DNA from: Niallia alba
GTDB taxonomy: Bacteria > Bacillota > Bacilli > Bacillales > Cytobacillaceae
Length of the DNA stretch: 64,000 nt
NCBI RefSeq assembly: GCF_012933555.1
Contig: NZ_JABBPK010000001.1
Coordinates: 3,946,001-4,010,000, forward strand
Direction of reading: 5' to 3'
Part shown: piece by piece, positions 1 to 64,000 of the stretch
How positions within the stretch are numbered: the first letter of the stretch is position 1
Layout: every line of letters starts with the position of its first letter
Position numbers and translations under genes: made by a program
Notes under the pieces: model-generated
Databases searched by the model: none
The model's input: the letters and a program-made list of their open reading frames with translations, nothing else
Told to the model about the DNA's origin: nothing

Positions 1-298
1 ACCCTAATTCCATTGCCTTTATTATATATGTATGATGGGTCCGATCCATTGTCGTAACAATACAGTAATCTGGTTTCAGCTCTTTGAGCATTTGTTCAAA
101 CTGATCCGCTTTATAAGTAGGAACTGATTGATAGGAGTACTTTGTTTCTAATAAATGATTAGCATAATTCATCCTTGTTTGATTGATATCACAAAAGCCT
201 ACTAAATCTGCAGTATCTCTAAAATCGCGTGCTATAGCTCCATAGAAAAACTCCGCACGTCCTCCAGTTCCTACTAGGACATATATTTTCTTAGTCAT
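1..298 (-). CDS. Gfo/Idh/MocA-family oxidoreductase, N-terminal part (runs off window edge)
   Basis: Minus-strand reading frame opens at ATG (298-296) behind a GGAGGA ribosome site and stays open to the window edge. The first residues are MTKKIYVLVGTGGRAEFFYG, a Rossmann start with a GxGGR dinucleotide-binding loop, followed by a second strand ending DLVGFCDIN and a strand giving DYCIVTTMDRTH, the usual Gfo/Idh/MocA order. Such enzymes are NAD(P)-dependent sugar or cyclitol dehydrogenases. It lies downstream of a GH42-type gene on the same strand, so it probably belongs to the same carbohydrate locus. The substrate cannot be told from about 99 residues. Confidence 0.8.
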   Translation of the reverse strand, partial: MTKKIYVLVGTGGRAEFFYGAIARDFRDTADLVGFCDINQTRMNYANHLLETKYSYQSVPTYKADQFEQMLKELKPDYCIVTTMDRTHHTYIIKAMELG

Positions 299-407
299 GC
301 GTATCCTCCTCCATTTAACCTTTTATAGTAATAGTATTTTCACAAAGATTGTTGCCAGCATCCCCGCAATATTTTTTTAACACCCCTATAATAAATAGGC
401 TCGAAAG

Positions 408-2144
408 TTAAAAATCGTACTTTATTACTCTATAATCAAACGGCGGAATTTCATATGTCCCACTTACTAGTTTTTTATTACTTCTCCATTCCATCCTATT
501 TTCGGGAACGGTAATTTCGCCTGCTTTCCCATTCATATTTACTGCAACCCAATAAGTAGCATCTTCTCCGATTCTCGGAATAAGAACAGTACCCGATGTA
601 GTTTCCATTTCTCTGTTAATAGCAGCTTCTTTTGCATAATGAAGGATTAACGCTTCTATCATTTTCTCTCCCTGTTCACCAAGTGGCAAACTACCAAGCA
701 TGACAATCTTGCCTCTACCTCTTTTCGTCTCTTTTATAAAAGAATAGCCCGCACCTAGTCCTTCCTTGATTACTCCTATATTCTCTCCTTTTTTGGTATC
801 AAAAATAGTACTCCATAAGCCTAATTCGGCTGTTATACCAAATGCTTCACCAAAAGTATTAGTTCCATCTAACGGATTCGTAAATAATGTATCTACCTCT
901 GCAAGTTTTTCTAGCTCTCCAAGTGCGCAATCTGTATGAATAGCATGTTCACCGCTGCGTCCTCCAGTTAGCGGACCTGCTATCCAAATCCCTCCATTCT
1001 CTACAAATGCTTTCGCCTTCTGTATATATTCATCGGAAAGATAAGGGATAAATGGCGTAAACAATAACTTATACCCATCTAATTCTGCTTGTTCCATGAT
1101 TATGTCTCGGTAAATTCCTAATGAAATAAATCGTTCATAAAAACCAGTTAAAATTTGTTTATACTGAATCCCATTAAATGGTTCTGTTTGAAAATAAGCT
1201 TTTGCCCGGTCCGAATAACAAATGGCCACCTCTGCTTGCATCGGCTTTGAAGAAAGAAGCAAAGGTTCTAATTCCTTCCGTACTCTTTCTACTTCTAATA
1301 CATTTTGATACCCAATCGTCGGTTTTCCCCATGCGCTAATAACAGATCCATGGGTAATCTCACAGCCTGTACGCTGCTGTCTCCAAAGCCAGTAACAAAA
1401 GCCTTCTGCTCCAGCTGCATAGGCATACACTGCTTCAGCTTGTAAATATCCATCTGGATGTGGTGCTGCATATCTTTCAAGGGAAGCACTAAAGGAAGTA
1501 CTTGTTTCCATCAGCCAAAAAGGAGTATCTTTCTTTATATTTCTATACAAATCACATAGCATAAAATAGGAGCTGGCATTTTCCTTTACTGCATATGTAT
1601 CAAACGATGCAAAATCAAGATTTTCAAATAGTAATGCCTGATCCAAATCAAAAAAGACTGTGGCATTATGTGTAATGGGTACATCTGAGTAGGAACGAAT
1701 AATAGCGGCTTGTTCTTTAGCAAACTCCGCTATTTTCTCATGTGTGAATAATTTATACATTGTTTGCAAGGAGGCATTGTGCAAAAATGGCGTTGTACTA
1801 GGCTGCGGGATTTGCTCAAATGATTGATAATATTGGCTCCATATCTGGGTACCCCATGCTGTATTTAACTGTTCAATTGTTTTATACTTGCGCTTTAACC
1901 AACCATGCCATTCGGATTTACAGGTATCACAATAGCACTCTCCAACATGGCATTTAAATTCATTATCTAGCAGCCAAGCAATTACACCTGATAGTTTCCC
2001 TAAGCTTTTGGCAAGAGCCTCTGTAATAATAGCAGCTTTCTCACGAAAATAGGCATTATTTGTGCAAACGTGCTGTCTCGCTCCATGGCTCATAATAGTC
2101 CCATTTTTATTTACATGCATTCGTTCAGGATGTTGATACGACAA
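408..2144 (-). pseudogene. GH42 beta-galactosidase, 5'-truncated
   Basis: The protein matches glycoside hydrolase family 42 from roughly residue 80-100 of a full enzyme onward: HPERMHVNKNG then SHGARQHVCTNN (family pattern GSRQHYCPNS), then LLDNEFKCHVGECYCDTC (acid/base region plus zinc-type cysteines), nucleophile region FWLMETSTSF, and a trimerisation/C-terminal domain ending in DYRVIKYDF. Full enzymes are about 660-690 aa; this frame gives 578 from a TTG. Reading upstream in frame gives only PIQLPHIWLS before a TAA at 2169-2171, so the first strands and helices of the TIM barrel are absent. No ribosome site fits the TTG. I infer a 5' deletion and loss of function. Upstream lies a likewise truncated DUF624 gene. 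Confidence 0.75.
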
Positions 2145-2313
2145 CCAGATATGAGGAAGTTGTATGGGTTATAAAGTATTTCTCTCCGTCCAATGTCTGT
2201 ATTTGGTAGCCAACCTTCGTATTCGGAAGATACGGAATTTTTTCTATCTCATGAAATAACCCATTATAAAAAAATTGATTGTTTCCACTGCTAATCATCA
2301 TATTACTAGTCAT
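2125..2313 (-). CDS. 62-aa ORF at the deletion junction, unrecognised
   Basis: Open frame from ATG 2313 (second possible ATG six codons on) giving a polar peptide with GNNQFFYNGLFHEIEKIPYL and a C-terminal tail that runs into the start of the truncated GH42 frame in a different phase. No clear ribosome site. It may be the N-terminal stub of a gene whose remainder was lost in the deletion that also removed the GH42 start, or it may be non-coding. I do not recognise the family. Confidence 0.25.
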   Translation of the reverse strand: MTSNMMISSGNNQFFYNGLFHEIEKIPYLPNTKVGYQIQTLDGEKYFITHTTSSYLVVVSTS

Positions 2314-2326
2314 TATATTATATACT

Positions 2327-2740
2327 CTAATAACCTAAGATCGTAATAAGTGAAGACAGGTAGAAGATAAAAAAAGTAGTACTAACAGACAGAAACAAGC
2401 CAAGCATAACGAAAAGCAAAAGTGTTGTATTTCCTTCAAAAGTTCCGATAATCCGAAAATCCAGATAAAATAAAAAGAAGGTAATGGCAAAAATTATTCC
2501 AAGAATATTGCCTTTCCACCAATCTTGCTTATAGCTATTCCAAAAGACAGGAAAAATACGGATATCGGTTTCCCCATTCACCCATTTTTTTGTCACAGCA
2601 AACATTGCGATACTTGCTGGCATCCATCCGAATAAACCTAAGCCTAAAACAGTAAAGCAGAGCCATAGTATATTTACATAAGCCAGTCGTGTTACCCATT
2701 CGCAAAACTTATAGACGCCATTTGATAAAATGTGTACCAA
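2327..2740 (-). pseudogene. DUF624 (YesL-like) membrane protein, C-terminally truncated
   Basis: The first 100 residues fit the DUF624/YesL pattern: YKFCEWVTRLAYVNILWL, then FGWMPASIAMFAV, a W-rich loop (VFWNSYKQDWWKGN) and further transmembrane segments. YesL-type proteins are about 200 aa and accompany YesM/YesN sensors and sugar transporters. Here the frame stops after 137 residues within the fourth hydrophobic segment (LSSLITILGY), so the last third is missing. Start is a TTG at 2740 behind GGGAG. Its 3' end lies next to the broken GH42 start, which suggests that one deletion removed the end of this gene and the start of GH42. It might still make a short membrane protein. Confidence 0.6.
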
Positions 2741-2944
2741 TCTCCCATCTCCCTTATTACTTTTTTTATTTATTGTACACCATAGTTGAAAGCCTTTACA
2801 TAAAATAATTATCGTTATGTAAAAAAAAGGAATATGTATCTATAGATGCAGAGGAAATTTTACTCCAACATTTAGAATCCTCTCTCTTAGTTACAAAATT
2901 TCATACTCATATGGGAGATAAGATCCAAAATTCAATCTTTTTAG

Positions 2945-2970
2945 GTTTAATCATGTTATTAATAGGGTAA
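2945..2970 (+). promoter_or_regulatory. SigB-like promoter
   Basis: GTTTAA (2945-2950), 14-nt spacer, GGGTAA (2965-2970), close to the SigB consensus GTTTAA-N12..15-GGGTAT. It lies about 75 nt upstream of the start of the stressosome-type RsbR protein, a biologically sensible target. Visible in sequence; function inferred. Confidence 0.5.
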
Positions 2971-3046
2971 ATAGCTATTATCAAAATCTATGATTTGTGT
3001 AAATTAGTGTTTTTCTACCTTAATTTTATCTATGGGAGCAACGGAA

Positions 3047-3862
3047 ATGAATACGATAATGTACATAAAGGAAGAATTAAAGCATTTCATTAATGATAAT
3101 GAAAAAATATTTAACCAAAAATTACTTACGGAAGCAACAAACGTTTCCACCAAAATTACAGACATATTAACTAAAGGTAATATTGATTTATTAAAAAATG
3201 CGAAAAAATTAATTTTTTACACAGTAGATCAACAAGAGGAAGATCTCGTTACTTTTGCGAAAGTAGAAGGAATTGCATGGGCAAAGCACTCTTTAACTCT
3301 AGAGTTGAAGCTTGAATGGGTTCAAGCAATTAGGAGGACTTTATGGCATTTTATTAGCATCATTGATGAAGAAAAGAATATACTGCATAATCGTGAAGAT
3401 TATTACAGTATGGAAAAATTATTTAATGAAAAGATAGACCAGTTTTTAAATAATTTTTTCCTTAGCTATTCCCACTATAAAGATGAAATGATACATAAAC
3501 AAAGAGAAATGGTTGAACATTTATCCGTCCCAATCATTCCTATAAAGCACTCTGTTTCGGTTTTACCATTAATCGGCTCGATCGATTCGTACCGAATTAA
3601 AATAATTGAGGAAAAAGTACTAAATGATATAGCAGAATCCAGAATCCAGACATTAGTAATAGATCTTTCTGGTACCGCAATAATGGAAATGGATGTAATT
3701 GATTATTTCGAAAAAGTTCTGGCAGGCATTTCGATGATGGGGTGCAGTGCAATTATTACTGGACTAAGACCTGAGTTGGTAAAAAAAATGGTTCACGCCG
3801 GCATCAGTTTTGAAAAAAATGCTGAAACAAGAGGAACACTTCAAGAAGAGGCTGGGACATAA
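3047..3862 (+). CDS. RsbR-family stressosome protein (STAS domain)
   Basis: 271 aa. The N-terminal ~160 residues are helical and lack a recognisable cofactor motif, as in the RsbR sensor (non-haem globin-like) half. From about residue 170 the STAS domain is clear: VPIIPIKHSVSVLPLIGSID, TLVIDLSGTAIMEMDV, GCSAIITGLRPELVKKM. RsbR paralogues form stressosomes with RsbS, hold RsbT and release it on stress to activate SigB. The family's first phospho-threonine position is replaced or shifted (SGTAIMEMD) and should be checked by alignment. I prefer ATG 3047 over 3032 because GGGAG sits 8 nt before it. The last residues (about EEAGT) and the stop come from a dispersed repeat whose end lies at 3845. 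Confidence 0.85.
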   Translation: MNTIMYIKEELKHFINDNEKIFNQKLLTEATNVSTKITDILTKGNIDLLKNAKKLIFYTVDQQEEDLVTFAKVEGIAWAKHSLTLELKLEWVQAIRRTLWHFISIIDEEKNILHNREDYYSMEKLFNEKIDQFLNNFFLSYSHYKDEMIHKQREMVEHLSVPIIPIKHSVSVLPLIGSIDSYRIKIIEEKVLNDIAESRIQTLVIDLSGTAIMEMDVIDYFEKVLAGISMMGCSAIITGLRPELVKKMVHAGISFEKNAETRGTLQEEAGT

Positions 3863-3880
3863 GTATTCCAGTCATAGATA

Positions 3881-3925
3881 AACCCGAACAACTATCAAAT
3901 AATCCTAAATGATTGTTCGGGTTTT
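3881..3925 (+). terminator. Rho-independent terminator after the RsbR gene
   Basis: AACCCGAACAA (3881-3891) pairs with TTGTTCGGGTT (3913-3923), followed by a short T run. It lies just inside the left end of the dispersed element, so the element brings a terminator. Confidence 0.7.
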
Positions 3926-3971
3926 ATTAGTTTTATAAAAGGCTGTTTCAGTACAGTTAGTGTTAATATCC

Positions 3972-4088
3972 GCAGCCTGAATACACTTCGCTTTCCATGG
4001 GGCGAGCGCCGAGCCGCTTCGGCCTATGGCCTGCAGGGTCTCGGACTTTCTCGCAGCTCCCATAGGAGTCTACGTGTATTCAGGCTGC
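3972..4088. repeat. GC-rich palindromic intergenic repeat, copy A
   Basis: 117 bp with perfect 15-bp inverted ends GCAGCCTGAATACAC / GTGTATTCAGGCTGC and a GC-rich centre (CGCTTTCCATGGGGCGAGCG). Related copies in this window: 8630-8701, 20723-20823, 21802-21896, 30656-30773. Confidence 0.75.
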
Positions 4089-4153
4089 TCCATATTTCCT
4101 ACTAATTCATTTTTTCTAAAAAAACAATATTTTTTAGGGAATTGCCTTTAAAA

Positions 4154-4290
4154 ACAGAGTGGAATGGAGCGGAAGACACTCGACTCCTGCGGGAAGTAGA
4201 GCAAAACCTAAGACCCCACAGGCTTTAGCCGAGGAGGCTTAGGTTGCTCCCCGCGGAAAGCGAGTTTCTGTAGCGCAATGGAACGAATTA
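4154..4290. repeat. GC-rich palindromic intergenic repeat, divergent copy B
   Basis: Carries CGACTCCTGCGGG and CCCGCGGAAAGCGAG, the core of a repeat common in Bacillaceae intergenic regions, in inverted arrangement around a GGCTTTAGCCGAGGAGGC centre. Nested in the element at 3845-4416. No coding capacity. Confidence 0.55.
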
Positions 4291-4437
4291 GTTTTTACAC
4301 TTGACTATATTTAAAAACATAAATAACCATTGTATAAAAGAAACCTTTATTTAAGAGATAAATTAGAGATTGTTCGTCTTTACAGATTGGCTATCTAGTT
4401 TTGTCCCAGCCTCTTCTTTATTAGTCCCTTTGAACAG

Positions 4438-4570
4438 CGCTGTTGCTTTCCGCTCCAGGGGTTCGCTTTCCGTGGGGCTCGCGCTTAGCCGCTGTCTGTT
4501 TACAGCCTACAGAGTCTAAGCTGTCTCGCTAATCCCACAGGAGTCTCCCCCCTTCCACTCCAAGCAACGC
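4438..4570. repeat. GC-rich palindromic intergenic repeat, divergent copy C
   Basis: Contains TTCGCTTTCCGTGGGGCTCGC and CCCACAGGAGTCTCC, the same core as copies A, D and G, with different outer ends (GTTGCTTTCC / AAGCAACGC). Sits between the element at 3845-4416 and cdaS. Confidence 0.55.
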
Positions 4571-4617
4571 ATGAAAATTCAATGTAAGTTTCTAAAAATC
4601 TTTTTGTCGACAAACTG

Positions 4618-4642
4618 AAAAGACCAAAAATGGTCTTTTTTT
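4618..4642. terminator. Bidirectional terminator downstream of cdaS
   Basis: AAAAGACCA (4618-4626), loop AAAA, TGGTCTTTT (4631-4639) with T runs on both sides. Lies about 57 nt past the cdaS stop on the minus strand. Confidence 0.6.
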
Positions 4643-4698
4643 CATTGTTTCATTAATTATAAGGTTATCCCTTTGCTATCTCTTTTTATAAAGACATG

Positions 4699-5322
4699 CT
4701 ACAAGCTTATACCTCCAGGCTGGATTGGATACAATGCGCCGCTTAAGGCAAATGATATTCTTCCTGTTTCTTCTGATACAACCATCACTAACGCATCAGA
4801 TATCTCACTTAAACCAATAGCTGCACGGTGTCTTGTCCCTACTTTTTCCTTACCTTTAAAGTGGACTGCAGAAGGAAAAATATTCCCCGCAGATATAATC
4901 GTATCTTCCTCGATTAACACTCCCCCATCGTGCAATGGATTGCCTGGATAGAAAATTGCTTCTAATAAAGATGCCGACAATTTTGCATGCAACGGAACTC
5001 CAGAATGAACAAGTGTATCAATAGCATCTTTTCGCTTAATGGCAATTAATGCACCATGGCGTTTTTCGGATAGAGCTTGTGCACATACAGTAAGAATTTC
5101 TAGATGCTTCGTATAAGGCTCTAAATATAGTTGCAAATAAAATGTAGCTGCATTGTGATGGATACTTTTAAATAACTTATTTACTTCTTCAAAGTCATTC
5201 AAGATACAGCAATCTTTTTCGACCATCGTCTGCTTTAGATTTTCAATTTTATCTTGTAAATGATCCAATAAGTGGTGCATGCGATAATTAAATTCCTTAG
5301 GTAAATGTTTTTCTCCGTCCAT
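4699..5322 (-). CDS. cdaS: Sporulation-type diadenylate cyclase CdaS
   Basis: 207 aa, the length of Bacillus CdaS (YojJ). The N-terminal ~70 residues form the two-helix autoinhibitory region (HHLLDHLQDKIENLKQTM). The DisA_N cyclase domain follows with GALIAIKRKD, catalytic NPLHDGGVLIEEDTI (DGA-like motif as HDGG) and TRHRAAIGLSEISDALVMVVSEETG (RHR motif). It makes c-di-AMP from two ATP; CdaS acts in the spore and influences germination (family knowledge). There is no membrane segment, which separates it from CdaA, and no helix-hairpin-helix domain, which separates it from DisA. Start ATG lies 8 nt after GGGGAG. Monocistronic, with its own terminator at 4618-4642. Confidence 0.9.
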   Translation of the reverse strand: MDGEKHLPKEFNYRMHHLLDHLQDKIENLKQTMVEKDCCILNDFEEVNKLFKSIHHNAATFYLQLYLEPYTKHLEILTVCAQALSEKRHGALIAIKRKDAIDTLVHSGVPLHAKLSASLLEAIFYPGNPLHDGGVLIEEDTIISAGNIFPSAVHFKGKEKVGTRHRAAIGLSEISDALVMVVSEETGRISFALSGALYPIQPGGISL

Positions 5323-5455
5323 CCTAACACTCCCCTTTTTTGTTACGTTGTCCAGCTTGATTGAATTTATTCAACTAGTTTTGCTTGATTGAATTCATAT
5401 TTGACAAATGATAGACTAATAGTTGAACATTTCAAAAGGAGGTAATATTTCACAT

Positions 5456-5998
5456 ATGAAATTTTGGACTTGGACTATGATTATTTTACTATCCGTTACA
5501 GCAATTAGTGTTTCTTCCTTTTTTGTTATGCAAGCACTTTTTGACAAGAAATCTCCCTTACAGACAGAAAATGAGCGCTCTGTAGTAAAACAAGCTTCCA
5601 CTGAAACAGAAGAAAACTTTGATACAAAGCAAGTTAATACGCCTGTTGATGAAGAAGTTGTTGTTTTAACAAATGGCACTAGTGGACATACATTTATTTC
5701 TAATTGGCATGATTTTTATAACGAATCACTAGGATGGGGAAGACTTGAAACAACAAGCTACGAAAAGCAAAAAGAAGCGGCAATATCTATTCTGGATGGG
5801 CTAAAGGACATTAAAGTTGCCGATGAACAAATTGCCGATGACATAAATGATATTGCAACAAATGCGAAAGTAGTGGCAGAGAAGGATGATCGAGTTGCTA
5901 TGCGAAATCTGCATCGATATTTTCATGATTTAGATATTTATTTTAATGGTTATAACTATGATCAAACATTTGGAATTACGGAATTTAGAGGGAACTAA
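5456..5998 (+). CDS. Membrane-anchored or secreted protein, possibly DUF6241
   Basis: 180 aa from ATG 5456, chosen because AAAGGAGGT lies 12 nt before it; the longer frame from 5423 would include the ribosome site. A single N-terminal hydrophobic segment (residues 5-24) is followed by a charged linker, then a C-terminal domain with FISNWHDFYNESLGWGRLE and a helical stretch rich in Asp and Lys ending FNGYNYDQTFGITEFRGN. It resembles small Bacillus extracytoplasmic proteins annotated DUF6241, but I cannot verify this. Function unknown. It is convergent with nos, 33 nt apart. Confidence 0.7.
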   Translation: MKFWTWTMIILLSVTAISVSSFFVMQALFDKKSPLQTENERSVVKQASTETEENFDTKQVNTPVDEEVVVLTNGTSGHTFISNWHDFYNESLGWGRLETTSYEKQKEAAISILDGLKDIKVADEQIADDINDIATNAKVVAEKDDRVAMRNLHRYFHDLDIYFNGYNYDQTFGITEFRGN

Positions 5999-6031
5999 TC
6001 TATACAAAAAGTTCCACTCTTATTCTACCAT

Positions 6032-7111
6032 TTAGGCAAATGGGTTTTTTTGATTAAAATAATTTGGTTTTTTCACATCGTTATTGTATCGTTTATGAAA
6101 TATATGGGTAGTTGCAGGAGATAGCGGTGGTATCAACCATGCCCAATTCCCCGTAATATCTCTCCCTTTTTCTTTATTCTCAAACGTCTTAAATTGCTGT
6201 GCTGCTGTATGGTGATCGACAATTGTTACCCCTACTTTTTGAAATGAATCCAGTACAGCAACATTTAATTCCACTAGAGCTTTATCCTTCCAAAGGGTCA
6301 CATTTTTTTTCATGTTCAAACCAAGCCATTCGCCAATTCTTGGCAGCATATTATAGCGATTTTCGTCTGCTAAATTTCTTGCGCCAATCTCCGTACCCAT
6401 ATACCAGCCGTTAAAAGGTGCTGCTGTATAAGAAATACCGCCAATTTCAAGGCGCATGCTCGAAATAATCGGTACAGAGTACCATTTCAAAGCGAGCTCC
6501 TCAAACCATGGATATTCCGGATGTTGAATAGGCACTTCTAATATAAGCTCTTTAGGAATTTCATAAAGCTTCGGCTTTTGCTCATTTATTTGAATAACAA
6601 GTGGAAGAATATCAAAATTTGTTTTCTCCCCCGTCCAGCCAAGCTTTAAACACTCATATGTAAAAGCGATTGAATCAGGATCCCCGATTATTCCTTCTTC
6701 TGTTTCATACCCTGCATAACGGATAAGTTGATAATTCCATATTCGGAAAGAAGAATTCCTCTTTTTTTGCTGAAAAATAGTAATGGTTGGCTTAATTTTC
6801 CCGCCATTTGTCGCATAGGAAATATGATGAAACAGCGCATCTTTTACTTCTTCTTCTGTTTTAACATGCCGCTTATCTATTACATGGAGATTTTCCCAAA
6901 ACAATCGACCGATACAGCGATTACTATTACGCCATGCCATTTTTGCACCATATATTAATTCTTCTTTCGTATGCTCATAATCCCCATTTTCATTGATCTC
7001 TTTTTCTATTTGTATTAGACGATTTTCGATTGCTGCTTCTGATTTATTCAGTTCCTTATAGGCTGTATCAATAAACAATTTTGCTTCTTCAAAAAGTGTA
7101 TTTGCCAACAA
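6032..7111 (-). CDS. nos: Bacterial nitric oxide synthase oxygenase
   Basis: 359 aa, the length of a bacterial NOS oxygenase without reductase domain. Hallmarks: haem-thiolate cysteine in [16 protein letters not shown], the substrate-region [20 protein letters not shown], and C-terminal [15 protein letters not shown]. The enzyme turns L-arginine into citrulline plus NO, using cellular flavodoxin-type donors in Bacillus, and protects against oxidative stress and some antibiotics (family knowledge). Two adjacent TTG codons (7111 and 7108) follow GGGAGGG; no ATG fits. It lies 16 nt downstream of an aldehyde dehydrogenase gene on the same strand, so the two are probably cotranscribed. Confidence 0.95.
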
Positions 7112-7127
7112 AATAGCCCTCCCATAA

Positions 7128-8501
7128 TTATTTAAGCACTTTACGAATCATTTTCTCTTTCTTTTCTGTATATGGTGGATAAAGAATTGGAATATCAACT
7201 CTTGTACTCTTTCTGAGTATACTTTTTTGATGAGAGAAAGTGGTGAAACTGTATTCACCGTGATAAGCTCCCATTCCAGATGCACCTACTCCACCAAAGG
7301 GTAAATTAGGAGGAACAATATGGGTTAACACATCATTAATACAAACTCCACCTGAGGAAATGGCACGAAGCACTTTCGTTTCCGTCTCCTTATTGTTCGT
7401 GAAAAGATAGAGGGCTAACGGTTTATCTAGCTTTCTAATCGATTCGATTGCTTTCTCTAGTTCTTTATAAGTTAGAATAGGCAATATCGGCCCAAAGATT
7501 TCTTCTTGCATCGTTGCTGAATCCCATGTAGCGTCCAAAATCGTTGGTTCAATAAAACGTGTATCTCGATTACTTTTCCCTCCAAACAGTATAGCTTTCC
7601 GATCTACTTCTAGCATTTCTCTTAAGCGAAGAAAATGTCGTTCACTCACAATTCTGCCAAAATCCTCTTTATCTTCAATCGTTTCTCCAAAATAGTTTAC
7701 TAGCGTTTTTTTCATTTCTACGATGAAGGATTCTTTAACTGATTCATGAACCATAATATAATCTGGCGCCACACATGTTTGGCCTGCGTTTAAAGTCTTA
7801 CCCCATATTATACGCTTAGCCGCTATCGTTAAGTTAGCCGTTTCATCGATAATGACAGGACTTTTCCCCCCTAGCTCCAGTGTTACAGGAGTTAAATGCT
7901 GAGCCGCGGCTTCCATCACAATCTTCCCTACCTTCGTACTGCCTGTAAAGAAAATATAATCAAAATTAGCATGGATCAATGCTTGATTTGTCTCCACTCC
8001 TCCTTCAACCGAACTGATATAAGCTGGCTCAAAGGTAGTATTAATCATTTCCGTTACAACGGCTGAAACAGTTGGCACAAGTTCTGAAGGCTTTAAAATT
8101 GCACAGTTGCCCGCAGCAATTGCGCCAATTAAAGGTTCAATCAATAATTGAAAAGGATAATTAAAAGGACCTATAATAAGGACCGTTCCATATGGCTCAT
8201 TTAAAATTTCTCCCTTAGAAGGAAATAGACTCCACGTACTTCTTACTTTTTTTGGTTTCATCCATTTTTTTAGATGTTTTATTGTATGACGAATGCTCTG
8301 AAGCACAAATCCAATTTCCGAGGCATACGACTCAAAAGGATGCTTTCCTAAATCTTTCTGCAATGCTTTTAAAAGGATTTGCTCCTTTTCTACAATAGCA
8401 TTTCTCAATTTTTCTAATTGTTCTATTCGAAAAGCAAGTGGCAATGTTGCTTGTGTTGAAAAGAATGATTTTGTTTGTGCTAATCTTTCATTTACTTCCA
8501 T
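7128..8501 (-). CDS. NAD(P)-dependent aldehyde dehydrogenase
   Basis: 457 aa, the shorter class that includes AldH/YwdH and fatty-aldehyde dehydrogenases. Motifs: GPFNYPFQL near residue 110, cofactor glycine FFTGSTKVG, general-base region [11 protein letters not shown], catalytic cysteine [11 protein letters not shown] and C-terminal [14 protein letters not shown]. It oxidises aldehydes to acids; the class often takes medium to long-chain or aromatic aldehydes. The C-terminal tail is basic with no clear membrane anchor. ATG start follows AGGGAGCG. First gene of a likely two-gene operon with nos; whether the aldehyde is linked to NO chemistry is unknown. Confidence 0.88.
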
Positions 8502-8597
8502 TTTTTTACGCTCCCTTAATGGGTATTATTTAATCATGAGTGTATCAACTTTTTCTTAAAGTAAGCAAGTATTATGAAGGCACTGTTCAAAAAAACA

Positions 8598-8762
8598 GGC
8601 TTTTTTTGTAAAATTTGTTGCGATTACCCGCAGCTGGAATACACTTCGCTTTCCGCGGGGCTCGCGCTAATCCCACAGGAGTCTTCGTGTATTCCGGCGG
8701 CTCCATTTTTCAACTAATTCTTTTTTCCTATTGAAAAACAACAATCCTTTAGAAAACAGCCA
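8598..8762. repeat. GC-rich palindromic intergenic repeat with flanks, copy D (internally deleted)
   Basis: Core 8630-8701 with ends GCAGCTGGAATACAC / GTGTATTCCGGCGGC but a shortened centre. Flanks TTTGTTGCGATTACCCGC and ACAACAATCCTTTAGAAAAC are shared with copy G at 30623-30834, so the mobile unit is larger than the core (about 165 bp here, 212 bp there). Confidence 0.7.
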
Positions 8763-8775
8763 AAAAATAAAAAGA

Positions 8776-8818
8776 AATTCGCATAAGAACGGTGTAACAT
8801 ACGTTTCTTATGCGAATT
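8776..8818 (-). terminator. Terminator of the aroK-aroD operon
   Basis: AATTCGCATAAGAA (8776-8789) pairs with TTCTTATGCGAATT (8805-8818), 14 bp, with a T-rich tail in the minus-strand transcript. It starts 6 nt after the aroD stop. Confidence 0.85.
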
Positions 8819-8823
8819 CCTTA

Positions 8824-9588
8824 TCATAAACTTTTATGTACTACAGTTAATATATTTCTCAACTCTTCTATAGGAATTTGCCCTGGAGCAGATGCCTTCT
8901 TTGCTGCAGCAAATGTAATAGCTGAGCCAAATATTTCTCCTGCCATTCTGCTCACAGCTCCTCTTCCTCCCATGGACATCGTTACAATCGGTTGATCTGG
9001 TGCCTTTTCCTTCATCGTAGCCGTCGCATCTAATAATGTTAAAACATCCTTTACAGATTGAGGCATTACCGCAATTTTTGGTATATCTGCACCTAGTTGC
9101 TGTGCCTTTTGCAACCGAAAAATAATTTCTTCCTTCGACGGAGTTTTTTCAAAATCGTGATTAGATAAAATGACAGCAATTTGATGAGAATGTGCCATAT
9201 CTATTACCTGTTTAATTGTCACTTCTTCCATAAATAATTCAATATCGAGTAAATCAATCATTCCCGTCTCTAATACACTTTTATTTAAAGAGAAATAGTC
9301 TTCCTCGTCTATCTGTCTCTCTCCTCCCTCTTTCAAGGTACGAAAAGTGAATAGTAAAGGAATATTCCCAATCGTTTTTCTTAAGTGGGGAAGTACTTGT
9401 GTCACTCTATTAATATTATCTACTTCTGAAAAATAATCGGCACGCCATTCGATTATATCGATTTCCCGTTCTTTAAGTAAGACTGCTTCTTCCCTTAATT
9501 CTTGTTCTGTTCTACCAATAAGAGAAACGCAAATTTTTGGCATTCCGTCCCCAATGATGACTTCTCTTACCTTTATGCTTTTGCTCAC
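8824..9588 (-). CDS. aroD: 3-Dehydroquinate dehydratase, type I
   Basis: 254 aa. Type I class shown by KICVSLIGRTEQEL at the start of the barrel, IDIIEWRADYF, the general-base histidine in ILSNHDFEKTPS and the Schiff-base lysine in IPKIAVMPQS, then VTMSMGGRGAVSRMAGEIFGSAITF. It dehydrates 3-dehydroquinate to 3-dehydroshikimate in the shikimate pathway, or runs catabolically. Start is GTG with GGAGGG 9 nt upstream. It lies 18 nt after shikimate kinase, forming an aroK-aroD pair. Many Bacillus species rely on a type II enzyme (AroQ), so a dedicated pair is of some note. Confidence 0.93.
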   Translation of the reverse strand: MSKSIKVREVIIGDGMPKICVSLIGRTEQELREEAVLLKEREIDIIEWRADYFSEVDNINRVTQVLPHLRKTIGNIPLLFTFRTLKEGGERQIDEEDYFSLNKSVLETGMIDLLDIELFMEEVTIKQVIDMAHSHQIAVILSNHDFEKTPSKEEIIFRLQKAQQLGADIPKIAVMPQSVKDVLTLLDATATMKEKAPDQPIVTMSMGGRGAVSRMAGEIFGSAITFAAAKKASAPGQIPIEELRNILTVVHKSL

Positions 9589-9606
9589 CTTTTTCCCTCC
9601 AACAAC

Positions 9607-10143
9607 TTACTTTTTTATGAGACTCAATGAATGTACAATAGAGTCTATTATTTCCTCTAGCTCTTTCCCATCCATGGTGACTTTCAAATGGTGGTTAGTA
9701 TATAATTCTTTTCTCACATTAAATAATTCCTTTATGTCTTCCTCTGACTTTCCATGCAGTACTGGTCTGCTATCGATTATAAAGGGAATTCTCTCCTTCC
9801 ATGCTTCAAAGGACATATCTAAATATAAGACAATCCCATTCTCTAGACAGACGTTACGAACGTCTTCTTGCAGAAAAGCCCCACCTCCTAAAGATATAAC
9901 CTTTCCTTTCTGTTCTGTGAGCACTTTGATTATCTCTTTCTCCTTTTCTCGAAAAAATGCTTCTCCATAATGGCTAAATATTTCCGTAATCTTCATGTTA
10001 TATATAATTTCTAATTGATGATCAACATCTACAAATTCCCGTTGGAGTTTATCCGCTAGCGCTTTCCCAAGCGTCGTTTTCCCAACTCCCATAAACCCAA
10101 TTAATAAAATGCTTTTTTCTTTCGCTAATTCCTTCCGCAACAT
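9607..10143 (-). CDS. aroK: Shikimate kinase
   Basis: 178 aa from ATG 10143, selected because AGGGGGC sits 8 nt upstream; an earlier in-frame ATG at 10176 overlaps this ribosome site. Walker A loop LIGFMGVGKTTLG, shikimate-binding DVDHQLE, ISLGGGAFL, and lid/adenine-binding RPVLHGKSEEDI fit the NMP-kinase-fold family of about 170 aa. It phosphorylates shikimate at the 3-hydroxyl. It is followed by aroD and ends at the shared terminator. Confidence 0.93.
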   Translation of the reverse strand: MLRKELAKEKSILLIGFMGVGKTTLGKALADKLQREFVDVDHQLEIIYNMKITEIFSHYGEAFFREKEKEIIKVLTEQKGKVISLGGGAFLQEDVRNVCLENGIVLYLDMSFEAWKERIPFIIDSRPVLHGKSEEDIKELFNVRKELYTNHHLKVTMDGKELEEIIDSIVHSLSLIKK

Positions 10144-10532
10144 CAAATAATGCCCCCTATGATCTATGTCCGACAAAAATCTTTCTTTTATTATAAGGGA
10201 AACACAGCCTATATCCTAGCAGATTATTAGGAATAAATCGGTTACTGCTCTCATAAAATGTAGCGGATAATATAATACTCCTCTCTATAAATAGATTAGC
10301 TTCTTTCCTCCTTCTCTTATTCTCATTCATGTATATCTGTTCTCTATTAGTTTTTCCTTACGTTCTCTTATTACCGTCATATTTCAAGCGTTTATTAGCT
10401 TATAATTACCTTTCAAACTATTTTCCTAAAAAACTTATTTATAATTATTATAAAATTATATTGATTTTTTATTTAGAGATGATATTATAATATACATATG
10501 CTAAAGAACTAAATTATGAGGTGATTTTTTAT
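10144..10532. other. Intergenic region between aroK and katA
   Basis: Divergent promoter region of 389 nt, AT-rich, with no ORF I believe. The only clear elements are the PerR box and nearby promoter hexamers described separately. Confidence 0.6.
10439..10453 (+). promoter_or_regulatory. PerR box upstream of katA
   Basis: TTATAATTATTATAA matches the Per-box consensus TTATAATNATTATAA at all 15 positions. It lies 80 nt upstream of the katA start, just before a plausible -35 TTGATT (10461-10466) and -10 TATAAT (10486-10491; 19-nt spacer, somewhat long). PerR repression relieved by peroxide is established for katA in Bacillus; use here is inferred. Confidence 0.85.
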
Positions 10533-11987
10533 ATGTCAAACAATCGATTAACGACTAGCTGGGGAGCACCAGTTGGAGACAACCAAAATTCCATAACTGC
10601 CGGACATCGTGGTCCTACTTTAATTCAAGATGTACATTTACTTGAGAAATTAGCTCATTTTAATAGAGAACGTGTACCTGAGCGCGTTGTGCACGCTAAA
10701 GGGGCAGGAGCTCATGGTTACTTCGAAGTAACCAATGACTTAACAAAATACACAAAAGCTAACTTCTTATCTGAAGTTGGAAAAAGAACATCCATGTTTA
10801 TTCGTTTTTCAACAGTTGCTGGGGAACTAGGCTCTGCTGATACCGTTCGTGATCCGCGTGGATTTGCTGTGAAGTTTTATACAGAAGATGGAAATTATGA
10901 TATTGTTGGCAATAATACACCTGTATTCTTTATTCGGGATGCGATTAAATTTCCTGACTTTATCCATACTCAAAAAAGAGATCCAAAAACACATTTAAAA
11001 AATCCAACAGCTGTATGGGATTTTTGGTCTCATTCACCTGAATCTTTGCACCAAGTAACAATTCTTATGTCAGATCGTGGTATTCCTGCAACACTTCGTC
11101 ATATGCACGGATTCGGAAGCCATACCTTTAAATGGGTAAACAAAGATGGAGAAGGCGTTTGGGTTAAATATCATTTTAAAACAGAACAAGGGGTTAAAAA
11201 CCTTGATGTGAATCTAGCAGCTAAACTTGCTGGGGAAAATCCTGATTATCATACAGAAGATTTATTTAACGCTATTGAAAAAGGAGATTTTCCTGCTTGG
11301 ACACTTTATGTTCAAATTATGCCTTTAGAGGATGCAGATACGTATCGTTTTGATCCATTCGATGTAACAAAAGTATGGTCACAAAAAGACTATCCATTAA
11401 TCGAAGTTGGTCGTATGGTACTTGATCGTAATCCAGAGAATTACTTTGCAGAAGTGGAGCAAGCTACATTCTCCCCTGGAACATTAGTACCTGGTGTAGA
11501 GGTTTCACCAGACAAAATGCTACAAGGCCGTTTATTTGCGTACAGTGATGCACATCGTTACCGTGTAGGTGCAAACCATAATTCACTTCCAATTAACCGT
11601 CCTCGCAACGAAGTAAATAACTATCAACGTGATGGTCAAATGCGCTTTGATGGCAATGGTGGCGGTTCAGTATACTACGAGCCAAATAGCTTTAGTGGTC
11701 CAAAAGAAACTCCTGAAAACAAAACAACTCCATTTGCTGTATCTGGAGTTGCAGAAAGTGTTGCATTCGATCACAATGATCATTACACACAAGCAGGAGA
11801 TTTATATCGTTTAATGTCTACAGAAGAACGAGAAAGATTAGTGGCAAACATTGTTGGCGCAATGAAACCTGTAGCATTAGAAGAAATCAAACTTCGTCAA
11901 ATCGGTCACTTCTACAAAGCAGATCCTGAGTATGGCACAAAAGTTGCTGAAGGTTTAGGCTTAAGTGTTCCTGAAACAGTAAAATAA
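10533..11987 (+). CDS. katA: Vegetative haem catalase, KatA type (clade 3)
   Basis: 484 aa, small-subunit monofunctional catalase. The distal histidine lies in [17 protein letters not shown], the NADPH/haem region in [23 protein letters not shown], the proximal tyrosine in [14 protein letters not shown], and the C-terminus SVPETVK is typical. It dismutates hydrogen peroxide in the cytosol. I choose ATG 10533 with GAGGTG 8 nt upstream rather than GTG 10521, which lies in the ribosome site. It is preceded by a perfect PerR box and followed by its own terminator at 12005-12030, so it is a monocistronic peroxide-stress gene. Confidence 0.96.
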
Positions 11988-12004
11988 TAGCGTCTTGGTA
12001 GAAT

Positions 12005-12030
12005 AACCCTCTATTTTGTGGAGGGTTTTT
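12005..12030 (+). terminator. katA terminator
   Basis: AACCCTC (12005-12011) pairs with GAGGGTT (12021-12027) followed by TTTT, 18 nt after the katA stop. Confidence 0.8.
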
Positions 12031-12173
12031 CTTTGTATGTAGACGAGGTTGTTAGGACTTTTCCCTATTGGAGTTGGCTTGAAACTATTTTTATGACGAT
12101 TGCAAGTAAATAGCAAACTTAAGGATGTATCTAATTCGTAAATATTGGCTGTTTGCTTGCAGTTCTTTGAGGG

Positions 12174-12430
12174 TTACTTGCGACTTCCCAACTCTTACTT
12201 GCGACTTTCCAACTCTTACTTGCGACTTTCCAACTCTTACTTGCGACTTTCCAACTCTTACTTGCGACTTCCCAACTCTTACTTGCGACTTCCCAATTCT
12301 TACTTGCGACTTCCCACCTCTTACTTGCGACTTTCCAACTCTTACTTGCGACTTCCCAACTCTTACTTGCGACTTCCCGACTCTTACTTGCGACTTCCCA
12401 ACTCTTACTTGCGACTTTCCAACTCTTACT
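12174..12430. repeat. 21-bp tandem repeat array (about 12 units)
   Basis: Twelve contiguous copies of ACTTGCGACTTCCCAACTCT plus one base, with C/T variation at the TTCC/TCCC position and single changes in units 6, 7 and 10. There are no spacers, so it is not a CRISPR. Because 21 is a multiple of 3, several frames stay open on both strands (TCDFPTL on plus, KSWEVAS on minus), but no ribosome site or conserved start supports a protein. Lies between katA and an aldo/keto reductase gene. Confidence 0.9.
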
Positions 12431-12519
12431 TTCCCCCGTTCCCCATCTCAATTATTTGAAAATCTCCTAAGAAACCGCTACTCTTAGGATAGAAAAAATT
12501 ATTCTAACGGGGTGACAGG

Positions 12520-13389
12520 ATGGATTTATCAATCAATGCGACAAAGAAACTAAGCAATGGCGTAGAAATTCCTTATTTAGGCTTTGGGGTTTTTTTAGTA
12601 AATGATCCAAAAGAATGTGAACAAAGTGTACTTGCTGCCATTAAAAATGGATATCGCTCTATTGATACCGCAACAAGATATGAAAATGAAGAGTTTGTAG
12701 GCAATGCTATTAAAGCAGCTGGCGTACCACGTGAAGAATTATTTATTACGACAAAGGTTTGGGTTACGGATTTCGGCTATGAAGAAACAAAAAAAGCATT
12801 TCGTGAATCATTAAGAAAGCTACAATTAGATTATTTAGATCTTTACCTTATTCACTGGGCAGCACCTGGTTTTGAAGAAACATGGAGAGCACTTGAAGAT
12901 CTTTATGAAGAAGGGTTAGTCCGTGCAATTGGTGTATGTAATTTCCAAATTCATCATTTTGAGAAATTAGCTGAAACTGCAAAAATAACGCCAATGTTAA
13001 ATCAAGTAGAAACACATCCGTTATTTCAGCAGGTGGAATTAAGAAATTATTTGGCACAGCATGATATTGCACATGAAGCTTGGGCTCCACTTGGTCAAGG
13101 AAAGAATGGATTATTTGATTCACCAGCTCTAGCTGAGATTGCCAAAAAACATAATAAAACAGTTGCTCAAGTTATTTTAAGATGGCATTTAGATCGCGAT
13201 ACGATAATTATTCCTAAATCTGTTCATGAGCAACGTATTATCGAAAATGCTGATTTATTTGACTTTGCTCTTGATGCAGACGATATTAAGACCATTACTT
13301 CTCTCGACACAAATCAACGAAGCTTTGGTAATCCAGATGATAGTGAACGCTTTAAAGCCATGCAGGAAGCTGCAAAAAGTAACAGCTAA
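12520..13389 (+). CDS. Aldo/keto reductase (YtbE/YvgN-like)
   Basis: 289 aa. Catalytic tetrad visible: Asp and Tyr in SIDTATRYENEE, Lys in FITTKVWV, His in YLIHW. NADPH-binding signature at the C-terminal side: VILRWHLDRDTIIIPKSVHEQRIIEN. Cytosolic NADPH-dependent reductase of aldehydes and dicarbonyls such as methylglyoxal (family knowledge). ATG follows GGGGTGA. It stands alone between the tandem repeat array and a strong terminator at 13402-13433. Subfamily assignment is by general resemblance. Confidence 0.9.
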   Translation: MDLSINATKKLSNGVEIPYLGFGVFLVNDPKECEQSVLAAIKNGYRSIDTATRYENEEFVGNAIKAAGVPREELFITTKVWVTDFGYEETKKAFRESLRKLQLDYLDLYLIHWAAPGFEETWRALEDLYEEGLVRAIGVCNFQIHHFEKLAETAKITPMLNQVETHPLFQQVELRNYLAQHDIAHEAWAPLGQGKNGLFDSPALAEIAKKHNKTVAQVILRWHLDRDTIIIPKSVHEQRIIENADLFDFALDADDIKTITSLDTNQRSFGNPDDSERFKAMQEAAKSNS

Positions 13390-13401
13390 ACAATCTAAAA
13401 G

Positions 13402-13433
13402 GCATACCAATTTTGCTATTGGTATGCTTTTAT
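13402..13433 (+). terminator. Terminator after the aldo/keto reductase
   Basis: GCATACCAAT (13402-13411) and ATTGGTATGC (13418-13427) form a perfect 10-bp stem followed by TTTTATTTT. It lies between convergent genes and may serve both. Confidence 0.85.
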
Positions 13434-13448
13434 TTTCAGCAAAAATCA

Positions 13449-13574
13449 TTACTGTTTCTTATTAGTAGAAGCCCATTGGTTATCTGTTGCTGTCTTATGC
13501 TGCTTTTTACTTGTAACTTCTGTATTAGCAGTTGCCCATTGGTTGTTTACTTCAGACTTTTTCTGCTTCGCCAT
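13449..13574 (-). CDS. Small basic 41-aa protein, unrecognised
   Basis: ATG (13574-13572) lies 7 nt after a perfect AGGAGGT, and the frame runs 41 codons to TAA. The product begins MAKQKKSEVNNQWATANTEV and contains an internal duplication (NNQWATANTEV and DNQWASTNKKQ) with Lys/Gln-rich linkers; no Cys, no hydrophobic segment. Size, composition and QW/N-rich repeats recall small acid-soluble spore proteins of the gamma type, but the match is only impressionistic. Convergent with the aldo/keto reductase; the stop lies 16 nt past that gene's terminator. Confidence 0.65.
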   Translation of the reverse strand: MAKQKKSEVNNQWATANTEVTSKKQHKTATDNQWASTNKKQ

Positions 13575-13667
13575 GTTCGTTACCTCCTGCTAGTAGTTAT
13601 TACGTACAATTCTAGTATGAGATAAAGTGGCTTAGATTATGAAACAAACAGAAAATTGTTTTCCCCT

Positions 13668-16100
13668 TTACAGTTTTAATCGTTGCAAGCGAAGGGCATT
13701 TAATACAACAGACACAGAACTAAATGCCATTGCGGCACCAGCTAACCATGGGGCAAGCAAACCAATTGCCGCAACTGGTATTCCAAGTGTATTGTAGCCA
13801 AAAGCCCAAAATAAATTTTGCTTTATGTTTGTAATTGTTTTTCTACTTATTAAAATACTATCTGCAATGGCTTGTAGATCTCCACGAATAAGTGTAATAT
13901 CTGCTGCTTCCATGGCAATATCTGTTCCTGTTCCAATAGCCATTCCAATATCTGCTAGTGCTAGTGCAGGTGCATCATTGATTCCATCCCCAACCATCGC
14001 TACTTTTTTTCCTTTTTGTTGCAGCTTTTTCACAGCATCTGCCTTTCCATCTGGCAGAACCTCTGCAATGATGTGATCAATTCCTGCTTGTCTTCCGATT
14101 GCCTCTGCTGTTTGCTGGTTATCTCCCGTAATCATAATGACATCTAAATTCATCTGCTTCAATCGTTTAATTGCCGCTTTTGAAGTTTGTTTAATGGTAT
14201 CCGCTACTGCCAGGAGTCCAGCATATTTGCCATTAACACTTATAAGCATTGCAGTTTTCCCTTGAGCTTCTAGCTCTTTCATCCTAGGAAGAATTTTTCC
14301 AACATTTATCCGATAACGATCCATCAATCGCCGTGTTCCGACTAATAGGTCATTACCATCCACATTCGCTCGAATTCCAAAACCTGGAATTGCTTCAAAG
14401 TCAGCTGTTTCCGGAAGAACAATCCCACGATCGGTTATTCCTTTGACAATTGCCTCAGCAAGAGGATGCTCTGATTTACTTTCTGCTGCTCCAACTAAGG
14501 ATAGTAATTCTTCTTCTTCCCATTCTGTTACTATATCTGTTAAAACAGGTTTTCCATTTGTTACTGTTCCCGTTTTATCTAATAAAATAGTATCAATCTT
14601 ATGAGTCATTTCTAGGTGTTCTCCACCTTTAAATAAAATACCATATTCTGCTGCTCTACCCGAACCTGCCATAATGGAAGTTGGAGTAGCAAGCCCAAGC
14701 GCGCAAGGACATGCGATAACCAATACTGCAATTAACTTCTCTAGACTTTCTGCAAAGTCGCCAGGTGTGATAACAAAATACCAGACAAAGAATGTAAGAA
14801 GGGCAAGACCTACTACAATTGGAACAAAAATACCAGAAATATGATCAGCCAAACGCTGAATTGGCGCCTTAGAACCCTGTGCTTCTTCGACCACTTTAAT
14901 AATTTGAGCTAGTGCTGTCTCTTTGCCAACCTTGGTTGCCTTCAGTTTTAAAAAGCCATTTTTATTTATTGTTGCTCCAATTACCGTGTCGCCTGCTTGT
15001 TTATCAACCGGAATACTTTCGCCAGTTAACATCGATTCATCAACGGCTGACTGTCCTTCGATAATTTCCCCATCAACAGGAATTTTTTCACCAGGTTTTA
15101 CAAGAAGAACTTCTCCTGTTAAAACTTCTTCCAAAGGTATTTCCATCTGTTCCCCACCGCGAATAACAAATGCCGTTTTCGCTTGCAGGCCCATTAATTT
15201 TTTTATCGCTTCCGAAGATCTTCCTTTTGCTTTCGTTTCGAATAATTTTCCTAAAATAATTAAGGTAATCAAAATGGCACTTGTTTCAAAATAAAGTCCT
15301 ACAGGATGGCCAAAATGACCTAATGACTCGAAAGATAAATAAACACTATAAAAATAAGCCGCAGAAGTTCCTAATGCCACAAGAACATCCATATTGGCAC
15401 TCTTATTTTTCAAAGCTTTATATGCACCTATATAAAACTGTTTCCCGACAAGAAATTGAACAGGGGTGGCTAGCGCCATTTGTACCCATGGATTCATAAA
15501 AAGATCTGGAACATATATAAAAGATGTAAAGGAAAAGTGACCAACCATTGCCCATAAAAGTGGCAGAGATAAAATCATGGAGAATATAAATTTTCGTTTT
15601 TGTCTCTTTAATTCCGCTTCTTTTTGATTTACAGTGACTTGTTCTGATTCCTTCTTCGTTGCTCCATAGCCAAGTTTATTTATTTTACCAATTAGTTCAT
15701 CTGGAACAATATTTGCTGGATTGTACTCAATGGTAGCATTTTCTAAGGCAAGATTAACCGTTGCCTTGTTTACACCAGTCATTTTATTAAGACCTTTTTC
15801 AATTCTTGTTGCACAGGCAGCACAAGTCATTCCTGAAATATCTAATTCAAGTTTTTCCGTTACTATGCCATACCCTAACCCTTCCACCTTTTCTTTTATT
15901 TCCATTGGGGAAAGTTCACCATCTCTATATTTAACGGTTGCTTTTTCCAGTGCCAAATTAACCGTTGCATTTTCAACGCCTTGCATTTTATTTAGTCCTT
16001 TTTCTATACGAGTGGCACAAGCAGCGCAAGTCATTCCCGTAATTTCAAAGGTTTGTTCCTTTATTTTCTCCTTACTTTTCATGACACTTTGTTCCGCCAT
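13668..16100 (-). CDS. copA: Copper-exporting P1B-type ATPase CopA
   Basis: 810 aa. Two N-terminal heavy-metal domains each carry [18 protein letters not shown] (near residues 20 and 90). Eight membrane helices follow with [17 protein letters not shown] (CPC ion site), phosphorylation loop [15 protein letters not shown] motif [25 protein letters not shown], and the last two helices with GYNTLGIP and [14 protein letters not shown], the Cu(I)-specific YN and MxxSS-type positions. It exports Cu(I) from the cytosol. I start at ATG 16100 behind AAGGAG; an upstream in-frame start would run through a terminator and an operator-like palindrome. It is separated from copZ by that terminator (16142-16175), so it may have its own copper-regulated promoter. 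Confidence 0.96.
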
Positions 16101-16114
16101 ATCACAAAACTCCT

Positions 16115-16133
16115 TATACCTATATAGGGTATA
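16115..16133. promoter_or_regulatory. CsoR-type operator candidate before copA
   Basis: TATACC (16115-16120) and GGTATA (16128-16133) form an inverted repeat around TATATAG, resembling the TACC...GGTA core of CsoR operators. It lies 15 nt upstream of the copA start and just downstream of the copZ terminator. Confidence 0.5.
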
Positions 16134-16141
16134 TTTTATTG

Positions 16142-16175
16142 AAAATAAAAATGTGCAGTTATAACAGCACATTTT
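16142..16175 (-). terminator. Terminator between copZ and copA
   Basis: AAAATGTGC (16148-16156) pairs with GCACATTTT (16167-16175); the minus-strand transcript continues with T-rich sequence. It would attenuate read-through from csoR-copZ into copA. Confidence 0.7.
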
Positions 16176-16185
16176 CCTAATTAAA

Positions 16186-16392
16186 TTACTTCACATCATA
16201 ACCTTGCTCATCAATAGTTTCTTTGATTGTTTCTAGTGCTACTTCATTAGCATTGAATGAAACATCAACTAAGCCTTCTTTTAAATTAACTTTAACATCA
16301 GATACACCAGCAAGCTCGCCTACACTTCCTTCAACTGCTTTTACACAATGATTACAAGACATACCTTCCACTTTTAATGTTACGTTTTCCAT
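16186..16392 (-). CDS. copZ: Copper chaperone CopZ
   Basis: 68 aa single heavy-metal-associated domain: [20 protein letters not shown] with the GMxCxxC Cu(I) site, beta-alpha-beta-beta-alpha-beta pattern and the C-terminal EQGYDV. It carries Cu(I) to CopA and CsoR. It lies 12 nt after csoR on the same strand; the length and GMSCNHC motif match Bacillus CopZ. Confidence 0.95.
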
Positions 16393-16404
16393 TTAGAACA
16401 CTCC

Positions 16405-16731
16405 TTATTTTTTCATTAGTTTTTGAATTGTGGTTAGAACCTCATCCACTACTTCCATATCACCCTCTTGGATACGCTCTACCACACAGTTTTTTAAATG
16501 ACCTTCTAATAAAATCTTTGCTACACTATTTAAAGCAGATTGAGTCGCTGAAATTTGCGTAATAACATCATCACAATACGTATCTTTTTCGATCAAACCT
16601 TTTATCCCTCGAATTTGTCCTTCAATTCGATTTAATCTAGTAACTAAGTTTTGCTTTACTTTATCTGAATGGTGACTTCTTCTGTCACTAGTGATATGAC
16701 AACTTTCCATTTCCTGTTCATTATTCTCCAA
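16405..16731 (-). CDS. csoR: Copper-sensing repressor CsoR
   Basis: 108 aa four-helix-type repressor of the CsoR/RcnR family. Cu(I) ligands Cys-His-Cys are visible: DTYCDDV, LLEGHLKNCVVERI. RLNRIEGQIRGIKGLIE is the DNA-facing helix signature. It represses copZ/copA until Cu(I) binds. An extended His/Ser-rich N-terminus (residues 1-24) is present. First gene of csoR-copZ, with an operator-like palindrome 36 nt upstream. Confidence 0.95.
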   Translation of the reverse strand: MENNEQEMESCHITSDRRSHHSDKVKQNLVTRLNRIEGQIRGIKGLIEKDTYCDDVITQISATQSALNSVAKILLEGHLKNCVVERIQEGDMEVVDEVLTTIQKLMKK

Positions 16732-16766
16732 TAAAACTCCCCCTTGCTTATTTTGTATACATATAT

Positions 16767-16780
16767 CATACCCCGGTATG
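16767..16780. promoter_or_regulatory. CsoR-type operator candidate before csoR
   Basis: Perfect inverted repeat CATACC-CC-GGTATG overlapping the probable csoR promoter region. Similar in core to the palindrome before copA (16115-16133), which supports autoregulation plus direct copA control. Confidence 0.65.
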
Positions 16781-16866
16781 GTATAAAAGTAAAATAATAA
16801 ATAATGACAAATTTATGAATGAAGCTCTTTTCCACTAATATAACCAAAATATGATATATTATTGCT

Positions 16867-17514
16867 ATGAAAAATATTACGCAAATTCCTCGTCTATCAT
16901 TAAGAGAACAAATATATGAACGATTAAAATTAGCAATCATTCATCTTGAATTAAAGCCCGGTGAAAGAATTAATGATAAAACATTGGCTGAACAATTCGG
17001 TGTAAGTAGAACTCCAGTACGAGAAGCACTCAAAAAATTGGAGGATGAAGGATTAATTGTAACTTCTCCAGGTTCAGAAACAATTGTTAGTTTAATTGAA
17101 GTAGATCAAGCGATGCATGCCTTTACAGTAGTAGCCTCCCTTCATGCATTAGCGGCTAAATTGGCTTTAACTACTTTATCTTCCGCACATGTTGAACAAA
17201 TGACAGCAATTAATAACGAATTTGCTAAAGCTCTAAAAGCAGCGGATAAATTTCAAGCAATCCAAAAGGATGATCAATTCCATGCAGTTATTTTAGAGGC
17301 ATCTCAAAATCCAGAAATAGTTATAGCTCTAGGTCGCCTTCTTCCAAAAATTCGCCGACTGGAGTTACTAAAATTTAATTCTTTCGATGGGCAAAAGTCG
17401 ATTGAACAGCATCAAGAAATTATTGAGTGTCTATCAAAAGGAGATAAAACCCAACTTCCTACCTTAATTGAAAACAATTGGTTAAGCTTGGCTACATATT
17501 TAGCAGAAAAATAA
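16867..17514 (+). CDS. GntR-family regulator, FadR/FCD type
   Basis: 215 aa. Residues 1-75 hold the winged helix: SLREQIYERLKLAIIHLELKPGE, LAEQFGVSRTPVREALKKLEDEGL. The helical C-terminal domain has an FCD-like pattern with H at DDQFHAVILE and HQEI, consistent with a metal or carboxylate ligand. Usual role: acid- or metabolite-responsive repressor. ATG 16867 has no ribosome site; a -10-like TATATT ends 6 nt before it, so a leaderless transcript is possible. Its target is not obvious: the next genes are an IS remnant and a MerR gene on the other strand. Confidence 0.88.
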   Translation: MKNITQIPRLSLREQIYERLKLAIIHLELKPGERINDKTLAEQFGVSRTPVREALKKLEDEGLIVTSPGSETIVSLIEVDQAMHAFTVVASLHALAAKLALTTLSSAHVEQMTAINNEFAKALKAADKFQAIQKDDQFHAVILEASQNPEIVIALGRLLPKIRRLELLKFNSFDGQKSIEQHQEIIECLSKGDKTQLPTLIENNWLSLATYLAEK

Positions 17515-17538
17515 TTCGATCAGCTATTCATTAAAAAG

Positions 17539-17562
17539 AGGGGATTTTTGATATTATCCCCT
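17539..17562 (+). terminator. Terminator-like hairpin after the GntR gene
   Basis: AGGGGAT (17539-17545) pairs with ATCCCCT (17556-17562), loop TTTTGATATT. It overlaps the left end of the IS remnant. Confidence 0.5.
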
Positions 17563-18492
17563 ACAGGTAGACTGTAAAAAAAGAGAGAGCATGTTATTAT
17601 GTTCTTAATAGTCTATCTGGAGGGGATTTTTTATGGCCAAAAAAGGACAAACCTTTTCACAATATACAGAAGGTCTAAAAAAGGAAGTAGTGCGTTTAAA
17701 ATTGGAGGAAGGTTGGTCTTACCGAATGTTACGGGAAACGTTCGGTATTAAGAGTGATGCCCAAATAGCAGAATGGGTTAAGAAAGTACAAAATGGAGAG
17801 TCCTTTGATGATCAAAGAGGAAATTGGGATTTTTATAAACCACAAACGTGTTAGAAGGTTAATGAGAGATTTAGGAATTCGTTCTGTTATTCGAAAAAAA
17901 CGTCCTTTCTATGGAAGAAGAGGCTCTATAGTATTTCCTAACATTCTTAATCAAAATTTCTACGCAGAAAATTACTATCAGAAGCTTGTGACGGATATTA
18001 CATATATTCGAATTGGACATAATTCATTTGTTTATTTATCAGCCGTTTTGGACCTTTATAATAATGAGATTGTAGCATGGGAAATGTCTACTAGAAATGA
18101 TTTAGAATTAGTGCAAAATACAGTAATTAAATTAAATCCATCTTTAATTAAGAATGGAGAAACACTTTTACATTCTGACCAAGGATTTCAATATACAACT
18201 AAGCGATATCAAAAGCTTTTAGAAGGTATGAAAATAGTCGGTAGCCATTCTAGAAAAGGAAATTGTTTTGATAATGCATGTATAGAGTCGTTCTTTTCAC
18301 ATTTAAAAACAGAAAAGCTTTATTTAGTTGCACCAAAAACGTATGAGGAAGCTTACAAAGCTGTAAACGAATATATTTTCTATTACAATCACGAACGATT
18401 TCAGAAAAAATATAACGACCTTTCCCCGATTGAATATCGAGAAAAGGCCGCAGCTTAATATACTCTTTTTTTCATTGTCTACTTGACAGGGG
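17558..18492 (+). mobile_element. IS3-family element, internally deleted
   Basis: Imperfect inverted ends: left GTAGACTGTAAAAAAAGAGAG (from about 17567) and right, read on the minus strand, GTAGACAATGAAAAAAAGAG, with CCCCT-type outer bases at 17558 and 18492. The element encloses orfA and orfB remnants. At 935 bp it is about 300-400 bp shorter than a complete element of this type. I see no convincing target duplication. Confidence 0.75.
17633..18458 (+). pseudogene. IS3-family transposase, orfA/orfB joined by an internal deletion
   Basis: orfA (from ATG 17633) has the helix-turn-helix start SQYTEGLKKEVVRLKLEEG and reaches NGESFDDQRG, then leaves the family pattern (expected leucine zipper missing). 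In another frame the sequence resumes inside orfB at INHKRVRRLMRDLGI and continues to the end with the DDE core: VTDITYIRIG, LHSDQGFQYT, GNCFDNACIESFFSHLKTE. The end of orfA and the first ~100 residues of orfB (including the GTYGWPR-like region) are lost, so no active transposase is expected, although the catalytic core itself is intact. Confidence 0.85.
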
Positions 18493-18531
18493 TAAGTGCA
18501 AAAGAGAATCAAGGAACTTTTTTATTATTAC

Positions 18532-19302
18532 CTAGCTATCAGAAGTCACTCCTGTATAAATTAAAATTGCATCTCGTAAAAAGGCAGTTGTTCCAACTTG
18601 CTCTTTATCATAATAAGAGGTAAAACGTTCATCGGCAACATACATTTCTGCCAATCCTGCATGAGCCTCTTTTTTATACTCCGGCCATGTAAAAGAAAGC
18701 CATTGTTTATGCAAATCTGCAGCTTTTTGGGCTGCTTCTCCTGCTGGATTACCTTCTTTTACTGCTTTTTTTAATGTTGAAAAAAGCTCTGTCTCTACTT
18801 CTACCATGTTACGATACGCACTTTCAGACATATTCATTAGTTTTGCATTAGATTGATTAATTGTGTCTTCTCCATACTTTTCTCTAATTTCTTTTCCATA
18901 CTTTGCTTCATTATCATCTACTAATTTCTTTTTGAACCCTTCAAATTTTTCCTTATCAGACATGGTCGTTCTCCCTTCTAATGTTTTCATCGTTTTTTCA
19001 ACATTTATAATTAATTGCTGAATCTGTTGATTTTTTGCCAGAAGTTTTTCATGATGCTCCTTTAAAGCTTCTTTGACGTCAAAAGAAGGAAAAGCCATCA
19101 TTTTCTTAATTGTTTCTAATGGGACATCTAGTTCACGATAAAAAAGAATTTGCTGTAATAAATCTACCTCTTTTTGTCCATAAATCCGATATCCTGATGA
19201 ATTGATTCTCGCCGGCTTAAGAAGGCCAATTTCATCATAATAGCGTAACGTTCTCGTACTTACTCCTGCTAACTTTCCTAATGCATTTATGGTATACTCC
19301 AT
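18532..19302 (-). CDS. MerR-family regulator with TipAS domain
   Basis: 256 aa. Residues 1-70 form the MerR winged helix: YTINALGKLAGVSTRTLRYYDEIGLLKP, SGYRIYGQKEVDLLQQ. A coiled-coil dimerisation helix (to ~110) leads to a C-terminal TipAS antibiotic-binding domain (YGEDTINQSNAKLM, LHKQWLSFTWPEY, AEMYVADERFTSYYDKE). TipAL/Mta-like proteins bind drugs or peptides and activate their own and exporter promoters. ATG 19302 follows AGGAGGTG; the longer frame begins inside the ribosome site. No efflux gene lies next to it here. Confidence 0.9.
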   Translation of the reverse strand: MEYTINALGKLAGVSTRTLRYYDEIGLLKPARINSSGYRIYGQKEVDLLQQILFYRELDVPLETIKKMMAFPSFDVKEALKEHHEKLLAKNQQIQQLIINVEKTMKTLEGRTTMSDKEKFEGFKKKLVDDNEAKYGKEIREKYGEDTINQSNAKLMNMSESAYRNMVEVETELFSTLKKAVKEGNPAGEAAQKAADLHKQWLSFTWPEYKKEAHAGLAEMYVADERFTSYYDKEQVGTTAFLRDAILIYTGVTSDS

Positions 19303-19327
19303 TTTTTCACCTCCTGACAATTTAATC

Positions 19328-19350
19328 GTAAACGTTGACGTAACGTAAAT
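19328..19350. promoter_or_regulatory. MerR-type operator candidate
   Basis: The stretch 19334-19351 contains TTGACGTAACGTAA, an imperfect palindrome, flanked by a second ACGTT. It lies 30-50 nt upstream of the MerR/TipAS start, where an autoregulatory site is expected. Resemblance to known MerR operators is an inference. Confidence 0.35.
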
Positions 19351-19380
19351 GTAAATAGTTTTTTCATCATTTTTTTTTGC

Positions 19381-19421
19381 AAAAAAGCAGTTATCACAAA
19401 GAAAATGATAACTGCTTTTTT
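19381..19421 (-). terminator. Terminator after the GntR-UTRA gene
   Basis: GCAGTTATC (19387-19395) pairs with GATAACTGC (19407-19415); A and T runs on both sides extend the stem and give a U tail in the minus-strand transcript. Lies between the two regulator genes. Confidence 0.85.
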
Positions 19422-19468
19422 ATTAAGTCTTTTTCCTACTTTTATAAACATCGCTTTTCCATATCTAT

Positions 19469-20182
19469 TTACCGCTTTAAATTTACGGTTGTTACCTCAA
19501 ATTTATCGTAACGATGACGGGAAAAAGAATATTCAAATGGAACACCATTATTTAAATAACCCACATGCTCTACTTCTAAAATTGGATCATTCAATTCACA
19601 TTCAAGATGTTCATGATCTAATTCAGCCGATTTGCATGCTCTTATTTTCCGATGAGATCCAGCTATTGTTAACCCTAAGGTTTTTGTAATATGCTCATAA
19701 ACTGATCCATATAACACCTCATCATTTAAACCAGTAATTACGGTTGTTGGCATATACGTAATTTCTAAAACATATGGTTCGTTTTTTACAGAGCGTAATC
19801 TAATTAAATAGTAAACAGGTGTTTTCACATCAATTGCTAAGTGTGCTGCAACCTCTTCAGAAGGAAAATGAACTTCAAATTTAATGATTTTACTCTCTAT
19901 CTTTTCTCCATCTAACAGCTTAGACAATCCTAATATTTCATTCGTTAGCACATTTACCCTACTATCATGTAGTGCCGATTGAACAATAAAAGTTCCATGC
20001 CCTCTTTTTCGATACAGAAGTCCTTCCATTACTAGTTTGTCTAATGCTCTTTTCATGGTCATTCTGCTACATGAAAACTCTTTAGACAAAGATATTTCAT
20101 CTGGAATTGGATGATCTAATGGATAAAAGTTTTCTTTAATACGACGTTTCACTTCAACTGCTATTGCTTCATACTTGTTCAT
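19469..20182 (-). CDS. GntR-family regulator with UTRA domain
   Basis: 237 aa. N-terminal winged helix: PIPDEISLSKEFSCSRMTMKRALDKLVMEGLLYRKRGHGTFIV. From residue ~90 a UTRA effector domain with VYYLIRLRSVKNEPYVLEITYMP and PFEYSFSRHRYDKFEVTTVN. This HutC/YvoA-type family senses phosphosugars, histidine intermediates or similar. ATG 20182 lies after AAGGTGG. A structured RNA-like element ends 47 nt upstream on the same strand and could be its leader or an unrelated dispersed element. No target operon is adjacent. Confidence 0.9.
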   Translation of the reverse strand: MNKYEAIAVEVKRRIKENFYPLDHPIPDEISLSKEFSCSRMTMKRALDKLVMEGLLYRKRGHGTFIVQSALHDSRVNVLTNEILGLSKLLDGEKIESKIIKFEVHFPSEEVAAHLAIDVKTPVYYLIRLRSVKNEPYVLEITYMPTTVITGLNDEVLYGSVYEHITKTLGLTIAGSHRKIRACKSAELDHEHLECELNDPILEVEHVGYLNNGVPFEYSFSRHRYDKFEVTTVNLKR

Positions 20183-20228
20183 AAACGAACCACCTTAATT
20201 AATAAAAAATAATCTATAACGAAGACTC

Positions 20229-20367
20229 TATCAGTGAGGTTTTCCTCATCTTCCACTGATGGTTAGTTGAACCAATCGGACCTTCACGGACAGTTGATCT
20301 CCCACCTATCTTCCTCGTATTCTCATAAGCTTGAGGGGGGAGTCTTACTGCCCGTTAAGTGTGGGAT
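20229..20367 (-). ncRNA. Structured RNA-like element upstream of the GntR-UTRA gene
   Basis: Three nested or adjacent helices. ACGGACAGT (20286-20294) pairs with ACTGCCCGT (20347-20355, one G-U). Inside it CTCCCACCT (20299-20307) pairs with AGGGGGGAG (20334-20342, one mismatch). TGGTT/AACCA (20260-20274) forms a hairpin. ATCAGTGAGG pairs with CCTC...ACTGAT (20230-20260) with a bulge. GC content is higher than the surroundings. The pattern recalls transposon-associated (TnpB/omega-RNA-type) or dispersed structured elements of Bacilli, but no tnpB is nearby; a leader RNA for the GntR gene is the alternative. Strand is inferred from the downstream gene. Confidence 0.5.
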
Positions 20368-20599
20368 AAAATATAATCTTGCTTTTTTCAACGAAAACAA
20401 AATGTCTTTTTAATTATAAGCATTTAATTACAAAAGTCTATACTTTAAAAATGCACCCTTGAAATCTCTATTTATAGTATAATACATTTCCTTATAAATC
20501 GTATACCTTTTTAAAAACGCTTTCAAAAAAAATCAGAAAACCATATCGGTAATAGGAGATTTAGGAAAAGTAACTGTTGATGAAAAAGGGGGAAATGCA

Positions 20600-20952
20600 G
20601 AAAGAGGATGTGACAAAACAAAATATCTAATGGGTAAAGACGAACAATCTCTCATTTAGTAGCGAAACCAACTCGTTTCATCCTTTTTTTAAAAAGAAAA
20701 TATAATGAGTAGGAAATACGAAGCAGACTGAATACACGTAGACTCCTATGGAGCTGCGAGAAAGTCCAAGACCCTGCAGGAACGAGGGCTCGCCCCATGG
20801 AAAGCGAAGTGTATGCTGGCTGCGGGTGATCACCACAAACCTTCCTTCTTAAAATGAATAAAACCCCAAACAATTATACGAACTTTTCAATCAGCATTTA
20901 CGTATAATTGTTCGGATTTATATTTAGTTGGGATATTTTGTCCCAGCCTTTC
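20600..20952. mobile_element. MITE-like dispersed element, copy 2 (inverted), with nested repeat E
   Basis: Ends GAAAGAGGATGTGACA (20600-20615) and TGTCCCAGCCTTTC (20939-20952), the same termini as 3845-4416 with a few changes. The left interior carries GACGAACAATCTCTCATTTAG, the reverse complement of the right interior of copy 1 with few differences. A GC-rich palindromic repeat (20723-20823; ends GCAGACTGAATACAC / GTGTATGCTGGCTGC) is nested inside. No coding capacity. Confidence 0.65.
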
Positions 20953-20972
20953 ATTTTATGATATAAATGTGA

Positions 20973-21698
20973 TTATTTTTTCGGAATTTCGCAGCCTTCA
21001 TCTGTACATACCGCACCTTCTGTACCTGCACCTGAAAGATCTTGAAATTTAGGGGTTGGATGATCTTCCTGCCATACTTGTTCAAGAACCCGCTTGAATG
21101 TCTCTAAAGGTTGAGCGCCTGAGATAGAGTATTTTTGATTAATAACAAAGAATGGAACACCTGTTACGCCAATTTGACTTGCTAGTGCCTCGTCAATTCT
21201 GACGTCATTTGCAAAACTTGTTGAATCTGCTAATACTTTTCGTTGATCCTCTTCTTCAAGTCCTACTGATTTTCCTATTCCTACTAACGTATTATGATCA
21301 CTTATTAATTTTCCTTCTGTAAAGTAAGAATACAATAATTTCTCGGTTAGCTCTTTTTCTTTTCCGACTGTTTGTGCATACTTTGTTAAACGGTGTGCAT
21401 CAAATGTATTTGTTGGTTTCATGTTATCAAAATCATATTTCAAGCCTGTACTTGCTGCTTGACTTCCAACATTACTATTCGCATTTTTCGCTTCTTCTAC
21501 ACTCATTCTATATTTACCAGCAAGAACTTCATGAATACTTTTACCAGCATACATTTCAGCATTAGGATCTAATTCAAAGCTCTTAAATTCTACTTCAACT
21601 TGATCTTTGTAAGGAAATTGTTCTAAAGCCATCTCTAAACGGCGTTTTCCAATATAGCAAAATGGGCACACATAGTCTGACCATACTTCAATTTTCAT
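20973..21698 (-). CDS. DsbA-family oxidoreductase, FrnE-like
   Basis: 241 aa. Thioredoxin-fold start MKIEVWSDYVCPFCYIGKRR with an active-site CPFC, helical insertion, and cis-proline loop in QIGVTGVPFFVINQKYSISGAQPLETF. This is the cytosolic FrnE/2-hydroxychromene-isomerase-like branch of DsbA: there is no signal peptide. The C-terminus carries two more cysteines (AVCTDEGCEIPKK), as in several Bacillus members. Likely thiol-disulfide exchange; the substrate is unknown. ATG follows AAGGTGG. Flanked by the dispersed element and degenerate repeat F. Confidence 0.88.
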   Translation of the reverse strand: MKIEVWSDYVCPFCYIGKRRLEMALEQFPYKDQVEVEFKSFELDPNAEMYAGKSIHEVLAGKYRMSVEEAKNANSNVGSQAASTGLKYDFDNMKPTNTFDAHRLTKYAQTVGKEKELTEKLLYSYFTEGKLISDHNTLVGIGKSVGLEEEDQRKVLADSTSFANDVRIDEALASQIGVTGVPFFVINQKYSISGAQPLETFKRVLEQVWQEDHPTPKFQDLSGAGTEGAVCTDEGCEIPKK

Positions 21699-21801
21699 GT
21701 TTCCACCTTCTTTATAGTGATGTTATCATCCTATCACAGTAGTAGGAATATTACTTTTATTTTGCTTTGACTGTTTTCATATAGTTTGTTGCACTATATG
21801 A

Positions 21802-21896
21802 GCAGCCTAAATACACATAGCTTTCCATGGGCAAGATTTTTCCTTGTCTCATCTGTCTCGCTAAAACCTGCATAAATCTACCTGTATTCAGACTAC
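21802..21896. repeat. GC-rich palindromic intergenic repeat, degenerate copy F
   Basis: Left end GCAGCCTAAATACAC, centre CTTTCCATGGG, right end CTGTATTCAGACTAC. Clearly related to copies A, E and G but eroded. Confidence 0.55.
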
Positions 21897-21954
21897 TAAA
21901 TAATTCCTTTTAAACTCTACCTTCTTTAAAGGAAAGGTCATACTTCGTGCAATA

Positions 21955-21976
21955 GAAAAACTCCTTTTTCAGGAGT
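21955..21976 (-). terminator. Terminator after the nitroreductase pseudogene
   Basis: ACTCCT (21960-21965) and AGGAGT (21971-21976) with a T run in the minus-strand transcript, 17 nt past the stop. Confidence 0.65.
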
Positions 21977-21992
21977 CCTTCTAAAACAAGCT

Positions 21993-22581
21993 CTATTTAA
22001 AAATTTTCACGCGATCTTCTAACGGCTTAAATTCTTTTTCTCCTGGTTCTATTGTTGGCTTACCAAATGGCATTTGTGCAACGAGCTTCCAAGAAGATGG
22101 TATATCCCATTCCACCTGTACAGCCTCATCAATTAGAGGGTTATAGTGCTGTAAGGAAGCTCCGAACCCTACTTCTTCCAATGCAGTCCAGATGACTAAT
22201 TGATGCATTGCATTTGTTTGATTTGCCCAAATTGGAAAATTCTCAGCATAGAGCGCAAACTGCTTTTGTAACCCTTCTACTACTTCTTGATCTTCAAAAA
22301 ATAATATCGTTCCATAGCCAGCCTTAAAGGAACTAATTTTCTCTTTAGTGGTAGCAAAATTTTCAGCTGGAACAATTTTTTGCAATTCATCTGCTGTTAT
22401 ATCCCAAAGTCTATCATGCTGTTCCTTTAATAAAATCACTACTCTTGAGAATTGAAGGATGATGGTGTATGAAGCACCGCTTCATTCACAACTTCTTGGA
22501 TTTTTTCACAGACACTACCTGTTCTTTGCTAAGACCATAGTATGAGCGACGGTTTTTAATCGCCTCTAAAAATGCACTCAT
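21993..22581 (-). pseudogene. Nitroreductase-family gene with two frameshifts
   Basis: The intact 148-residue C-terminal part (LLKEQHDRLWDITADELQ, GYGTILFFEDQ, ALEEVGFGASLQHYNP) is a flavin-dependent nitroreductase without its FMN-binding N-terminus. The missing part lies upstream in other frames: MSAFLEAIKNRRSYYGLSKE (from 22581), then NEAVLHTPSSFNSQ. The frames are split by an apparent 1-nt loss within VVS(D)EKIQ and a 7-nt loss after FNSQ, where the family has SARVV. Both are short deletions, so this looks like a recently inactivated gene. Sequencing error is possible but two independent events make it less likely. Confidence 0.85.
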
Positions 22582-22687
22582 TTATAGAGGCCAATCGAAA
22601 ATTTTTTCATATATATAATACCCATTTTTCGTATTCTTAAAATGACTTTCCAAAAATTTCTCGACCGGATATCATTTTATTTCCAAA

Positions 22688-22714
22688 AGAGTAAGGCTTT
22701 GAAAGCCTTACTCT
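22688..22714 (-). terminator. Terminator after the FMN reductase
   Basis: AGAGTAAGGCTTT (22688-22700) pairs with AAAGCCTTACTCT (22702-22714), a near-perfect long stem ending 12 nt before the stop codon of the FMN reductase. Confidence 0.75.
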
Positions 22715-22725
22715 ATGTATCACCA

Positions 22726-23262
22726 TTATCCACGAATTGTTTTTAATGCTGTGCTCCAAGCTACTACTTGATCAAGCATTGCATTGATATTTTCTAGATG
22801 AAGAGAAGATGGCTTAAATGTTGTGAAGTTCTCAAAATCAGTAAATAAAGAAAGGGTTGGATGAACACGAACGTCTGCGACTTGCAGTTCTCCTAGAATT
22901 CCTCTTAAATGTTCTGCTGCACGTGCTCCACCAGTTGAACCATAACTCACAATTCCAGCTGCTTTATTATTCCAAGTTTCTCTTGCAGAATCTAAAGCAT
23001 TTTTCAATGCACCAGTAATACTATGATTATACTCAGCTACTACAAAAACAAATCCGTCAAGACTTGCTAATTTTTCATTCCAAGCTGCCACATTTTCTTG
23101 CCCTTCTGCTGCTCCTAAAAATGGTAAGTTGAACTCTGCAATATCAACGATTTCATATTCAGCATCCCCACGCTTGTCAGCTATTTCTTTCACCCATGCT
23201 CCAACTTGTGGACTTACTCTTCCTTGACGAGTACTACCTAAGATAATTCCAATTTTCATCAT
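22726..23262 (-). CDS. NADPH-dependent FMN reductase
   Basis: 178 aa flavodoxin-fold protein: MKIGIILGSTRQGRVSPQVG (phosphate loop), FNLPFLGAA, FVVAEYNHSITGALKNALD and VSYGSTGGARAAEHLRGIL. These motifs mark the NADPH-dependent FMN/azo/quinone reductase family. It uses NADPH to reduce FMN or quinones in the cytosol. Two ATGs in tandem (MMK) follow CGGAGGTT; either could be used. It lies directly upstream of the nitroreductase pseudogene on the same strand but has its own terminator between them. Confidence 0.9.
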   Translation of the reverse strand: MMKIGIILGSTRQGRVSPQVGAWVKEIADKRGDAEYEIVDIAEFNLPFLGAAEGQENVAAWNEKLASLDGFVFVVAEYNHSITGALKNALDSARETWNNKAAGIVSYGSTGGARAAEHLRGILGELQVADVRVHPTLSLFTDFENFTTFKPSSLHLENINAMLDQVVAWSTALKTIRG

Positions 23263-23408
23263 TTTAACCTCCGTATTTTTTTAAAAATTTTCACTACATT
23301 TTTATCCTAATACTGAGATTATTCAATTGCAAATAATACGACTTACTTTTATTTAAAAAGTTATTAAAAGTAACTTACTTTTATTTTTTGTAAATCAAAA
23401 AAGTACAC

Positions 23409-24596
23409 CTAACATATTTCTTGCACTAACTTTCCTAAATTTGTAATACCTCTAATAATATTCTCTTCTGACATATAGGAATAATTAATTCGACAATGAT
23501 TTTTCTCTTGAATATTAGGGAAGAAGCTTTCTCCTGGAACATAGCCCACTTTCGCGATAGGCAAACTACGTTCCTGCATCAAGATTTTGGTATCAATATG
23601 CTGTGGAAAGGTAAGCCATGTAAACAATCCACCTTGAGGATTTGTATAGGCTACACTCTTTGGAAAAGCTTCGTGTAAAGTTTGAAACATCAACTCTTTT
23701 TTATGTTTATATGTTTCGCGAATATGTACGATATGTTCATCTAAATCATACATATCCATAAACCGGTTCACTGCATACATATTTAAGGTTGAATTTTGCG
23801 TATCGGAAGCCATTTTTAATAAACTTAGTTTCTCCGCTAAAGCACGGTCAGCAATTAACCAGCCAAGACGTAATCCTGGGCTAAGGATTTTAGAAAAACT
23901 ACCAATATGAATGACTCTTCCTTCCGTGTCGAAACTTTTAATAGATGGTAAATCTTCCCCTTCATAACGTATTTCACGATACGGACTGTCTTCGACAATG
24001 ACAACATTATGCTTATTCGCTAATTCCACTAATGTCTTTCTTCGCTCCAAGCTCATTGTCACTCCAGTTGGATTCTGAAATTCAGGAACTGTATAAATGA
24101 GTTTCACATTTGGATGCTTCTGTAAAGCTGCTTCCAGCTCGTCCATTCGCATACCATCTTCATCCATAGATACACCTACATATTCTGGCTCATATGGATT
24201 AAATGCAGCAAGTGCACCTAAAAAAGTTGGATTTTCCGTTATAATGATATCTCCTTTGTCAATAAAAGCTTTCGCTGCAAGGTCTAACCCTTGTTGACCT
24301 CCTTGAATTATAAAAAGGTTATCGACACAACAGCTGATACCAATCTGCTTTACCCGATTCACTAACTTCTCTCTTAACGCCATTAATCCTTCTGTACCAG
24401 TATATTGAAGTGCTAATCTTCCCTCTTCCTGTAAAACCTGATCATACACTTTTCGTAATTTTTCTATTGGAAAAATTTCAGGGTCTGGATATCCACCACC
24501 AAATGAAATAATAGATGGATCTGCCCCTAACTTTAATAGTTCTCTAATAGCTGATGGTTTTACTCTTTCTATTCGGTTGGCATATTTGTAATTCAT
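23409..24596 (-). CDS. PLP-dependent aminotransferase, 2-aminoadipate/LysN class
   Basis: 395 aa fold-type I aminotransferase: SIISFGGGYPDPEIFP, LQYTGTEGLMALRE, TYPVPEFQNPTG-like region (YTVPEFQNPTGVTM), PLP lysine in HIGSFSKILSPGLRLGW, and C-terminal CRINYSYMSEENI. These match aminotransferases annotated as 2-aminoadipate or valine-pyruvate type and the catalytic half of MocR regulators, but no helix-turn-helix domain is present. Amino donor unknown. ATG follows GGGGGAAG. Stands alone, with an IS4-family element inserted upstream. Confidence 0.9.
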   Translation of the reverse strand: MNYKYANRIERVKPSAIRELLKLGADPSIISFGGGYPDPEIFPIEKLRKVYDQVLQEEGRLALQYTGTEGLMALREKLVNRVKQIGISCCVDNLFIIQGGQQGLDLAAKAFIDKGDIIITENPTFLGALAAFNPYEPEYVGVSMDEDGMRMDELEAALQKHPNVKLIYTVPEFQNPTGVTMSLERRKTLVELANKHNVVIVEDSPYREIRYEGEDLPSIKSFDTEGRVIHIGSFSKILSPGLRLGWLIADRALAEKLSLLKMASDTQNSTLNMYAVNRFMDMYDLDEHIVHIRETYKHKKELMFQTLHEAFPKSVAYTNPQGGLFTWLTFPQHIDTKILMQERSLPIAKVGYVPGESFFPNIQEKNHCRINYSYMSEENIIRGITNLGKLVQEIC

Positions 24597-24732
24597 ACTT
24601 CTTCCCCCTTCTATCTATTTACTATTCAGACTAGAATATTCAGTATATTCATTATAGTTTAACATTTTGCTTTTGAATATATTTTTGACATTTAAGATTA
24701 TAGTTACTTCAGATTTTTTTTGTATTTATTAT

Positions 24733-26135
24733 CACTAGTGTTGCATAAATATTGTCGCAATTTTCAGTCTGATTATCCTCCTTGTTTAGAGCCAAAAAGG
24801 TAAATACCTATTCAAAGGTGGCTCCATCCATTTGGGTTTTTTTTACAATTAGACTTGTGCGACAACAACAATTTGCTTATTAAGGGATGGCTTTCCCTTC
24901 AATCTTTCGAAGCCAGATATGGGCTGGTTTCCACAATGCAGCCCTTAAATAACGGCTAATTTGTAAGGTTTTTCGCTTACTTCTTGTTTCAAGTTGTACG
25001 AGAACATGTAGGCAAAAAACAATCAGTGCGATAAACACTTGGTTTTGAATCGCCCATTCACTTTGACCGTAGAACTTTTTGATGCTGAGATGCTGTTTGA
25101 TCCATTTAAAGAACAACTCAATTGCCCACCGTGATTTGTACATCTCTGAAATTTCTTCGGCACTCAAATCAAAACGATTGGTAATTAAATGCAGTTCATT
25201 TCCTTTTGAATCCATCACTTTTAGAAGACGAAAGTAATTTTCAGCACGGTTTTGAGTCGTACCAATCAACACCATTTGATCTGACAAAACAGCTGAATTC
25301 TCGGGTAGTTTAAAATTATAAACTTCCCGTATGACTGCGTTTTTCCGTAGCCTTGAAAGAAAAAAGTAACCATCATCTGTCATTCGGTCAAAGCGCTCGT
25401 AATCTAGGTAGCCACGGTCAAACACATACATGCATTCTTTATCATCAACCATGATTTCAAGCTGACCACGATCATGTTCTTTTGCCGTTGTTAAAACAGC
25501 CTTTTCAGGATAGGAACTCCCTTTTTCCATAAACACAAGTCTCAAATGCAACTTGACACCCGCTTTTGTTTTGCGGAACTTTGCCCATTTATGATTGGTC
25601 AAATTAAGTGGCAATGTGCTTGAATCAATGATTTTTAACGGCATAATAAGCTTTGTATAATGTGTTTTTGCATGAATTTGTGCGACTAAATCAAGGAAAA
25701 GCCTTTGAAATAAATCTGGATTTATACCGTTTAATCGGCGTGAGAGCTGAGAAATACTGATTGAATCAAGATCAATGCCTTTTTGTAGTTGGTCGTCGAA
25801 AAGACAATCGCTTAGCTCATGCAAACTTTCGACTTCTTGTAGCTGTGCAAAAAGGAGTAATTTTAGAAATGAGTCTGTTTTTAGTTTTTTCGTATAGTAA
25901 TCTAATTTCAACGTTTTCACGGTTTTTTCAAAAAGTTGAAGATTTATTGGTGAAAACCATTGTCCAAATGAAGTTTTTCGTGTAATCTTGTCCATGAGTT
26001 GGTCCTTTTTTAGTGGATTTGGACGGGTTACCACCTGACTTATCCATTATAAAGGACTTTTTCTTTGCATAAAATAATAAAATTGAACATTTTGAGTATT
26101 TTTAATAGTAAAAATAAATTAATGCAACACTAGTG
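24733..26135 (-). mobile_element. IS4-family insertion sequence, complete
   Basis: 1403 bp bounded by inverted repeats beginning CACTAGTGTTGCAT (24733-24746) and ATGCAACACTAGTG (26122-26135). The flanks are a 9-bp direct repeat ATTTATTAT (24724-24732 and 26136-26144), a clean target duplication. One transposase gene occupies most of the element. Size and protein resemble IS4Bsu1-type elements of Bacillus. Confidence 0.95.
24880..25995 (-). CDS. IS4-family transposase
   Basis: 371 aa. DDE/YREK features: first Asp in LKIIDSSTLPLNL, second in MYVFDRGYLDYERFD, and the YREK block YKSRWAIELFFKWIKQHL with the catalytic Glu. An N-terminal dimerisation domain precedes them. Start ATG 25995 follows AAAGGA; the frame could extend to 26034, but that precedes the ribosome site. 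The frame is intact and the element has perfect-looking ends, so it may be active. A degraded relative lies at 39101-40505. Confidence 0.95.
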   Translation of the reverse strand: MDKITRKTSFGQWFSPINLQLFEKTVKTLKLDYYTKKLKTDSFLKLLLFAQLQEVESLHELSDCLFDDQLQKGIDLDSISISQLSRRLNGINPDLFQRLFLDLVAQIHAKTHYTKLIMPLKIIDSSTLPLNLTNHKWAKFRKTKAGVKLHLRLVFMEKGSSYPEKAVLTTAKEHDRGQLEIMVDDKECMYVFDRGYLDYERFDRMTDDGYFFLSRLRKNAVIREVYNFKLPENSAVLSDQMVLIGTTQNRAENYFRLLKVMDSKGNELHLITNRFDLSAEEISEMYKSRWAIELFFKWIKQHLSIKKFYGQSEWAIQNQVFIALIVFCLHVLVQLETRSKRKTLQISRYLRAALWKPAHIWLRKIEGKAIP

Positions 26136-26237
26136 ATTTATTATAATAAATAGATAAGAATATGCCTTTTGATGCAGCTGAATAAAAAGAGGGTATTTCA
26201 ATAAAAAAATAAAATAGAAGATAAAAAGAGGTATCTT

Positions 26238-26564
26238 ATGAAAATGTGGCTAGAAAATCTTAGAAGAAAAAAAGGTCAACAAAATTTATTTATCCTTATA
26301 TTATTTGGATTATTTTTTCTTCTTCCCGAACAATATCTATTAACAAATTTTGCTTATGCTATAATTCTCTTTTTAATTGCTTATATATCTGCCTATATAG
26401 AAATAGACCCAGTATGGAAAGGTTTGCTCTTTTCATTGATAGTGACGTTAATAGTTATAGTTATTATTTTATCCATCGTAAGTTTGTTCCCAAATATTCC
26501 TTTTCTACTACTGATACTGGTTACCATAATTACAGCAGGATTAGCTATATACTGGATCGGTTAA
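26238..26564 (+). CDS. Small integral membrane protein, unrecognised
   Basis: 108 aa with a short basic N-terminus (MKMWLENLRRKKGQQN) and three to four hydrophobic segments that account for almost all the rest (about 20-38, 42-58, 65-82, 85-106). Only one acidic stretch (EIDPVWKG) breaks them. No family recognised. ATG follows AGAGGT. It lies about 100 nt past the IS4-family element and is convergent with the HAD-GNAT gene across a bidirectional terminator. Confidence 0.65.
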   Translation: MKMWLENLRRKKGQQNLFILILFGLFFLLPEQYLLTNFAYAIILFLIAYISAYIEIDPVWKGLLFSLIVTLIVIVIILSIVSLFPNIPFLLLILVTIITAGLAIYWIG

Positions 26565-26620
26565 TACAAATAGACAAAAATCGTTTATTTTCATGACCCT
26601 AGCTTAGTGATATAAAAAAG

Positions 26621-26655
26621 GAAAACGGTCTGAATGTCACTATCAGACCGTTTTC
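26621..26655. terminator. Bidirectional terminator
   Basis: GAAAACGGTCTGA (26621-26633) pairs perfectly with TCAGACCGTTTTC (26643-26655). It separates two convergent genes. Confidence 0.85.
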
Positions 26656-26696
26656 ACAATTGTTGATGTAACTCCCTATCAATTGAAGAACTTTAC

Positions 26697-27854
26697 TCAA
26701 ATTCTCATAGAGATTACCCTTTCTACAAGTTTCTCCATATAGACTGCTTTCACTGCCATTCCATTTGGATTAGCAGCTGTTTCTTCTTTTGTAATAACAA
26801 AACCTAATTTTTCATATAATTCAATATTTTTCGGAATATTTGCTCTTACTTTACATTCTACTTTCTGCTTTCTGTTTAACAATGCATATTCCTCCATCCA
26901 AGCTAGCATCGCTTTTGCTATCCCTTTCCCTCTTGCTGAAGGAATTACCGAAAGTCTGGAAAAATAAAGAGAATCATCTTTTAGCTGCAAACGGGAGGAA
27001 CCGTAGGGGATATCATCTAACCAATAGATAATAGCTTGCTCCGTTCCACTTTTAAGAGCATTTATTAATTTGTCGACTGGTTCTGTCAATGCACTGGAAG
27101 GTACCTCAATATAACGATAATCTTCAAATGCTTCTAGCATTAATTTATGTACAATCGGAGCCTCTTCCTCTGTCACAAGGCTTATTCGCTCCTTTCTCTT
27201 TCTATCTATTAAAATTTCTTTTAATTGATTAATACTTTCTACTATGAATGTTGCATTTACGTGATTTAACTCTTCGTATGTGCCGTATCCATATGTAACA
27301 CCTATAGAATCAATTCCTGTATTATTTGCCCCAATAATATCATGCTCTCGGTCCCCTATCATCACAAAATCACGATGTTGATATGCTGGATACAACGCTA
27401 ATATGTATTGAATAATTTCTGTTTTGGATGATCTAGTACCATCCAGATTACTGCCAATAATATGAGCAAAATACCTTTCTATTTGAAAATATTTCAGAAT
27501 TTCTTCTGCAAAAACAGTTGGTTTAGAAGTTGCTACAATTAAAATGCAGCCTTTTTCTCTCAAGGAGTCAAGCAAGGTGGTTATATTTGAGTATAATTTA
27601 TTTTCAAACATTCCTAATTGCTTAAATCTCTCTCTGTATAAGGCTATTGCTTGATTCGTGATATCTTGATTAAAACCATAATATGTAGAAAATGATTCTT
27701 GGAGTGGTGGTCCAATAAACCTTTCTAACTTGGCTAAATCCGATTCTTCTTGCCCTAATTTTTGCAATGCATACTGAACCGACTTCGTAATTCCTTCTTT
27801 AGGATCTGAAAGCGTACCATCTAAGTCAAATAGTACTATTTGATATATACTCAT
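26697..27854 (-). CDS. HAD phosphatase-GNAT acetyltransferase fusion
   Basis: 385 aa. Residues 1-215 form a phosphoglycolate-phosphatase-like HAD domain: DLDGTLSDPKEGI (motif I, nucleophile Asp), IVATSKP (motif II), K in RSSKTEIIQ (motif III) and VMIGDREHDIIGA (motif IV). Residues ~225-380 form a GNAT N-acetyltransferase domain: LVTEEEAPIVHKLM, YFSRLSVIPSARGKGIAKAML (acetyl-CoA loop) and IELYEKLGF. The frame is continuous across the join with a lysine-rich linker (DRKRKERIS). It may couple dephosphorylation and acetylation of one small substrate such as a phosphosugar or an aminoglycoside-like compound; the substrate is unknown. Stands alone. Confidence 0.85.
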   Translation of the reverse strand: MSIYQIVLFDLDGTLSDPKEGITKSVQYALQKLGQEESDLAKLERFIGPPLQESFSTYYGFNQDITNQAIALYRERFKQLGMFENKLYSNITTLLDSLREKGCILIVATSKPTVFAEEILKYFQIERYFAHIIGSNLDGTRSSKTEIIQYILALYPAYQHRDFVMIGDREHDIIGANNTGIDSIGVTYGYGTYEELNHVNATFIVESINQLKEILIDRKRKERISLVTEEEAPIVHKLMLEAFEDYRYIEVPSSALTEPVDKLINALKSGTEQAIIYWLDDIPYGSSRLQLKDDSLYFSRLSVIPSARGKGIAKAMLAWMEEYALLNRKQKVECKVRANIPKNIELYEKLGFVITKEETAANPNGMAVKAVYMEKLVERVISMRI

Positions 27855-28059
27855 TCCCTTCTCCCTCCCCGTTTGTTTAAAAAATCAAAATAATCAGTTT
27901 TTTAACAATAGAAATCTTCCTTATCTTCTCGCTTATTATAACTAATTACTAAATTTCCAACAATACTAAGGGAATGGAAAGTACAAAAATACATCTTGCA
28001 TTTTTATATTAGGGATAGGATATTGCTAAGTTAAATATTTACCTATCCCCTAATAATTT

Positions 28060-29784
28060 CTAAATAGGCATTGCTACCCAATGATCTTTTGATACTTCTA
28101 CAAGCCTTGTATTGTTTACTTGATATTTATCTTCACCAAGATTACCTTCCGTAATATTCCTGTTTTTATTCTTTTCCACTTTAGGATCTGGAATAGGAAT
28201 TGCTGCTAATAGTTCTTTCGTATAAGCATGCTGTGGATTCGCGTACAATTCTTCACTTTCTGCAATTTCAACTATCTTCCCAGCATACATAACAGCTACT
28301 CGATCACTAATATGTTTTACCATCGATAAATCATGGGCAATAAATAAATACGTCAAGCCCAGTTTATGCTGCAAATCCTCTAAAAGCTTTACAATTTGGT
28401 GCTTGAATAGAAACATCTAACGCTGATAAGGGTTCATCACAAACGATAAAAGACGGTTCGCTCTCGCGATGCCAATTCTCTGCCGTTGCCCACCTGAAAA
28501 TTCATGGGGGTATCTAAAGGCATGAGAAGGATCCAATCCGACCATATTCAATAATTCTTCTACTCTTTTTAAACGTTCTGTAGGATTTTTATATAATTGA
28601 TGGATATCTAGTGCTTGCCCAATGATATCTACTATCTTGAACCTTGGATTAAGACTGGCATATGGATCTTGAAAGATAATTTGCATGTGACGACGGAGCA
28701 TTTTCAATTCACTTTTCTTTAATCGATGAACGGGAATTCCTTGATATAATATTTCACCACTCGTCGGTTCATGTAATCGTAAAATGGATCGCCCTGTTGT
28801 GGATTTTCCTGAACCTGACTCCCCAACCAAGCCTAATGTTTCTCCTGCTCGGATATCGAAACTAACATCATCTACTGCTTTTAAAGTACCTCCTTTTCCA
28901 ATAGTAAAGTGTTTGTTTAATGAATTCACCTCAAGAATTGGCTGATCCTGTTCGATTGGCAGATGAATAGGAGCTGGCTTTATTTTTTTCTTTTCGTCAA
29001 GCCTTGGCAGAGCATGTAAAAGTTTTTTTGTATAGGGATGTTTAGGCTTTTCAAATATTTCTTCTGTTGTTCCAGACTCGACTACTTCACCATCTTTCAT
29101 CACTACGACATTATCACACATACCTGCAACAACCCCTAAATCATGGGTGATTAAAATAATGGATGTACCAAACCGTTTCTGCATATTCTTCATTAAAGCC
29201 AGGATTTGAGCTTGAATCGTTACATCTAATGCGGTCGTTGGCTCATCGGCAATTAATAAAGTGGGACGACATGCAAGGGCAATCGCAATCATTACCCTTT
29301 GTCTCATTCCTCCCGAGAATTCATGTGGATATTGATTATAGCGTTCCTTCTCATCTCGGATTCCTACTAAACGTAACAATTCTAATGCTTGTTTTTTCGC
29401 TTCTGTTTTTGATAATTTTTGATGTTTGGATAGACCTTCTGCTATTTGTTTACCAATTCTAATTGTCGGATTTAAGGAGGTCATCGGATCTTGAAAGATC
29501 ATGCCAATCTCTTTCCCACGAATATGCTCCATTTCTTTTTCCGATTTCTCAGCAAGATTTTCTCCCAAAAAGGTAATGACGCCGTCCTTCATCAAAGAAG
29601 GTGGCGAAGGAAGGAGTCTCATGATAGAACGGGCTGTGACACTTTTCCCACTACCTGACTCACCAACTATTCCTAACGTTTCCCCCTTTTTCACTTCAAA
29701 GCTTACTCCTTTAACTGCCTCAAATTCCTGATTCTGAGTAAGAAAAGAAACTTTTAAATTATCAACCTTTAATATACTGTTCAC
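28060..29784 (-). pseudogene. Fused dual oligopeptide/dipeptide ABC ATPase, frameshifted
   Basis: A single gene once coded for two ATPase domains (DppD-like then DppF-like). The first is complete: [14 protein letters not shown]-loop FQDPMTSLNP, signature EFSGGMRQRV, Walker B LLIADEPTTALD. The second starts well ([36 protein letters not shown]) but loses frame near 28455-28465. Its Walker B ([14 protein letters not shown]) sits in a second frame, and an extra base near 28400 moves the rest ([20 protein letters not shown] to the end) into a third. No permease or binding-protein genes are adjacent. Function in peptide uptake is presumably lost; the first domain alone could still be made. GTG start follows GAAGGTG. 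Confidence 0.88.
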
Positions 29785-29915
29785 CTATTTCACCTTCTAT
29801 GTATTTACTAATTTACTTTTTTCTTTCAAAATATATTGATTTTTTAGTATTCTACAAATAAAATATACTATACAGGTCGGAATAATGTAATTTAAAGAAA
29901 GGAGGAAAAAAATAT

Positions 29916-30551
29916 TTGAATACTGAAACACCCATTCATAGAAATAGAGAATCTATGTTCATTGAATTTAGCGACCATATTCAGCGAACGTTTTTCAAGC
30001 TTCAAAAACGCCCACTATATCTTTTAGCGATCATTATTTTGGGGTTACCAATTAGTTTTGTTGCTGGTTTTGTTTATTTATATAAAAAAAGGAAAGATCC
30101 TTATCAGTCTTTTTCCATCCAAATAAAGAATAAACTGTTGGATGAAGGACATATGGAAAGACTACATAGCAAATATAAAAAGCAGATAGAAAGAAAAGCA
30201 GCGTTTTTTAACCAAGATTACACACCTGCTGAAATAAATAAACTAGCCAAACAGTGGGCAGAAGAACAGTTCCAAAAAGATGTTGATGACAAAGCTAACG
30301 ATGAACTGATTACGTATAAAAAAAGGAAAATAACTTATAAGGACACTTTTCTTTCTTTAATATCTAATCCAAGGTTAATTCTATATACTATCCTTCCAGG
30401 CATTCTTATGTATATCTTTTTATGGATTTGTTCTAATCCTTATTTAAAATTTATTATGGAAAGATTACTTATGAGTATATTTGTTATCTTTGGCGTAACA
30501 TTTCTTGTTTTCACGATTCTATATTTTTTAAAATGGAAAAACTGTCGATAA
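29916..30551 (+). CDS. Membrane protein of unknown function
   Basis: 211 aa from a TTG with a strong AAAGGAGGA nearby; no ATG suits. One membrane segment near residues 36-58 (LYLLAIIILGLPISFVAGFVYLY), then a highly charged helical region (65-135, with KKQIERKAAFF and EQFQKDVDDKAND), then two membrane segments (~152-172 and ~180-203). The cytoplasmic charged loop could be a coiled coil. No family recognised. Not cotranscribed with neighbours. Confidence 0.65.
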   Translation: MNTETPIHRNRESMFIEFSDHIQRTFFKLQKRPLYLLAIIILGLPISFVAGFVYLYKKRKDPYQSFSIQIKNKLLDEGHMERLHSKYKKQIERKAAFFNQDYTPAEINKLAKQWAEEQFQKDVDDKANDELITYKKRKITYKDTFLSLISNPRLILYTILPGILMYIFLWICSNPYLKFIMERLLMSIFVIFGVTFLVFTILYFLKWKNCR

Positions 30552-30622
30552 TCTCATTCTCATCCATCTTTCTTTTTTTCTTCTACAAATATCTTCAATC
30601 TTCATGATTTTATATTTTCCAA

Positions 30623-30834
30623 AGGCTTTTTTCGTAAAGTTTGTTGCGATTACCCGCAGCCGGAATACACTTCGCTTTCCGTGGGGCTCGCGCTGATGAG
30701 CCTCCTCAGCTTCTCCTCCGGTGTCTCAGACTGTCTCGCTAATCCCCGTGGCGTCTTCGTGTATTCCGGCTGCTCCATTTTTCCAACTAATTATTTTTTT
30801 CGATTGAAAAAACAACAATCCTTTAGAAAACGCC
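30623..30834. repeat. GC-rich palindromic intergenic repeat with flanks, copy G
   Basis: Core 30656-30773 with perfect 15-bp inverted ends GCAGCCGGAATACAC / GTGTATTCCGGCTGC. Flanks shared with copy D (TTTGTTGCGATTACCCGC; ACAACAATCCTTTAGAAAAC). It is the best preserved member here and nearly fills the intergenic space between a membrane protein gene and cysA. Confidence 0.75.
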
Positions 30835-30938
30835 CTTTCCAAAAGACACTCCTATTGAGGAAGGCTCTAAAACTAACTAGTCCTTCCTCTCCTATCATTA
30901 TTGCCATTCTCCAAAACCATATTAATTTTAATTCTCAG

Positions 30939-30967
30939 AAAAAAACTATGCTGCATAACAGCATAGT
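30939..30967 (-). terminator. Terminator of the sulfate transport operon
   Basis: ACTATGCTG (30945-30953) pairs with CAGCATAGT (30959-30967), followed in the minus-strand transcript by a T run. It lies 17 nt after the cysA stop. Confidence 0.85.
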
Positions 30968-30984
30968 AAAAAGCGTATTTTTAT

Positions 30985-32058
30985 TCAAATAGAATAATCT
31001 TCTGGAATAAATATCTTCAATTGGTTTGGCTTTATATAAACCTGTTCTTTTTGCTTTAATGATAGAATACGAAAGTTTTCTTTTGTAATTTCCGCTTCTA
31101 AATATTCATCAGAATCCTGTCTCTTTAATTCTAAATGGACAATCGGACCTACAATATGAATATGATTTATGGTTGCTAAAATTGAATCTTCCCCTAGTGC
31201 TTCTTTACTAATATGAATATCATGGGGACGAACATATCCTACTGCTTGCTTGTTCTTTTCATGCTTCCATTCTGGAACAGAAAAAATACTTTCTCCTTGA
31301 TGAAGCTTTCCGTTTTCAAGCCTTCCATAAAACAAATTTACATTACCGAGAAAGTCATATACGAATGGACTGTTTGGGTGTTCATATACCTCTTCTGGTG
31401 AACCAATTTGTTCAATTTTCCCTTCATTCATGACGACTATTCGATCGGCAACATCCAGTGCCTCTTCTTGGTCATGTGTTACAAATACACTCGTAATATG
31501 AAATTCATCATGTAGTCGTCTTAACCATCGTCTTAAATCCTTTCTAACTTTCGCATCCAATGCCCCAAATGGTTCATCCAACAAGAGAACTTTAGGTTCT
31601 ACTGCTAATGCTCTTGCTAATGCAACACGTTGTTTTTGGCCTCCAGATAGCTGAGAAGGAAAGCGATTTTTCAGTTCCTCTAGTTTGACTAAACGTAATA
31701 ATTCATTTACCTTTGATTCTATATCTTGCTTAGAAGGGCGAGTTTTTCTTGGTCTTACCTTTAACCCATATGCAATATTTTCAAAGACTGTCATATGACG
31801 AAAAAGAGCATAATGCTGAAACACAAACCCAACATTTCGTTCTTTTGTGCTTATTTCCGTCATATTATTTTCTCCAAAGTAAATGACTCCTTGATCTGCG
31901 GTCTCCAATCCAGCAATAATTCTTAATAGAGAGGTTTTTCCGGACCCTGAAGGACCTAGTAATGCAACTAATTCCCCTGTATTAATTTCTAAATTTATAT
32001 CCTTTAATGCTTGGAAAGAACCAAATGTTTTGGAAACATCTTTTATTAAAATACTCAT
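30985..32058 (-). CDS. cysA: Sulfate ABC transporter ATPase CysA
   Basis: 357 aa. ATPase domain 1-235: [75 protein letters not shown]-terminal TOBE-like regulatory domain ([28 protein letters not shown]) is typical of CysA. It drives sulfate/thiosulfate import with CysT and CysW. Last gene of sbp-cysT-cysW-cysA. Confidence 0.93.
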
Positions 32059-32082
32059 CTCCTATTTCCTCCTCTCATATGA

Positions 32083-32958
32083 CTAGTTATTCATAAGCTG
32101 TTTTTTGGTCTTCCACTCTAGTAAGCTTTTAATAATTAAGGTAATAATTGCTAATATAGACATAAGTGTGGCGACTGCGAATGCAGCTGCAAAACGGTAC
32201 TCGCCATATAAGATCTCAATGTGCAGAGGCATCGTATTTGTCAATCCACGAATATGGCCTGACACGACAGAAACAGCTCCAAATTCTCCGATTGCTCTTG
32301 CATTACATAAAATGACTCCATATAAAAGACCCCATTTTATATTCGGTAATGTCACATACCAAAATGTTTTCCATCCTCCTGCACCAAGTGTAAGAGATGC
32401 CTCCTCTTCCGATGTTCCTTGTGCTTGCATTAAAGGAATTAATTCTCTCGCAACAAATGGCAGGGTAACAAAAACTGTAGCTAATACAATCCCTGGAACT
32501 GCAAAGATAATTTTTATATTATGAGCAAAAAGCCATTCTCCGAATAAACCGTGTGTACTAAAAAGCAACACAAATACTAATCCAGCTATAACTGGCGAAA
32601 CGGCAAAAGGTAGATCAATTAATGTAATTAATAGATTCTTTCCTTTAAATTGGAACTTTGATACAGCCCATGCTGCAGCAACTCCAAAAATCGCATTTAA
32701 CGGCACAGCAATCACTGCTACCAATAAAGTAAGCTTTATTGCAGCTAAAGCATCAGGTTCTGTTATAGCTGCAAGATAGACCTTTACGCCTTGGTCAAAT
32801 GCTTGTATAAAAATGGTGATTAAAGGTAGTAATAGAAATATACCTAAGAATATAAGCGCAATGCTTATTAAAACAAAGCGTAGCCATTTTGGCTCCGAAG
32901 TACTTGAATTAGTTTGAATAGGTGCTGAGATTTGCTGTAATGGTACGTTTCCCGCCAT
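32083..32958 (-). CDS. cysW: Sulfate ABC transporter permease CysW
   Basis: 291 aa with six predicted membrane helices. The CysW-type core includes DLPFAVSPVIAGLVFVLLF and the EAA loop EEEASLTLGAGGWKTFWYVTLP, followed by ARAIGEFGAVSVVSGHIRG, which is characteristic of sulfate permeases. An N-terminal Gln/Ser-rich tail precedes helix 1. It pairs with CysT to form the channel. It lies 24 nt upstream of cysA and 16 nt after cysT. Confidence 0.93.
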   Translation of the reverse strand: MAGNVPLQQISAPIQTNSSTSEPKWLRFVLISIALIFLGIFLLLPLITIFIQAFDQGVKVYLAAITEPDALAAIKLTLLVAVIAVPLNAIFGVAAAWAVSKFQFKGKNLLITLIDLPFAVSPVIAGLVFVLLFSTHGLFGEWLFAHNIKIIFAVPGIVLATVFVTLPFVARELIPLMQAQGTSEEEASLTLGAGGWKTFWYVTLPNIKWGLLYGVILCNARAIGEFGAVSVVSGHIRGLTNTMPLHIEILYGEYRFAAAFAVATLMSILAIITLIIKSLLEWKTKKQLMNN

Positions 32959-32974
32959 AATAACTCCTCCTTTC

Positions 32975-33820
32975 TTAGTTCGTAGTCATATTTCGATTTG
33001 TCCACCACTGTAATAGATTTATACAGAAAAGTAAGACAAAAGAGATAAATAACATGACAGATGCAATTGCAGTAGCACCTGCGTAGTCATACTGTTCGAG
33101 TTTCGTAATAATTAATAATGGCGTAATTTCTGTTTTCATCGGCATGTTTCCGGCAATAAAAACAACAGAACCATACTCTCCTAACGATCGAGCAAATGCC
33201 AGTGTAAAACCTGCAAGAATTGCTGGTAGTAACTCTGGAATAATTACTTTAATAAATGTTTGAAGTCTAGTTGCCCCAAGACTTGCTGACGCTTCTTCTA
33301 TCTCTTTTTCCAGATTTTGCAGAACGGGTTGAACCATCCGGACAACAAAGGGCAAGCCGATAAAAGTTAAGGCAATGGTTACTCCAATAGGAGTAAAGGC
33401 TACCTTAAATCCAAGGAGACTACCTATCCATCCGTTTGGCGCATAGAGAGTTGTTAATGCAATTCCTGCAACTGCTGTTGGAAGAGCAAAAGGTAAATCA
33501 ACTAACCCATCAACAATCCTTTTACCTGGAAAGGAATAGCGAACTAATACCCATGCAAGTAATACACCGAACACTACATTTATTAAGGCAGCAGTGAAAG
33601 ACGCTCCAAAACTTAATTTATAGGAGGCAACTACTCTTGGGTCTAAAACCGTATCCCAAAATCTTGTCCATCCCATTTTTGACGTATTAAAAAAGATCAT
33701 GGTTAATGGCAATATTACCAAGATACTTAGGTATAGCATCGTATATCCTAAGGACAGTCCAAAACCAGGAAGAACATTATTTTTTTTAAAACCTCGTTTT
33801 TGTTTCCTTCCATTACTCAT
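32975..33820 (-). CDS. cysT: Sulfate ABC transporter permease CysT (CysU)
   Basis: 281 aa, six helices. Sulfate-permease features: VDLPFALPTAVAGIALTTLYAPNG, EAA loop EIEEASASLGATRLQTFIKVIIPEL, and AFARSLGEYGSVVFIAGNMP. The N-terminus is basic (NGRKQKRGFKKNN). Together with CysW it forms the sulfate channel. A 183-nt gap with a strong hairpin separates it from sbp, probably to keep binding-protein levels higher than permease. Confidence 0.92.
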   Translation of the reverse strand: MSNGRKQKRGFKKNNVLPGFGLSLGYTMLYLSILVILPLTMIFFNTSKMGWTRFWDTVLDPRVVASYKLSFGASFTAALINVVFGVLLAWVLVRYSFPGKRIVDGLVDLPFALPTAVAGIALTTLYAPNGWIGSLLGFKVAFTPIGVTIALTFIGLPFVVRMVQPVLQNLEKEIEEASASLGATRLQTFIKVIIPELLPAILAGFTLAFARSLGEYGSVVFIAGNMPMKTEITPLLIITKLEQYDYAGATAIASVMLFISFVLLFCINLLQWWTNRNMTTN

Positions 33821-33892
33821 CTCATCACCTCTGTAAGCTTGAAAACAGCCATAGTTAATATTGATAGACTGCTTTTTATGTTGTTTAACAGC

Positions 33893-33938
33893 AAATCATC
33901 ATTCCCGCTTAAGTATAGTTAAATGGGAATGATGATTT
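33893..33938. other. Intercistronic hairpin between sbp and cysT
   Basis: AAATCATCATTCCC (33893-33906) pairs perfectly with GGGAATGATGATTT (33925-33938). No U run follows on the minus strand, so it is more likely an mRNA-stabilising or processing hairpin than a full terminator. Confidence 0.6.
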
Positions 33939-34003
33939 GAAAAATATGTTTTTTACCTAATAGAAATAATCAGCAATGTTTTAATACTACTTTTCTTTAC
34001 AAA

Positions 34004-35059
34004 TTAATTAGAAGGAATATAGATTTGGTCAAATGTTCCCCCGTCACTAAAATGTTTTTCTTGCGCTTCTGTCCAGCCACCGAAGTCATCGTCAATCGTA
34101 ACTAATTCAATATCTTCAAATTGATCTGCATATTTTTTTAATACTTCTGGATCTCTTGGTCGATAGTAATTTTTCGCTGCAATTTCCTGCCCTACCTCAC
34201 TATACAAATATTGAAGATATTCTTTAGCCACTTCTGTAGTGCCTTTTTTCTCTGTAATCCCTTCTACTACAGCTACTGGTGGTTCCGCCAATATACTTAA
34301 TGAGGGACTAACTATTTCAAAGTTATCTTTTCCTAATTCATCAATTGCTAAATAAGCTTCATTTTCCCAAGCTATTAATACATCTCCTATCCCTCTCTGA
34401 ACAAATGTATTAGTAGAGTCGCGTGCACCCGAATCGAGAACTTCCACATTTTGAAATAGTCCTTTAATAAATTCTTTGATTTTCTCCTCATCGCCATTAT
34501 ACTGTTTAGCAGCATAAGCCCATGCGGCTAGATAGTTCCATCTTGCACCACCAGAGGTTTTAGGATTAGGAGTGACAACTGAGATGTCTTCTTTAATAAG
34601 GTCATTCCAATCCTTAATATTTTTGGGATTACCCTTTCTTACAAGGAATACAATAGTTGACGTATAAGGGGTAGAATTATTCTCAAATTTTGTTTGCCAA
34701 TCTTCTGGAATGATGCCTTCTCTTTCTTTTACAATCGCATCAATATCTCCTGCCAAAGCTAGTGTAACAACATCTGCTTCGATTCCATCAATGACCGCCC
34801 GCGCTTGTTTTCCAGATCCTCCATGTGACTGTTGAACCGTCACATCCTGTCCCTTTTTTTCTTTCCAATATTTCGCGAATGCCTCATTATATTCTTGATA
34901 AAGTTCTCTCGTAGGATCATATGAAACATTCAAAAGTTCTATCGATGAAGCATCCGAATTAGCACCACTGCTTTTGGAATCACTGCATCCAGAAAGTATT
35001 AATGATACTGTTAGTAGAATAGTAGAAATTTTAAATAACGATTTTACTTCTTTTTTCAT
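34004..35059 (-). CDS. sbp: Sulfate-binding lipoprotein
   Basis: 351 aa. Signal peptide with lipobox [10 protein letters not shown] (cysteine near residue 26). The mature part matches sulfate/thiosulfate-binding proteins: [46 protein letters not shown]-like [44 protein letters not shown], and [12 protein letters not shown]. It delivers sulfate to CysTW. ATG 35059 follows AGAGGGGGA; an in-frame start at 35104 would be inside the leader hairpin. First gene of the operon. Confidence 0.95.
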
Positions 35060-35082
35060 TGAATGGTTCCCCCTCTTTTTAT

Positions 35083-35122
35083 AAAAAAAGGCTACTACCG
35101 TCATTATAATACGGTAGTAGCC
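35083..35122 (-). promoter_or_regulatory. Terminator-like hairpin in the sbp leader (possible attenuator)
   Basis: In the minus-strand transcript GGCTACTACCGT and ACGGTAGTAGCC form a perfect 12-bp stem (35111-35122 and 35090-35101), directly followed by seven T, then the sbp ribosome site about 20 nt on. The upstream gene is divergent, so this is not a terminator for anything else on this strand. I find no SAM or T-box consensus upstream; the sensing element is unknown. Confidence 0.6.
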
Positions 35123-35145
35123 TTCAGTTTTTCTGATCAGCTTTC

Positions 35146-35219
35146 TTCCAACTCGGAATATTAAGTATTTTTAATAAATTTATTATTATTAATTTATACT
35201 CATTTATCTTATAAGTCAA
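35146..35219 (-). promoter_or_regulatory. sbp promoter region with TTCC-GGAA dyad
   Basis: Minus-strand -35 TTGACT (35219-35214) and -10 TATAAA (35198-35193), spacer 15 nt (short). Downstream of them, TTCC-N5-GGAA (35146-35158) forms a small dyad like those reported for CymR-type sulfur regulators. CymR control is only a suggestion. Confidence 0.35.
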
Positions 35220-35341
35220 CTAGGAATTAAAAAGTTTTTTCTTATAACAAATTATTTCCTCCTTTTATTTCATATTTTATTAGTTATCTTCTCTTATAAA
35301 TCCTCTATAATGAAATTATTATTAAAAGAAGAGGTGTATAT

Positions 35342-35902
35342 TTGGAAAATAAAAAGCAGCTATTTTTTGAGGGGAAAGAGAAATTACATGTTTTATTCTT
35401 CTACACCGGCATGCAAAGTTATATGGAGGAAGTTCTCGGCTTTATCTATGCTGGAATAGAAGCAGGGGAGTACGTAGTCCTTATTGATAATGACAGAAAC
35501 TTCAAAAAGATTTCAGAACAATTAAAAGCTCGATTGACCCCCATCCAATTGAAGCAATTACATTACGTAAATAGTTTAGATTTTTATTTTTCCAGTGGGA
35601 GCTATCATCCACCAGCAATTACAGATTACTTTAATAAAACCGTTCAACCTTATATTAATCAAAATATCACCTTTCGATCATGGGCACATGTAGAATGGGC
35701 AACAATGGATGAACCCTTCCATTTAATTGGAGATTTCGAAAGAGTAGTAGATAACGCTGTCAACGAAATTTCCTTTCCGTTGATATGCGCATATGGAGAA
35801 CGGAAAATGCCAAGTACTTTGGAAACTATTTTATTAGAAACTCATCCTTATATTTTGAAAAAAGAAAAACTTGTTTTTTCACAAAAATACATACCAGAAT
35901 AA
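35342..35902 (+). CDS. MEDS-domain (DcmR-like sensor) protein
   Basis: 186 aa. Whole-length MEDS pattern: HVLFFYTGMQSYMEEVLGFIYAGIEAGEYVVLIDNDRNF, then a RecA-like strand order and SFPLICAYGERKMPS. MEDS domains occur in sensors such as DcmR and beside histidine kinases; they resemble KaiC-like ATPase folds without a full Walker motif. Start is TTG 35342 behind AAGAGGTG. No output domain is attached and no kinase is adjacent. Divergent from sbp. Confidence 0.8.
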   Translation: MENKKQLFFEGKEKLHVLFFYTGMQSYMEEVLGFIYAGIEAGEYVVLIDNDRNFKKISEQLKARLTPIQLKQLHYVNSLDFYFSSGSYHPPAITDYFNKTVQPYINQNITFRSWAHVEWATMDEPFHLIGDFERVVDNAVNEISFPLICAYGERKMPSTLETILLETHPYILKKEKLVFSQKYIPE

Positions 35903-36321
35903 CCATTTACTGCAAGAATAAAACCTTATGCATTATAGAAAGTTCTTTTTACGGTGGCTAAGTGTTTAATGCTTTATTGTTTTTTAGCATTAATCACTAA
36001 ACCTCCTCGGCTTCGCCTATTGACCTCCCTTTTCCCTCACTTCCCGCAGGAATCACATAAATTAAGGATAATAAACATCCTTTCCCTTTAAAAAGTACTC
36101 ATTCCGAAAATTCCCTCTGTTATTAGCTTATTTTTCTGCCAAAATCCTTTATCATACTAATATACTAAAATATTTTATTGACAATTCCTTTTTTAATATG
36201 GTAAATTCTATTCATTGGTTTATCACTCTAACATATTATCGAACTAAAGGATTTTTCCGTTATTTTAATAGATTTATCTTCTGGAAATATAACTAACAAT
36301 TCATAAAGGTGGCTTTTCAAC
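35903..36321 (+). other. Intergenic region upstream of the amino-acid ABC operon
   Basis: 419 nt. Holds a faint copy of the palindromic repeat (about 35990-36055, with TTCCCGCAGGAATC) and a plausible promoter: TTGACA (36178-36183), 18-nt spacer, TAAATT (36202-36207). I see no riboswitch consensus. Confidence 0.45.
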
Positions 36322-37098
36322 ATGAAACGTTTAGCAATTAATTTAGTTATTTTAGCATCAGTATTTTTCGTTTTTGCAGCTTGTTCCAACAATTCTAAAG
36401 ACAAAAAAGAAGATACATTAATCATTGGTATTGATGATAAATTTGCTCCAATGGGATTTAGGGATGACAATAATGAGATTGTCGGTTTTGATATTGATTA
36501 TGCGAAAGCGGCAGCTGAAAAAATGAATATGTCTGTTCAATTTCAGCCAATCGATTGGAAAACAAAAGAATCTGAACTAAGCAGTGGTCGAATTGACTTA
36601 ATTTGGAATGGTTATACGATTACAGATGAGCGTAAAGAAAAGGTCCTTTTCACAAAGCCTTATTTAAAAAACGCACAAGTTGTTGTTACATTAGCTAATT
36701 CACCGATTACGAAATTAGATGATTTAGAAGGAAAGGTTGTAGGTCTTCAATCGCTTTCCTCTGCATCAGATGCATTAGATAACAGTTCAATCAAATCTAA
36801 AATTAAAGAAGTTACGGAGTTCTCTGATAATGTATTAGCATTAAATGATTTAAAATCCGGTCGTTTAGATGCTGTTGTTATTGATGAAATTGTTATTGAT
36901 TATTATATGACGAAAGAACAAGATTCCTTTAAAGTACTTAATGAATCACTTGCTCCAGAAGAATATGGAATTGGTGTCAAAAAGGGCAATGAAGCTTTAT
37001 TGGAGAAGCTTCAAAGAGCACTTGATAAAATGAATGAAGATGGTACAGCCGCTGACATCTCAGAAAAATGGTTTGGTGAAAATAAAGTATTACAGTAA
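36322..37098 (+). CDS. Polar amino-acid ABC transporter substrate-binding lipoprotein
   Basis: 258 aa. Lipobox FAACSNN (Cys at residue 20). SBP family 3 features: TLIIGIDDKFAPMGFRDDN, EIVGFDIDYAKAAAEKM, DLIWNGYTITDERKEKVLFTKPYL, and DAVVIDEIVIDYYM. Imports a polar amino acid; the sequence looks closest to cystine/His-type or broad-specificity binders, but the ligand cannot be fixed. ATG follows AAAGGTGG. First gene of a three-gene operon. Confidence 0.92.
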   Translation: MKRLAINLVILASVFFVFAACSNNSKDKKEDTLIIGIDDKFAPMGFRDDNNEIVGFDIDYAKAAAEKMNMSVQFQPIDWKTKESELSSGRIDLIWNGYTITDERKEKVLFTKPYLKNAQVVVTLANSPITKLDDLEGKVVGLQSLSSASDALDNSSIKSKIKEVTEFSDNVLALNDLKSGRLDAVVIDEIVIDYYMTKEQDSFKVLNESLAPEEYGIGVKKGNEALLEKLQRALDKMNEDGTAADISEKWFGENKVLQ

Positions 37099-37118
37099 GA
37101 TTTAGCAAATGAATCGTA

Positions 37119-37155
37119 AACAAAACAGGATTTCTTTCCGAAAGCCTGTTTTGTT
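37119..37155 (+). terminator. Intercistronic attenuator hairpin between binding protein and permease
   Basis: AACAAAACAGG (37119-37129) pairs with CCTGTTTTGTT (37145-37155), followed by TTGTT before the permease ribosome site. It probably makes the binding protein more abundant than the permease, as in other ABC operons. Confidence 0.7.
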
Positions 37156-37172
37156 TTGTTGGAGGAATAAAA

Positions 37173-37832
37173 ATGTCGTTAGATTATATGTTATCTATAC
37201 TGAAACCAATGTTGGAAGGTGCACAAGCAACCGTTCTCTTATTTCTGATTGCGATTGTAGTATCTATTCCATTAGGTTTCCTATTAACCCTCGCTATTAG
37301 AAGCAGTATTAAGCCAATCGCATGGCTGGCAAGCTGTTACATTTACGTTATGCGCGGAACACCATTATTACTGCAATTATTGTTTATCTGCTTTGGTTTG
37401 CCAATGATTCCAGGTATTGGAGAATATTTAGTGTTAGATCGTTTTGTCGCTGCCTCTTTAGGTTTTATTTTAAATTATGCAGCTTATTTCGCAGAAATTT
37501 TCCGTGGAGGTCTATTGGCTATCGATAAAGGCCAATATGAAGCATCTCAAGTTCTTGGCTTAAATAGATGGCAAACAACGACTCGTGTTGTGCTGCCACA
37601 AATGTTTCGCATTGCTCTTCCTGCAGTGGCAAACGAATCTGTTACATTAGTGAAGGATACGGCCCTACTCTATGCTGTTGCGGTACCAGAATTGCTACAC
37701 TTTGCACAAACTGCAGTAAATCGTGATTTTACCATTGTGCCATTTTTTGTTGCGGGAACTATTTATTTAATCATGACTCTGTTATTAACAGCACTATTTA
37801 AATGGCTAGAGCGTAGATTTAAATTTGAATAA
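37173..37832 (+). CDS. Polar amino-acid ABC transporter permease
   Basis: 219 aa HisM/GlnP-type permease: EGAQATVLLFLIAIVVSIPLGF, VMRGTPLLLQLLFICFGLPM, AYFAEIFRGGLLAIDKGQYEAS (EAA loop) and QMFRIALPAVANESVTLVKDTALL. Five or so helices. Forms the homodimeric channel with the ATPase 16 nt downstream. ATG follows TTGGAGGA. Confidence 0.94.
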   Translation: MSLDYMLSILKPMLEGAQATVLLFLIAIVVSIPLGFLLTLAIRSSIKPIAWLASCYIYVMRGTPLLLQLLFICFGLPMIPGIGEYLVLDRFVAASLGFILNYAAYFAEIFRGGLLAIDKGQYEASQVLGLNRWQTTTRVVLPQMFRIALPAVANESVTLVKDTALLYAVAVPELLHFAQTAVNRDFTIVPFFVAGTIYLIMTLLLTALFKWLERRFKFE

Positions 37833-37847
37833 AAAGGACGGATACTT

Positions 37848-38594
37848 ATGGCAATCATTGAAATATCAAATCTCAAAAAATCATATGACAAGATAGAAGT
37901 GTTAAAGCAGATTTCCTTCGATGTCAATAACAATGATGTTGTTGCTGTTATTGGTCCATCTGGTTCTGGAAAAAGTACAATGCTCCGTTGTCTTGTTGAT
38001 TTAGAAAAAATAGATGCGGGTAGTATTCGCGTTTGTGGAGAAGAGTTAGTGAAAGACGGAATCTATTCACAACCACAAAAAATTAAGCAAATTACTACAA
38101 AAATGGGGATGGTTTTTCAGCATTTTAACCTTTTTCCACACCTTACCGTAAAAGAGAATATTGAACTTGCACCGAAATTAGTCAAGAAAGAATCGGTCGC
38201 TAACATTCATGAAAGAAGCATGAAAATACTGAAAAAAATCGGGCTTTCTAAATTCACAAATGTATATCCAGCCAAACTCTCAGGCGGACAAAAACAACGG
38301 GTTGCAATTGCTCGTGCATTAATGATGGAACCAGAAATTTTGCTGTTTGATGAACCAACATCTGCCTTAGATCCCGAATTGACTGGTGAAGTATTAGAGG
38401 TGATGAAAGACTTAGCAGAAGAAAAAATGACGATGATTGTCGTTACCCACGAAATGGGATTTGCCAAGGAAGTAGCAAACAAAGTCATCTTCATGGATAA
38501 TGGGGTAATCGAAGAGTCGGGTCCTCCAAACAGTCTCTTTACGAACCCTCAATCAGCACGTACGAAAGCTTTTTTGAGTCGGAATTTAAAATAA
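37848..38594 (+). CDS. Polar amino-acid ABC transporter ATPase
   Basis: 248 aa GlnQ/HisP-type ATPase: [83 protein letters not shown]. Third gene of the operon and followed by a terminator. Note the slightly unusual loop [16 protein letters not shown] before the Q-loop. Confidence 0.94.
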
Positions 38595-38605
38595 GTATCC
38601 ATTAC

Positions 38606-38636
38606 AAGAGCTGTGCTATTCACAAGCTCTTTTTTT
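38606..38636 (+). terminator. Terminator of the amino-acid ABC operon
   Basis: AAGAGCT (38606-38612) and AGCTCTT (38625-38631) followed by TTTTTT, 12 nt past the ATPase stop. Confidence 0.85.
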
Positions 38637-38801
38637 GCTTAAAATTAAAGGAAAATAAATTTTAAAAAAGTATCCTTTTTAATAGCAAGATTAAATCATT
38701 GCTTATTTAATTTTCAGCAAAACTAAAATTTCATGAGTAATTTGTTATCATTTAGAAAAAAATACATCTGAAGATCTTATTACGAAAAAGGAGTGTTTCC
38801 G

Positions 38802-39011
38802 TTGAAAAAAAAGAATTCTGATCAAAACACCGATGTAGCCGGTCGTGTATTTAATCCTAGTGATTATGAAAAAAACGACCAACTTTCTTCTGGATTAGCA
38901 ACGACGCATGAGCAAGCTAGCGATACATATACAGAAGGAGAAATTGGTGCAGTAATTGATGATGCCGATGGGGAAGATATTGAAATAGGTAAAAAAAGAA
39001 AAAATAAATAA
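38802..39011 (+). CDS. YozQ-like small protein (DUF4025)
   Basis: 69 aa. The conserved centre (QLSSGLATTHEQASDTYTEGEIG) matches Bacillus YozQ/DUF4025 as I remember it. Strongly acidic with basic ends, no membrane segment; function unknown. I choose TTG 38802 because AAAAAGGAG ends 8 nt before it; the GTG at 38793 overlaps the ribosome site. Followed at once by a long terminator. Confidence 0.75.
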   Translation: MKKKNSDQNTDVAGRVFNPSDYEKNDQLSSGLATTHEQASDTYTEGEIGAVIDDADGEDIEIGKKRKNK

Positions 39012-39019
39012 GTTCTAAA

Positions 39020-39067
39020 ACATACAAGAGACTATTTTCATTGCAATGAAAATAGTCCCTTGTATGT
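39020..39067 (+). terminator. Long terminator after the YozQ-like gene
   Basis: A stem of about 22 bp, from ACATACAAG (39020) to CTTGTATGT (39067), with one mismatch. Strong on both strands. Confidence 0.8.
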
Positions 39068-39100
39068 TATTTATTTTGATTTTAAATAAGCAGATTAAAC

Positions 39101-40505
39101 CACTAGAGTCGCATAAATATTGAATGAATTTTCAGTTTTTCATTTTGTCCAATTTTGAGTAAAAAGAAAGATGCTCAAGTAGAGGTAGCAAACATCCATT
39201 TTTTTACTATAACCATTGACAAGTGTGACAGAGGCTTTGAGATCCTTATGGGACTGTATTGCCTTCTATTTTTCGCAACCAAACGCGAGCCGACTTCCAT
39301 AAAGCTGCTTTTAAATAGCGACTAATTTGTAAGTACGTTCGCTTACTTCCCGTGTTCAGCTGAGCCAGTACATTCAAACAGTACACGATCATGGCAATAT
39401 ACACTTGGTTATGTACAGCCTGTTCACTCTGGCCATAGAATTTTTTGATATTCAAATGTTGTTTCATCCATTTGAATATCAATTCAATGGCCCAGCGTGA
39501 TTTGTAAAGTTCAGCGATTTCATCTGCACTTAAATCAAAGCGATTCGTTAATAAATGTAGCTGATTGCCTTTTGAATCTAGTACTTTGATCAAACGAAAT
39601 TCATTTTCAGAACGATTTTGTGTCGTTCCAATGACGACCATTTCATCTGATAAAACTGAAGAATCTTCTGGTAACGAAAATGTTTCAAGTTTACGTACAA
39701 CAGCATTTTTTCTCAAACGGGAAACGAAGAAATAGCCTTCATCTGTCATGCGATCGAATCGTTCATAATCCAAGTATCCACGGTCAAACACATACATGCA
39801 TTCTTTGTCATCGACAAGTACTTCAAGCTGACCACGGTCATGTTCGTTTGCATTCGTAAGCACAGATTGGTCTGGATAAGAACATCCTTTTTCCATAAAC
39901 ACAAGGCGAAGGTGGAGCTTCACACCAGATTTTGTTTTCCGGAATTTTGCCCACTTATGATTGTTCAAATTCAATGGCAATGTACTTGAATCAATGATTT
40001 TGAGTGGAGTTGTCGTTTTTCTTCTCGCTTGAAAATCAGTCTTTTCGTGAATTTGCGTGACTAAATCAAGAAAAATGGTTTGAAAAAACTTAGTTGGAAC
40101 CCGATTTAATCGTCTACCCAGTTGAGAAAAACTAATGGAATCAAGTTGGGTTGTGTTCTGTAATTCTTCCGAAAATACACAATCACTTAAAGCACGCAAG
40201 CTCTCTGTTTCATGGAGTTGTGCGTACAGTAGTAATTTCAAAAAGGAAGTCATATGAAGCTTCTTAGTATAGTAATTTAATTGATAGGTTTTCACTTGTT
40301 CCTCAAAAAGATTATTGGAAATGGGTGAAAGTCATTGTTCAAATGATGTTTTTCGTGTAAACTTATCCATGCGATTTCCTTTATTTTTGGATTTGGATAG
40401 GTTACTACCACCAAACCATTATAAAGGATTTTTTTATGGAGAAATGAATTGACAGAAAAAACAATCTATTGTTTATTAAAAAGTTATTTTAATGCGACGC
40501 TAGTG
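39101..40505 (-). mobile_element. IS4-family insertion sequence, degraded second copy
   Basis: 1405 bp with ends CACTAGAGTCGCAT (39101-39114) and ATGCGACGCTAGTG (40492-40505), differing from the first copy at several end positions. Flanks (AGATTAAAC and GGTATTTAT) do not form a target duplication. The encoded transposase is about 75-80% similar by eye to the one at 24880-25995 and carries a nonsense codon, so this is a separate, older insertion. Confidence 0.9.
39246..40370 (-). pseudogene. IS4-family transposase with an early stop
   Basis: Reading from ATG 40370 gives MDKFTRKTSFEQ then TGA (40334-40332), where the intact copy has TGG (Trp13). The rest is open to the normal end, with LKIIDSSTLPLNLN, YVFDRGYLDYERFD and YKSRWAIELIFKWMKQHL all intact. 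A downstream GTG (40295) opens a 349-residue frame but lacks a ribosome site. Probably inactive in cis. Confidence 0.85.
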
Positions 40506-40551
40506 GGTATTTATCGGTATGTATAACATTTATGAAGAAACAGGTGAAATT

Positions 40552-41670
40552 ATGAAAAAGCCTCTTTATCAAATAGTTTATGAAAAACTTGAAAAGCAAA
40601 TTATAAAAAAGGAATGGAAACTAAATGAAAAACTTCCATCTGAATCAGAATTAGCGTCTCAATTTAACGTTAGTAGTATAACGATCAAACGTGCATTAAA
40701 TGAATTAAAAAATCAAGGATACCTTTCTAGAAAGCCGAAAGAGGGGACTATTGTTATTTCCAATAAAGGAAAAATAACAAACACACAAAAATTAGAATTA
40801 CATAAATTCACAATCGGTTTAATTGTGACGAACTTAGATGATACATTTGGAACAAACATACTTAATGGCATACTTGATCATTGCCCTCCTGGAGTAAATA
40901 TTATCTTAAAAAAAACAATGGGTAATGAAAAAAAAGAAGATGAAATAATCCGAGAATTCATTCAATCTGACATTGATGGCATTATTTTATTGCCATCATC
41001 ATCCCAATTTCTTGCTCCAACTATTTTAGACTTAGCAGCAAAAAAATTCCCTATAATTGTGATTGATCGAACACTAAATAACTTACCTATTTCGTGCATT
41101 ACTTCTAATAATATCGAAGCAGCAGAGAAATTAACTTCTTATCTTATGGAACTTGGGCATAAAAATATTGGTATTCTAACATCTACGAATCTTGTCTCTA
41201 GTGTAAAGGAGAGGATTCAAGGATATATTCAGGCACATGCGGCTAATCAAGTCAAAATGGATCAGGCTTTACAACAAAGTTTCATCCAATCTGTTATTCC
41301 AAATTATTACGAATCAATAAAATCTGATCAAAAGAAAATAATGAATTTTATTCAAAGTCAGCCTCAAATGACGGCAATTGTAGCAGCAGAATATAATATT
41401 GCACAGCTAATAAAACAGGCTTGTCAGCAGATAGATAAGAACATCCCTAATGAACTTTCTATTTGTTGCTTTGACTATCCAGCAAATCTATTTAGTAAAG
41501 AAGATGTTGCATTTACTCATATTGAACAGCAACAATATGAGATGGGGGAAGCAGCCGTTAAACAAGTTTTACAACAAATTCAATCTCCTGAAAAAATAAT
41601 AAAAAAAGTTCTAAATGGACGCTTAAAATTGGGGATTTCCACCACCTTTATTTCAAAAAAAAGGAATTAA
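40552..41670 (+). CDS. GntR/LacI-type transcriptional regulator (AraR-like architecture)
   Basis: 372 aa from ATG 40552 (AGGTGA just upstream); an in-frame ATG at 40519 lacks a ribosome site. Residues 1-70: GntR winged helix (LYQIVYEKLEKQII, LPSESELASQFNVSSITIKRALNELKNQGY). Residues ~90-365: periplasmic-binding-like effector domain (IGLIVTNLDDTFGTNILNGI, DGIILLPSS, FPIIVIDRTLNNLPI, GHKNIGILTS, ELSICCFDYP). The layout is that of AraR, a sugar-responsive repressor. It lies between the second IS4 copy and the large carbohydrate locus, and could regulate that locus. The IS ends only 46 nt before the start, so its promoter may be altered. Confidence 0.88.
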   Translation: MKKPLYQIVYEKLEKQIIKKEWKLNEKLPSESELASQFNVSSITIKRALNELKNQGYLSRKPKEGTIVISNKGKITNTQKLELHKFTIGLIVTNLDDTFGTNILNGILDHCPPGVNIILKKTMGNEKKEDEIIREFIQSDIDGIILLPSSSQFLAPTILDLAAKKFPIIVIDRTLNNLPISCITSNNIEAAEKLTSYLMELGHKNIGILTSTNLVSSVKERIQGYIQAHAANQVKMDQALQQSFIQSVIPNYYESIKSDQKKIMNFIQSQPQMTAIVAAEYNIAQLIKQACQQIDKNIPNELSICCFDYPANLFSKEDVAFTHIEQQQYEMGEAAVKQVLQQIQSPEKIIKKVLNGRLKLGISTTFISKKRN

Positions 41671-42328
41671 CTCTTGCGGCAAAGTTACAAAGTTATTTAC
41701 ATTGAGTGGAGTTAAACTAAAAGAACACAAATTTTCAGGATGATCTAGAACGGTTATCTTTCAATGCATGAAGCCTTTGGAGAAGCTTGCGTTTATCGAC
41801 AGCCTGCCAAAGCTATTTACATTGCTTACATCACTTAGTCTTACACTAATAAAAAGGGATAAAGCTTTTTATTTTATAGATTGCTCCTACTTTTCCACGG
41901 ATTGGGAGGTGAGCTTCTTTGAATTCTCACCTGTCCCACTACTCCCTTAATAAGTCATCCTACCCCCAACCTGTATTAACAATAGAGCGCAATACGAAGT
42001 TCAGAAAACATACAAATTTTAATTTAGGAATATTTTCCATTTATAGATAATTCACCATTGTTAATATTCGCAGCAACTAACAATTGGTGTGCCTCTAAAA
42101 AAAAACGGATACATATTCTTAAACACCGGAATAAAACCGGCAAGTGCATCGCCATGACCATTAATATATTTTATTAGAGAGGATAAAGCGATTAGTAGAA
42201 AATTAATGCAGTACAGCAAAGAATATTTCCAAAATGATTCAATAAACAGACACTTTGTCATGGAGACAGATTCTTCATCGCATTAACGAATAATGTAGTA
42301 AAGAATCTCTCCCCATGCTCCAACTTAT
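41671..42328. other. Intergenic region, 658 nt
   Basis: Contains a hairpin AGGTGAG (41907-41913) / CTCACCT (41926-41932). Short open frames on both strands (such as 42061-42261 minus) have no ribosome site and no family resemblance. I see no gene here. Confidence 0.5.
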
Positions 42329-43588
42329 TTACTGTAATACCAAATCCATTTTCCTTGCTGCTTTGGTTAATTCCTCTTCTATATTCGTTTGTCCAGAAAA
42401 TATTTGCTTTAAGCATTCCGTATAGATGCTTTCTATTTTCCTCCACTCTGCAATTTGTGGTCGTAAAAAGGATTGATCGATGCTCTGTACATACGCTTTA
42501 TAATAAGGATATTCCTCCACCATCTCATCCTTCAATACGGTTTTGTTTGTTGGAAGTAATCCTTCCATTAAAAACCTTTTTTGAGGTTCCTCTGTGGTCA
42601 TCCACTTCACAAATTCCCACGCCTCCTCTACATGCTCTGTCCCTTTCGTTATACTAAGTACCTCTCCACCTAAAACAGATCTTCTATCTTTGCTTCCAGG
42701 AAAAGGTGCAGCTACCGTATGACTGATAATATAATCTATCTGTTCCTTTGCATTCACATTATAGAACCAAGGACCTTCGTCAATCATGATGTACTTCTCT
42801 GATAAAAGCCCATCCCACAAATCGTAGTTTCCACTAATTGTATTTTCGTTAAGCTTTTTTTGTTGATAAAGCGCTAACATTTTTTCAACTGCTTGTATAC
42901 TTTCTTCACTATTAAAATAACCTGTTGCCTTTGTATTCCTATCATTTAATAAATTCCCACCAAGTCCATAAAAATATGGTAAACTCTGCCATGCATTCAT
43001 TCCAGCCATGCCTAAAAGCACTGGATTTTTTTCAATAATTTTCATTAATTCGTCCATTGTCTCTGGCAGTTTTTCAATATGATATTTCTTTAATAGCTCC
43101 TTATTATAAATAGCAATTTTCGTATTTGTATTCACTGGTAACCCATAGTATTGTCCCTGGTATAAGCTAGTTTGTAACGGGACTGGATATAAGTTGTCTT
43201 TAACACGTTCAAAGTCCCCGAATTGATTAACTGGATAGAGCAAATGCAAATCGGCAAACTTAGATACCCAAGTGATATCCATTCTAATAATATCTGGCGG
43301 CTTATTAGCAGAAGCCTTGGAAATAAGAGCAGACATCAATTGGGAATTATAGGACTGACTTACAGGCTTTATTTCAATAGATGGATATTTCTGTTCGAAT
43401 ATCGGAATAATTTCATTTTCAAAAATCTTTGTTTCATTTTCATTATAGGTATGCCAAACAACAAGTTGAACTTTTCCGCTATCTCCTTGTTTCACCTCGT
43501 CATTTTTATTAATAATAGATGTATTATCACAACCTACTAGAGAAGCACATATTCCAAAAAACAATAAAACTGATCGAATTTTGAACAT
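42329..43588 (-). CDS. Sugar ABC solute-binding lipoprotein (third of the locus)
   Basis: 419 aa. Lipobox LVGCDNT (Cys at about residue 20). SBP family 1 features: VQLVVWHTYNENET, FEQKYPSIEIKPV, PDIIRMDITWVSKFADL, YYGLPVNTNTKIAIYNKELL, and EEAWEFVKWMTTEEPQKRF. ATG 43588 follows GAGGGTG. It is the last gene after yesM-yesN, 14 nt downstream. In such trios the binding protein either delivers sugar to the permeases or presents ligand to the sensor kinase; which applies here is not shown. Confidence 0.9.
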   Translation of the reverse strand: MFKIRSVLLFFGICASLVGCDNTSIINKNDEVKQGDSGKVQLVVWHTYNENETKIFENEIIPIFEQKYPSIEIKPVSQSYNSQLMSALISKASANKPPDIIRMDITWVSKFADLHLLYPVNQFGDFERVKDNLYPVPLQTSLYQGQYYGLPVNTNTKIAIYNKELLKKYHIEKLPETMDELMKIIEKNPVLLGMAGMNAWQSLPYFYGLGGNLLNDRNTKATGYFNSEESIQAVEKMLALYQQKKLNENTISGNYDLWDGLLSEKYIMIDEGPWFYNVNAKEQIDYIISHTVAAPFPGSKDRRSVLGGEVLSITKGTEHVEEAWEFVKWMTTEEPQKRFLMEGLLPTNKTVLKDEMVEEYPYYKAYVQSIDQSFLRPQIAEWRKIESIYTECLKQIFSGQTNIEEELTKAARKMDLVLQ

Positions 43589-43602
43589 TGTCAGCACCCT
43601 CT

Positions 43603-45150
43603 TTATCCTCCATTCTGCTTGTAAATCCGATATTCTCCTGGCGACATTCCTGTTACTTTTTTAAATAACTTACTAAAATATTTTACATCATTAAACCCAG
43701 ATTCTTCTGCCACTTCATAGATTTTTTTTGTGGAATTTTTTAACAACCCCTTCGCCTTTTTAATACGCAATTCAATTACATAGTCAATAAAATTTTGATG
43801 AACTAATCGTTTAAATAAAATGCTAAAATAATTTCTGCTTATATGAATATGGGAAGCAACAATTTGCAACGTTAATTCCTTTGTGAAATTCGCATGAATA
43901 TATTCAAGAGCCTTTTCCACCAATTCATTTTCCGTATATGTTTTTTTCCATGTACTATGACTAATTTCTTCATATAAATCAAAAAAAGACGATAGTATTT
44001 GAATGACGGAATGAACGGATTCTGCGGTCTTTACCCGTTCCATATGTTCCATCCATTGTGTAACCTCTATTTTATTCATAAATAAAATGCTAACAATCTC
44101 ACAAGCCTCTTTTCGAACAGTATCTGGTGTATATTTCTGTTGTCTCCAGTGTATAAATATTTCTTCCAGAATACTTCTTGCTTTTGTTTCTTCGTATGGA
44201 AATAAAAGTGCCTTTAATTTTTCATAATTTACACTCTCTGTTTTTATCTTTCCATCTATTTCGTCATCATAACAAAATTGTAGTTGATTAGGCTCAAAAA
44301 AATGTTTGCTACAAGCTATATAACTTCTTTGATAACCAATTGGGAGATCATACAAATGCTCAATCGTCCTATATCCATAATAAAAAGAAATAGTTGTAAT
44401 TTTAGTAATCAATTTTTGTAAATAATGAATGACCTCTATAGGATCTTTTTCTATTGGGCATAGATAAAACATTTCCACATCACTTATTGGAAAGAGAATC
44501 CCTTTCCCATGTTCTTCATAATACAAAGCTTGTATTTCTTCTAATAGTAAACTTTTATATAAGATGCCTTTCTCTTCCTCTACCTTTTGAATATCTTTCA
44601 TTTTGATATAAATAGTTATAAAGGAGCTATCATCTGGGAAAAATTGTGTTAATTTTTTCACTTCTGTTTCCCCAAGCAATACTTTTCTAACTTCCTGTGC
44701 CATTTTCTTTTTCTCTAGCAACAAGTTTGTTTGATTGGCAATTCTTAATGCCTCCTCTTCTTCTTTTTCTTTTTTTAGCTTTTTTGTACATTTTTTTATT
44801 ATTTGTAAGAAAGCATCTGGTTCTAGACTTGCCTTTAGTACATAATCAATCGCTCCATACTGTAGCCCTTCTCTTATATATTCAAAATCATTATAGCTGC
44901 TAACTAAAATTACTTTTAATTTTGGAAATAATGCTAATGCTTGTTTCATTAAATGAATCCCATCCATTACTGGCATCTTTATATCTGTAATAAGTATATC
45001 TACTTGATGGTGCTTTTGAATGGCATCTAATGCTTGTTTTCCATTAGAAAAATCCCCTATTAAATGTAATCCTTCCTCTTCCCATTTTATAGAAGATTTT
45101 AGCCCAAAACGAATAATCGGTTCATCATCTACGATTACGACTTGATGCAT
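43603..45150 (-). CDS. YesN-family response regulator with AraC DNA-binding domain
   Basis: 515 aa. Receiver domain 1-120 with acidic pocket VIVDDEP, phosphoacceptor in DILITDIKMPVMDG and Lys in VLKASLEP. A ~270-residue middle region is poorly conserved. C-terminal AraC/XylS double helix-turn-helix (NFTKELTLQIVASHIHISRNYFSILFKR; KKIYEVAEESGFNDVKYFSKLFKKVTGMSPGEYR). It activates sugar-uptake genes when phosphorylated by the kinase encoded 4 nt upstream. Its likely targets are the promoters near 47 kb and 62 kb (inference). Confidence 0.93.
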   Translation of the reverse strand: MHQVVIVDDEPIIRFGLKSSIKWEEEGLHLIGDFSNGKQALDAIQKHHQVDILITDIKMPVMDGIHLMKQALALFPKLKVILVSSYNDFEYIREGLQYGAIDYVLKASLEPDAFLQIIKKCTKKLKKEKEEEEALRIANQTNLLLEKKKMAQEVRKVLLGETEVKKLTQFFPDDSSFITIYIKMKDIQKVEEEKGILYKSLLLEEIQALYYEEHGKGILFPISDVEMFYLCPIEKDPIEVIHYLQKLITKITTISFYYGYRTIEHLYDLPIGYQRSYIACSKHFFEPNQLQFCYDDEIDGKIKTESVNYEKLKALLFPYEETKARSILEEIFIHWRQQKYTPDTVRKEACEIVSILFMNKIEVTQWMEHMERVKTAESVHSVIQILSSFFDLYEEISHSTWKKTYTENELVEKALEYIHANFTKELTLQIVASHIHISRNYFSILFKRLVHQNFIDYVIELRIKKAKGLLKNSTKKIYEVAEESGFNDVKYFSKLFKKVTGMSPGEYRIYKQNGG

Positions 45151-45154
45151 CTAC

Positions 45155-46942
45155 TTACTCCTCCCTTCTAGGTAGTAGCAATAACAATTTCACTGTTGTT
45201 CCTTCTTGACCACTTTGTACATCAATCTTTGAAGTAAGATGAAAATAAAGTCTGACAGAATCATATATATGTTGAAATCCTATTCCCAGTATTTTATTAT
45301 TAGATTCGGAGAGATTCTCCATATCATTTAATAGTTTCGTATCAAAACCCTTTCCATTATCAGAGATGATAATTTCCACCCCATTATCTATTGCTCTCCC
45401 AGTTATTCTTACAAGTCCTTCTTTCTCCGTTGGGACAATGCCATGAAAGATTGCATTTTCAACAATAGGCTGTAGCAGCATACTTGGAATCATAAATTCT
45501 TCTGTAGCCTTATCTATATCTAAAACAAGACGAAATTCTTGCTCGTAACGGATTTGTAAAATAATCATAAATTTTTTTACGATTTCCAATTCCTCTTTCA
45601 CAGAAATAAAGGTCCCTTTTTTCCCCATGCTTACTTCTAATAATGTTAATAATGAGGATAACGCCATATCTGCTTTTTCATTTTGGTTAAATTTAATTAA
45701 CCATCGAATCGTACCTAGTGTATTAAATAGGAAATGAGGATGAATTCTATGTTTAATCGCACGTAATTCTGCTTCTTTTTTTTGATTTTGTTCTTTCTTA
45801 ATTTGTTGTAATAAATGCTCTATTTCCTGTATCATTTTATTAAATTGCTTACTTAATATTCCTATTTCATCATTGGAAGTTACCTTTGTTCTTACGTTGA
45901 AATTTCCATTCCCAGCACTTTTCATTTGAATAGTCAACTGACTAATCGGCTGGACAAATTTTCTCGCCAATATACTTCCTATAATAATGGCTACAATACC
46001 AATTAATAAGCTACTCCATAAAGCAATCTCACGAATCTTTTGTAATTCACCTGTTAACTCATGTACAGGTACAACCCCAATAAGAAACCAGCCATTATTT
46101 ATTTTTTCTTTTATTCCATAATATTTAACTCCATGATCCACAAATTCAAATTCTCTATTGCCATTTTGAATTTGCTTCAATAATGCTTGCTTCGTTACAC
46201 CTTGATTCAAATGATTTAATGTTGGGTCTACTGTAATATTTTCTGCTTTCTCATCCACTACAAAAAAAACACCTGAATTTCCTAGTTTTAACTTATTTAG
46301 TATATCCAATATACCCCTTCCATCAATAAGTACTTGAATATATCCTATGTTTTGTAATGTATCAAAATTTTTCATCACCCTACTAACTGGTAAAAACAAC
46401 TCATTCGATTGGCCTGCACCACTTAAATAATCATAGGTTAATCCACTCCAAACCGATTCTCCGTCTTTTTCGGTAGCCTCTTTCACCCACTCCTGTTCTA
46501 ACAAGTTTATTCGTTCTCTTTTATAGGGAGAATAGGAGCCACTCCCCCAATTTGTACCATCTTCTTTCAATACATAGATTGCACGTACGAAGGAACTAGA
46601 ATATATACTAGCATTTAATACTGATGTTATATATTCATTGTTTTTCGTCTTTTCAAAAGAAGAAATGGTTGGATCAGTATCTTGTATAACCATTTCTTGT
46701 AGTGAAATATTGCTATATATTTGATCCAACTGATCTGTTCCACTGGTAAAAATATGTGAAAGCGCAGCAGCAGCTTGTTGTGTAATAAGTTGTGATGATT
46801 CTCTTACTCTATCTTTAATCATATTTTTGGAAAATAGGTAAATTAAAGAACTAATAAAAATAGCAGGGATTAAACCAACGATTAAAATGGTGAAAACTAC
46901 TTTTACGGTGAAATGATCTTTTAACCAGTTGTATATTAGCAT
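45155..46942 (-). CDS. YesM-family sensor histidine kinase
   Basis: 595 aa. Membrane helix near 15-37, extracellular dCache-like sensor (~40-300), second helix (~310-330: ALWSSLLIGIVAIIIGSILA), HAMP (FVQPISQLTIQMKSAGNGNFNVR), His_kinase domain with phosphoacceptor in AIKHRIHPHFLFNTLGTIRWL, and ATPase N-box MLLQPIVENAIFHGIVP and ISDNGKGF. ATG 46942 follows GAGAGGGA. Senses an extracellular sugar or a ligand-bound binding protein. Cotranscribed with yesN-like and the downstream SBP gene. Confidence 0.93.
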   Translation of the reverse strand: MLIYNWLKDHFTVKVVFTILIVGLIPAIFISSLIYLFSKNMIKDRVRESSQLITQQAAAALSHIFTSGTDQLDQIYSNISLQEMVIQDTDPTISSFEKTKNNEYITSVLNASIYSSSFVRAIYVLKEDGTNWGSGSYSPYKRERINLLEQEWVKEATEKDGESVWSGLTYDYLSGAGQSNELFLPVSRVMKNFDTLQNIGYIQVLIDGRGILDILNKLKLGNSGVFFVVDEKAENITVDPTLNHLNQGVTKQALLKQIQNGNREFEFVDHGVKYYGIKEKINNGWFLIGVVPVHELTGELQKIREIALWSSLLIGIVAIIIGSILARKFVQPISQLTIQMKSAGNGNFNVRTKVTSNDEIGILSKQFNKMIQEIEHLLQQIKKEQNQKKEAELRAIKHRIHPHFLFNTLGTIRWLIKFNQNEKADMALSSLLTLLEVSMGKKGTFISVKEELEIVKKFMIILQIRYEQEFRLVLDIDKATEEFMIPSMLLQPIVENAIFHGIVPTEKEGLVRITGRAIDNGVEIIISDNGKGFDTKLLNDMENLSESNNKILGIGFQHIYDSVRLYFHLTSKIDVQSGQEGTTVKLLLLLPRREE

Positions 46943-47018
46943 ACAATCCCTCTCTCGTCCTTTCTTCACTATAATCCTATCATAAAAACGCATACATTTT
47001 ATTGTTTTCTTTTATTTT

Positions 47019-47032
47019 CGTAAACGTTTTCG
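47019..47032. promoter_or_regulatory. LacI/CcpA-type operator (cre-like) upstream of yesM
   Basis: CGTAAACGTTTTCG, one position short of a perfect palindrome around ACGT, about 80 nt upstream of the kinase start. Related motifs occur at 60392-60404, 62107-62125 and 62282-62293. Confidence 0.5.
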
Positions 47033-47221
47033 TTAGAGTTGGGTTTCCTATAAGAAAAACGTAAGCGCCTTGCTCATCGCCGTACAAACTGGAGGGGCAT
47101 CGACAAACATGAAGAGCGTAGTCAATTCAATATTGGCTTACGCAAAAGAGTGGATCCTGAAGTTTGATAGGCGGTTGATCTAGACATCCTTCAGATCTCA
47201 GAAAACTTCCATATCCTTAAA

Positions 47222-47324
47222 CAAAGGGTCAAAACACACAAAGTAATTATCCCATTCAATTGTAGTAACTGAAGTACTTAAATTCACTACAAATGGAGAT
47301 CACTTTTGAGGTTAGACCCTTTTG
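47222..47324. repeat. Nested inverted repeat downstream of GH66
   Basis: Outer arms CAAAGGGTC (47222-47230) and GACCCTTTTG (47315-47324); inner arms TTGTAGT (47260-47266) and ACTACAA (47286-47292). It begins 49 nt past the GH66 stop. It may end transcription of the large operon or be a MITE relic. Confidence 0.45.
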
Positions 47325-47372
47325 AACTACCTTTTATGTCATACATTACTATCTTTGCTTATGAAATGGCGT

Positions 47373-49154
47373 TTATTTATACTCTACAACAACCATATCC
47401 CAATATTTTAATGATAGAAGGGTAATTGTCGCTTTTCCATCCTTTTGCTTAAATTTAATTTCTTGTGCAGAGCCATGATTGATATCAGGAGATGCCACCC
47501 ATATTTTATCAATTTCTTCTTTCACATCTATGGTTAATGGAATATCCTTGATTTCTTGCGGCTCTGCCTGTATTCCTTGATTATCTTTCCATTCTAGTGT
47601 TGTTGCATCTGTAAAGTTAATCAAATGATATATTTCTTTCTTATCTTTTGCTTTTGTGAAATTCCAAATAGACCCTACTGCAGGATAGTTCTTTATTTCT
47701 TTCTCTTCACTTTTCACCATTTTTGTAATTTCCTTCACATCATCACGAAGAAGATTTTGATAGGCTACTAGAAAATCATAATAATGAACTAACTGCTCCT
47801 TCAGCTCTGTGGATATTGTTAAATTTTTGTGCGGAAAATATTCCTTTGATAACATATTCTCCCCTAATTCTAAATGAGATCCACCAGCAGCAAATATAAC
47901 GGCATTCGTCATTAAAATCCCTGGCGTATTGAACATTCCTTGAAAATCAGAAAGCTCATAATTCATATAAGCTGCAAGGACAGAATTTAACTCCCCTTTA
48001 CTATAATAATCATTTTGATCAATTACTTTTTTTACAGATTCATACGTTGGCGCACTCCATATTTCAGAGTACATAAAATTAATAGGTGCTTCTGCAATCT
48101 CTTTTTGGGCATATTGATCAACTGCATTCATTACGATATCTTTTTGTAGCTCTTGCTTTGCTTTTTCAAGAAGAGGCGTATAGGTTTTACTAAGATCTAT
48201 TTCTTCTCCTTTTCCATTCCAAAGTCTTCCTCTATCCCCTAATTGATCGACATGCCAACCATCAAAGTCTAAATGTTGAAATACATCCTTTTGGGTGTTT
48301 ATAATATACTCCTGCCATTCTGGATTAGAAGGATCCATTAAATAAATATCACTAGCCCACGAGTCTGGAAGATCATGAGAATCCTGAACCTTGCCTTCTG
48401 CATCTTTAAAGATTCCCCATTCTCTTTCTACCCCATTTTCTTCATATCCCTCAAATGCACCAAAAAGGAGATTATAATTCATCGCCTTCATATTTTTGTC
48501 ATGTGCTAATTTAATATAATTTTCAATTGTTTGCTTAGAAACTACACGATTAGCAATATCATTCCATTCCTCTGCAAGTACTCCATTTTCTATCTTAGCA
48601 GGCTGATCATGTCGATAAAGCCAATCATAGAACTGGAGCCCATTAATATGATATCTATTTAAATTATCAATCACCTTTTGCTGTCCTTCTTCACTCATGG
48701 AAGGAAAATCCGCAAGATATCCATATCTAGGAAATTTACTCCAATCAGTGGATACATCTACAGCAATATTCTGATGGTCTAACGTCTTCTTTCCATCCTT
48801 CAAGAACACTTCAACCATATATCCTTTATAGTCATCCTTACCTGGATCCCATTCCCAGGAATACGTGCTTGCATTCGTTAATTGTATCTTCTGCTCCTCC
48901 ACATCTTCTGCAAGATGCTTATATTTAATAATTAAATCGCCTTTTTCCACTTCCTTTTGAAAGGTAAGCTGAAAGGTTATCTTCTCACCTGGAGTATACA
49001 CTGCCTTATCTGTATGTACCCCTGTTATCCATTGACCAGGATTCTCCACATTAGGAAGTGATGAATCAGAAGCGTTTGATTTACAAGAGATAAGTGTAGG
49101 CACTGCTAATAGTAAAGTAATAAGAACCGTCCACTTCGTCTTTTTACTTGCCAT
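47373..49154 (-). CDS. GH66 dextranase-like lipoprotein
   Basis: 593 aa. Signal with lipobox PTLISCKSN (Cys near residue 24), so a lipid-anchored surface enzyme. Family 66 core: NRYHINGLQFYDWLYRHDQP, MAMNYNLLFGAFEGY-like segment (KAMNYNLLFGAFEGYEENG), catalytic Asp in LDFDGWHVDQLGDRGRLWNG and probable acid/base Glu in INFMYSEIWS. GH66 includes endo-dextranases and cycloisomaltooligosaccharide glucanotransferases; no CBM35 insertion is evident, which favours a dextranase. Likely cuts alpha-1,6-glucan outside the cell for the adjacent transporters. ATG 49154 follows GGAG. Confidence 0.9.
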   Translation of the reverse strand: MASKKTKWTVLITLLLAVPTLISCKSNASDSSLPNVENPGQWITGVHTDKAVYTPGEKITFQLTFQKEVEKGDLIIKYKHLAEDVEEQKIQLTNASTYSWEWDPGKDDYKGYMVEVFLKDGKKTLDHQNIAVDVSTDWSKFPRYGYLADFPSMSEEGQQKVIDNLNRYHINGLQFYDWLYRHDQPAKIENGVLAEEWNDIANRVVSKQTIENYIKLAHDKNMKAMNYNLLFGAFEGYEENGVEREWGIFKDAEGKVQDSHDLPDSWASDIYLMDPSNPEWQEYIINTQKDVFQHLDFDGWHVDQLGDRGRLWNGKGEEIDLSKTYTPLLEKAKQELQKDIVMNAVDQYAQKEIAEAPINFMYSEIWSAPTYESVKKVIDQNDYYSKGELNSVLAAYMNYELSDFQGMFNTPGILMTNAVIFAAGGSHLELGENMLSKEYFPHKNLTISTELKEQLVHYYDFLVAYQNLLRDDVKEITKMVKSEEKEIKNYPAVGSIWNFTKAKDKKEIYHLINFTDATTLEWKDNQGIQAEPQEIKDIPLTIDVKEEIDKIWVASPDINHGSAQEIKFKQKDGKATITLLSLKYWDMVVVEYK

Positions 49155-49280
49155 ATCTATCGACTCCAATCTTTCGAAATTATTTTTTTCATACACAAAT
49201 ACCAATACAGCTAACGATCTTTGATGATGTCGAATCCCATTTTTTATCTCTCTCCAAAATAATAATGAGGAGATATTTTA

Positions 49281-49305
49281 ATCAAGTGGAGACTCTCCAC
49301 CTGAT
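49281..49305 (-). other. Intercistronic hairpin between permease and GH66 genes
   Basis: ATCA-GTGGAG (49281-49291) pairs with CTCCAC-TGAT (49295-49305) with one mismatch. Could modulate GH66 expression relative to the permeases. Confidence 0.5.
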
Positions 49306-49342
49306 TTCTTTCATTCACTCTTACTTTTCCAATAAAGCAAGC

Positions 49343-50338
49343 TTATTCTCCAGTAATACCCGATTTATCAATACTTTCTACAAACCATCTTTGCACAACA
49401 AGGTACATAAGTGCTAAAGGAAGGATAGAAATTAATGTACCAGCAAACGCCTTAGCCTCTGTAAAGTTCATATTTGGATTTTTGTCGAAATCCCCACCAC
49501 CACTCGATTGAGCTACTTGACCAAAGCTTTCCTGAATATCTCCTAATAAAATCGGTACCGTTTGCATCTTTCCATCTAAATAGAAAGATGTTAAAAATGT
49601 CTCATTCCAATATAGTGCAAAGGCATACACTCCAACAATGATAAATGCTGGACCCACCATTGGAAGGGCAATCGTCAAAAATGTTCGAATCGGGCCTGCT
49701 CCATCTAAGTATGCTGCCTCTTCTAAAGCACTCGGCATCATTCTAAAAAACTGAAAAAATATCAGAATGAACAGTGCTGCTTGTTCCCCTTGCCCTGTTA
49801 AAGCAGGGACTGCTAATGCCCCAATATTCCCTTTTAGACCTAATTCCGTAAATATTTGAAATCTTGGAATGAAAAAGAGTGTTTTTGGTACGATATACGT
49901 AAATATCATTAAAATAAACACTAAATTCTTTCCTCTAAAATCGAATCTTGCTAATCCATAACCAATAATCGCAGATGAGATAATCACACATAGTGTCGAT
50001 GTTCCTGCTAACAAAATAGTTGTTAAATAAGAACCTGGTAGTTTTAACGCTTTCCATGTCATCTCATAGTTAAAGGTATAAAAGCTACTTGGAATCCATT
50101 CAATACTATTATCCACTAAATCTAAATTGGACATTAAACTTACAGAAAACATATAAATTATTGGATAAAGAAACACAAACCCAAAAATAATCAATACTAA
50201 GTAAGTTGCTACTTTATATAGAATCCCATCACTCATATTCATCCCGAATAGTTTTTTCTTTACTGGTGGAATTATCTTTTTCATTTTTTCCTGCCACTGA
50301 TTATACGTTTCTAGTATGCTACTCCCCACTTTACTCAC
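49343..50338 (-). CDS. Sugar ABC permease (MalG/LplC type), pair 2
   Basis: 331 aa with six helices preceded by a long cytoplasmic N-terminus (~50 residues). MalG-type features: FLYPIIYMFSVSLMSNLDLVD, GYGLARFDFRGKNLVF, EAA loop ALEEAAYLDGAGPIRTFLTIALPMVGPAFI. Overlaps the upstream permease by 4 nt (ATGA), which implies translational coupling. Works with the permease at 50335-51195; no ATPase is in the locus. Confidence 0.92.
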   Translation of the reverse strand: MSKVGSSILETYNQWQEKMKKIIPPVKKKLFGMNMSDGILYKVATYLVLIIFGFVFLYPIIYMFSVSLMSNLDLVDNSIEWIPSSFYTFNYEMTWKALKLPGSYLTTILLAGTSTLCVIISSAIIGYGLARFDFRGKNLVFILMIFTYIVPKTLFFIPRFQIFTELGLKGNIGALAVPALTGQGEQAALFILIFFQFFRMMPSALEEAAYLDGAGPIRTFLTIALPMVGPAFIIVGVYAFALYWNETFLTSFYLDGKMQTVPILLGDIQESFGQVAQSSGGGDFDKNPNMNFTEAKAFAGTLISILPLALMYLVVQRWFVESIDKSGITGE

Positions 50339-51195
50339 CTCGCCTCTTTCTTTTTACTCCGTGTGCCAAAATATAGAATCCCGATTAGAGCTATTTGAAC
50401 AAAGGTATAAAGAATGGAAAGTGCGGATGCATATCCATCTCTTCTTGAACCATCATATTTCGATTCTAATATAATTCCATTAATAGGATTTGTATCAAAA
50501 TTAGCTAGGAAAACTACTAAGAAAACCACACATAAACTAACTAAAGGGTAGATGGTCGGCAAGGTAATCTTCCAAAAGGCTACCCATTTAGATGCCCCAT
50601 CAATAGACGCAGCTTCATACATATCTTTGCTAATTTTCTGCAAGGAAGCTAGAAAGATAAGGACTGGAACTGCACTGTACCATAATAATTGGACAATTAA
50701 CTCAAAGGTCGAGACGATGAGCTTTACTAAACTTGCCGATGGAATGACGATAGAGATAGCATCTAAAATCAATGGATTTGACGAAAAGGACATACCTCCA
50801 TACGTGCTCATATTCTCCATCATTTCCCCACTCAATATAATAATTGGTAAGAAGAAGAGCAGGCGGAAAAAAGATTTTCCTTTAATTTTTTGATTCAGTA
50901 GCATGGCAATAATAACTGATAGTGCAATAATAATCGGAACATATATTAATGTACTAATAAAGAAGTTTTGGGCAGCAACTACAAAATCAATTTCTTCAAA
51001 TAAAATCCTTTTATAATTCTCCAACCCTACCCATTTGTAGCTCCATCCAGTTTTATTTCCAAACATCACATTAAAAAAGCTCATATAAATCGTTCTATAT
51101 AATGGATATGCAACAAATGCCAAAAATCCTATTATCCATGGACTAATAAATAGCACACCTGTAAATGCTTTTTTTTGTTTCATACTTAGTTTCAT
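50335..51195 (-). CDS. Sugar ABC permease (MalF/LplB type), pair 2
   Basis: 286 aa, six helices. MalF-type start FTGVLFISPWIIGFLAFVAYPLYRTIYMSF, EAA loop DMYEAASIDGASKWVAFWKITLPTIYPLVS. Overlaps the DUF5696 gene by 4 nt and the next permease by 4 nt. Translocates oligosaccharide with its partner. Confidence 0.92.
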   Translation of the reverse strand: MKLSMKQKKAFTGVLFISPWIIGFLAFVAYPLYRTIYMSFFNVMFGNKTGWSYKWVGLENYKRILFEEIDFVVAAQNFFISTLIYVPIIIALSVIIAMLLNQKIKGKSFFRLLFFLPIIILSGEMMENMSTYGGMSFSSNPLILDAISIVIPSASLVKLIVSTFELIVQLLWYSAVPVLIFLASLQKISKDMYEAASIDGASKWVAFWKITLPTIYPLVSLCVVFLVVFLANFDTNPINGIILESKYDGSRRDGYASALSILYTFVQIALIGILYFGTRSKKKEAR

Positions 51196-53462
51196 AGAAT
51201 CACGAACCCTTTAGCTTTAATTTCCACTCCGTCAAGCTGATAATCGATTGTATTATAATTGATGATAATCTCTACACTATTGCTGTACGTAGCTTTGACA
51301 ATTCCTTTATCAATGATCATATGATTAATCATTTCACTGCCAATCGTTTCTTTTAAAGCTTTGTTAATTAAATCATACGATTCGTTCATACGTTCACCAA
51401 TATGCTCCATTTGCGAAACATAAATATTGCTTGAAGCGGTTTCCTTTAAGTAATAGGTAGATTCTCCAGTCAGTACATAGGACGGATAAATACCAAATTC
51501 GATTAATTTTAACGCTTCATCTCGATCATTAGATGAAAAATTTAAATATGGTGAATACATCTCTTTATACCCGCTCAATACTAACGAAACAAATGGAATC
51601 GTCGAGTCAGTTACCATTAATTCAGAGGAATAAATTGGTGCATCATAATATTTATCGATATATTTGTAAAGGTAGGCATCTGGAGCATACACACTTGTTT
51701 GCACATTATTTTCTTGCAAATAAGTAAGAAGCTGCTTCGAGTACTCCAATCCCTCTGTACTACTTCCAATCTTTCCTTTGTCATAATGAGTAAATATATT
51801 TCCACCCATCCCATCTAAAGCAACAGATTGAATATCATATTTATTGAATTGTTTTAAGTCGTTTTCAGCAAAACTCTGATAATATTTAGGATTGTTCATA
51901 AAGTTTAATAGATTTTTACTTGTGTTATAGACTGAAAAATCCTGCCTGTTCATTTTACTAGCTGTAAACTTTGTTTTTTCATAATAAGATTGTGCATAAT
52001 CCAAATAGTATTGAAATGAAATTTTATTTTCTTTAAAGAATTCTATTGCAGATTGAAAATCTCTTTTTCCTCCAAGCTTCCCTAATACATCAAAGCGATA
52101 GCTATTATATTTATCTAAATAGCTTTTATACGTAATCGATAAATTATCCATTCCTTTATCGATTAAGTCTTTCGTAATCTCTTCTGATTGTTTATACGTC
52201 GTTGTTGGAATCGTCTCTAAACCTAATGTTCCTAATCTCATTTCGTTTGTAATAAAATCAATTTTCATAGGGATCTTCTCAAACGAGGTAGAAACACTTT
52301 TACTTAACCCATCTTTTTTCTCTAAAAATTGTCTATATTTTTTCGCAATTCCAACATAATTGGCTTGAGAGTCATCAACAAATACATATCGTTGGACTAA
52401 ATCAAAAGAATTTGGGTCTTTTTGAAATCCTAGTACATGCTGCTCTTCATTTACCCGACTTTGGAATTGAGCATAAGTTGTTCGATAATTATAGGAAAAA
52501 TAAGATTGATAAAACGGAGTCGTGGAATCCTTTGATTCATAGTTATAAGTAGCATAGCTATCTCCACTCTCTGCTATAACTAGAACTCCCGTCTTATCGA
52601 CTTCATGTACAACTCCATATACTGGTAAGCTTACTTTTTCCAACTGCTTAACAGATAGTTTTTTTTCACTTAACTTTCCAATGTTTTCATACCCCGTGTC
52701 TTTACCAAAAACCGGTGCAGAATATGCTCCCTTATATTTAGGCTTTTCATCTAAACGAATAATGGCACCAGATCCATCTGGAACAACTATATAGCCATCT
52801 TCTTTCTCACGAACACTTCCAAAAAACGGATAAACAATCATTTCGCTTAAAGAAATATCATTGTTTCCAGCCTTCCATAAATTTGGATTGTATTCATCAA
52901 TACTTTCTCTTGGTACATGTACTAACAAATCCCCACCTTGAACGGTAACAAATAAATCAAATTTTATTTTTAATGTGGTAAAGTCAATAGTACTCTTAAA
53001 ACCGTTTTCAAGTATTTCATACGATTTCTCTACATTATTATCTAATGCCGTTTTTCTATTAGGTGTAAATTTATCATACGTAATCAAGGAGATACCTGAT
53101 TGAATATAGTTTTTAATTTCTTGGCTATCTTCTTTTTCTCCTACATTTTCTTGTAGATCATAAGAATACCAAACGTAGCCATTACTTTTTTGTTTCACTG
53201 CAATAGCAATCGTTTCTTCTTCTAAATAAAGCTCTAATTGTTCATTCTCTGCTACCTTTTTAAAGGAAGATGGAATCGTTGTTTCCTCATACTGAAACTT
53301 GGAGGATATAAATTCATCATTTACTGTAATTTGTTCAAAATGATCTTTTTCCACTTCTATTCCATAAGCAACATCTTTTGAGTTCACCCAATAGATTAGA
53401 CCAATAACTACTGCTACAAGCAATAGAGTGCTTACAACATAAATGCCTCTTTTTTTTACCAT
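51192..53462 (-). CDS. DUF5696 protein, membrane-anchored, probable glycan-active
   Basis: 756 aa. N-terminal membrane anchor (residues 5-25), beta-rich N-half (KSNGYVWYSYD; PDGSGAIIRLDEKPKY; KLSVKQLEKVSLPVYG), then a TIM-barrel-like C-half (IDFITNEMRLGTLGLETIP, LDKYNSYRFDVLGKLGGKRDF, DIQSVALDGMGGNIFTHYD, SELMVTDSTIPFVSLVLSGYKEMYSPYLNF). DUF5696 proteins accompany carbohydrate ABC transporters in Firmicutes; their activity is not established to my knowledge. The barrel-like half with acidic residues suggests a glycoside hydrolase-like role. Overlaps both neighbours, so the operon is tightly coupled. Confidence 0.75.
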   Translation of the reverse strand: MVKKRGIYVVSTLLLVAVVIGLIYWVNSKDVAYGIEVEKDHFEQITVNDEFISSKFQYEETTIPSSFKKVAENEQLELYLEEETIAIAVKQKSNGYVWYSYDLQENVGEKEDSQEIKNYIQSGISLITYDKFTPNRKTALDNNVEKSYEILENGFKSTIDFTTLKIKFDLFVTVQGGDLLVHVPRESIDEYNPNLWKAGNNDISLSEMIVYPFFGSVREKEDGYIVVPDGSGAIIRLDEKPKYKGAYSAPVFGKDTGYENIGKLSEKKLSVKQLEKVSLPVYGVVHEVDKTGVLVIAESGDSYATYNYESKDSTTPFYQSYFSYNYRTTYAQFQSRVNEEQHVLGFQKDPNSFDLVQRYVFVDDSQANYVGIAKKYRQFLEKKDGLSKSVSTSFEKIPMKIDFITNEMRLGTLGLETIPTTTYKQSEEITKDLIDKGMDNLSITYKSYLDKYNSYRFDVLGKLGGKRDFQSAIEFFKENKISFQYYLDYAQSYYEKTKFTASKMNRQDFSVYNTSKNLLNFMNNPKYYQSFAENDLKQFNKYDIQSVALDGMGGNIFTHYDKGKIGSSTEGLEYSKQLLTYLQENNVQTSVYAPDAYLYKYIDKYYDAPIYSSELMVTDSTIPFVSLVLSGYKEMYSPYLNFSSNDRDEALKLIEFGIYPSYVLTGESTYYLKETASSNIYVSQMEHIGERMNESYDLINKALKETIGSEMINHMIIDKGIVKATYSNSVEIIINYNTIDYQLDGVEIKAKGFVIL

Positions 53463-55480
53463 CGTTTACTTACCTCCGTAACCACATCAAACAAGAAGCT
53501 GATTAATTGATTACCTACTGAATATAGAACAAATAAGAACAATCCAATGATCAGCATAGTGAATACACTTTTAACAATCACGCTAAATGTTTCTCCCACA
53601 TGATAGTTATGAATATCCTTTATCATAAAGAAGAGCATAAAAGCTATCCAAACAAACATAGCCTGTAGTGGAAGCTTAAAGAATACAATTTGTTCTAAAG
53701 TCAGTCCATTGCTTACTAGTACTACAATCGGAACTACAAGAATAAGCGGACTTAGGACGTATGCGGTACCATTATATACACTAGAAAAACTTCCTTCTCC
53801 ATCACTAATGGTAGCTACTAAATAGCTTGATACTAGCCATAGGATGAACAGAAATACAACAATCATTAATTCATAAAGAATATATTCATTTACTGGTACA
53901 AAAAGTAAATTAGTATATTTATAGTATAAAAGGTATACTCCTACACAAAGAATAAATAGAAGCGTTGATGATCGTTTAGCCACTCTTTTCTCCCGATGAA
54001 TTTCATAGAAACCATCCAATGGTCTTTTTAGAAAAGAGAAGATGTATAGAAAATCATCCACCATTTTGAATCTTTTGAGACTGTTCCATTTTTGAGCAAA
54101 TTTCTCTAAATAGCGGTATTTTTTATTCAAGTACTTATTTGTGAGCCAAACTAATAAGGTTACAAGTAGCAGTTGGAAAATAGTTTGTAAATGCTGTTGA
54201 AACCATTCTTGTCTTATTTCCCAAAATGCTTCTGATATGCCTGTTGTATCATTGGCATCATTGTATTCCTCATAAGCCTTTTGGTATTCTCCTTCACGAA
54301 GATATGCATCGCCTAAACCAATATGAGCATTATCAAAGATAGAATTATACTTTAATGTATAGGCCCATAAATCTTTACTGTTTGTGTATTCTCCATCCTG
54401 GTATGCATTCATTGCTTCATGAACAGAATCTGCAAACTTTGTTGGTGCGTATGTTTGAATAAGATTTTGTCCTTGGTCGATTACAATCAATTCATCCGTA
54501 GAAGTTGCTGCAATACTAACTGGACGATTTAACAATCCGAATCTACTAGAACTAAAATCCTTTCCTCCAAATAAGAACAAAAGATCTCCTTCTGAATTGT
54601 ACTCAAAAATCCACCCATCCGAACTTACTGCATACACATTATTGTTCTTACTAACAAAGATACTTTCCATTCCAAATGTACCAATCATTTTATCTGGGAA
54701 ATAGTTTGTTCCAGAAACATTAAACTTCTTAATTGGATTCTTTTCAACAGAAGAGGTTACTGTATAAAGGAACCCTTTTGCATCTATGGCAATATTACTT
54801 GGAACATCAGGAAAAACCTTTTCTAATTTCTTTTCTTGTTTTTTCGTCAAAAAGAATGAACGAATTTGATCCAATAATGGGACCTTTAAAGGATTTGCCC
54901 CGAAAAAGGTGATAAACTCCCCTTCTCTATTTAACATCAGTAATCCGTTAACCGATTCATTATTTCTTACGTACATATTACCTCGAATATCTACAGCAAT
55001 ATGCGTTGGACTAAATTTATAGCCTTCTTTAAATATAGGAGAATCAGGCTCCCCTATTTCTTTCACTAACTCATGTGTGACTTTATCGAACACATAAATT
55101 TTGCTCTCAAAGCTGTCCACAACATATATTTCATTTTCTGTAACAAAAGTACTTTTTATAGCAGAGAACTTTTCACTTGTTAGTTCTCTAACAAATTGTA
55201 ATTCTTTATCTAATATAAATACTTTATTTAGTGTACTATCTGTTATATAGATATAATCTTCTTCATCAACAAAGGCATGTTCTGCCGTTATTAATCGCTC
55301 GCCATTAATAACGCCAAGCTGCTGCACAGGATTATAAGCAGTCTGTGTATCAATTAACTTCCCATTATGGTCACTCGTATAGGTGTAATAAGGGGATTGG
55401 GCAAATACGGATGTATTGCTGGAAAATAAGATAAACACACTACTAAGCATGATGATTGTAAGTTTCCATATCCTTCTCAT
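53456..55480 (-). CDS. Secreted NHL-propeller/TPR/Yip1 membrane protein
   Basis: 674 aa. Signal peptide (1-27). Residues ~45-345 are NHL-type repeats (DEEDYIYITDSTLNKVFILD; TENEIYVVDSFESKIYVFD; DIRGNMYVRNN; DAKGFLYTVTS; STDELIVIDQGQNLIQTYAP). Residues ~355-410 are TPR-like (AMNAYQDGEYTNSKDLW; HIGLGDAYLREGEYQKAYEEY). From ~430 to the end there are six or so membrane helices of the Yip1 family. Such NHL-TPR-Yip1 proteins sit between sugar permeases and DUF5696 genes in related loci (recollection, unverified). Possibly an external scaffold or sensor for the transporter. One nt after the upstream permease, 7-nt overlap with DUF5696. Confidence 0.7.
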   Translation of the reverse strand: MRRIWKLTIIMLSSVFILFSSNTSVFAQSPYYTYTSDHNGKLIDTQTAYNPVQQLGVINGERLITAEHAFVDEEDYIYITDSTLNKVFILDKELQFVRELTSEKFSAIKSTFVTENEIYVVDSFESKIYVFDKVTHELVKEIGEPDSPIFKEGYKFSPTHIAVDIRGNMYVRNNESVNGLLMLNREGEFITFFGANPLKVPLLDQIRSFFLTKKQEKKLEKVFPDVPSNIAIDAKGFLYTVTSSVEKNPIKKFNVSGTNYFPDKMIGTFGMESIFVSKNNNVYAVSSDGWIFEYNSEGDLLFLFGGKDFSSSRFGLLNRPVSIAATSTDELIVIDQGQNLIQTYAPTKFADSVHEAMNAYQDGEYTNSKDLWAYTLKYNSIFDNAHIGLGDAYLREGEYQKAYEEYNDANDTTGISEAFWEIRQEWFQQHLQTIFQLLLVTLLVWLTNKYLNKKYRYLEKFAQKWNSLKRFKMVDDFLYIFSFLKRPLDGFYEIHREKRVAKRSSTLLFILCVGVYLLYYKYTNLLFVPVNEYILYELMIVVFLFILWLVSSYLVATISDGEGSFSSVYNGTAYVLSPLILVVPIVVLVSNGLTLEQIVFFKLPLQAMFVWIAFMLFFMIKDIHNYHVGETFSVIVKSVFTMLIIGLFLFVLYSVGNQLISFLFDVVTEVSKRW

Positions 55481-55481
55481 A

Positions 55482-56396
55482 TTACTTAATCCCCGTATGA
55501 GCCATGGAGTTCATGACTTTATTTTGTAAAAAGATAAATAACAGTAAATTTGGTAAAAACATAATTAACCCTGCTACAGCAGATAATCCAGCGCCAGCAA
55601 CAATATTTCCAGATTGCGCTACTAATGTGTCTAAATAGAATGGAAGCGTTCTAATGGACTCCTTATCCATAAATAGAGAAGAGCCTTCCGAATTCCCCCA
55701 GCTTGCTTGGAATGTTAAGATTGCAACCGTTACAAGTGCTGGTTTTACTAAAGGAAGAAGAACGCTCCAGTAGATTCGTAGATTACTTGCCCCGTCCATT
55801 TTTGCCGCTTCTAACAATTCATTCGGTACTTGATCCATAAATTGTTTCAATAAAAAGATTCCTATTGGCATCGCAAGCAATGGAATAATATGTGCCCAAT
55901 ACGTATTAAAGATACCGATATTTACAATAATAAAGAACCTTGGAATAGCTACAGCCACTGGTACAAACATTAAAGCTAGTGTGTTTATTTTATCCAATGC
56001 CTTTTTCCCTTTAAACTCCATTTTCGACAAAGCAAATGCTGCCAAAGAGCTAATTAGTAAAGTAAAAAGGATAACTAAAATAGTTGTAAATAAACTATTA
56101 AATACATATCTTGACAACGGAATACCAGACTCTGCTGAAAAATTAAACAATAGCTTAAAGTTTTCAAACGTCGGTTGTCTTACAAAAAACCGAGGTGGAT
56201 ACGCAAATAGTTCGGTAAATGGTTTAAAAGCATGGTTTATAATAAAAAGAATAGGGAGTCCCATAAATATGGATAATATAGTTAACGTTAGATGGAACTT
56301 CCACTGATCCTTATGAAATTTCTTTGGATTAAACTTTATGGAGCTTGCCAAAGCACTCACCTCACTTAAGAAATTACTTTCAATCTTTTTCTGCAA
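55482..56396 (-). CDS. Sugar ABC permease (MalG type), pair 1
   Basis: 304 aa. MalG-type: GLPILFIINHAFKPFTELFAYPPRFFVRQPTFENF, AAFALSKMEFKGKKAL, EAA loop ELLEAAKMDGASNLRIYWSVLLPLVKPALVT. ATG lies inside the end of the upstream permease (17-nt overlap). Partner of 56380-57342. Confidence 0.92.
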   Translation of the reverse strand: MQKKIESNFLSEVSALASSIKFNPKKFHKDQWKFHLTLTILSIFMGLPILFIINHAFKPFTELFAYPPRFFVRQPTFENFKLLFNFSAESGIPLSRYVFNSLFTTILVILFTLLISSLAAFALSKMEFKGKKALDKINTLALMFVPVAVAIPRFFIIVNIGIFNTYWAHIIPLLAMPIGIFLLKQFMDQVPNELLEAAKMDGASNLRIYWSVLLPLVKPALVTVAILTFQASWGNSEGSSLFMDKESIRTLPFYLDTLVAQSGNIVAGAGLSAVAGLIMFLPNLLLFIFLQNKVMNSMAHTGIK

Positions 56397-57342
56397 ATAA
56401 TTTATAGCTTATCTTATTGAACAATACGACGATAATTAAAAGAACAACCGTAATGGCTGAAGCATACCCCATCTCGTATCGTGTAAAACCAAAATCATTT
56501 GCATGGTCTACAACTAACCAACCAGCATATTGTGGTGGAGGGGTTCCCCCACTTAATGTCGCTGCTAATCCAGAAGCATTAAAGGTTCCGATAATCGCCA
56601 TTACTGCTCCAAATAGCATTTGTGGTTTCATGGAAGGAATCGTAATATAGAATACTTCTTGCCATCGATTACGAATACCATCGATATGTGCCGCTTCATA
56701 TAAGGAGCGGTCAATATTTAGCAATCCTGCAAGCATCGCAAGAAAACCAACTCCCATACTTCCCCACAATCCAATAAAGATCATGATAGGCATCAATAAG
56801 CTTGGTTCCTGTAAGAACTGTAGTGGTTCCTTAATTAGTCCCCATTCTAATAACCAATAGTTAATATAACCTACCTGGTCCCCACTAAATAGCACCCTCC
56901 ATACAACCCCCATCATAATAGGGCCTGTAATGGATGGGGAATAAATGATAACTGTATAGATGGTTCTTATTCGATGAGGAACCTGTGACAATAGCCACGC
57001 AAGAAAAAAGGCAAATATATAACCAAGCGGTCCAACAATAATCGAATAAATTAACATATTGGAGATTGCATTCTGTAGGAATACCGTATCTCCTGTAAAT
57101 AAATCAATGTAGTTTTTGAAACCGATAAACTCAGGCGATTGTACTGTGTTAAAGTACGTAAGGGATAAAACAGCTGCCACAACCACTGGTAGTACGATAA
57201 GGAGTGTAAATAAAGTGACATAAGGAAAAATAAAAAAGTAGGAAGAGTCCTTTATTTTTCTAAAAATGCCATGTATCCTTTTACGCTTTTTTCCTGTATC
57301 GCTAACATCGTTTGGCAGCTTATTCTTGCTGTACTTTTTCAT
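56380..57342 (-). CDS. Sugar ABC permease (MalF type), pair 1
   Basis: 320 aa. Six helices: YFFIFPYVTLFTLLIVLPVVVAAVLSLTYFNTVQSPEF, EAA loop SLYEAAHIDGIRNRWQEVFYITIPSMKPQMLFG. Overlaps the giant SBP by 23 nt and the next permease by 17 nt; GAAGGA ribosome site. Works with the 304-aa permease, probably with the giant SBP as feeder. Confidence 0.92.
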   Translation of the reverse strand: MKKYSKNKLPNDVSDTGKKRKRIHGIFRKIKDSSYFFIFPYVTLFTLLIVLPVVVAAVLSLTYFNTVQSPEFIGFKNYIDLFTGDTVFLQNAISNMLIYSIIVGPLGYIFAFFLAWLLSQVPHRIRTIYTVIIYSPSITGPIMMGVVWRVLFSGDQVGYINYWLLEWGLIKEPLQFLQEPSLLMPIMIFIGLWGSMGVGFLAMLAGLLNIDRSLYEAAHIDGIRNRWQEVFYITIPSMKPQMLFGAVMAIIGTFNASGLAATLSGGTPPPQYAGWLVVDHANDFGFTRYEMGYASAITVVLLIIVVLFNKISYKLFAEKD

Positions 57343-60300
57343 TCCTTCTCACCCACTCTTCTACATTTTCAATGGTTGGAACCTTATACGGTTTGATTAA
57401 TTTTCCATTTTCCATATAACCAAACTCTGTTAATTTACGTTCCAATTCCCTATCAATTATTTTCACTGCCTGATCAATAGCGATTCGAGGATTTTCCTTA
57501 TCAAACACTACTTTATTCCAAGCATTACTAATCTCACGCTCTACCATGTAATCACCTGGAACCTTTCCAGTTGTTTGAATCCAATTCCACTGCTCTAATA
57601 TTTCGCCTTTGGAATCAGATGGCCAAGCACTTTTCTTAAATCCATCGATATTTGCTGTTAAATATAAAAATTGATTTCCTAATATGGACTGAATATTATA
57701 AGAGAAGTTACTTTGCGTATCAGCATTCGCCCACCATTTTAATAATTCCCATGACTCTTCTTTCTTTTTACTATCGCTGAAAATGATCCCTGTACTTCCA
57801 TAAGTTGGATCCCATCGCTCGATAACACCTTTTGAATCTTCGACACCAGGTATAGGCATAACACCCCATTGTCCAGCCAATTCAGGTGCAGCATACTTTA
57901 ATTGGATATACGTATTGGCGTCTCCAATTCCAACTGGTGATTTTCCATTTCTAAAGTTTTGGAAAAATTCAGAAGTAGTGATAGGAATATTGTAGACAGT
58001 AAATAAACTAGTCATAAAATCAAAAGCTTCATAAGCCCCATCCTTATTGATCACAGATTGATTTCCAAATTCATTAAATAATCTACCGCCGAACTGATAA
58101 ATAAATGGCGTAGTTGTATCAAATCCTTTGAATGAATTATTGGATCCAAGTGGGGTATAAAAATTCATATTATACCTTTGAAGCATCGGCACTAATCCAA
58201 CAACATCCTCCCACGTTTGTGGTGGTGTTTCACCTAGAAACGATAAAATATCTTTTCGATAGAATAACAGTTTTACATCTTGCGTTTCCGGAATTGCATA
58301 TACCCCTTCATCATAAATAAAAGGGACAAACGTATTTGGATTAAATTGTTCTGTTAACTCGTAAAATCCATCATACTTACTTAAATCCTCAATAATTCCA
58401 CGTAACGCAAGCTCAAACGGTCTCGCATGACTTACCCCTAATGCAATATCTGGCGTACTATTTGCGGAATTTGAAAGAATAATTTTATTTTCATCTGGTA
58501 ATAAAGATAGATTCACTTTAATTCCTGTATTTGGTGTGAATTCCTCATCTATCATTCGCTGCATAAGTTCTACGTATAATCTCGATTGATTTACCCATAC
58601 TTCAATGGTTTCATCATCAACTACATCCTCTTGATTATATCTAGGATTAAAAAAGGAATAAGTAAATGCTTTCGTACTCTCTACGATGCTTGTAAATAAC
58701 CTTGCATTTGCTTTTGGAATCTTTTCTCCTTCTGTATGAACATAGATCTTATCTAAATGCATTGGATTATACACTAGCATTGGTAAGATCATTTTTATTC
58801 TAGAATAAGCGGAGGTTTCATCTTCGATAAATTTATTCATATAATGCGGAAGGTCTTCTGGATTCTTAATAAATTCTTTTATCACTTTCTGAGCAATTTC
58901 TAGCTCACTTATAATTGGAAGATCATCCATTCCATAACGTTCCTGAAGTGCTTTCTTTTGAGTTTCGATTCTTTCTGATATACCAATTAAATACTCTTTA
59001 ATTTCTGGAATATATCGTTCAATTCTCCACTCTCTTTTTTTATCTACAATTCCACCTGTTAATTTCTTCACATCTTTAGAAACAGAATCAATTGCTTCTA
59101 AGGTAGTCAATAATTCATGATAAATGTCTTTTACATTGGAATGATTAATGGAAAGTGTCAGCGTATGAGCTCCCTTTTCTAAATAAACGGAGAAAGGTGT
59201 TCCTTCATTATCTTTTAATAATTCATTTTTCCAGCTACTAGAATAGGAAAACATATATAGTTCTAGTTCTTTAAATGGTACTTTTCCATCGAATTCAATT
59301 CTTCTAAAGGTCGGCATTCCATTATTTGTATCTTGAGCGTATTTTAAGGTAATATTGTAATATCCACTTTCTTCAACTTCAAAATTATATTGAACACGGT
59401 CTCCAGAATCTCCAAATGAATAACCATCTAACACGTTCAATATTCTATTTTTATAATCATATGGCGTTATTTGTGGATCTCTCACATACTTTGGACGGAT
59501 GCTTTGTTTGTTCTTTTTCGAAATATTTTCTGCTTCAATCGTAATCAACTTATTAGTATCTGTTTTATCCTGTTTATTTTCCGAATAATATTCAGCATAA
59601 GTTGGCGTATCAGATGTAGTATTTGCAATCTCTATATTTCCTACTAAAAGATACCCTTCTGTTACAGATAGCTTAATCGTATTTTTTCCTTTATTTAATT
59701 TAAATTTAAGTGGTTCATATGCAAAATGATTAGGGTCTAGTACCCCTTCTTTCTTCCATTCTAAAACCATATTCGATTTAGGACTTAGCTCATCCCCATA
59801 TCGATCATATTTGCTCCCTTTATCAAGTGTCTCTGTTTGCCAATCTAGTGAAAGATTGAAACTATTCATTTCATTAAATAGTACTTCATCATTAATCTTC
59901 ATAGATACTTCTGCTAATAGATTTGTTTCTGGTAAAATATAATAATCCAACCAAAACTCATATAAACCTTCTTGATCTATTTCAACATCAAAAGTTAGTT
60001 CATCCTTTGGCTCTAAACGAATAACATCTTTTCCATATCCTTCACTTTGGGATGGATCAAATCGTTTTCCACCTTGCATTTCCTCTGGTGTTAATTCATA
60101 CTTCTTGCTGGGAGTGGCAATTTTCTTCGTTTGCCATTGCTTCTCCACCGTATAATAATTGCTTTCACTCTTAAATCCACTAATATAAGCTTCTATAGCT
60201 TCCATGCTTTTTTCTTGTTCTATTTTTGTTAATTCATCATCCGTGCTTTTTTTTAAATTCCCTTTTCCTATTATCATAACGACTGAAATAGCTATGATTA

Positions 60301-60343
60301 GGAGCGTGCAGATCAATAGTATTATTTTCTTTTTTAATGTCAT
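57320..60343 (-). CDS. Giant membrane-anchored solute-binding protein with carbohydrate-binding-like modules
   Basis: 1007 aa, more than twice the usual SBP length. N-terminal hydrophobic anchor (residues 5-25, no lipobox). Two beta-sandwich modules follow (~75-245 with YEFWLDYYILPET and KLNKGKNTIKLSVTEGYLLVGNIEI; ~260-405 with ITLKYAQDTNNGMPTFRRIEF and LEKGAHTLTLSINHSNV), of CBM/DUF5060-like appearance. A helical region lies at ~420-560. A complete SBP domain covers ~585-985 (EVWVNQSRLYVELMQRM, FYRKDILSFLGETPPQTWEDVV, RWDPTYGSTGIIFSD, SWELLKWWANADTQ). Probably binds a long glucan and hands fragments to permease pair 1. ATG 60343 chosen; the 60361 start is less supported. Confidence 0.8.
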   Translation of the reverse strand: MTLKKKIILLICTLLIIAISVVMIIGKGNLKKSTDDELTKIEQEKSMEAIEAYISGFKSESNYYTVEKQWQTKKIATPSKKYELTPEEMQGGKRFDPSQSEGYGKDVIRLEPKDELTFDVEIDQEGLYEFWLDYYILPETNLLAEVSMKINDEVLFNEMNSFNLSLDWQTETLDKGSKYDRYGDELSPKSNMVLEWKKEGVLDPNHFAYEPLKFKLNKGKNTIKLSVTEGYLLVGNIEIANTTSDTPTYAEYYSENKQDKTDTNKLITIEAENISKKNKQSIRPKYVRDPQITPYDYKNRILNVLDGYSFGDSGDRVQYNFEVEESGYYNITLKYAQDTNNGMPTFRRIEFDGKVPFKELELYMFSYSSSWKNELLKDNEGTPFSVYLEKGAHTLTLSINHSNVKDIYHELLTTLEAIDSVSKDVKKLTGGIVDKKREWRIERYIPEIKEYLIGISERIETQKKALQERYGMDDLPIISELEIAQKVIKEFIKNPEDLPHYMNKFIEDETSAYSRIKMILPMLVYNPMHLDKIYVHTEGEKIPKANARLFTSIVESTKAFTYSFFNPRYNQEDVVDDETIEVWVNQSRLYVELMQRMIDEEFTPNTGIKVNLSLLPDENKIILSNSANSTPDIALGVSHARPFELALRGIIEDLSKYDGFYELTEQFNPNTFVPFIYDEGVYAIPETQDVKLLFYRKDILSFLGETPPQTWEDVVGLVPMLQRYNMNFYTPLGSNNSFKGFDTTTPFIYQFGGRLFNEFGNQSVINKDGAYEAFDFMTSLFTVYNIPITTSEFFQNFRNGKSPVGIGDANTYIQLKYAAPELAGQWGVMPIPGVEDSKGVIERWDPTYGSTGIIFSDSKKKEESWELLKWWANADTQSNFSYNIQSILGNQFLYLTANIDGFKKSAWPSDSKGEILEQWNWIQTTGKVPGDYMVEREISNAWNKVVFDKENPRIAIDQAVKIIDRELERKLTEFGYMENGKLIKPYKVPTIENVEEWVRRNEKVQQE

Positions 60344-60391
60344 TTGATCCCAACCTAACAATCAAATTTTCCTTTAAAAGAGAACATCTTT

Positions 60392-60404
60392 TAAAAACGT
60401 TTTC
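60392..60404. promoter_or_regulatory. Cre/LacI-type motif between the two SBP genes
   Basis: TAAAAACGTTTTC (60392-60404), palindromic core AAAACGTTTT, 49 nt upstream of the giant SBP start. It suggests an internal regulated promoter, but the match to the cre consensus is partial. Confidence 0.4.
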
Positions 60405-60481
60405 ATCCGTAGTCAACTCGATCATTTTTATAAAAGATTGTCGCTACTGTTTTTATCAGACATTCTCTTTTTACTCTATTG

Positions 60482-62029
60482 TTATTTATTATATTGGCGT
60501 AAGTAGTCATCTAAATAAGCATTCATTGTTTCATCCCATTCAGCTGCAATATCGCCAAATCTAACTCCCTCATCTTTAATTTTATTTTTTAAAGTCCAAG
60601 TATCTAAATTATTGAATGCGTTTGCAACAGCAGGCATATTTCTTGGGAATGGAATTGGATTACTTAGCTGTTGTTGAAATTCTTCGCTTTTAAATGCTTC
60701 AAAATTGAATATTGCTAACGGGCTATCTGCAGCGAATCCTTTAACAAATGGGTGTTGTGCTAAAACATCCTTATCAGTTGTAACTGGCCATCCTTGGATA
60801 AAGTCCATTAAACTATCTTCTGCACGTAACGGAGCATCTTCTTCTAAACCAGAATATTCGTCAATTAAACTCCATTTAGACAGAAGTCCTTCTTCCCCAA
60901 ATGATAACCATTTTACTAATTGAAAAGCTGCTTCTGCTTTCACTAGGTCATCTGATAAAGAACTAGAAATGCTTAATGTATCATAATACCCATGTAAACT
61001 TGTGCTTCCACCTTCAGGAGCTTGTGGCATTGGATAAATATCTATATCCATTTCACGATTTTTCACTAGCTCATTAACATCTGAACTCAATGCATACATC
61101 CATACATTTCCAATCGCTTCTAAACCGTCTCCCCATGGCCAACCTAAGTTTCCAACTTTACTTACACGTTCTTCTTCTGTTAAATCATAGAAATGCAATC
61201 CTTGCTTGCCTTCTTTAGCAACTAACTCAAACCATTCTCCAAATTTCGGACTACCAGAAAAATCCCATCTTTCTGTTTCGCTATTATATCCTTTCCACCC
61301 ATTTGGAATGCTATCGAAATAGTGTGGTCCAAGCTCTGAAAAGTCAATAATACCTGGAAAAATTGGTTTAGATGGTGTTAATTGAGCCACTTCACTACGA
61401 AGATTTTCATACTCCTCATAAGTCCAATCATAAGAAGGAATCGAAATATTATTCTCTTTTAATAGCTTTAAATTGATTGCTGGAAATTGAGAAACAGACA
61501 TCCAAGGAACACCGTATATTTCCTCTCCGTCATAACTCATCATAAAGCTTCTGGCATTATCGGAAATAGAATCTGCCTCTTCATCACTTTCAATATAAGG
61601 AGTTAAATCTAATGTTAACTCTCTATCATAGGCTTCTGCAGCTAACGGGGAATAGAATACATCTGGAAGTGTACCTTCAGATGCTCTAGCTGTTAATACT
61701 TCCATTTTTTCGAAATCATCCATCTCTCCTGTAAATTGACGATCTCTTGTTACCGTTATGTTAGGATATTTTTCCATGAACTTTTTGATATTAAGAACCA
61801 TTGGATTTGTTTCATCATTTTCCCCATAAAAATTATTTGCATAAACTAATTCAATTTCTTTTTCTTGCCAATCTGGAACTCCGTTTTCATCTTCATCAAT
61901 TCCAACAATACCAGCGTAATCATTTTTCTCTTTTTCAGATTCATCTGTTTTTGTATCATTAGAGCATGCAGATAATAGAAGTGAAAATACAATTAATAAT
62001 GATAAGAATAAACACAATCTTTTTTTCAT
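60482..62029 (-). CDS. Sugar ABC solute-binding lipoprotein (first gene of the locus)
   Basis: 515 aa. Signal with lipobox LLSACSND (Cys near residue 22). SBP family 1: VPDWQEKEIELVYANNFYGEN, MEKYPNITVTRDRQF, GTLPDVFYSPLAAEAYDREL, YGVPWMSVSQFPAINLKLL, and AAFQLVKWLSFGEEG. It carries an EF-hand-like calcium loop (GIDEDENGVPDWQEKEIE), as seen in large Paenibacillus/Bacillus binders. ATG 62029 follows GGAGGG. Expected first cistron, 120-140 nt before the giant SBP. Confidence 0.9.
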   Translation of the reverse strand: MKKRLCLFLSLLIVFSLLLSACSNDTKTDESEKEKNDYAGIVGIDEDENGVPDWQEKEIELVYANNFYGENDETNPMVLNIKKFMEKYPNITVTRDRQFTGEMDDFEKMEVLTARASEGTLPDVFYSPLAAEAYDRELTLDLTPYIESDEEADSISDNARSFMMSYDGEEIYGVPWMSVSQFPAINLKLLKENNISIPSYDWTYEEYENLRSEVAQLTPSKPIFPGIIDFSELGPHYFDSIPNGWKGYNSETERWDFSGSPKFGEWFELVAKEGKQGLHFYDLTEEERVSKVGNLGWPWGDGLEAIGNVWMYALSSDVNELVKNREMDIDIYPMPQAPEGGSTSLHGYYDTLSISSSLSDDLVKAEAAFQLVKWLSFGEEGLLSKWSLIDEYSGLEEDAPLRAEDSLMDFIQGWPVTTDKDVLAQHPFVKGFAADSPLAIFNFEAFKSEEFQQQLSNPIPFPRNMPAVANAFNNLDTWTLKNKIKDEGVRFGDIAAEWDETMNAYLDDYLRQYNK

Positions 62030-62106
62030 AGTGACCCTCCACAATAATGAGTTTAATGATTCTTTTGTAACAGTAAAAAATCAGAAAAAATGGTCATTCA
62101 TCACGA

Positions 62107-62125
62107 GGTAAACGTTTACGTAAAC
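62107..62125. promoter_or_regulatory. Overlapping LacI/CcpA-type palindromes before the first SBP gene
   Basis: GTAAACGTTTACGTAAAC: two perfect 12-bp palindromes (62108-62119 and 62114-62125) sharing the middle half-site. Lies 80-95 nt upstream of the SBP start. Strong operator candidate for CcpA or a LacI-type repressor. Confidence 0.65.
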
Positions 62126-62214
62126 TTGCTGCGTAGCGATAAATAACTTCTTTCTTTTCCCCCTTTTATCTATTCTATCTGTTACAAAACCATTTTCTTA
62201 TATAACTAATCTTT

Positions 62215-62230
62215 TTGAAACCGTTAACAT
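62215..62230. promoter_or_regulatory. cre site (CcpA) candidate
   Basis: TTGAAACCGTTAACAT fits the cre consensus WTGNAANCGNWNNCAW at every fixed position. About 190 nt upstream of the first SBP gene. A further cre-like GAAAACGTTTAC lies at 62282-62293. Confidence 0.6.
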
Positions 62231-62393
62231 TTTTAGAAATAGTGGATTATTTATCTTCATTTTTTATTTTTTTTTATAAAAGAAAACGTTTACTTAATAT
62301 AAACTGTTGAATAGAGATATAAGACACCTTTTCAACGAGATATTTCCTTTAATATCCACATAACACAAGAAATATGTCCTTTCTTATCTCAAT

Positions 62394-62664
62394 GTGCATA
62401 AAGTCAAAACCACCAAAAACTCATACAAAGACATGTATGGGAAAAGTATGTGGAGGAAGCAGATCATCTTCGTCATAGACAAGATATAAAGAGATTTACG
62501 CCAAGCGAAAGAAACAATTAAACGTGTTTTCCCAGCTGCAAAAGAAGAGCAAGGCATGCGATGGACAACTTTAAGGGGACTTAAAAAATTGTCTATGCTG
62601 GCGATACACCATGAACCTAAAGAAAATGGCAAACTGGACTTGGTACAGTCCAGAAATATGCTAA
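62394..62664 (+). pseudogene. IS1182-family transposase, C-terminal remnant
   Basis: Frames on the plus strand give YVEEADHLRHRQDIKRF, then in another frame KETIKRVFPAAKEEQGMRWT and LRGLKKLSM, then MNLKKMANWTWYSPEIC before TAA 62662-62664. These match in order the end of IS1182 transposases (AKEKHGMRWTTLRG, MNLKKLA.W), with at least two frameshifts. No element ends are seen; it is a relic. Confidence 0.8.
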
Positions 62665-62696
62665 ATACAATAAAGTAACGAAAAAACTAGAATAAC

Positions 62697-62734
62697 AAAA
62701 GGGAATCAGAATGAAAACATTCTGATTCCCTTTT
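62697..62734. terminator. Strong bidirectional terminator
   Basis: AAAAGGGAATCAGAATG (62697-62713) pairs perfectly with CATTCTGATTCCCTTTT (62718-62734). Stands between the IS1182 remnant and ssrA. Confidence 0.85.
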
Positions 62735-62812
62735 GTTTACAAACTGTGAACTATAGTATAATCTACAGTTCCTAGAAAAAACTTCGCTTTTTGAAGCAAT
62801 TATTTGCCTAAA

Positions 62813-62863
62813 GTTTTTTGAATCCTAACCTTGCCAAAGTGGCAAACTTTTGGTTCAAAAAAC
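62813..62863. other. Nested hairpin downstream of ssrA
   Basis: Outer arms GTTTTTTGAA (62813-62822) and TTCAAAAAAC (62854-62863); inner arms TTGCCA (62831-62836) and TGGCAA (62840-62845). It follows the ssrA terminator on the minus strand. Function unknown. Confidence 0.4.
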
Positions 62864-62870
62864 ACAAAAT

Positions 62871-62897
62871 AAAAACCACCAAATATGTATTTGGTGG
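62871..62897 (-). terminator. ssrA terminator overlapping the tmRNA 3' end
   Basis: In the minus-strand transcript CCACCAAATA and TATTTGGTGG (62897-62888 and 62885-62876) form a 10-bp stem followed by five T. The stem includes the encoded CCA end of the tmRNA, so 3' processing must open it. Confidence 0.8.
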
Positions 62898-62908
62898 AGA
62901 CGGTGGGA

Positions 62909-63186
62909 CGTGCAATTCCATGCTTTCGTCATGGCACTGACTATATCTTGAACCTGTAATATTTAGTTAGGTCCTTTGGCGTCTTATACGAAATATAAAT
63001 TTACTTAAAAGTAGCATTTCGTATCCTAGTACTACCAAGTTCCTTGGCAGCCTATAAGTCGATACACGGCTGTTGAATTACTTCACATACCGCTCGGCAT
63101 TGCCTTATCACAATCTATGTGACTTAGGTTTCACCGATAAAGCCAAATTTTCACTTGCATGTTACCACACAAGGCGACTAATATTA
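62909..63186 (-). other. Group I intron-like insertion in the tmRNA T-loop
   Basis: 278 nt, no ORF. The 5' exon ends ...GGGTTCGAT and the intron starts TAATATTAGTCG; GTCG can pair with CGAT to put a U-G at the splice site (P1). The last intron base is G (complement of 62909). P7-like strands are GACTTATA (63060-63053) and TATAGTC within AAGATATAGTC (62949-62939), which pair with one bulged base as in group I cores. A P-Q region candidate (AATGCCGAGCGG) lies between. Group I introns in tmRNA T-loops of some Firmicutes have been described, as I recall; self-splicing of this copy is inferred. Confidence 0.85.
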
Positions 63187-63404
63187 ATCGAACCCACGTC
63201 CAGAAACATCGGCACTTAAGCTTCTACGAGTGTAGTCAACATATTCGTATTTCGCTTATTCTTCTGCCTGTTGACAGGCGTCCGATAAGCTAGTCTGGTT
63301 GTTCTCTTCCTTCTTCCTCAGACGGTGGAATCCGGCGTAGCCCACTTAAAGTGAGTCCCTGACCCTACCACATGGGCGATGGAGGGAGGAACCGCTAAGC
63401 GCTA

Positions 63405-63440
63405 TTAAGCAGCTAAAGCGAAGTTGTTTTGTTGTTTGCC
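63405..63440 (-). CDS. tmRNA proteolysis-tag reading frame
   Basis: GGC AAA CAA CAA AAC AAC TTC GCT TTA GCT GCT TAA, encoding GKQQNNFALAA and ending in the ClpXP-recognised LAA. A second stop (TAG) follows. It lies about 98 nt from the mature 5' end, as in other tmRNAs. Confidence 0.93.
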   Translation of the reverse strand, partial: GKQQNNFALAA

Positions 63441-63644
63441 AGTTATAGGCTTTGACGTTTTAACGAGGCCGATCCCCTCGACTCGCAACCTAAGCTCGAA
63501 CTATCCCTGTCGAATCCGTAGCGTCCCCATTATAAGGATAAAATCAAGTAATTGTTACATTACAAGATTCTTAGCATTTAAGCTTAACGTTTCGGAAGCT
63601 CTGAAATAGGAGCTTAAAGTTATGTTGTCTTATCGACATAAATT

Positions 63645-63672
63645 ATTATAACATAACTGGAGCGTATTTCAA
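63645..63672 (-). promoter_or_regulatory. Probable ssrA promoter
   Basis: Minus-strand TTGAAA (63672-63667), 16-nt spacer, TATAAT (63650-63645). Transcription would start near 63637, giving a ~100-nt leader removed by RNase P at 63538. Confidence 0.55.
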
Positions 63673-63687
63673 TTGTAAAGTTTTGGA

Positions 63688-64000
63688 TTACATTTTTTGC
63701 CTTTCACGTAAAGCACGTTCAATACTGCGATTTGCTTCTTTACGTTTTAAAGTTTCACGCTTGTCATAGTTCTTTTTACCCTTACCTAGACCAATCAAAA
63801 CCTTTGCATAGCCATTTTTAAAATACAGTTTCAGTGGAACTAAAGCATAGCCCGCTTCTTTTGTATCCCCGATTAACTTATTAATTTGTTTGCGATGTAA
63901 TAAAAGCTTTCTTGTTCTTAATGGATCATGATTATAGCGATTTCCTTGTTCATATGGACTAATATGCATACCAAGCAAGAAGACTTCTCCATTAATAATA
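63688..64000 (-). CDS. smpB: SmpB, tmRNA-binding protein (N-terminus outside window)
   Basis: The frame is open to the window edge; visible residues start within [20 protein letters not shown], then [53 protein letters not shown] and the basic tail [19 protein letters not shown]. All are SmpB signatures; about 104 of ~155 residues are present. SmpB delivers tmRNA to stalled ribosomes, and its tail enters the mRNA channel. It sits directly upstream of ssrA on the same strand, the usual Bacillus order. Confidence 0.96.

Follow-up and report, generated by a model that had tools for sequence, protein, structure and literature searches.

A split ssrA gene beside smpB

The window, by which we mean the whole stretch of 64,000 nucleotides that was analysed, carries near one end a complete tmRNA gene, ssrA, on the minus strand at 63528-62892, with smpB directly upstream; the gene ends were read from the sequence. 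In the direction of transcription the features are as follows.

63688..64000, minus strand: smpB, cut by the window end, directly upstream of ssrA (Pfam PF01668)
62892..63528, minus strand: ssrA precursor, exon 1 + intron + exon 2 (RF00023, 162.7 bits; acceptor stem and CCA by eye)
63187..63528, minus strand: exon 1, 342 nt, ending GGTTCGAT in the T-loop
63405..63440, minus strand: tag reading frame GKQQNNFALAA-stop (by eye)
62909..63186, minus strand: predicted group I intron, 278 nt, without an endonuclease frame (RF00028, 38.1 bits against a gathering score of 50; covariation; empty sites)
62892..62908, minus strand: exon 2, 17 nt, TCCCACCGTCTCCACCA
62871..62897, minus strand: terminator-like hairpin CCACCAAATACATATTTGGTGG and T run, overlapping the CCA end (by eye)

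The Rfam tmRNA model (RF00023) matches 63520-63185 on the minus strand (162.7 bits, E 1.5e-65; gathering score 47), and the match ends inside the T-loop; the rest of the T arm and the acceptor stem follow 278 nt further on, at 62908-62892. By eye, the acceptor stem is GGGGACG/CGTCTCC, with a G-U third pair and an encoded CCA, and the T stem is GTGGG/CCCAC, with a T-loop reading TTCGAT|T. The preliminary description of this DNA had proposed just such a complete tmRNA with its T-loop split by 278 nt, and the model match together with exon 2 bears this out; of the gene span it gave, the end at 62892 stands, whereas the other, 63538, lay 10 nt too far upstream and is read here as 63528. The non-coded alanine presumably stands before the encoded frame GKQQNNFALAA, whose ALAA we take to be the expected end of the tag. 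The product of smpB matches positions 53-142 of the 143 in PF01668 (E 1.3e-35), and the part of the gene inside the window is intact.

The two exons meet, as had been claimed, at 63187|62908, giving GGTTCGAT|TCCCACC, and precise empty sites with matching sequence, GGTTCGATTCCCACC, are present in four relatives (L021, L032, L036 and L037). The insertion lies after T-loop nucleotide 6, which is tmRNA intron position 7 in the numbering of a figure legend in PMC11915505. ARAGORN reported no tmRNA gene in the window and Rfam at its gathering threshold listed the 5' part of the tmRNA only, so that a known arrangement was identified where standard tools miss it. Across the whole genome (5.24 Mb, 2 contigs) there was one RF00023 match above the cut-off, the other 22 lying below it with lengths of 17-91 nt; the reliance on one ssrA assumed at the outset agrees with this count, and because a single ssrA is detected above the cut-off, maturation of the tmRNA should depend on splicing of the intron.

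Elsewhere in the window, an inverted repeat of 19 bp with a short loop at 62695-62736 is perhaps a two-way terminator, and 57320-60361 encodes a 1013-aa protein with weak carbohydrate-binding-like matches and an SBP_bac_1 sugar-binding domain, adjoined by a second SBP gene.

Structure and identity of the insert

One check named in the preliminary description was a search with the Rfam models for tmRNA and for group I introns. The former matched as given above; the latter (RF00028, Intron_gpI) aligned over 63195-62918 and model positions 1-253 of 253 with 38.1 bits and E 2e-8, below its gathering score of 50, in a search of 341 nt with laxer filters, and was not listed in a 4-kb search at E<=1 or in a search at the gathering threshold. 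When the loci of four relatives were searched together, L020 scored 46.2 bits (E 3e-9) and L010, L013 and L016 went unlisted. Up to E 10, the intron stretch matched no Rfam family besides the group I intron and tmRNA. The folding z-score of 62870-63210, a stretch that includes the terminator, was -4.81. Our own intron model, built with the window's copy included, finds one copy in the genome. No frame for a homing endonuclease, of the LAGLIDADG or any other kind, is present in the intron, in keeping with the earlier claim; the longest stop-free frame is 43 codons and thus too short for one.

Helices P1, P2, P3, P4, P5, P5a, P6, P6a, P7, P7.1, P7.2, P8, P9.0 and P9 were drawn by hand, with zero mispairs in the window's copy. 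They are given below with the number of base pairs in which both sides change among 13 aligned introns (12 found by searching 41 genomes, plus the window's own).

63175..63190, minus strand: P1, exon CGAU and intron UA with UAGUCG, splice-site U63187 pairing with G63178; invariant in the 13
63154..63173, minus strand: P2; 3 of 8 pairs
63142..63147, minus strand: P3, 5' strand, partner 62975-62980; 2 of 6 pairs
63094..63137, minus strand: P4-P5-P5a; 5 of 9 pairs in P5/P5a, 0 of 6 in P4
63066..63093, minus strand: P6-P6a; 3 of 9 pairs
63057..63062, minus strand: P7, 5' strand U[C]GACU, in which one C is bulged, pairing with 62938-62942; invariant in the 13
62986..63050, minus strand: P7.1 (63032-63050) and P7.2 (62986-63024), additional hairpins lying between P7 and P3; 2 of 8 and 7 of 9 pairs, 9 of 17 together
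62975..62980, minus strand: P3, 3' strand
62950..62974, minus strand: P8; 0 pairs
62938..62942, minus strand: P7, 3' strand, inside AAGAUAUAGUCA
62910..62937, minus strand: P9.0/P9, with omega-G next at 62909; 0 pairs

In the alignment 97.8% of 1020 cells are paired, and changes on both sides occur in 22 of 80 pairs, as compared to a mean of 9.8 in shuffled alignments (0 of 500 shuffles as high). Further pair types summed over pairs were not unusual (41 against 38.6 in shuffles, 80 of 500 as high), and sliding the structure by 1-3 columns left 31.7-40.6% of cells paired, a weak control since one of the aligned sequences had served for drawing the structure. P3, which spans ~160 nt and is interleaved with P7, is supported by covariation; the pairs of P1, P7 and P9.0 are invariant in the 13 introns, so that covariation neither supports nor contradicts these helices. 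A U at -1, the U-G splice-site pair and a G as the last intron base (omega-G) are found in all 13, and these, like the P7 strands with one bulge, had been picked out correctly in the preliminary description. A P10 pairing of exon 2 with an internal guide was not evident by eye.

Subgroup IA is defined by P7.1/P7.2 hairpins between the P7 5' strand and the P3 3' strand, which is where the window's intron has them, within a group I core made of P4-P6 and P3-P8 domains with P3 and P7 interleaved. Judged by this covarying fold, the insert in the ssrA T-loop is a group I intron of the IA type. Phage IA introns such as td likewise have P7.1/P7.2 between P7 and P3 and a AAGAUAUAGUC P7 strand, and often carry endonucleases; the window's intron resembles them in these hairpins and in the AAGAUAUAGUC strand, but its host gene differs.

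Proposed splicing and comparison with known introns

We consider it close to certain that the single detected ssrA gives rise to a precursor from which an IA group I intron of 278 nt is excised, the intron persisting as a passenger without an endonuclease. The gene would be transcribed with the intron in place after T-loop nucleotide 6; the intron would fold into its P3-P7 core, in which P7 would bind guanosine; the RNA would be cut after U63187, paired with G63178 in P1; and joining of U63187 to U62908 would re-form the T-loop as UUCGAUU. The tmRNA ends would then be finished by RNase P along with other enzymes of tRNA processing, alanine would be loaded, and the mature tmRNA would act with SmpB in trans-translation, while the passenger would be kept by splicing well enough and lost now and then. 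We infer the splicing, its chemistry and its independence of protein from known relatives, by analogy with which the intron most likely removes itself and is very probably active.

A dead intron, with the organism living without functional tmRNA, is a very improbable alternative. It would suit the RF00028 score, which falls below the gathering score, and splicing itself is a prediction from sequence; however, the intron has an intact core with covarying helices, exon 1 shares 98.3-99.4% identity with the exon 1 of three intron-bearing congeners, smpB shows no damage within the window, and the place where an excess of change is seen is a stranded copy in another genome (G060, below). The preliminary description had also suggested that splicing is conditional and gates trans-translation, making this a regulatory intron. 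With one ssrA above the cut-off in the genome, a change in splicing would indeed alter the supply of tmRNA, but the intron stretch holds no Rfam family that would add to the group I and tmRNA matches, the intron's length and core are ordinary, and intron-bearing and intron-free congeners occur in one clade, so that the intron is dispensable; we found no evidence for gating and regard it as improbable.

The intron that we propose to be a spliced passenger has many counterparts. Williams reportedly described tmRNA group I introns at T-loop position 7 in 2002, as papers citing that work relate. A 2025 survey counts 883 unique intron-form tmRNA genes among 97,179, with all 883 introns in the T-loop, most of them at position 7 and those in 21 phyla, mainly Bacillota; an endonuclease is present in 36 of the 883 intron forms, and the founding set has a mean length of 293 nt (PMC11915505). 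The statement in the preliminary description that T-loop introns of tmRNA genes were known from surveys is therefore correct, and its suggestion of a new variant is not supported, the site being the commonest and the length ordinary. The window's intron agrees with the position-7 introns (PMC11915505) in site, -1U, omega-G and Bacillota host, lacks an endonuclease as do all but 36 of the 883, and is of similar length (278 against 293 nt); in the features tested no difference was shown, the one shortfall being its RF00028 score. The 287-nt tmRNA intron of Clostridium botulinum, reported to be self-splicing, is like it in host gene and length class (PMC2729099). We thus conclude that the window's intron is a further member of the catalogued tmRNA-intron class and not new in kind; what is added here are the counts of the -1 base, a probable loss within the genus and stranded remnants in three relatives.

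Distribution, probable loss and stranded copies in the family

The intron model used for family and class searches (R1) matches 106 of 193 genomes of the GTDB family, and 103 have the intron in ssrA once G023, G060 and G159, whose matches are other than intact ssrA introns, are removed. In a class sample of 398 genomes R1 matches 15, and the junctions place 12 of these in ssrA, namely the window's own copy and L069-L079. The exact 5'-junction pattern was found in two records among public genomes, Bacillus sp. 522_BSPC and Sutcliffiella horikoshii. An exact intron-tail pattern had zero matches in viral_contigs, hence no phage-borne copy at that strictness. Four weak R1 matches were excluded as ssrA introns: L080, L082 and L108 (one of two G023 matches) have a P7-like strand with no ssrA T-arm seen, and L081 has neither. 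The group I-like P7 strands outside ssrA, AAGATATAGTC, lie at L080 1724, L082 2590 and L108 2184.

A pattern for the 5' junction that allows C or T at -1 is found in 102 of the 193 family genomes and reads T in all 102 (the 103rd intron, in G045, lies outside the pattern and so is absent from this count). Intron-free T arms, by exact pattern, occur in 84 genomes and have C at -1 in 61. Seven of the 193 genomes fall outside all junction and T-arm patterns, and since the genomes are related these counts are not of independent events. By T-arm type, the intron-free genomes divide as follows.

GTGGG arm: T at -1 in 14 genomes, C in 29
GAGGG arm: T at -1 in 2 genomes, C in 31
GCGGG arm: T at -1 in 7 genomes, C in 1

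That U stands at -1 is already a known rule, C being present in only 15 of the intron forms in the 2025 survey (PMC11915505). The allele GAGGG...CCCTC is found in 33 genomes, 31 of them with C at -1, from 7 genera, and it sets apart the near-identical G007 and G012.

Within the window's genus, a tree of the smpB-side flank places four intron-bearing genomes and two intron-free ones (G012 and G007) in one clade (96/100). G012 carries T at -1 and shares its exon 2 and terminator hairpin with the window; G007 has C at -1 and a GAGGG arm. The two form a sister pair (100/100), which groups with G000, G008 and G009 to the exclusion of the intron-bearing G010 (97/99). The simplest reading of these sequences would be one gain, one loss and then a change of T-arm in G007; separate gains may also have occurred, and the exon 1 tree does not settle these groupings. 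Across the 13 introns, intron identity is correlated with exon 1 identity (Mantel r 0.49, a value reached in 3 of 5000 permutations), which would suit mostly vertical inheritance. In the stretches compared past the terminator, no alignment was obtained between the window's downstream flank and the flanks of its congeners, and the 3' side of ssrA is thus variable in the genus.

Three relatives retain part of an intron outside an intact intron-bearing gene. In G060 (L086 1484-1845, L105 4050-4393) an intron-free ssrA end and terminator are followed by a copy of intron nt ~76-278, 70.6% identical to the window's intron, and then by a second exon 2 with a terminator; from this second exon 2 on, the sequence matches the congener G058, in its ssrA 3' end and flank, at 79% over ~118 nt. 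The copy has 12 changes in 117 columns that are invariant in the 13 introns, whereas six intact congeners have 0, 0, 3, 4, 4 and 5; of the 12, three recur in four of those six. It appears as if constraint had eased in the G060 copy on losing its 5' exon. In G159 (L114 2466-2998) the ssrA has a GAGGG arm with C at -1, and ~90 nt on lie the last 40 nt of an intron and an old exon 2, where ~100 nt agree at 86-90% with the 3' ends of seven intron-bearing congeners, the match with one of the seven covering just 63 nt. In G023 (L106 7312-7598, minus strand, with L107 7097-7481) a contig ends ~1.5 kb away from the ssrA, whose -1 base is C, and on another contig a T-arm copy is followed by the last 41 nt of an intron and an altered exon 2. 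When the final part of another intron, together with exon 2, was used as query, 123 of the 193 genomes matched, and the same three remnants were found again. Three genomes that also have the intron gave a short additional match, either to its 3' end or to exon 2, at G135:C140:111831-111860, G160:C10:502833-502862 and G186:C1:3258695-3258727.

These three remnants suggest, from their arrangement, that introns can be lost by replacement of the ssrA 3' end. DNA with an intron-free T-arm, for example an ssrA 3' end brought by phages or islands as their attachment site, would be joined to exon 1 upstream of the intron, leaving the intron and old exon 2 to decay downstream; the new T-arm would often have C at -1, a base that could not take part in the U-G splice-site pair, and would therefore resist re-invasion. 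A broader proposal, that ssrA introns are lost and their site closed in this way and that islands and introns compete for one T-loop, we put forward tentatively as a possibility. Work by Williams in 2003 reportedly dealt with traffic at the tmRNA gene. A literature search, with subscription papers outside its reach, found no publication dealing with stranded introns of ssrA or with replacement of the T-arm.

Viral contigs commonly carry ssrA 3' ends that lack an ssrA body. In viral contigs (L145-L224), the ssrA 5' motif is missing within 420 nt upstream in 71 of the 80 3'-end loci read, of 92 stretches counted, and 53 of the 71 had 400 nt upstream to look at; these viral ssrA 3' ends are perhaps attachment sites. 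In the family, tyrosine integrases (Pfam) lie ~100-160 nt downstream of intron-free ssrA genes with C at -1 in G018 (L103, L035) and G028 (L038), Pfam having been applied to two ORFs only (L103 and L038), both of which proved to be integrases; convergent ORFs of ~350 aa beside intron-free ssrA had raised the suspicion of integrases. Such neighbours, and the fact that tmRNA genes are known island targets (PMC11915505), might invite the view that the window's insert is itself no intron and instead the end of an island integrated in the T-loop, but an insert of 278 nt without a long frame, with a group I structure that 103 of the 193 family genomes share at this site, makes this scarcely conceivable.

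For the replacement of the ssrA 3' end, the nearest ORF of at least 180 codons was inspected at 39 loci, and most do not look like integrases; this was judged by eye, for most from the first 30 residues and simple motifs and for eight from the whole ORF, with several genomes listed twice, and is no census. Because most nearest ORFs are unlike integrases, homologous replacement without an island is as likely as the island route, which is not shown to be a general cause of intron loss. The comparative set is more useful than the locus itself: within one family, intact introns occur alongside empty sites, T-arms that have changed and stranded remnants, and these coexisting states make intron loss at ssrA, and its possible link to islands at the same site, directly testable.

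Two unannotated records named as Enterococcus phages (PQ520091.1 and OR846644.1), which may be bacterial DNA, contain a stretch 70% identical to exon 1. Two genomes have more than one ssrA gene, three in G043 (L109, L110 and L111) and two in G046 (L112 and L113), and these are 83-90% identical to the window's exon 1.
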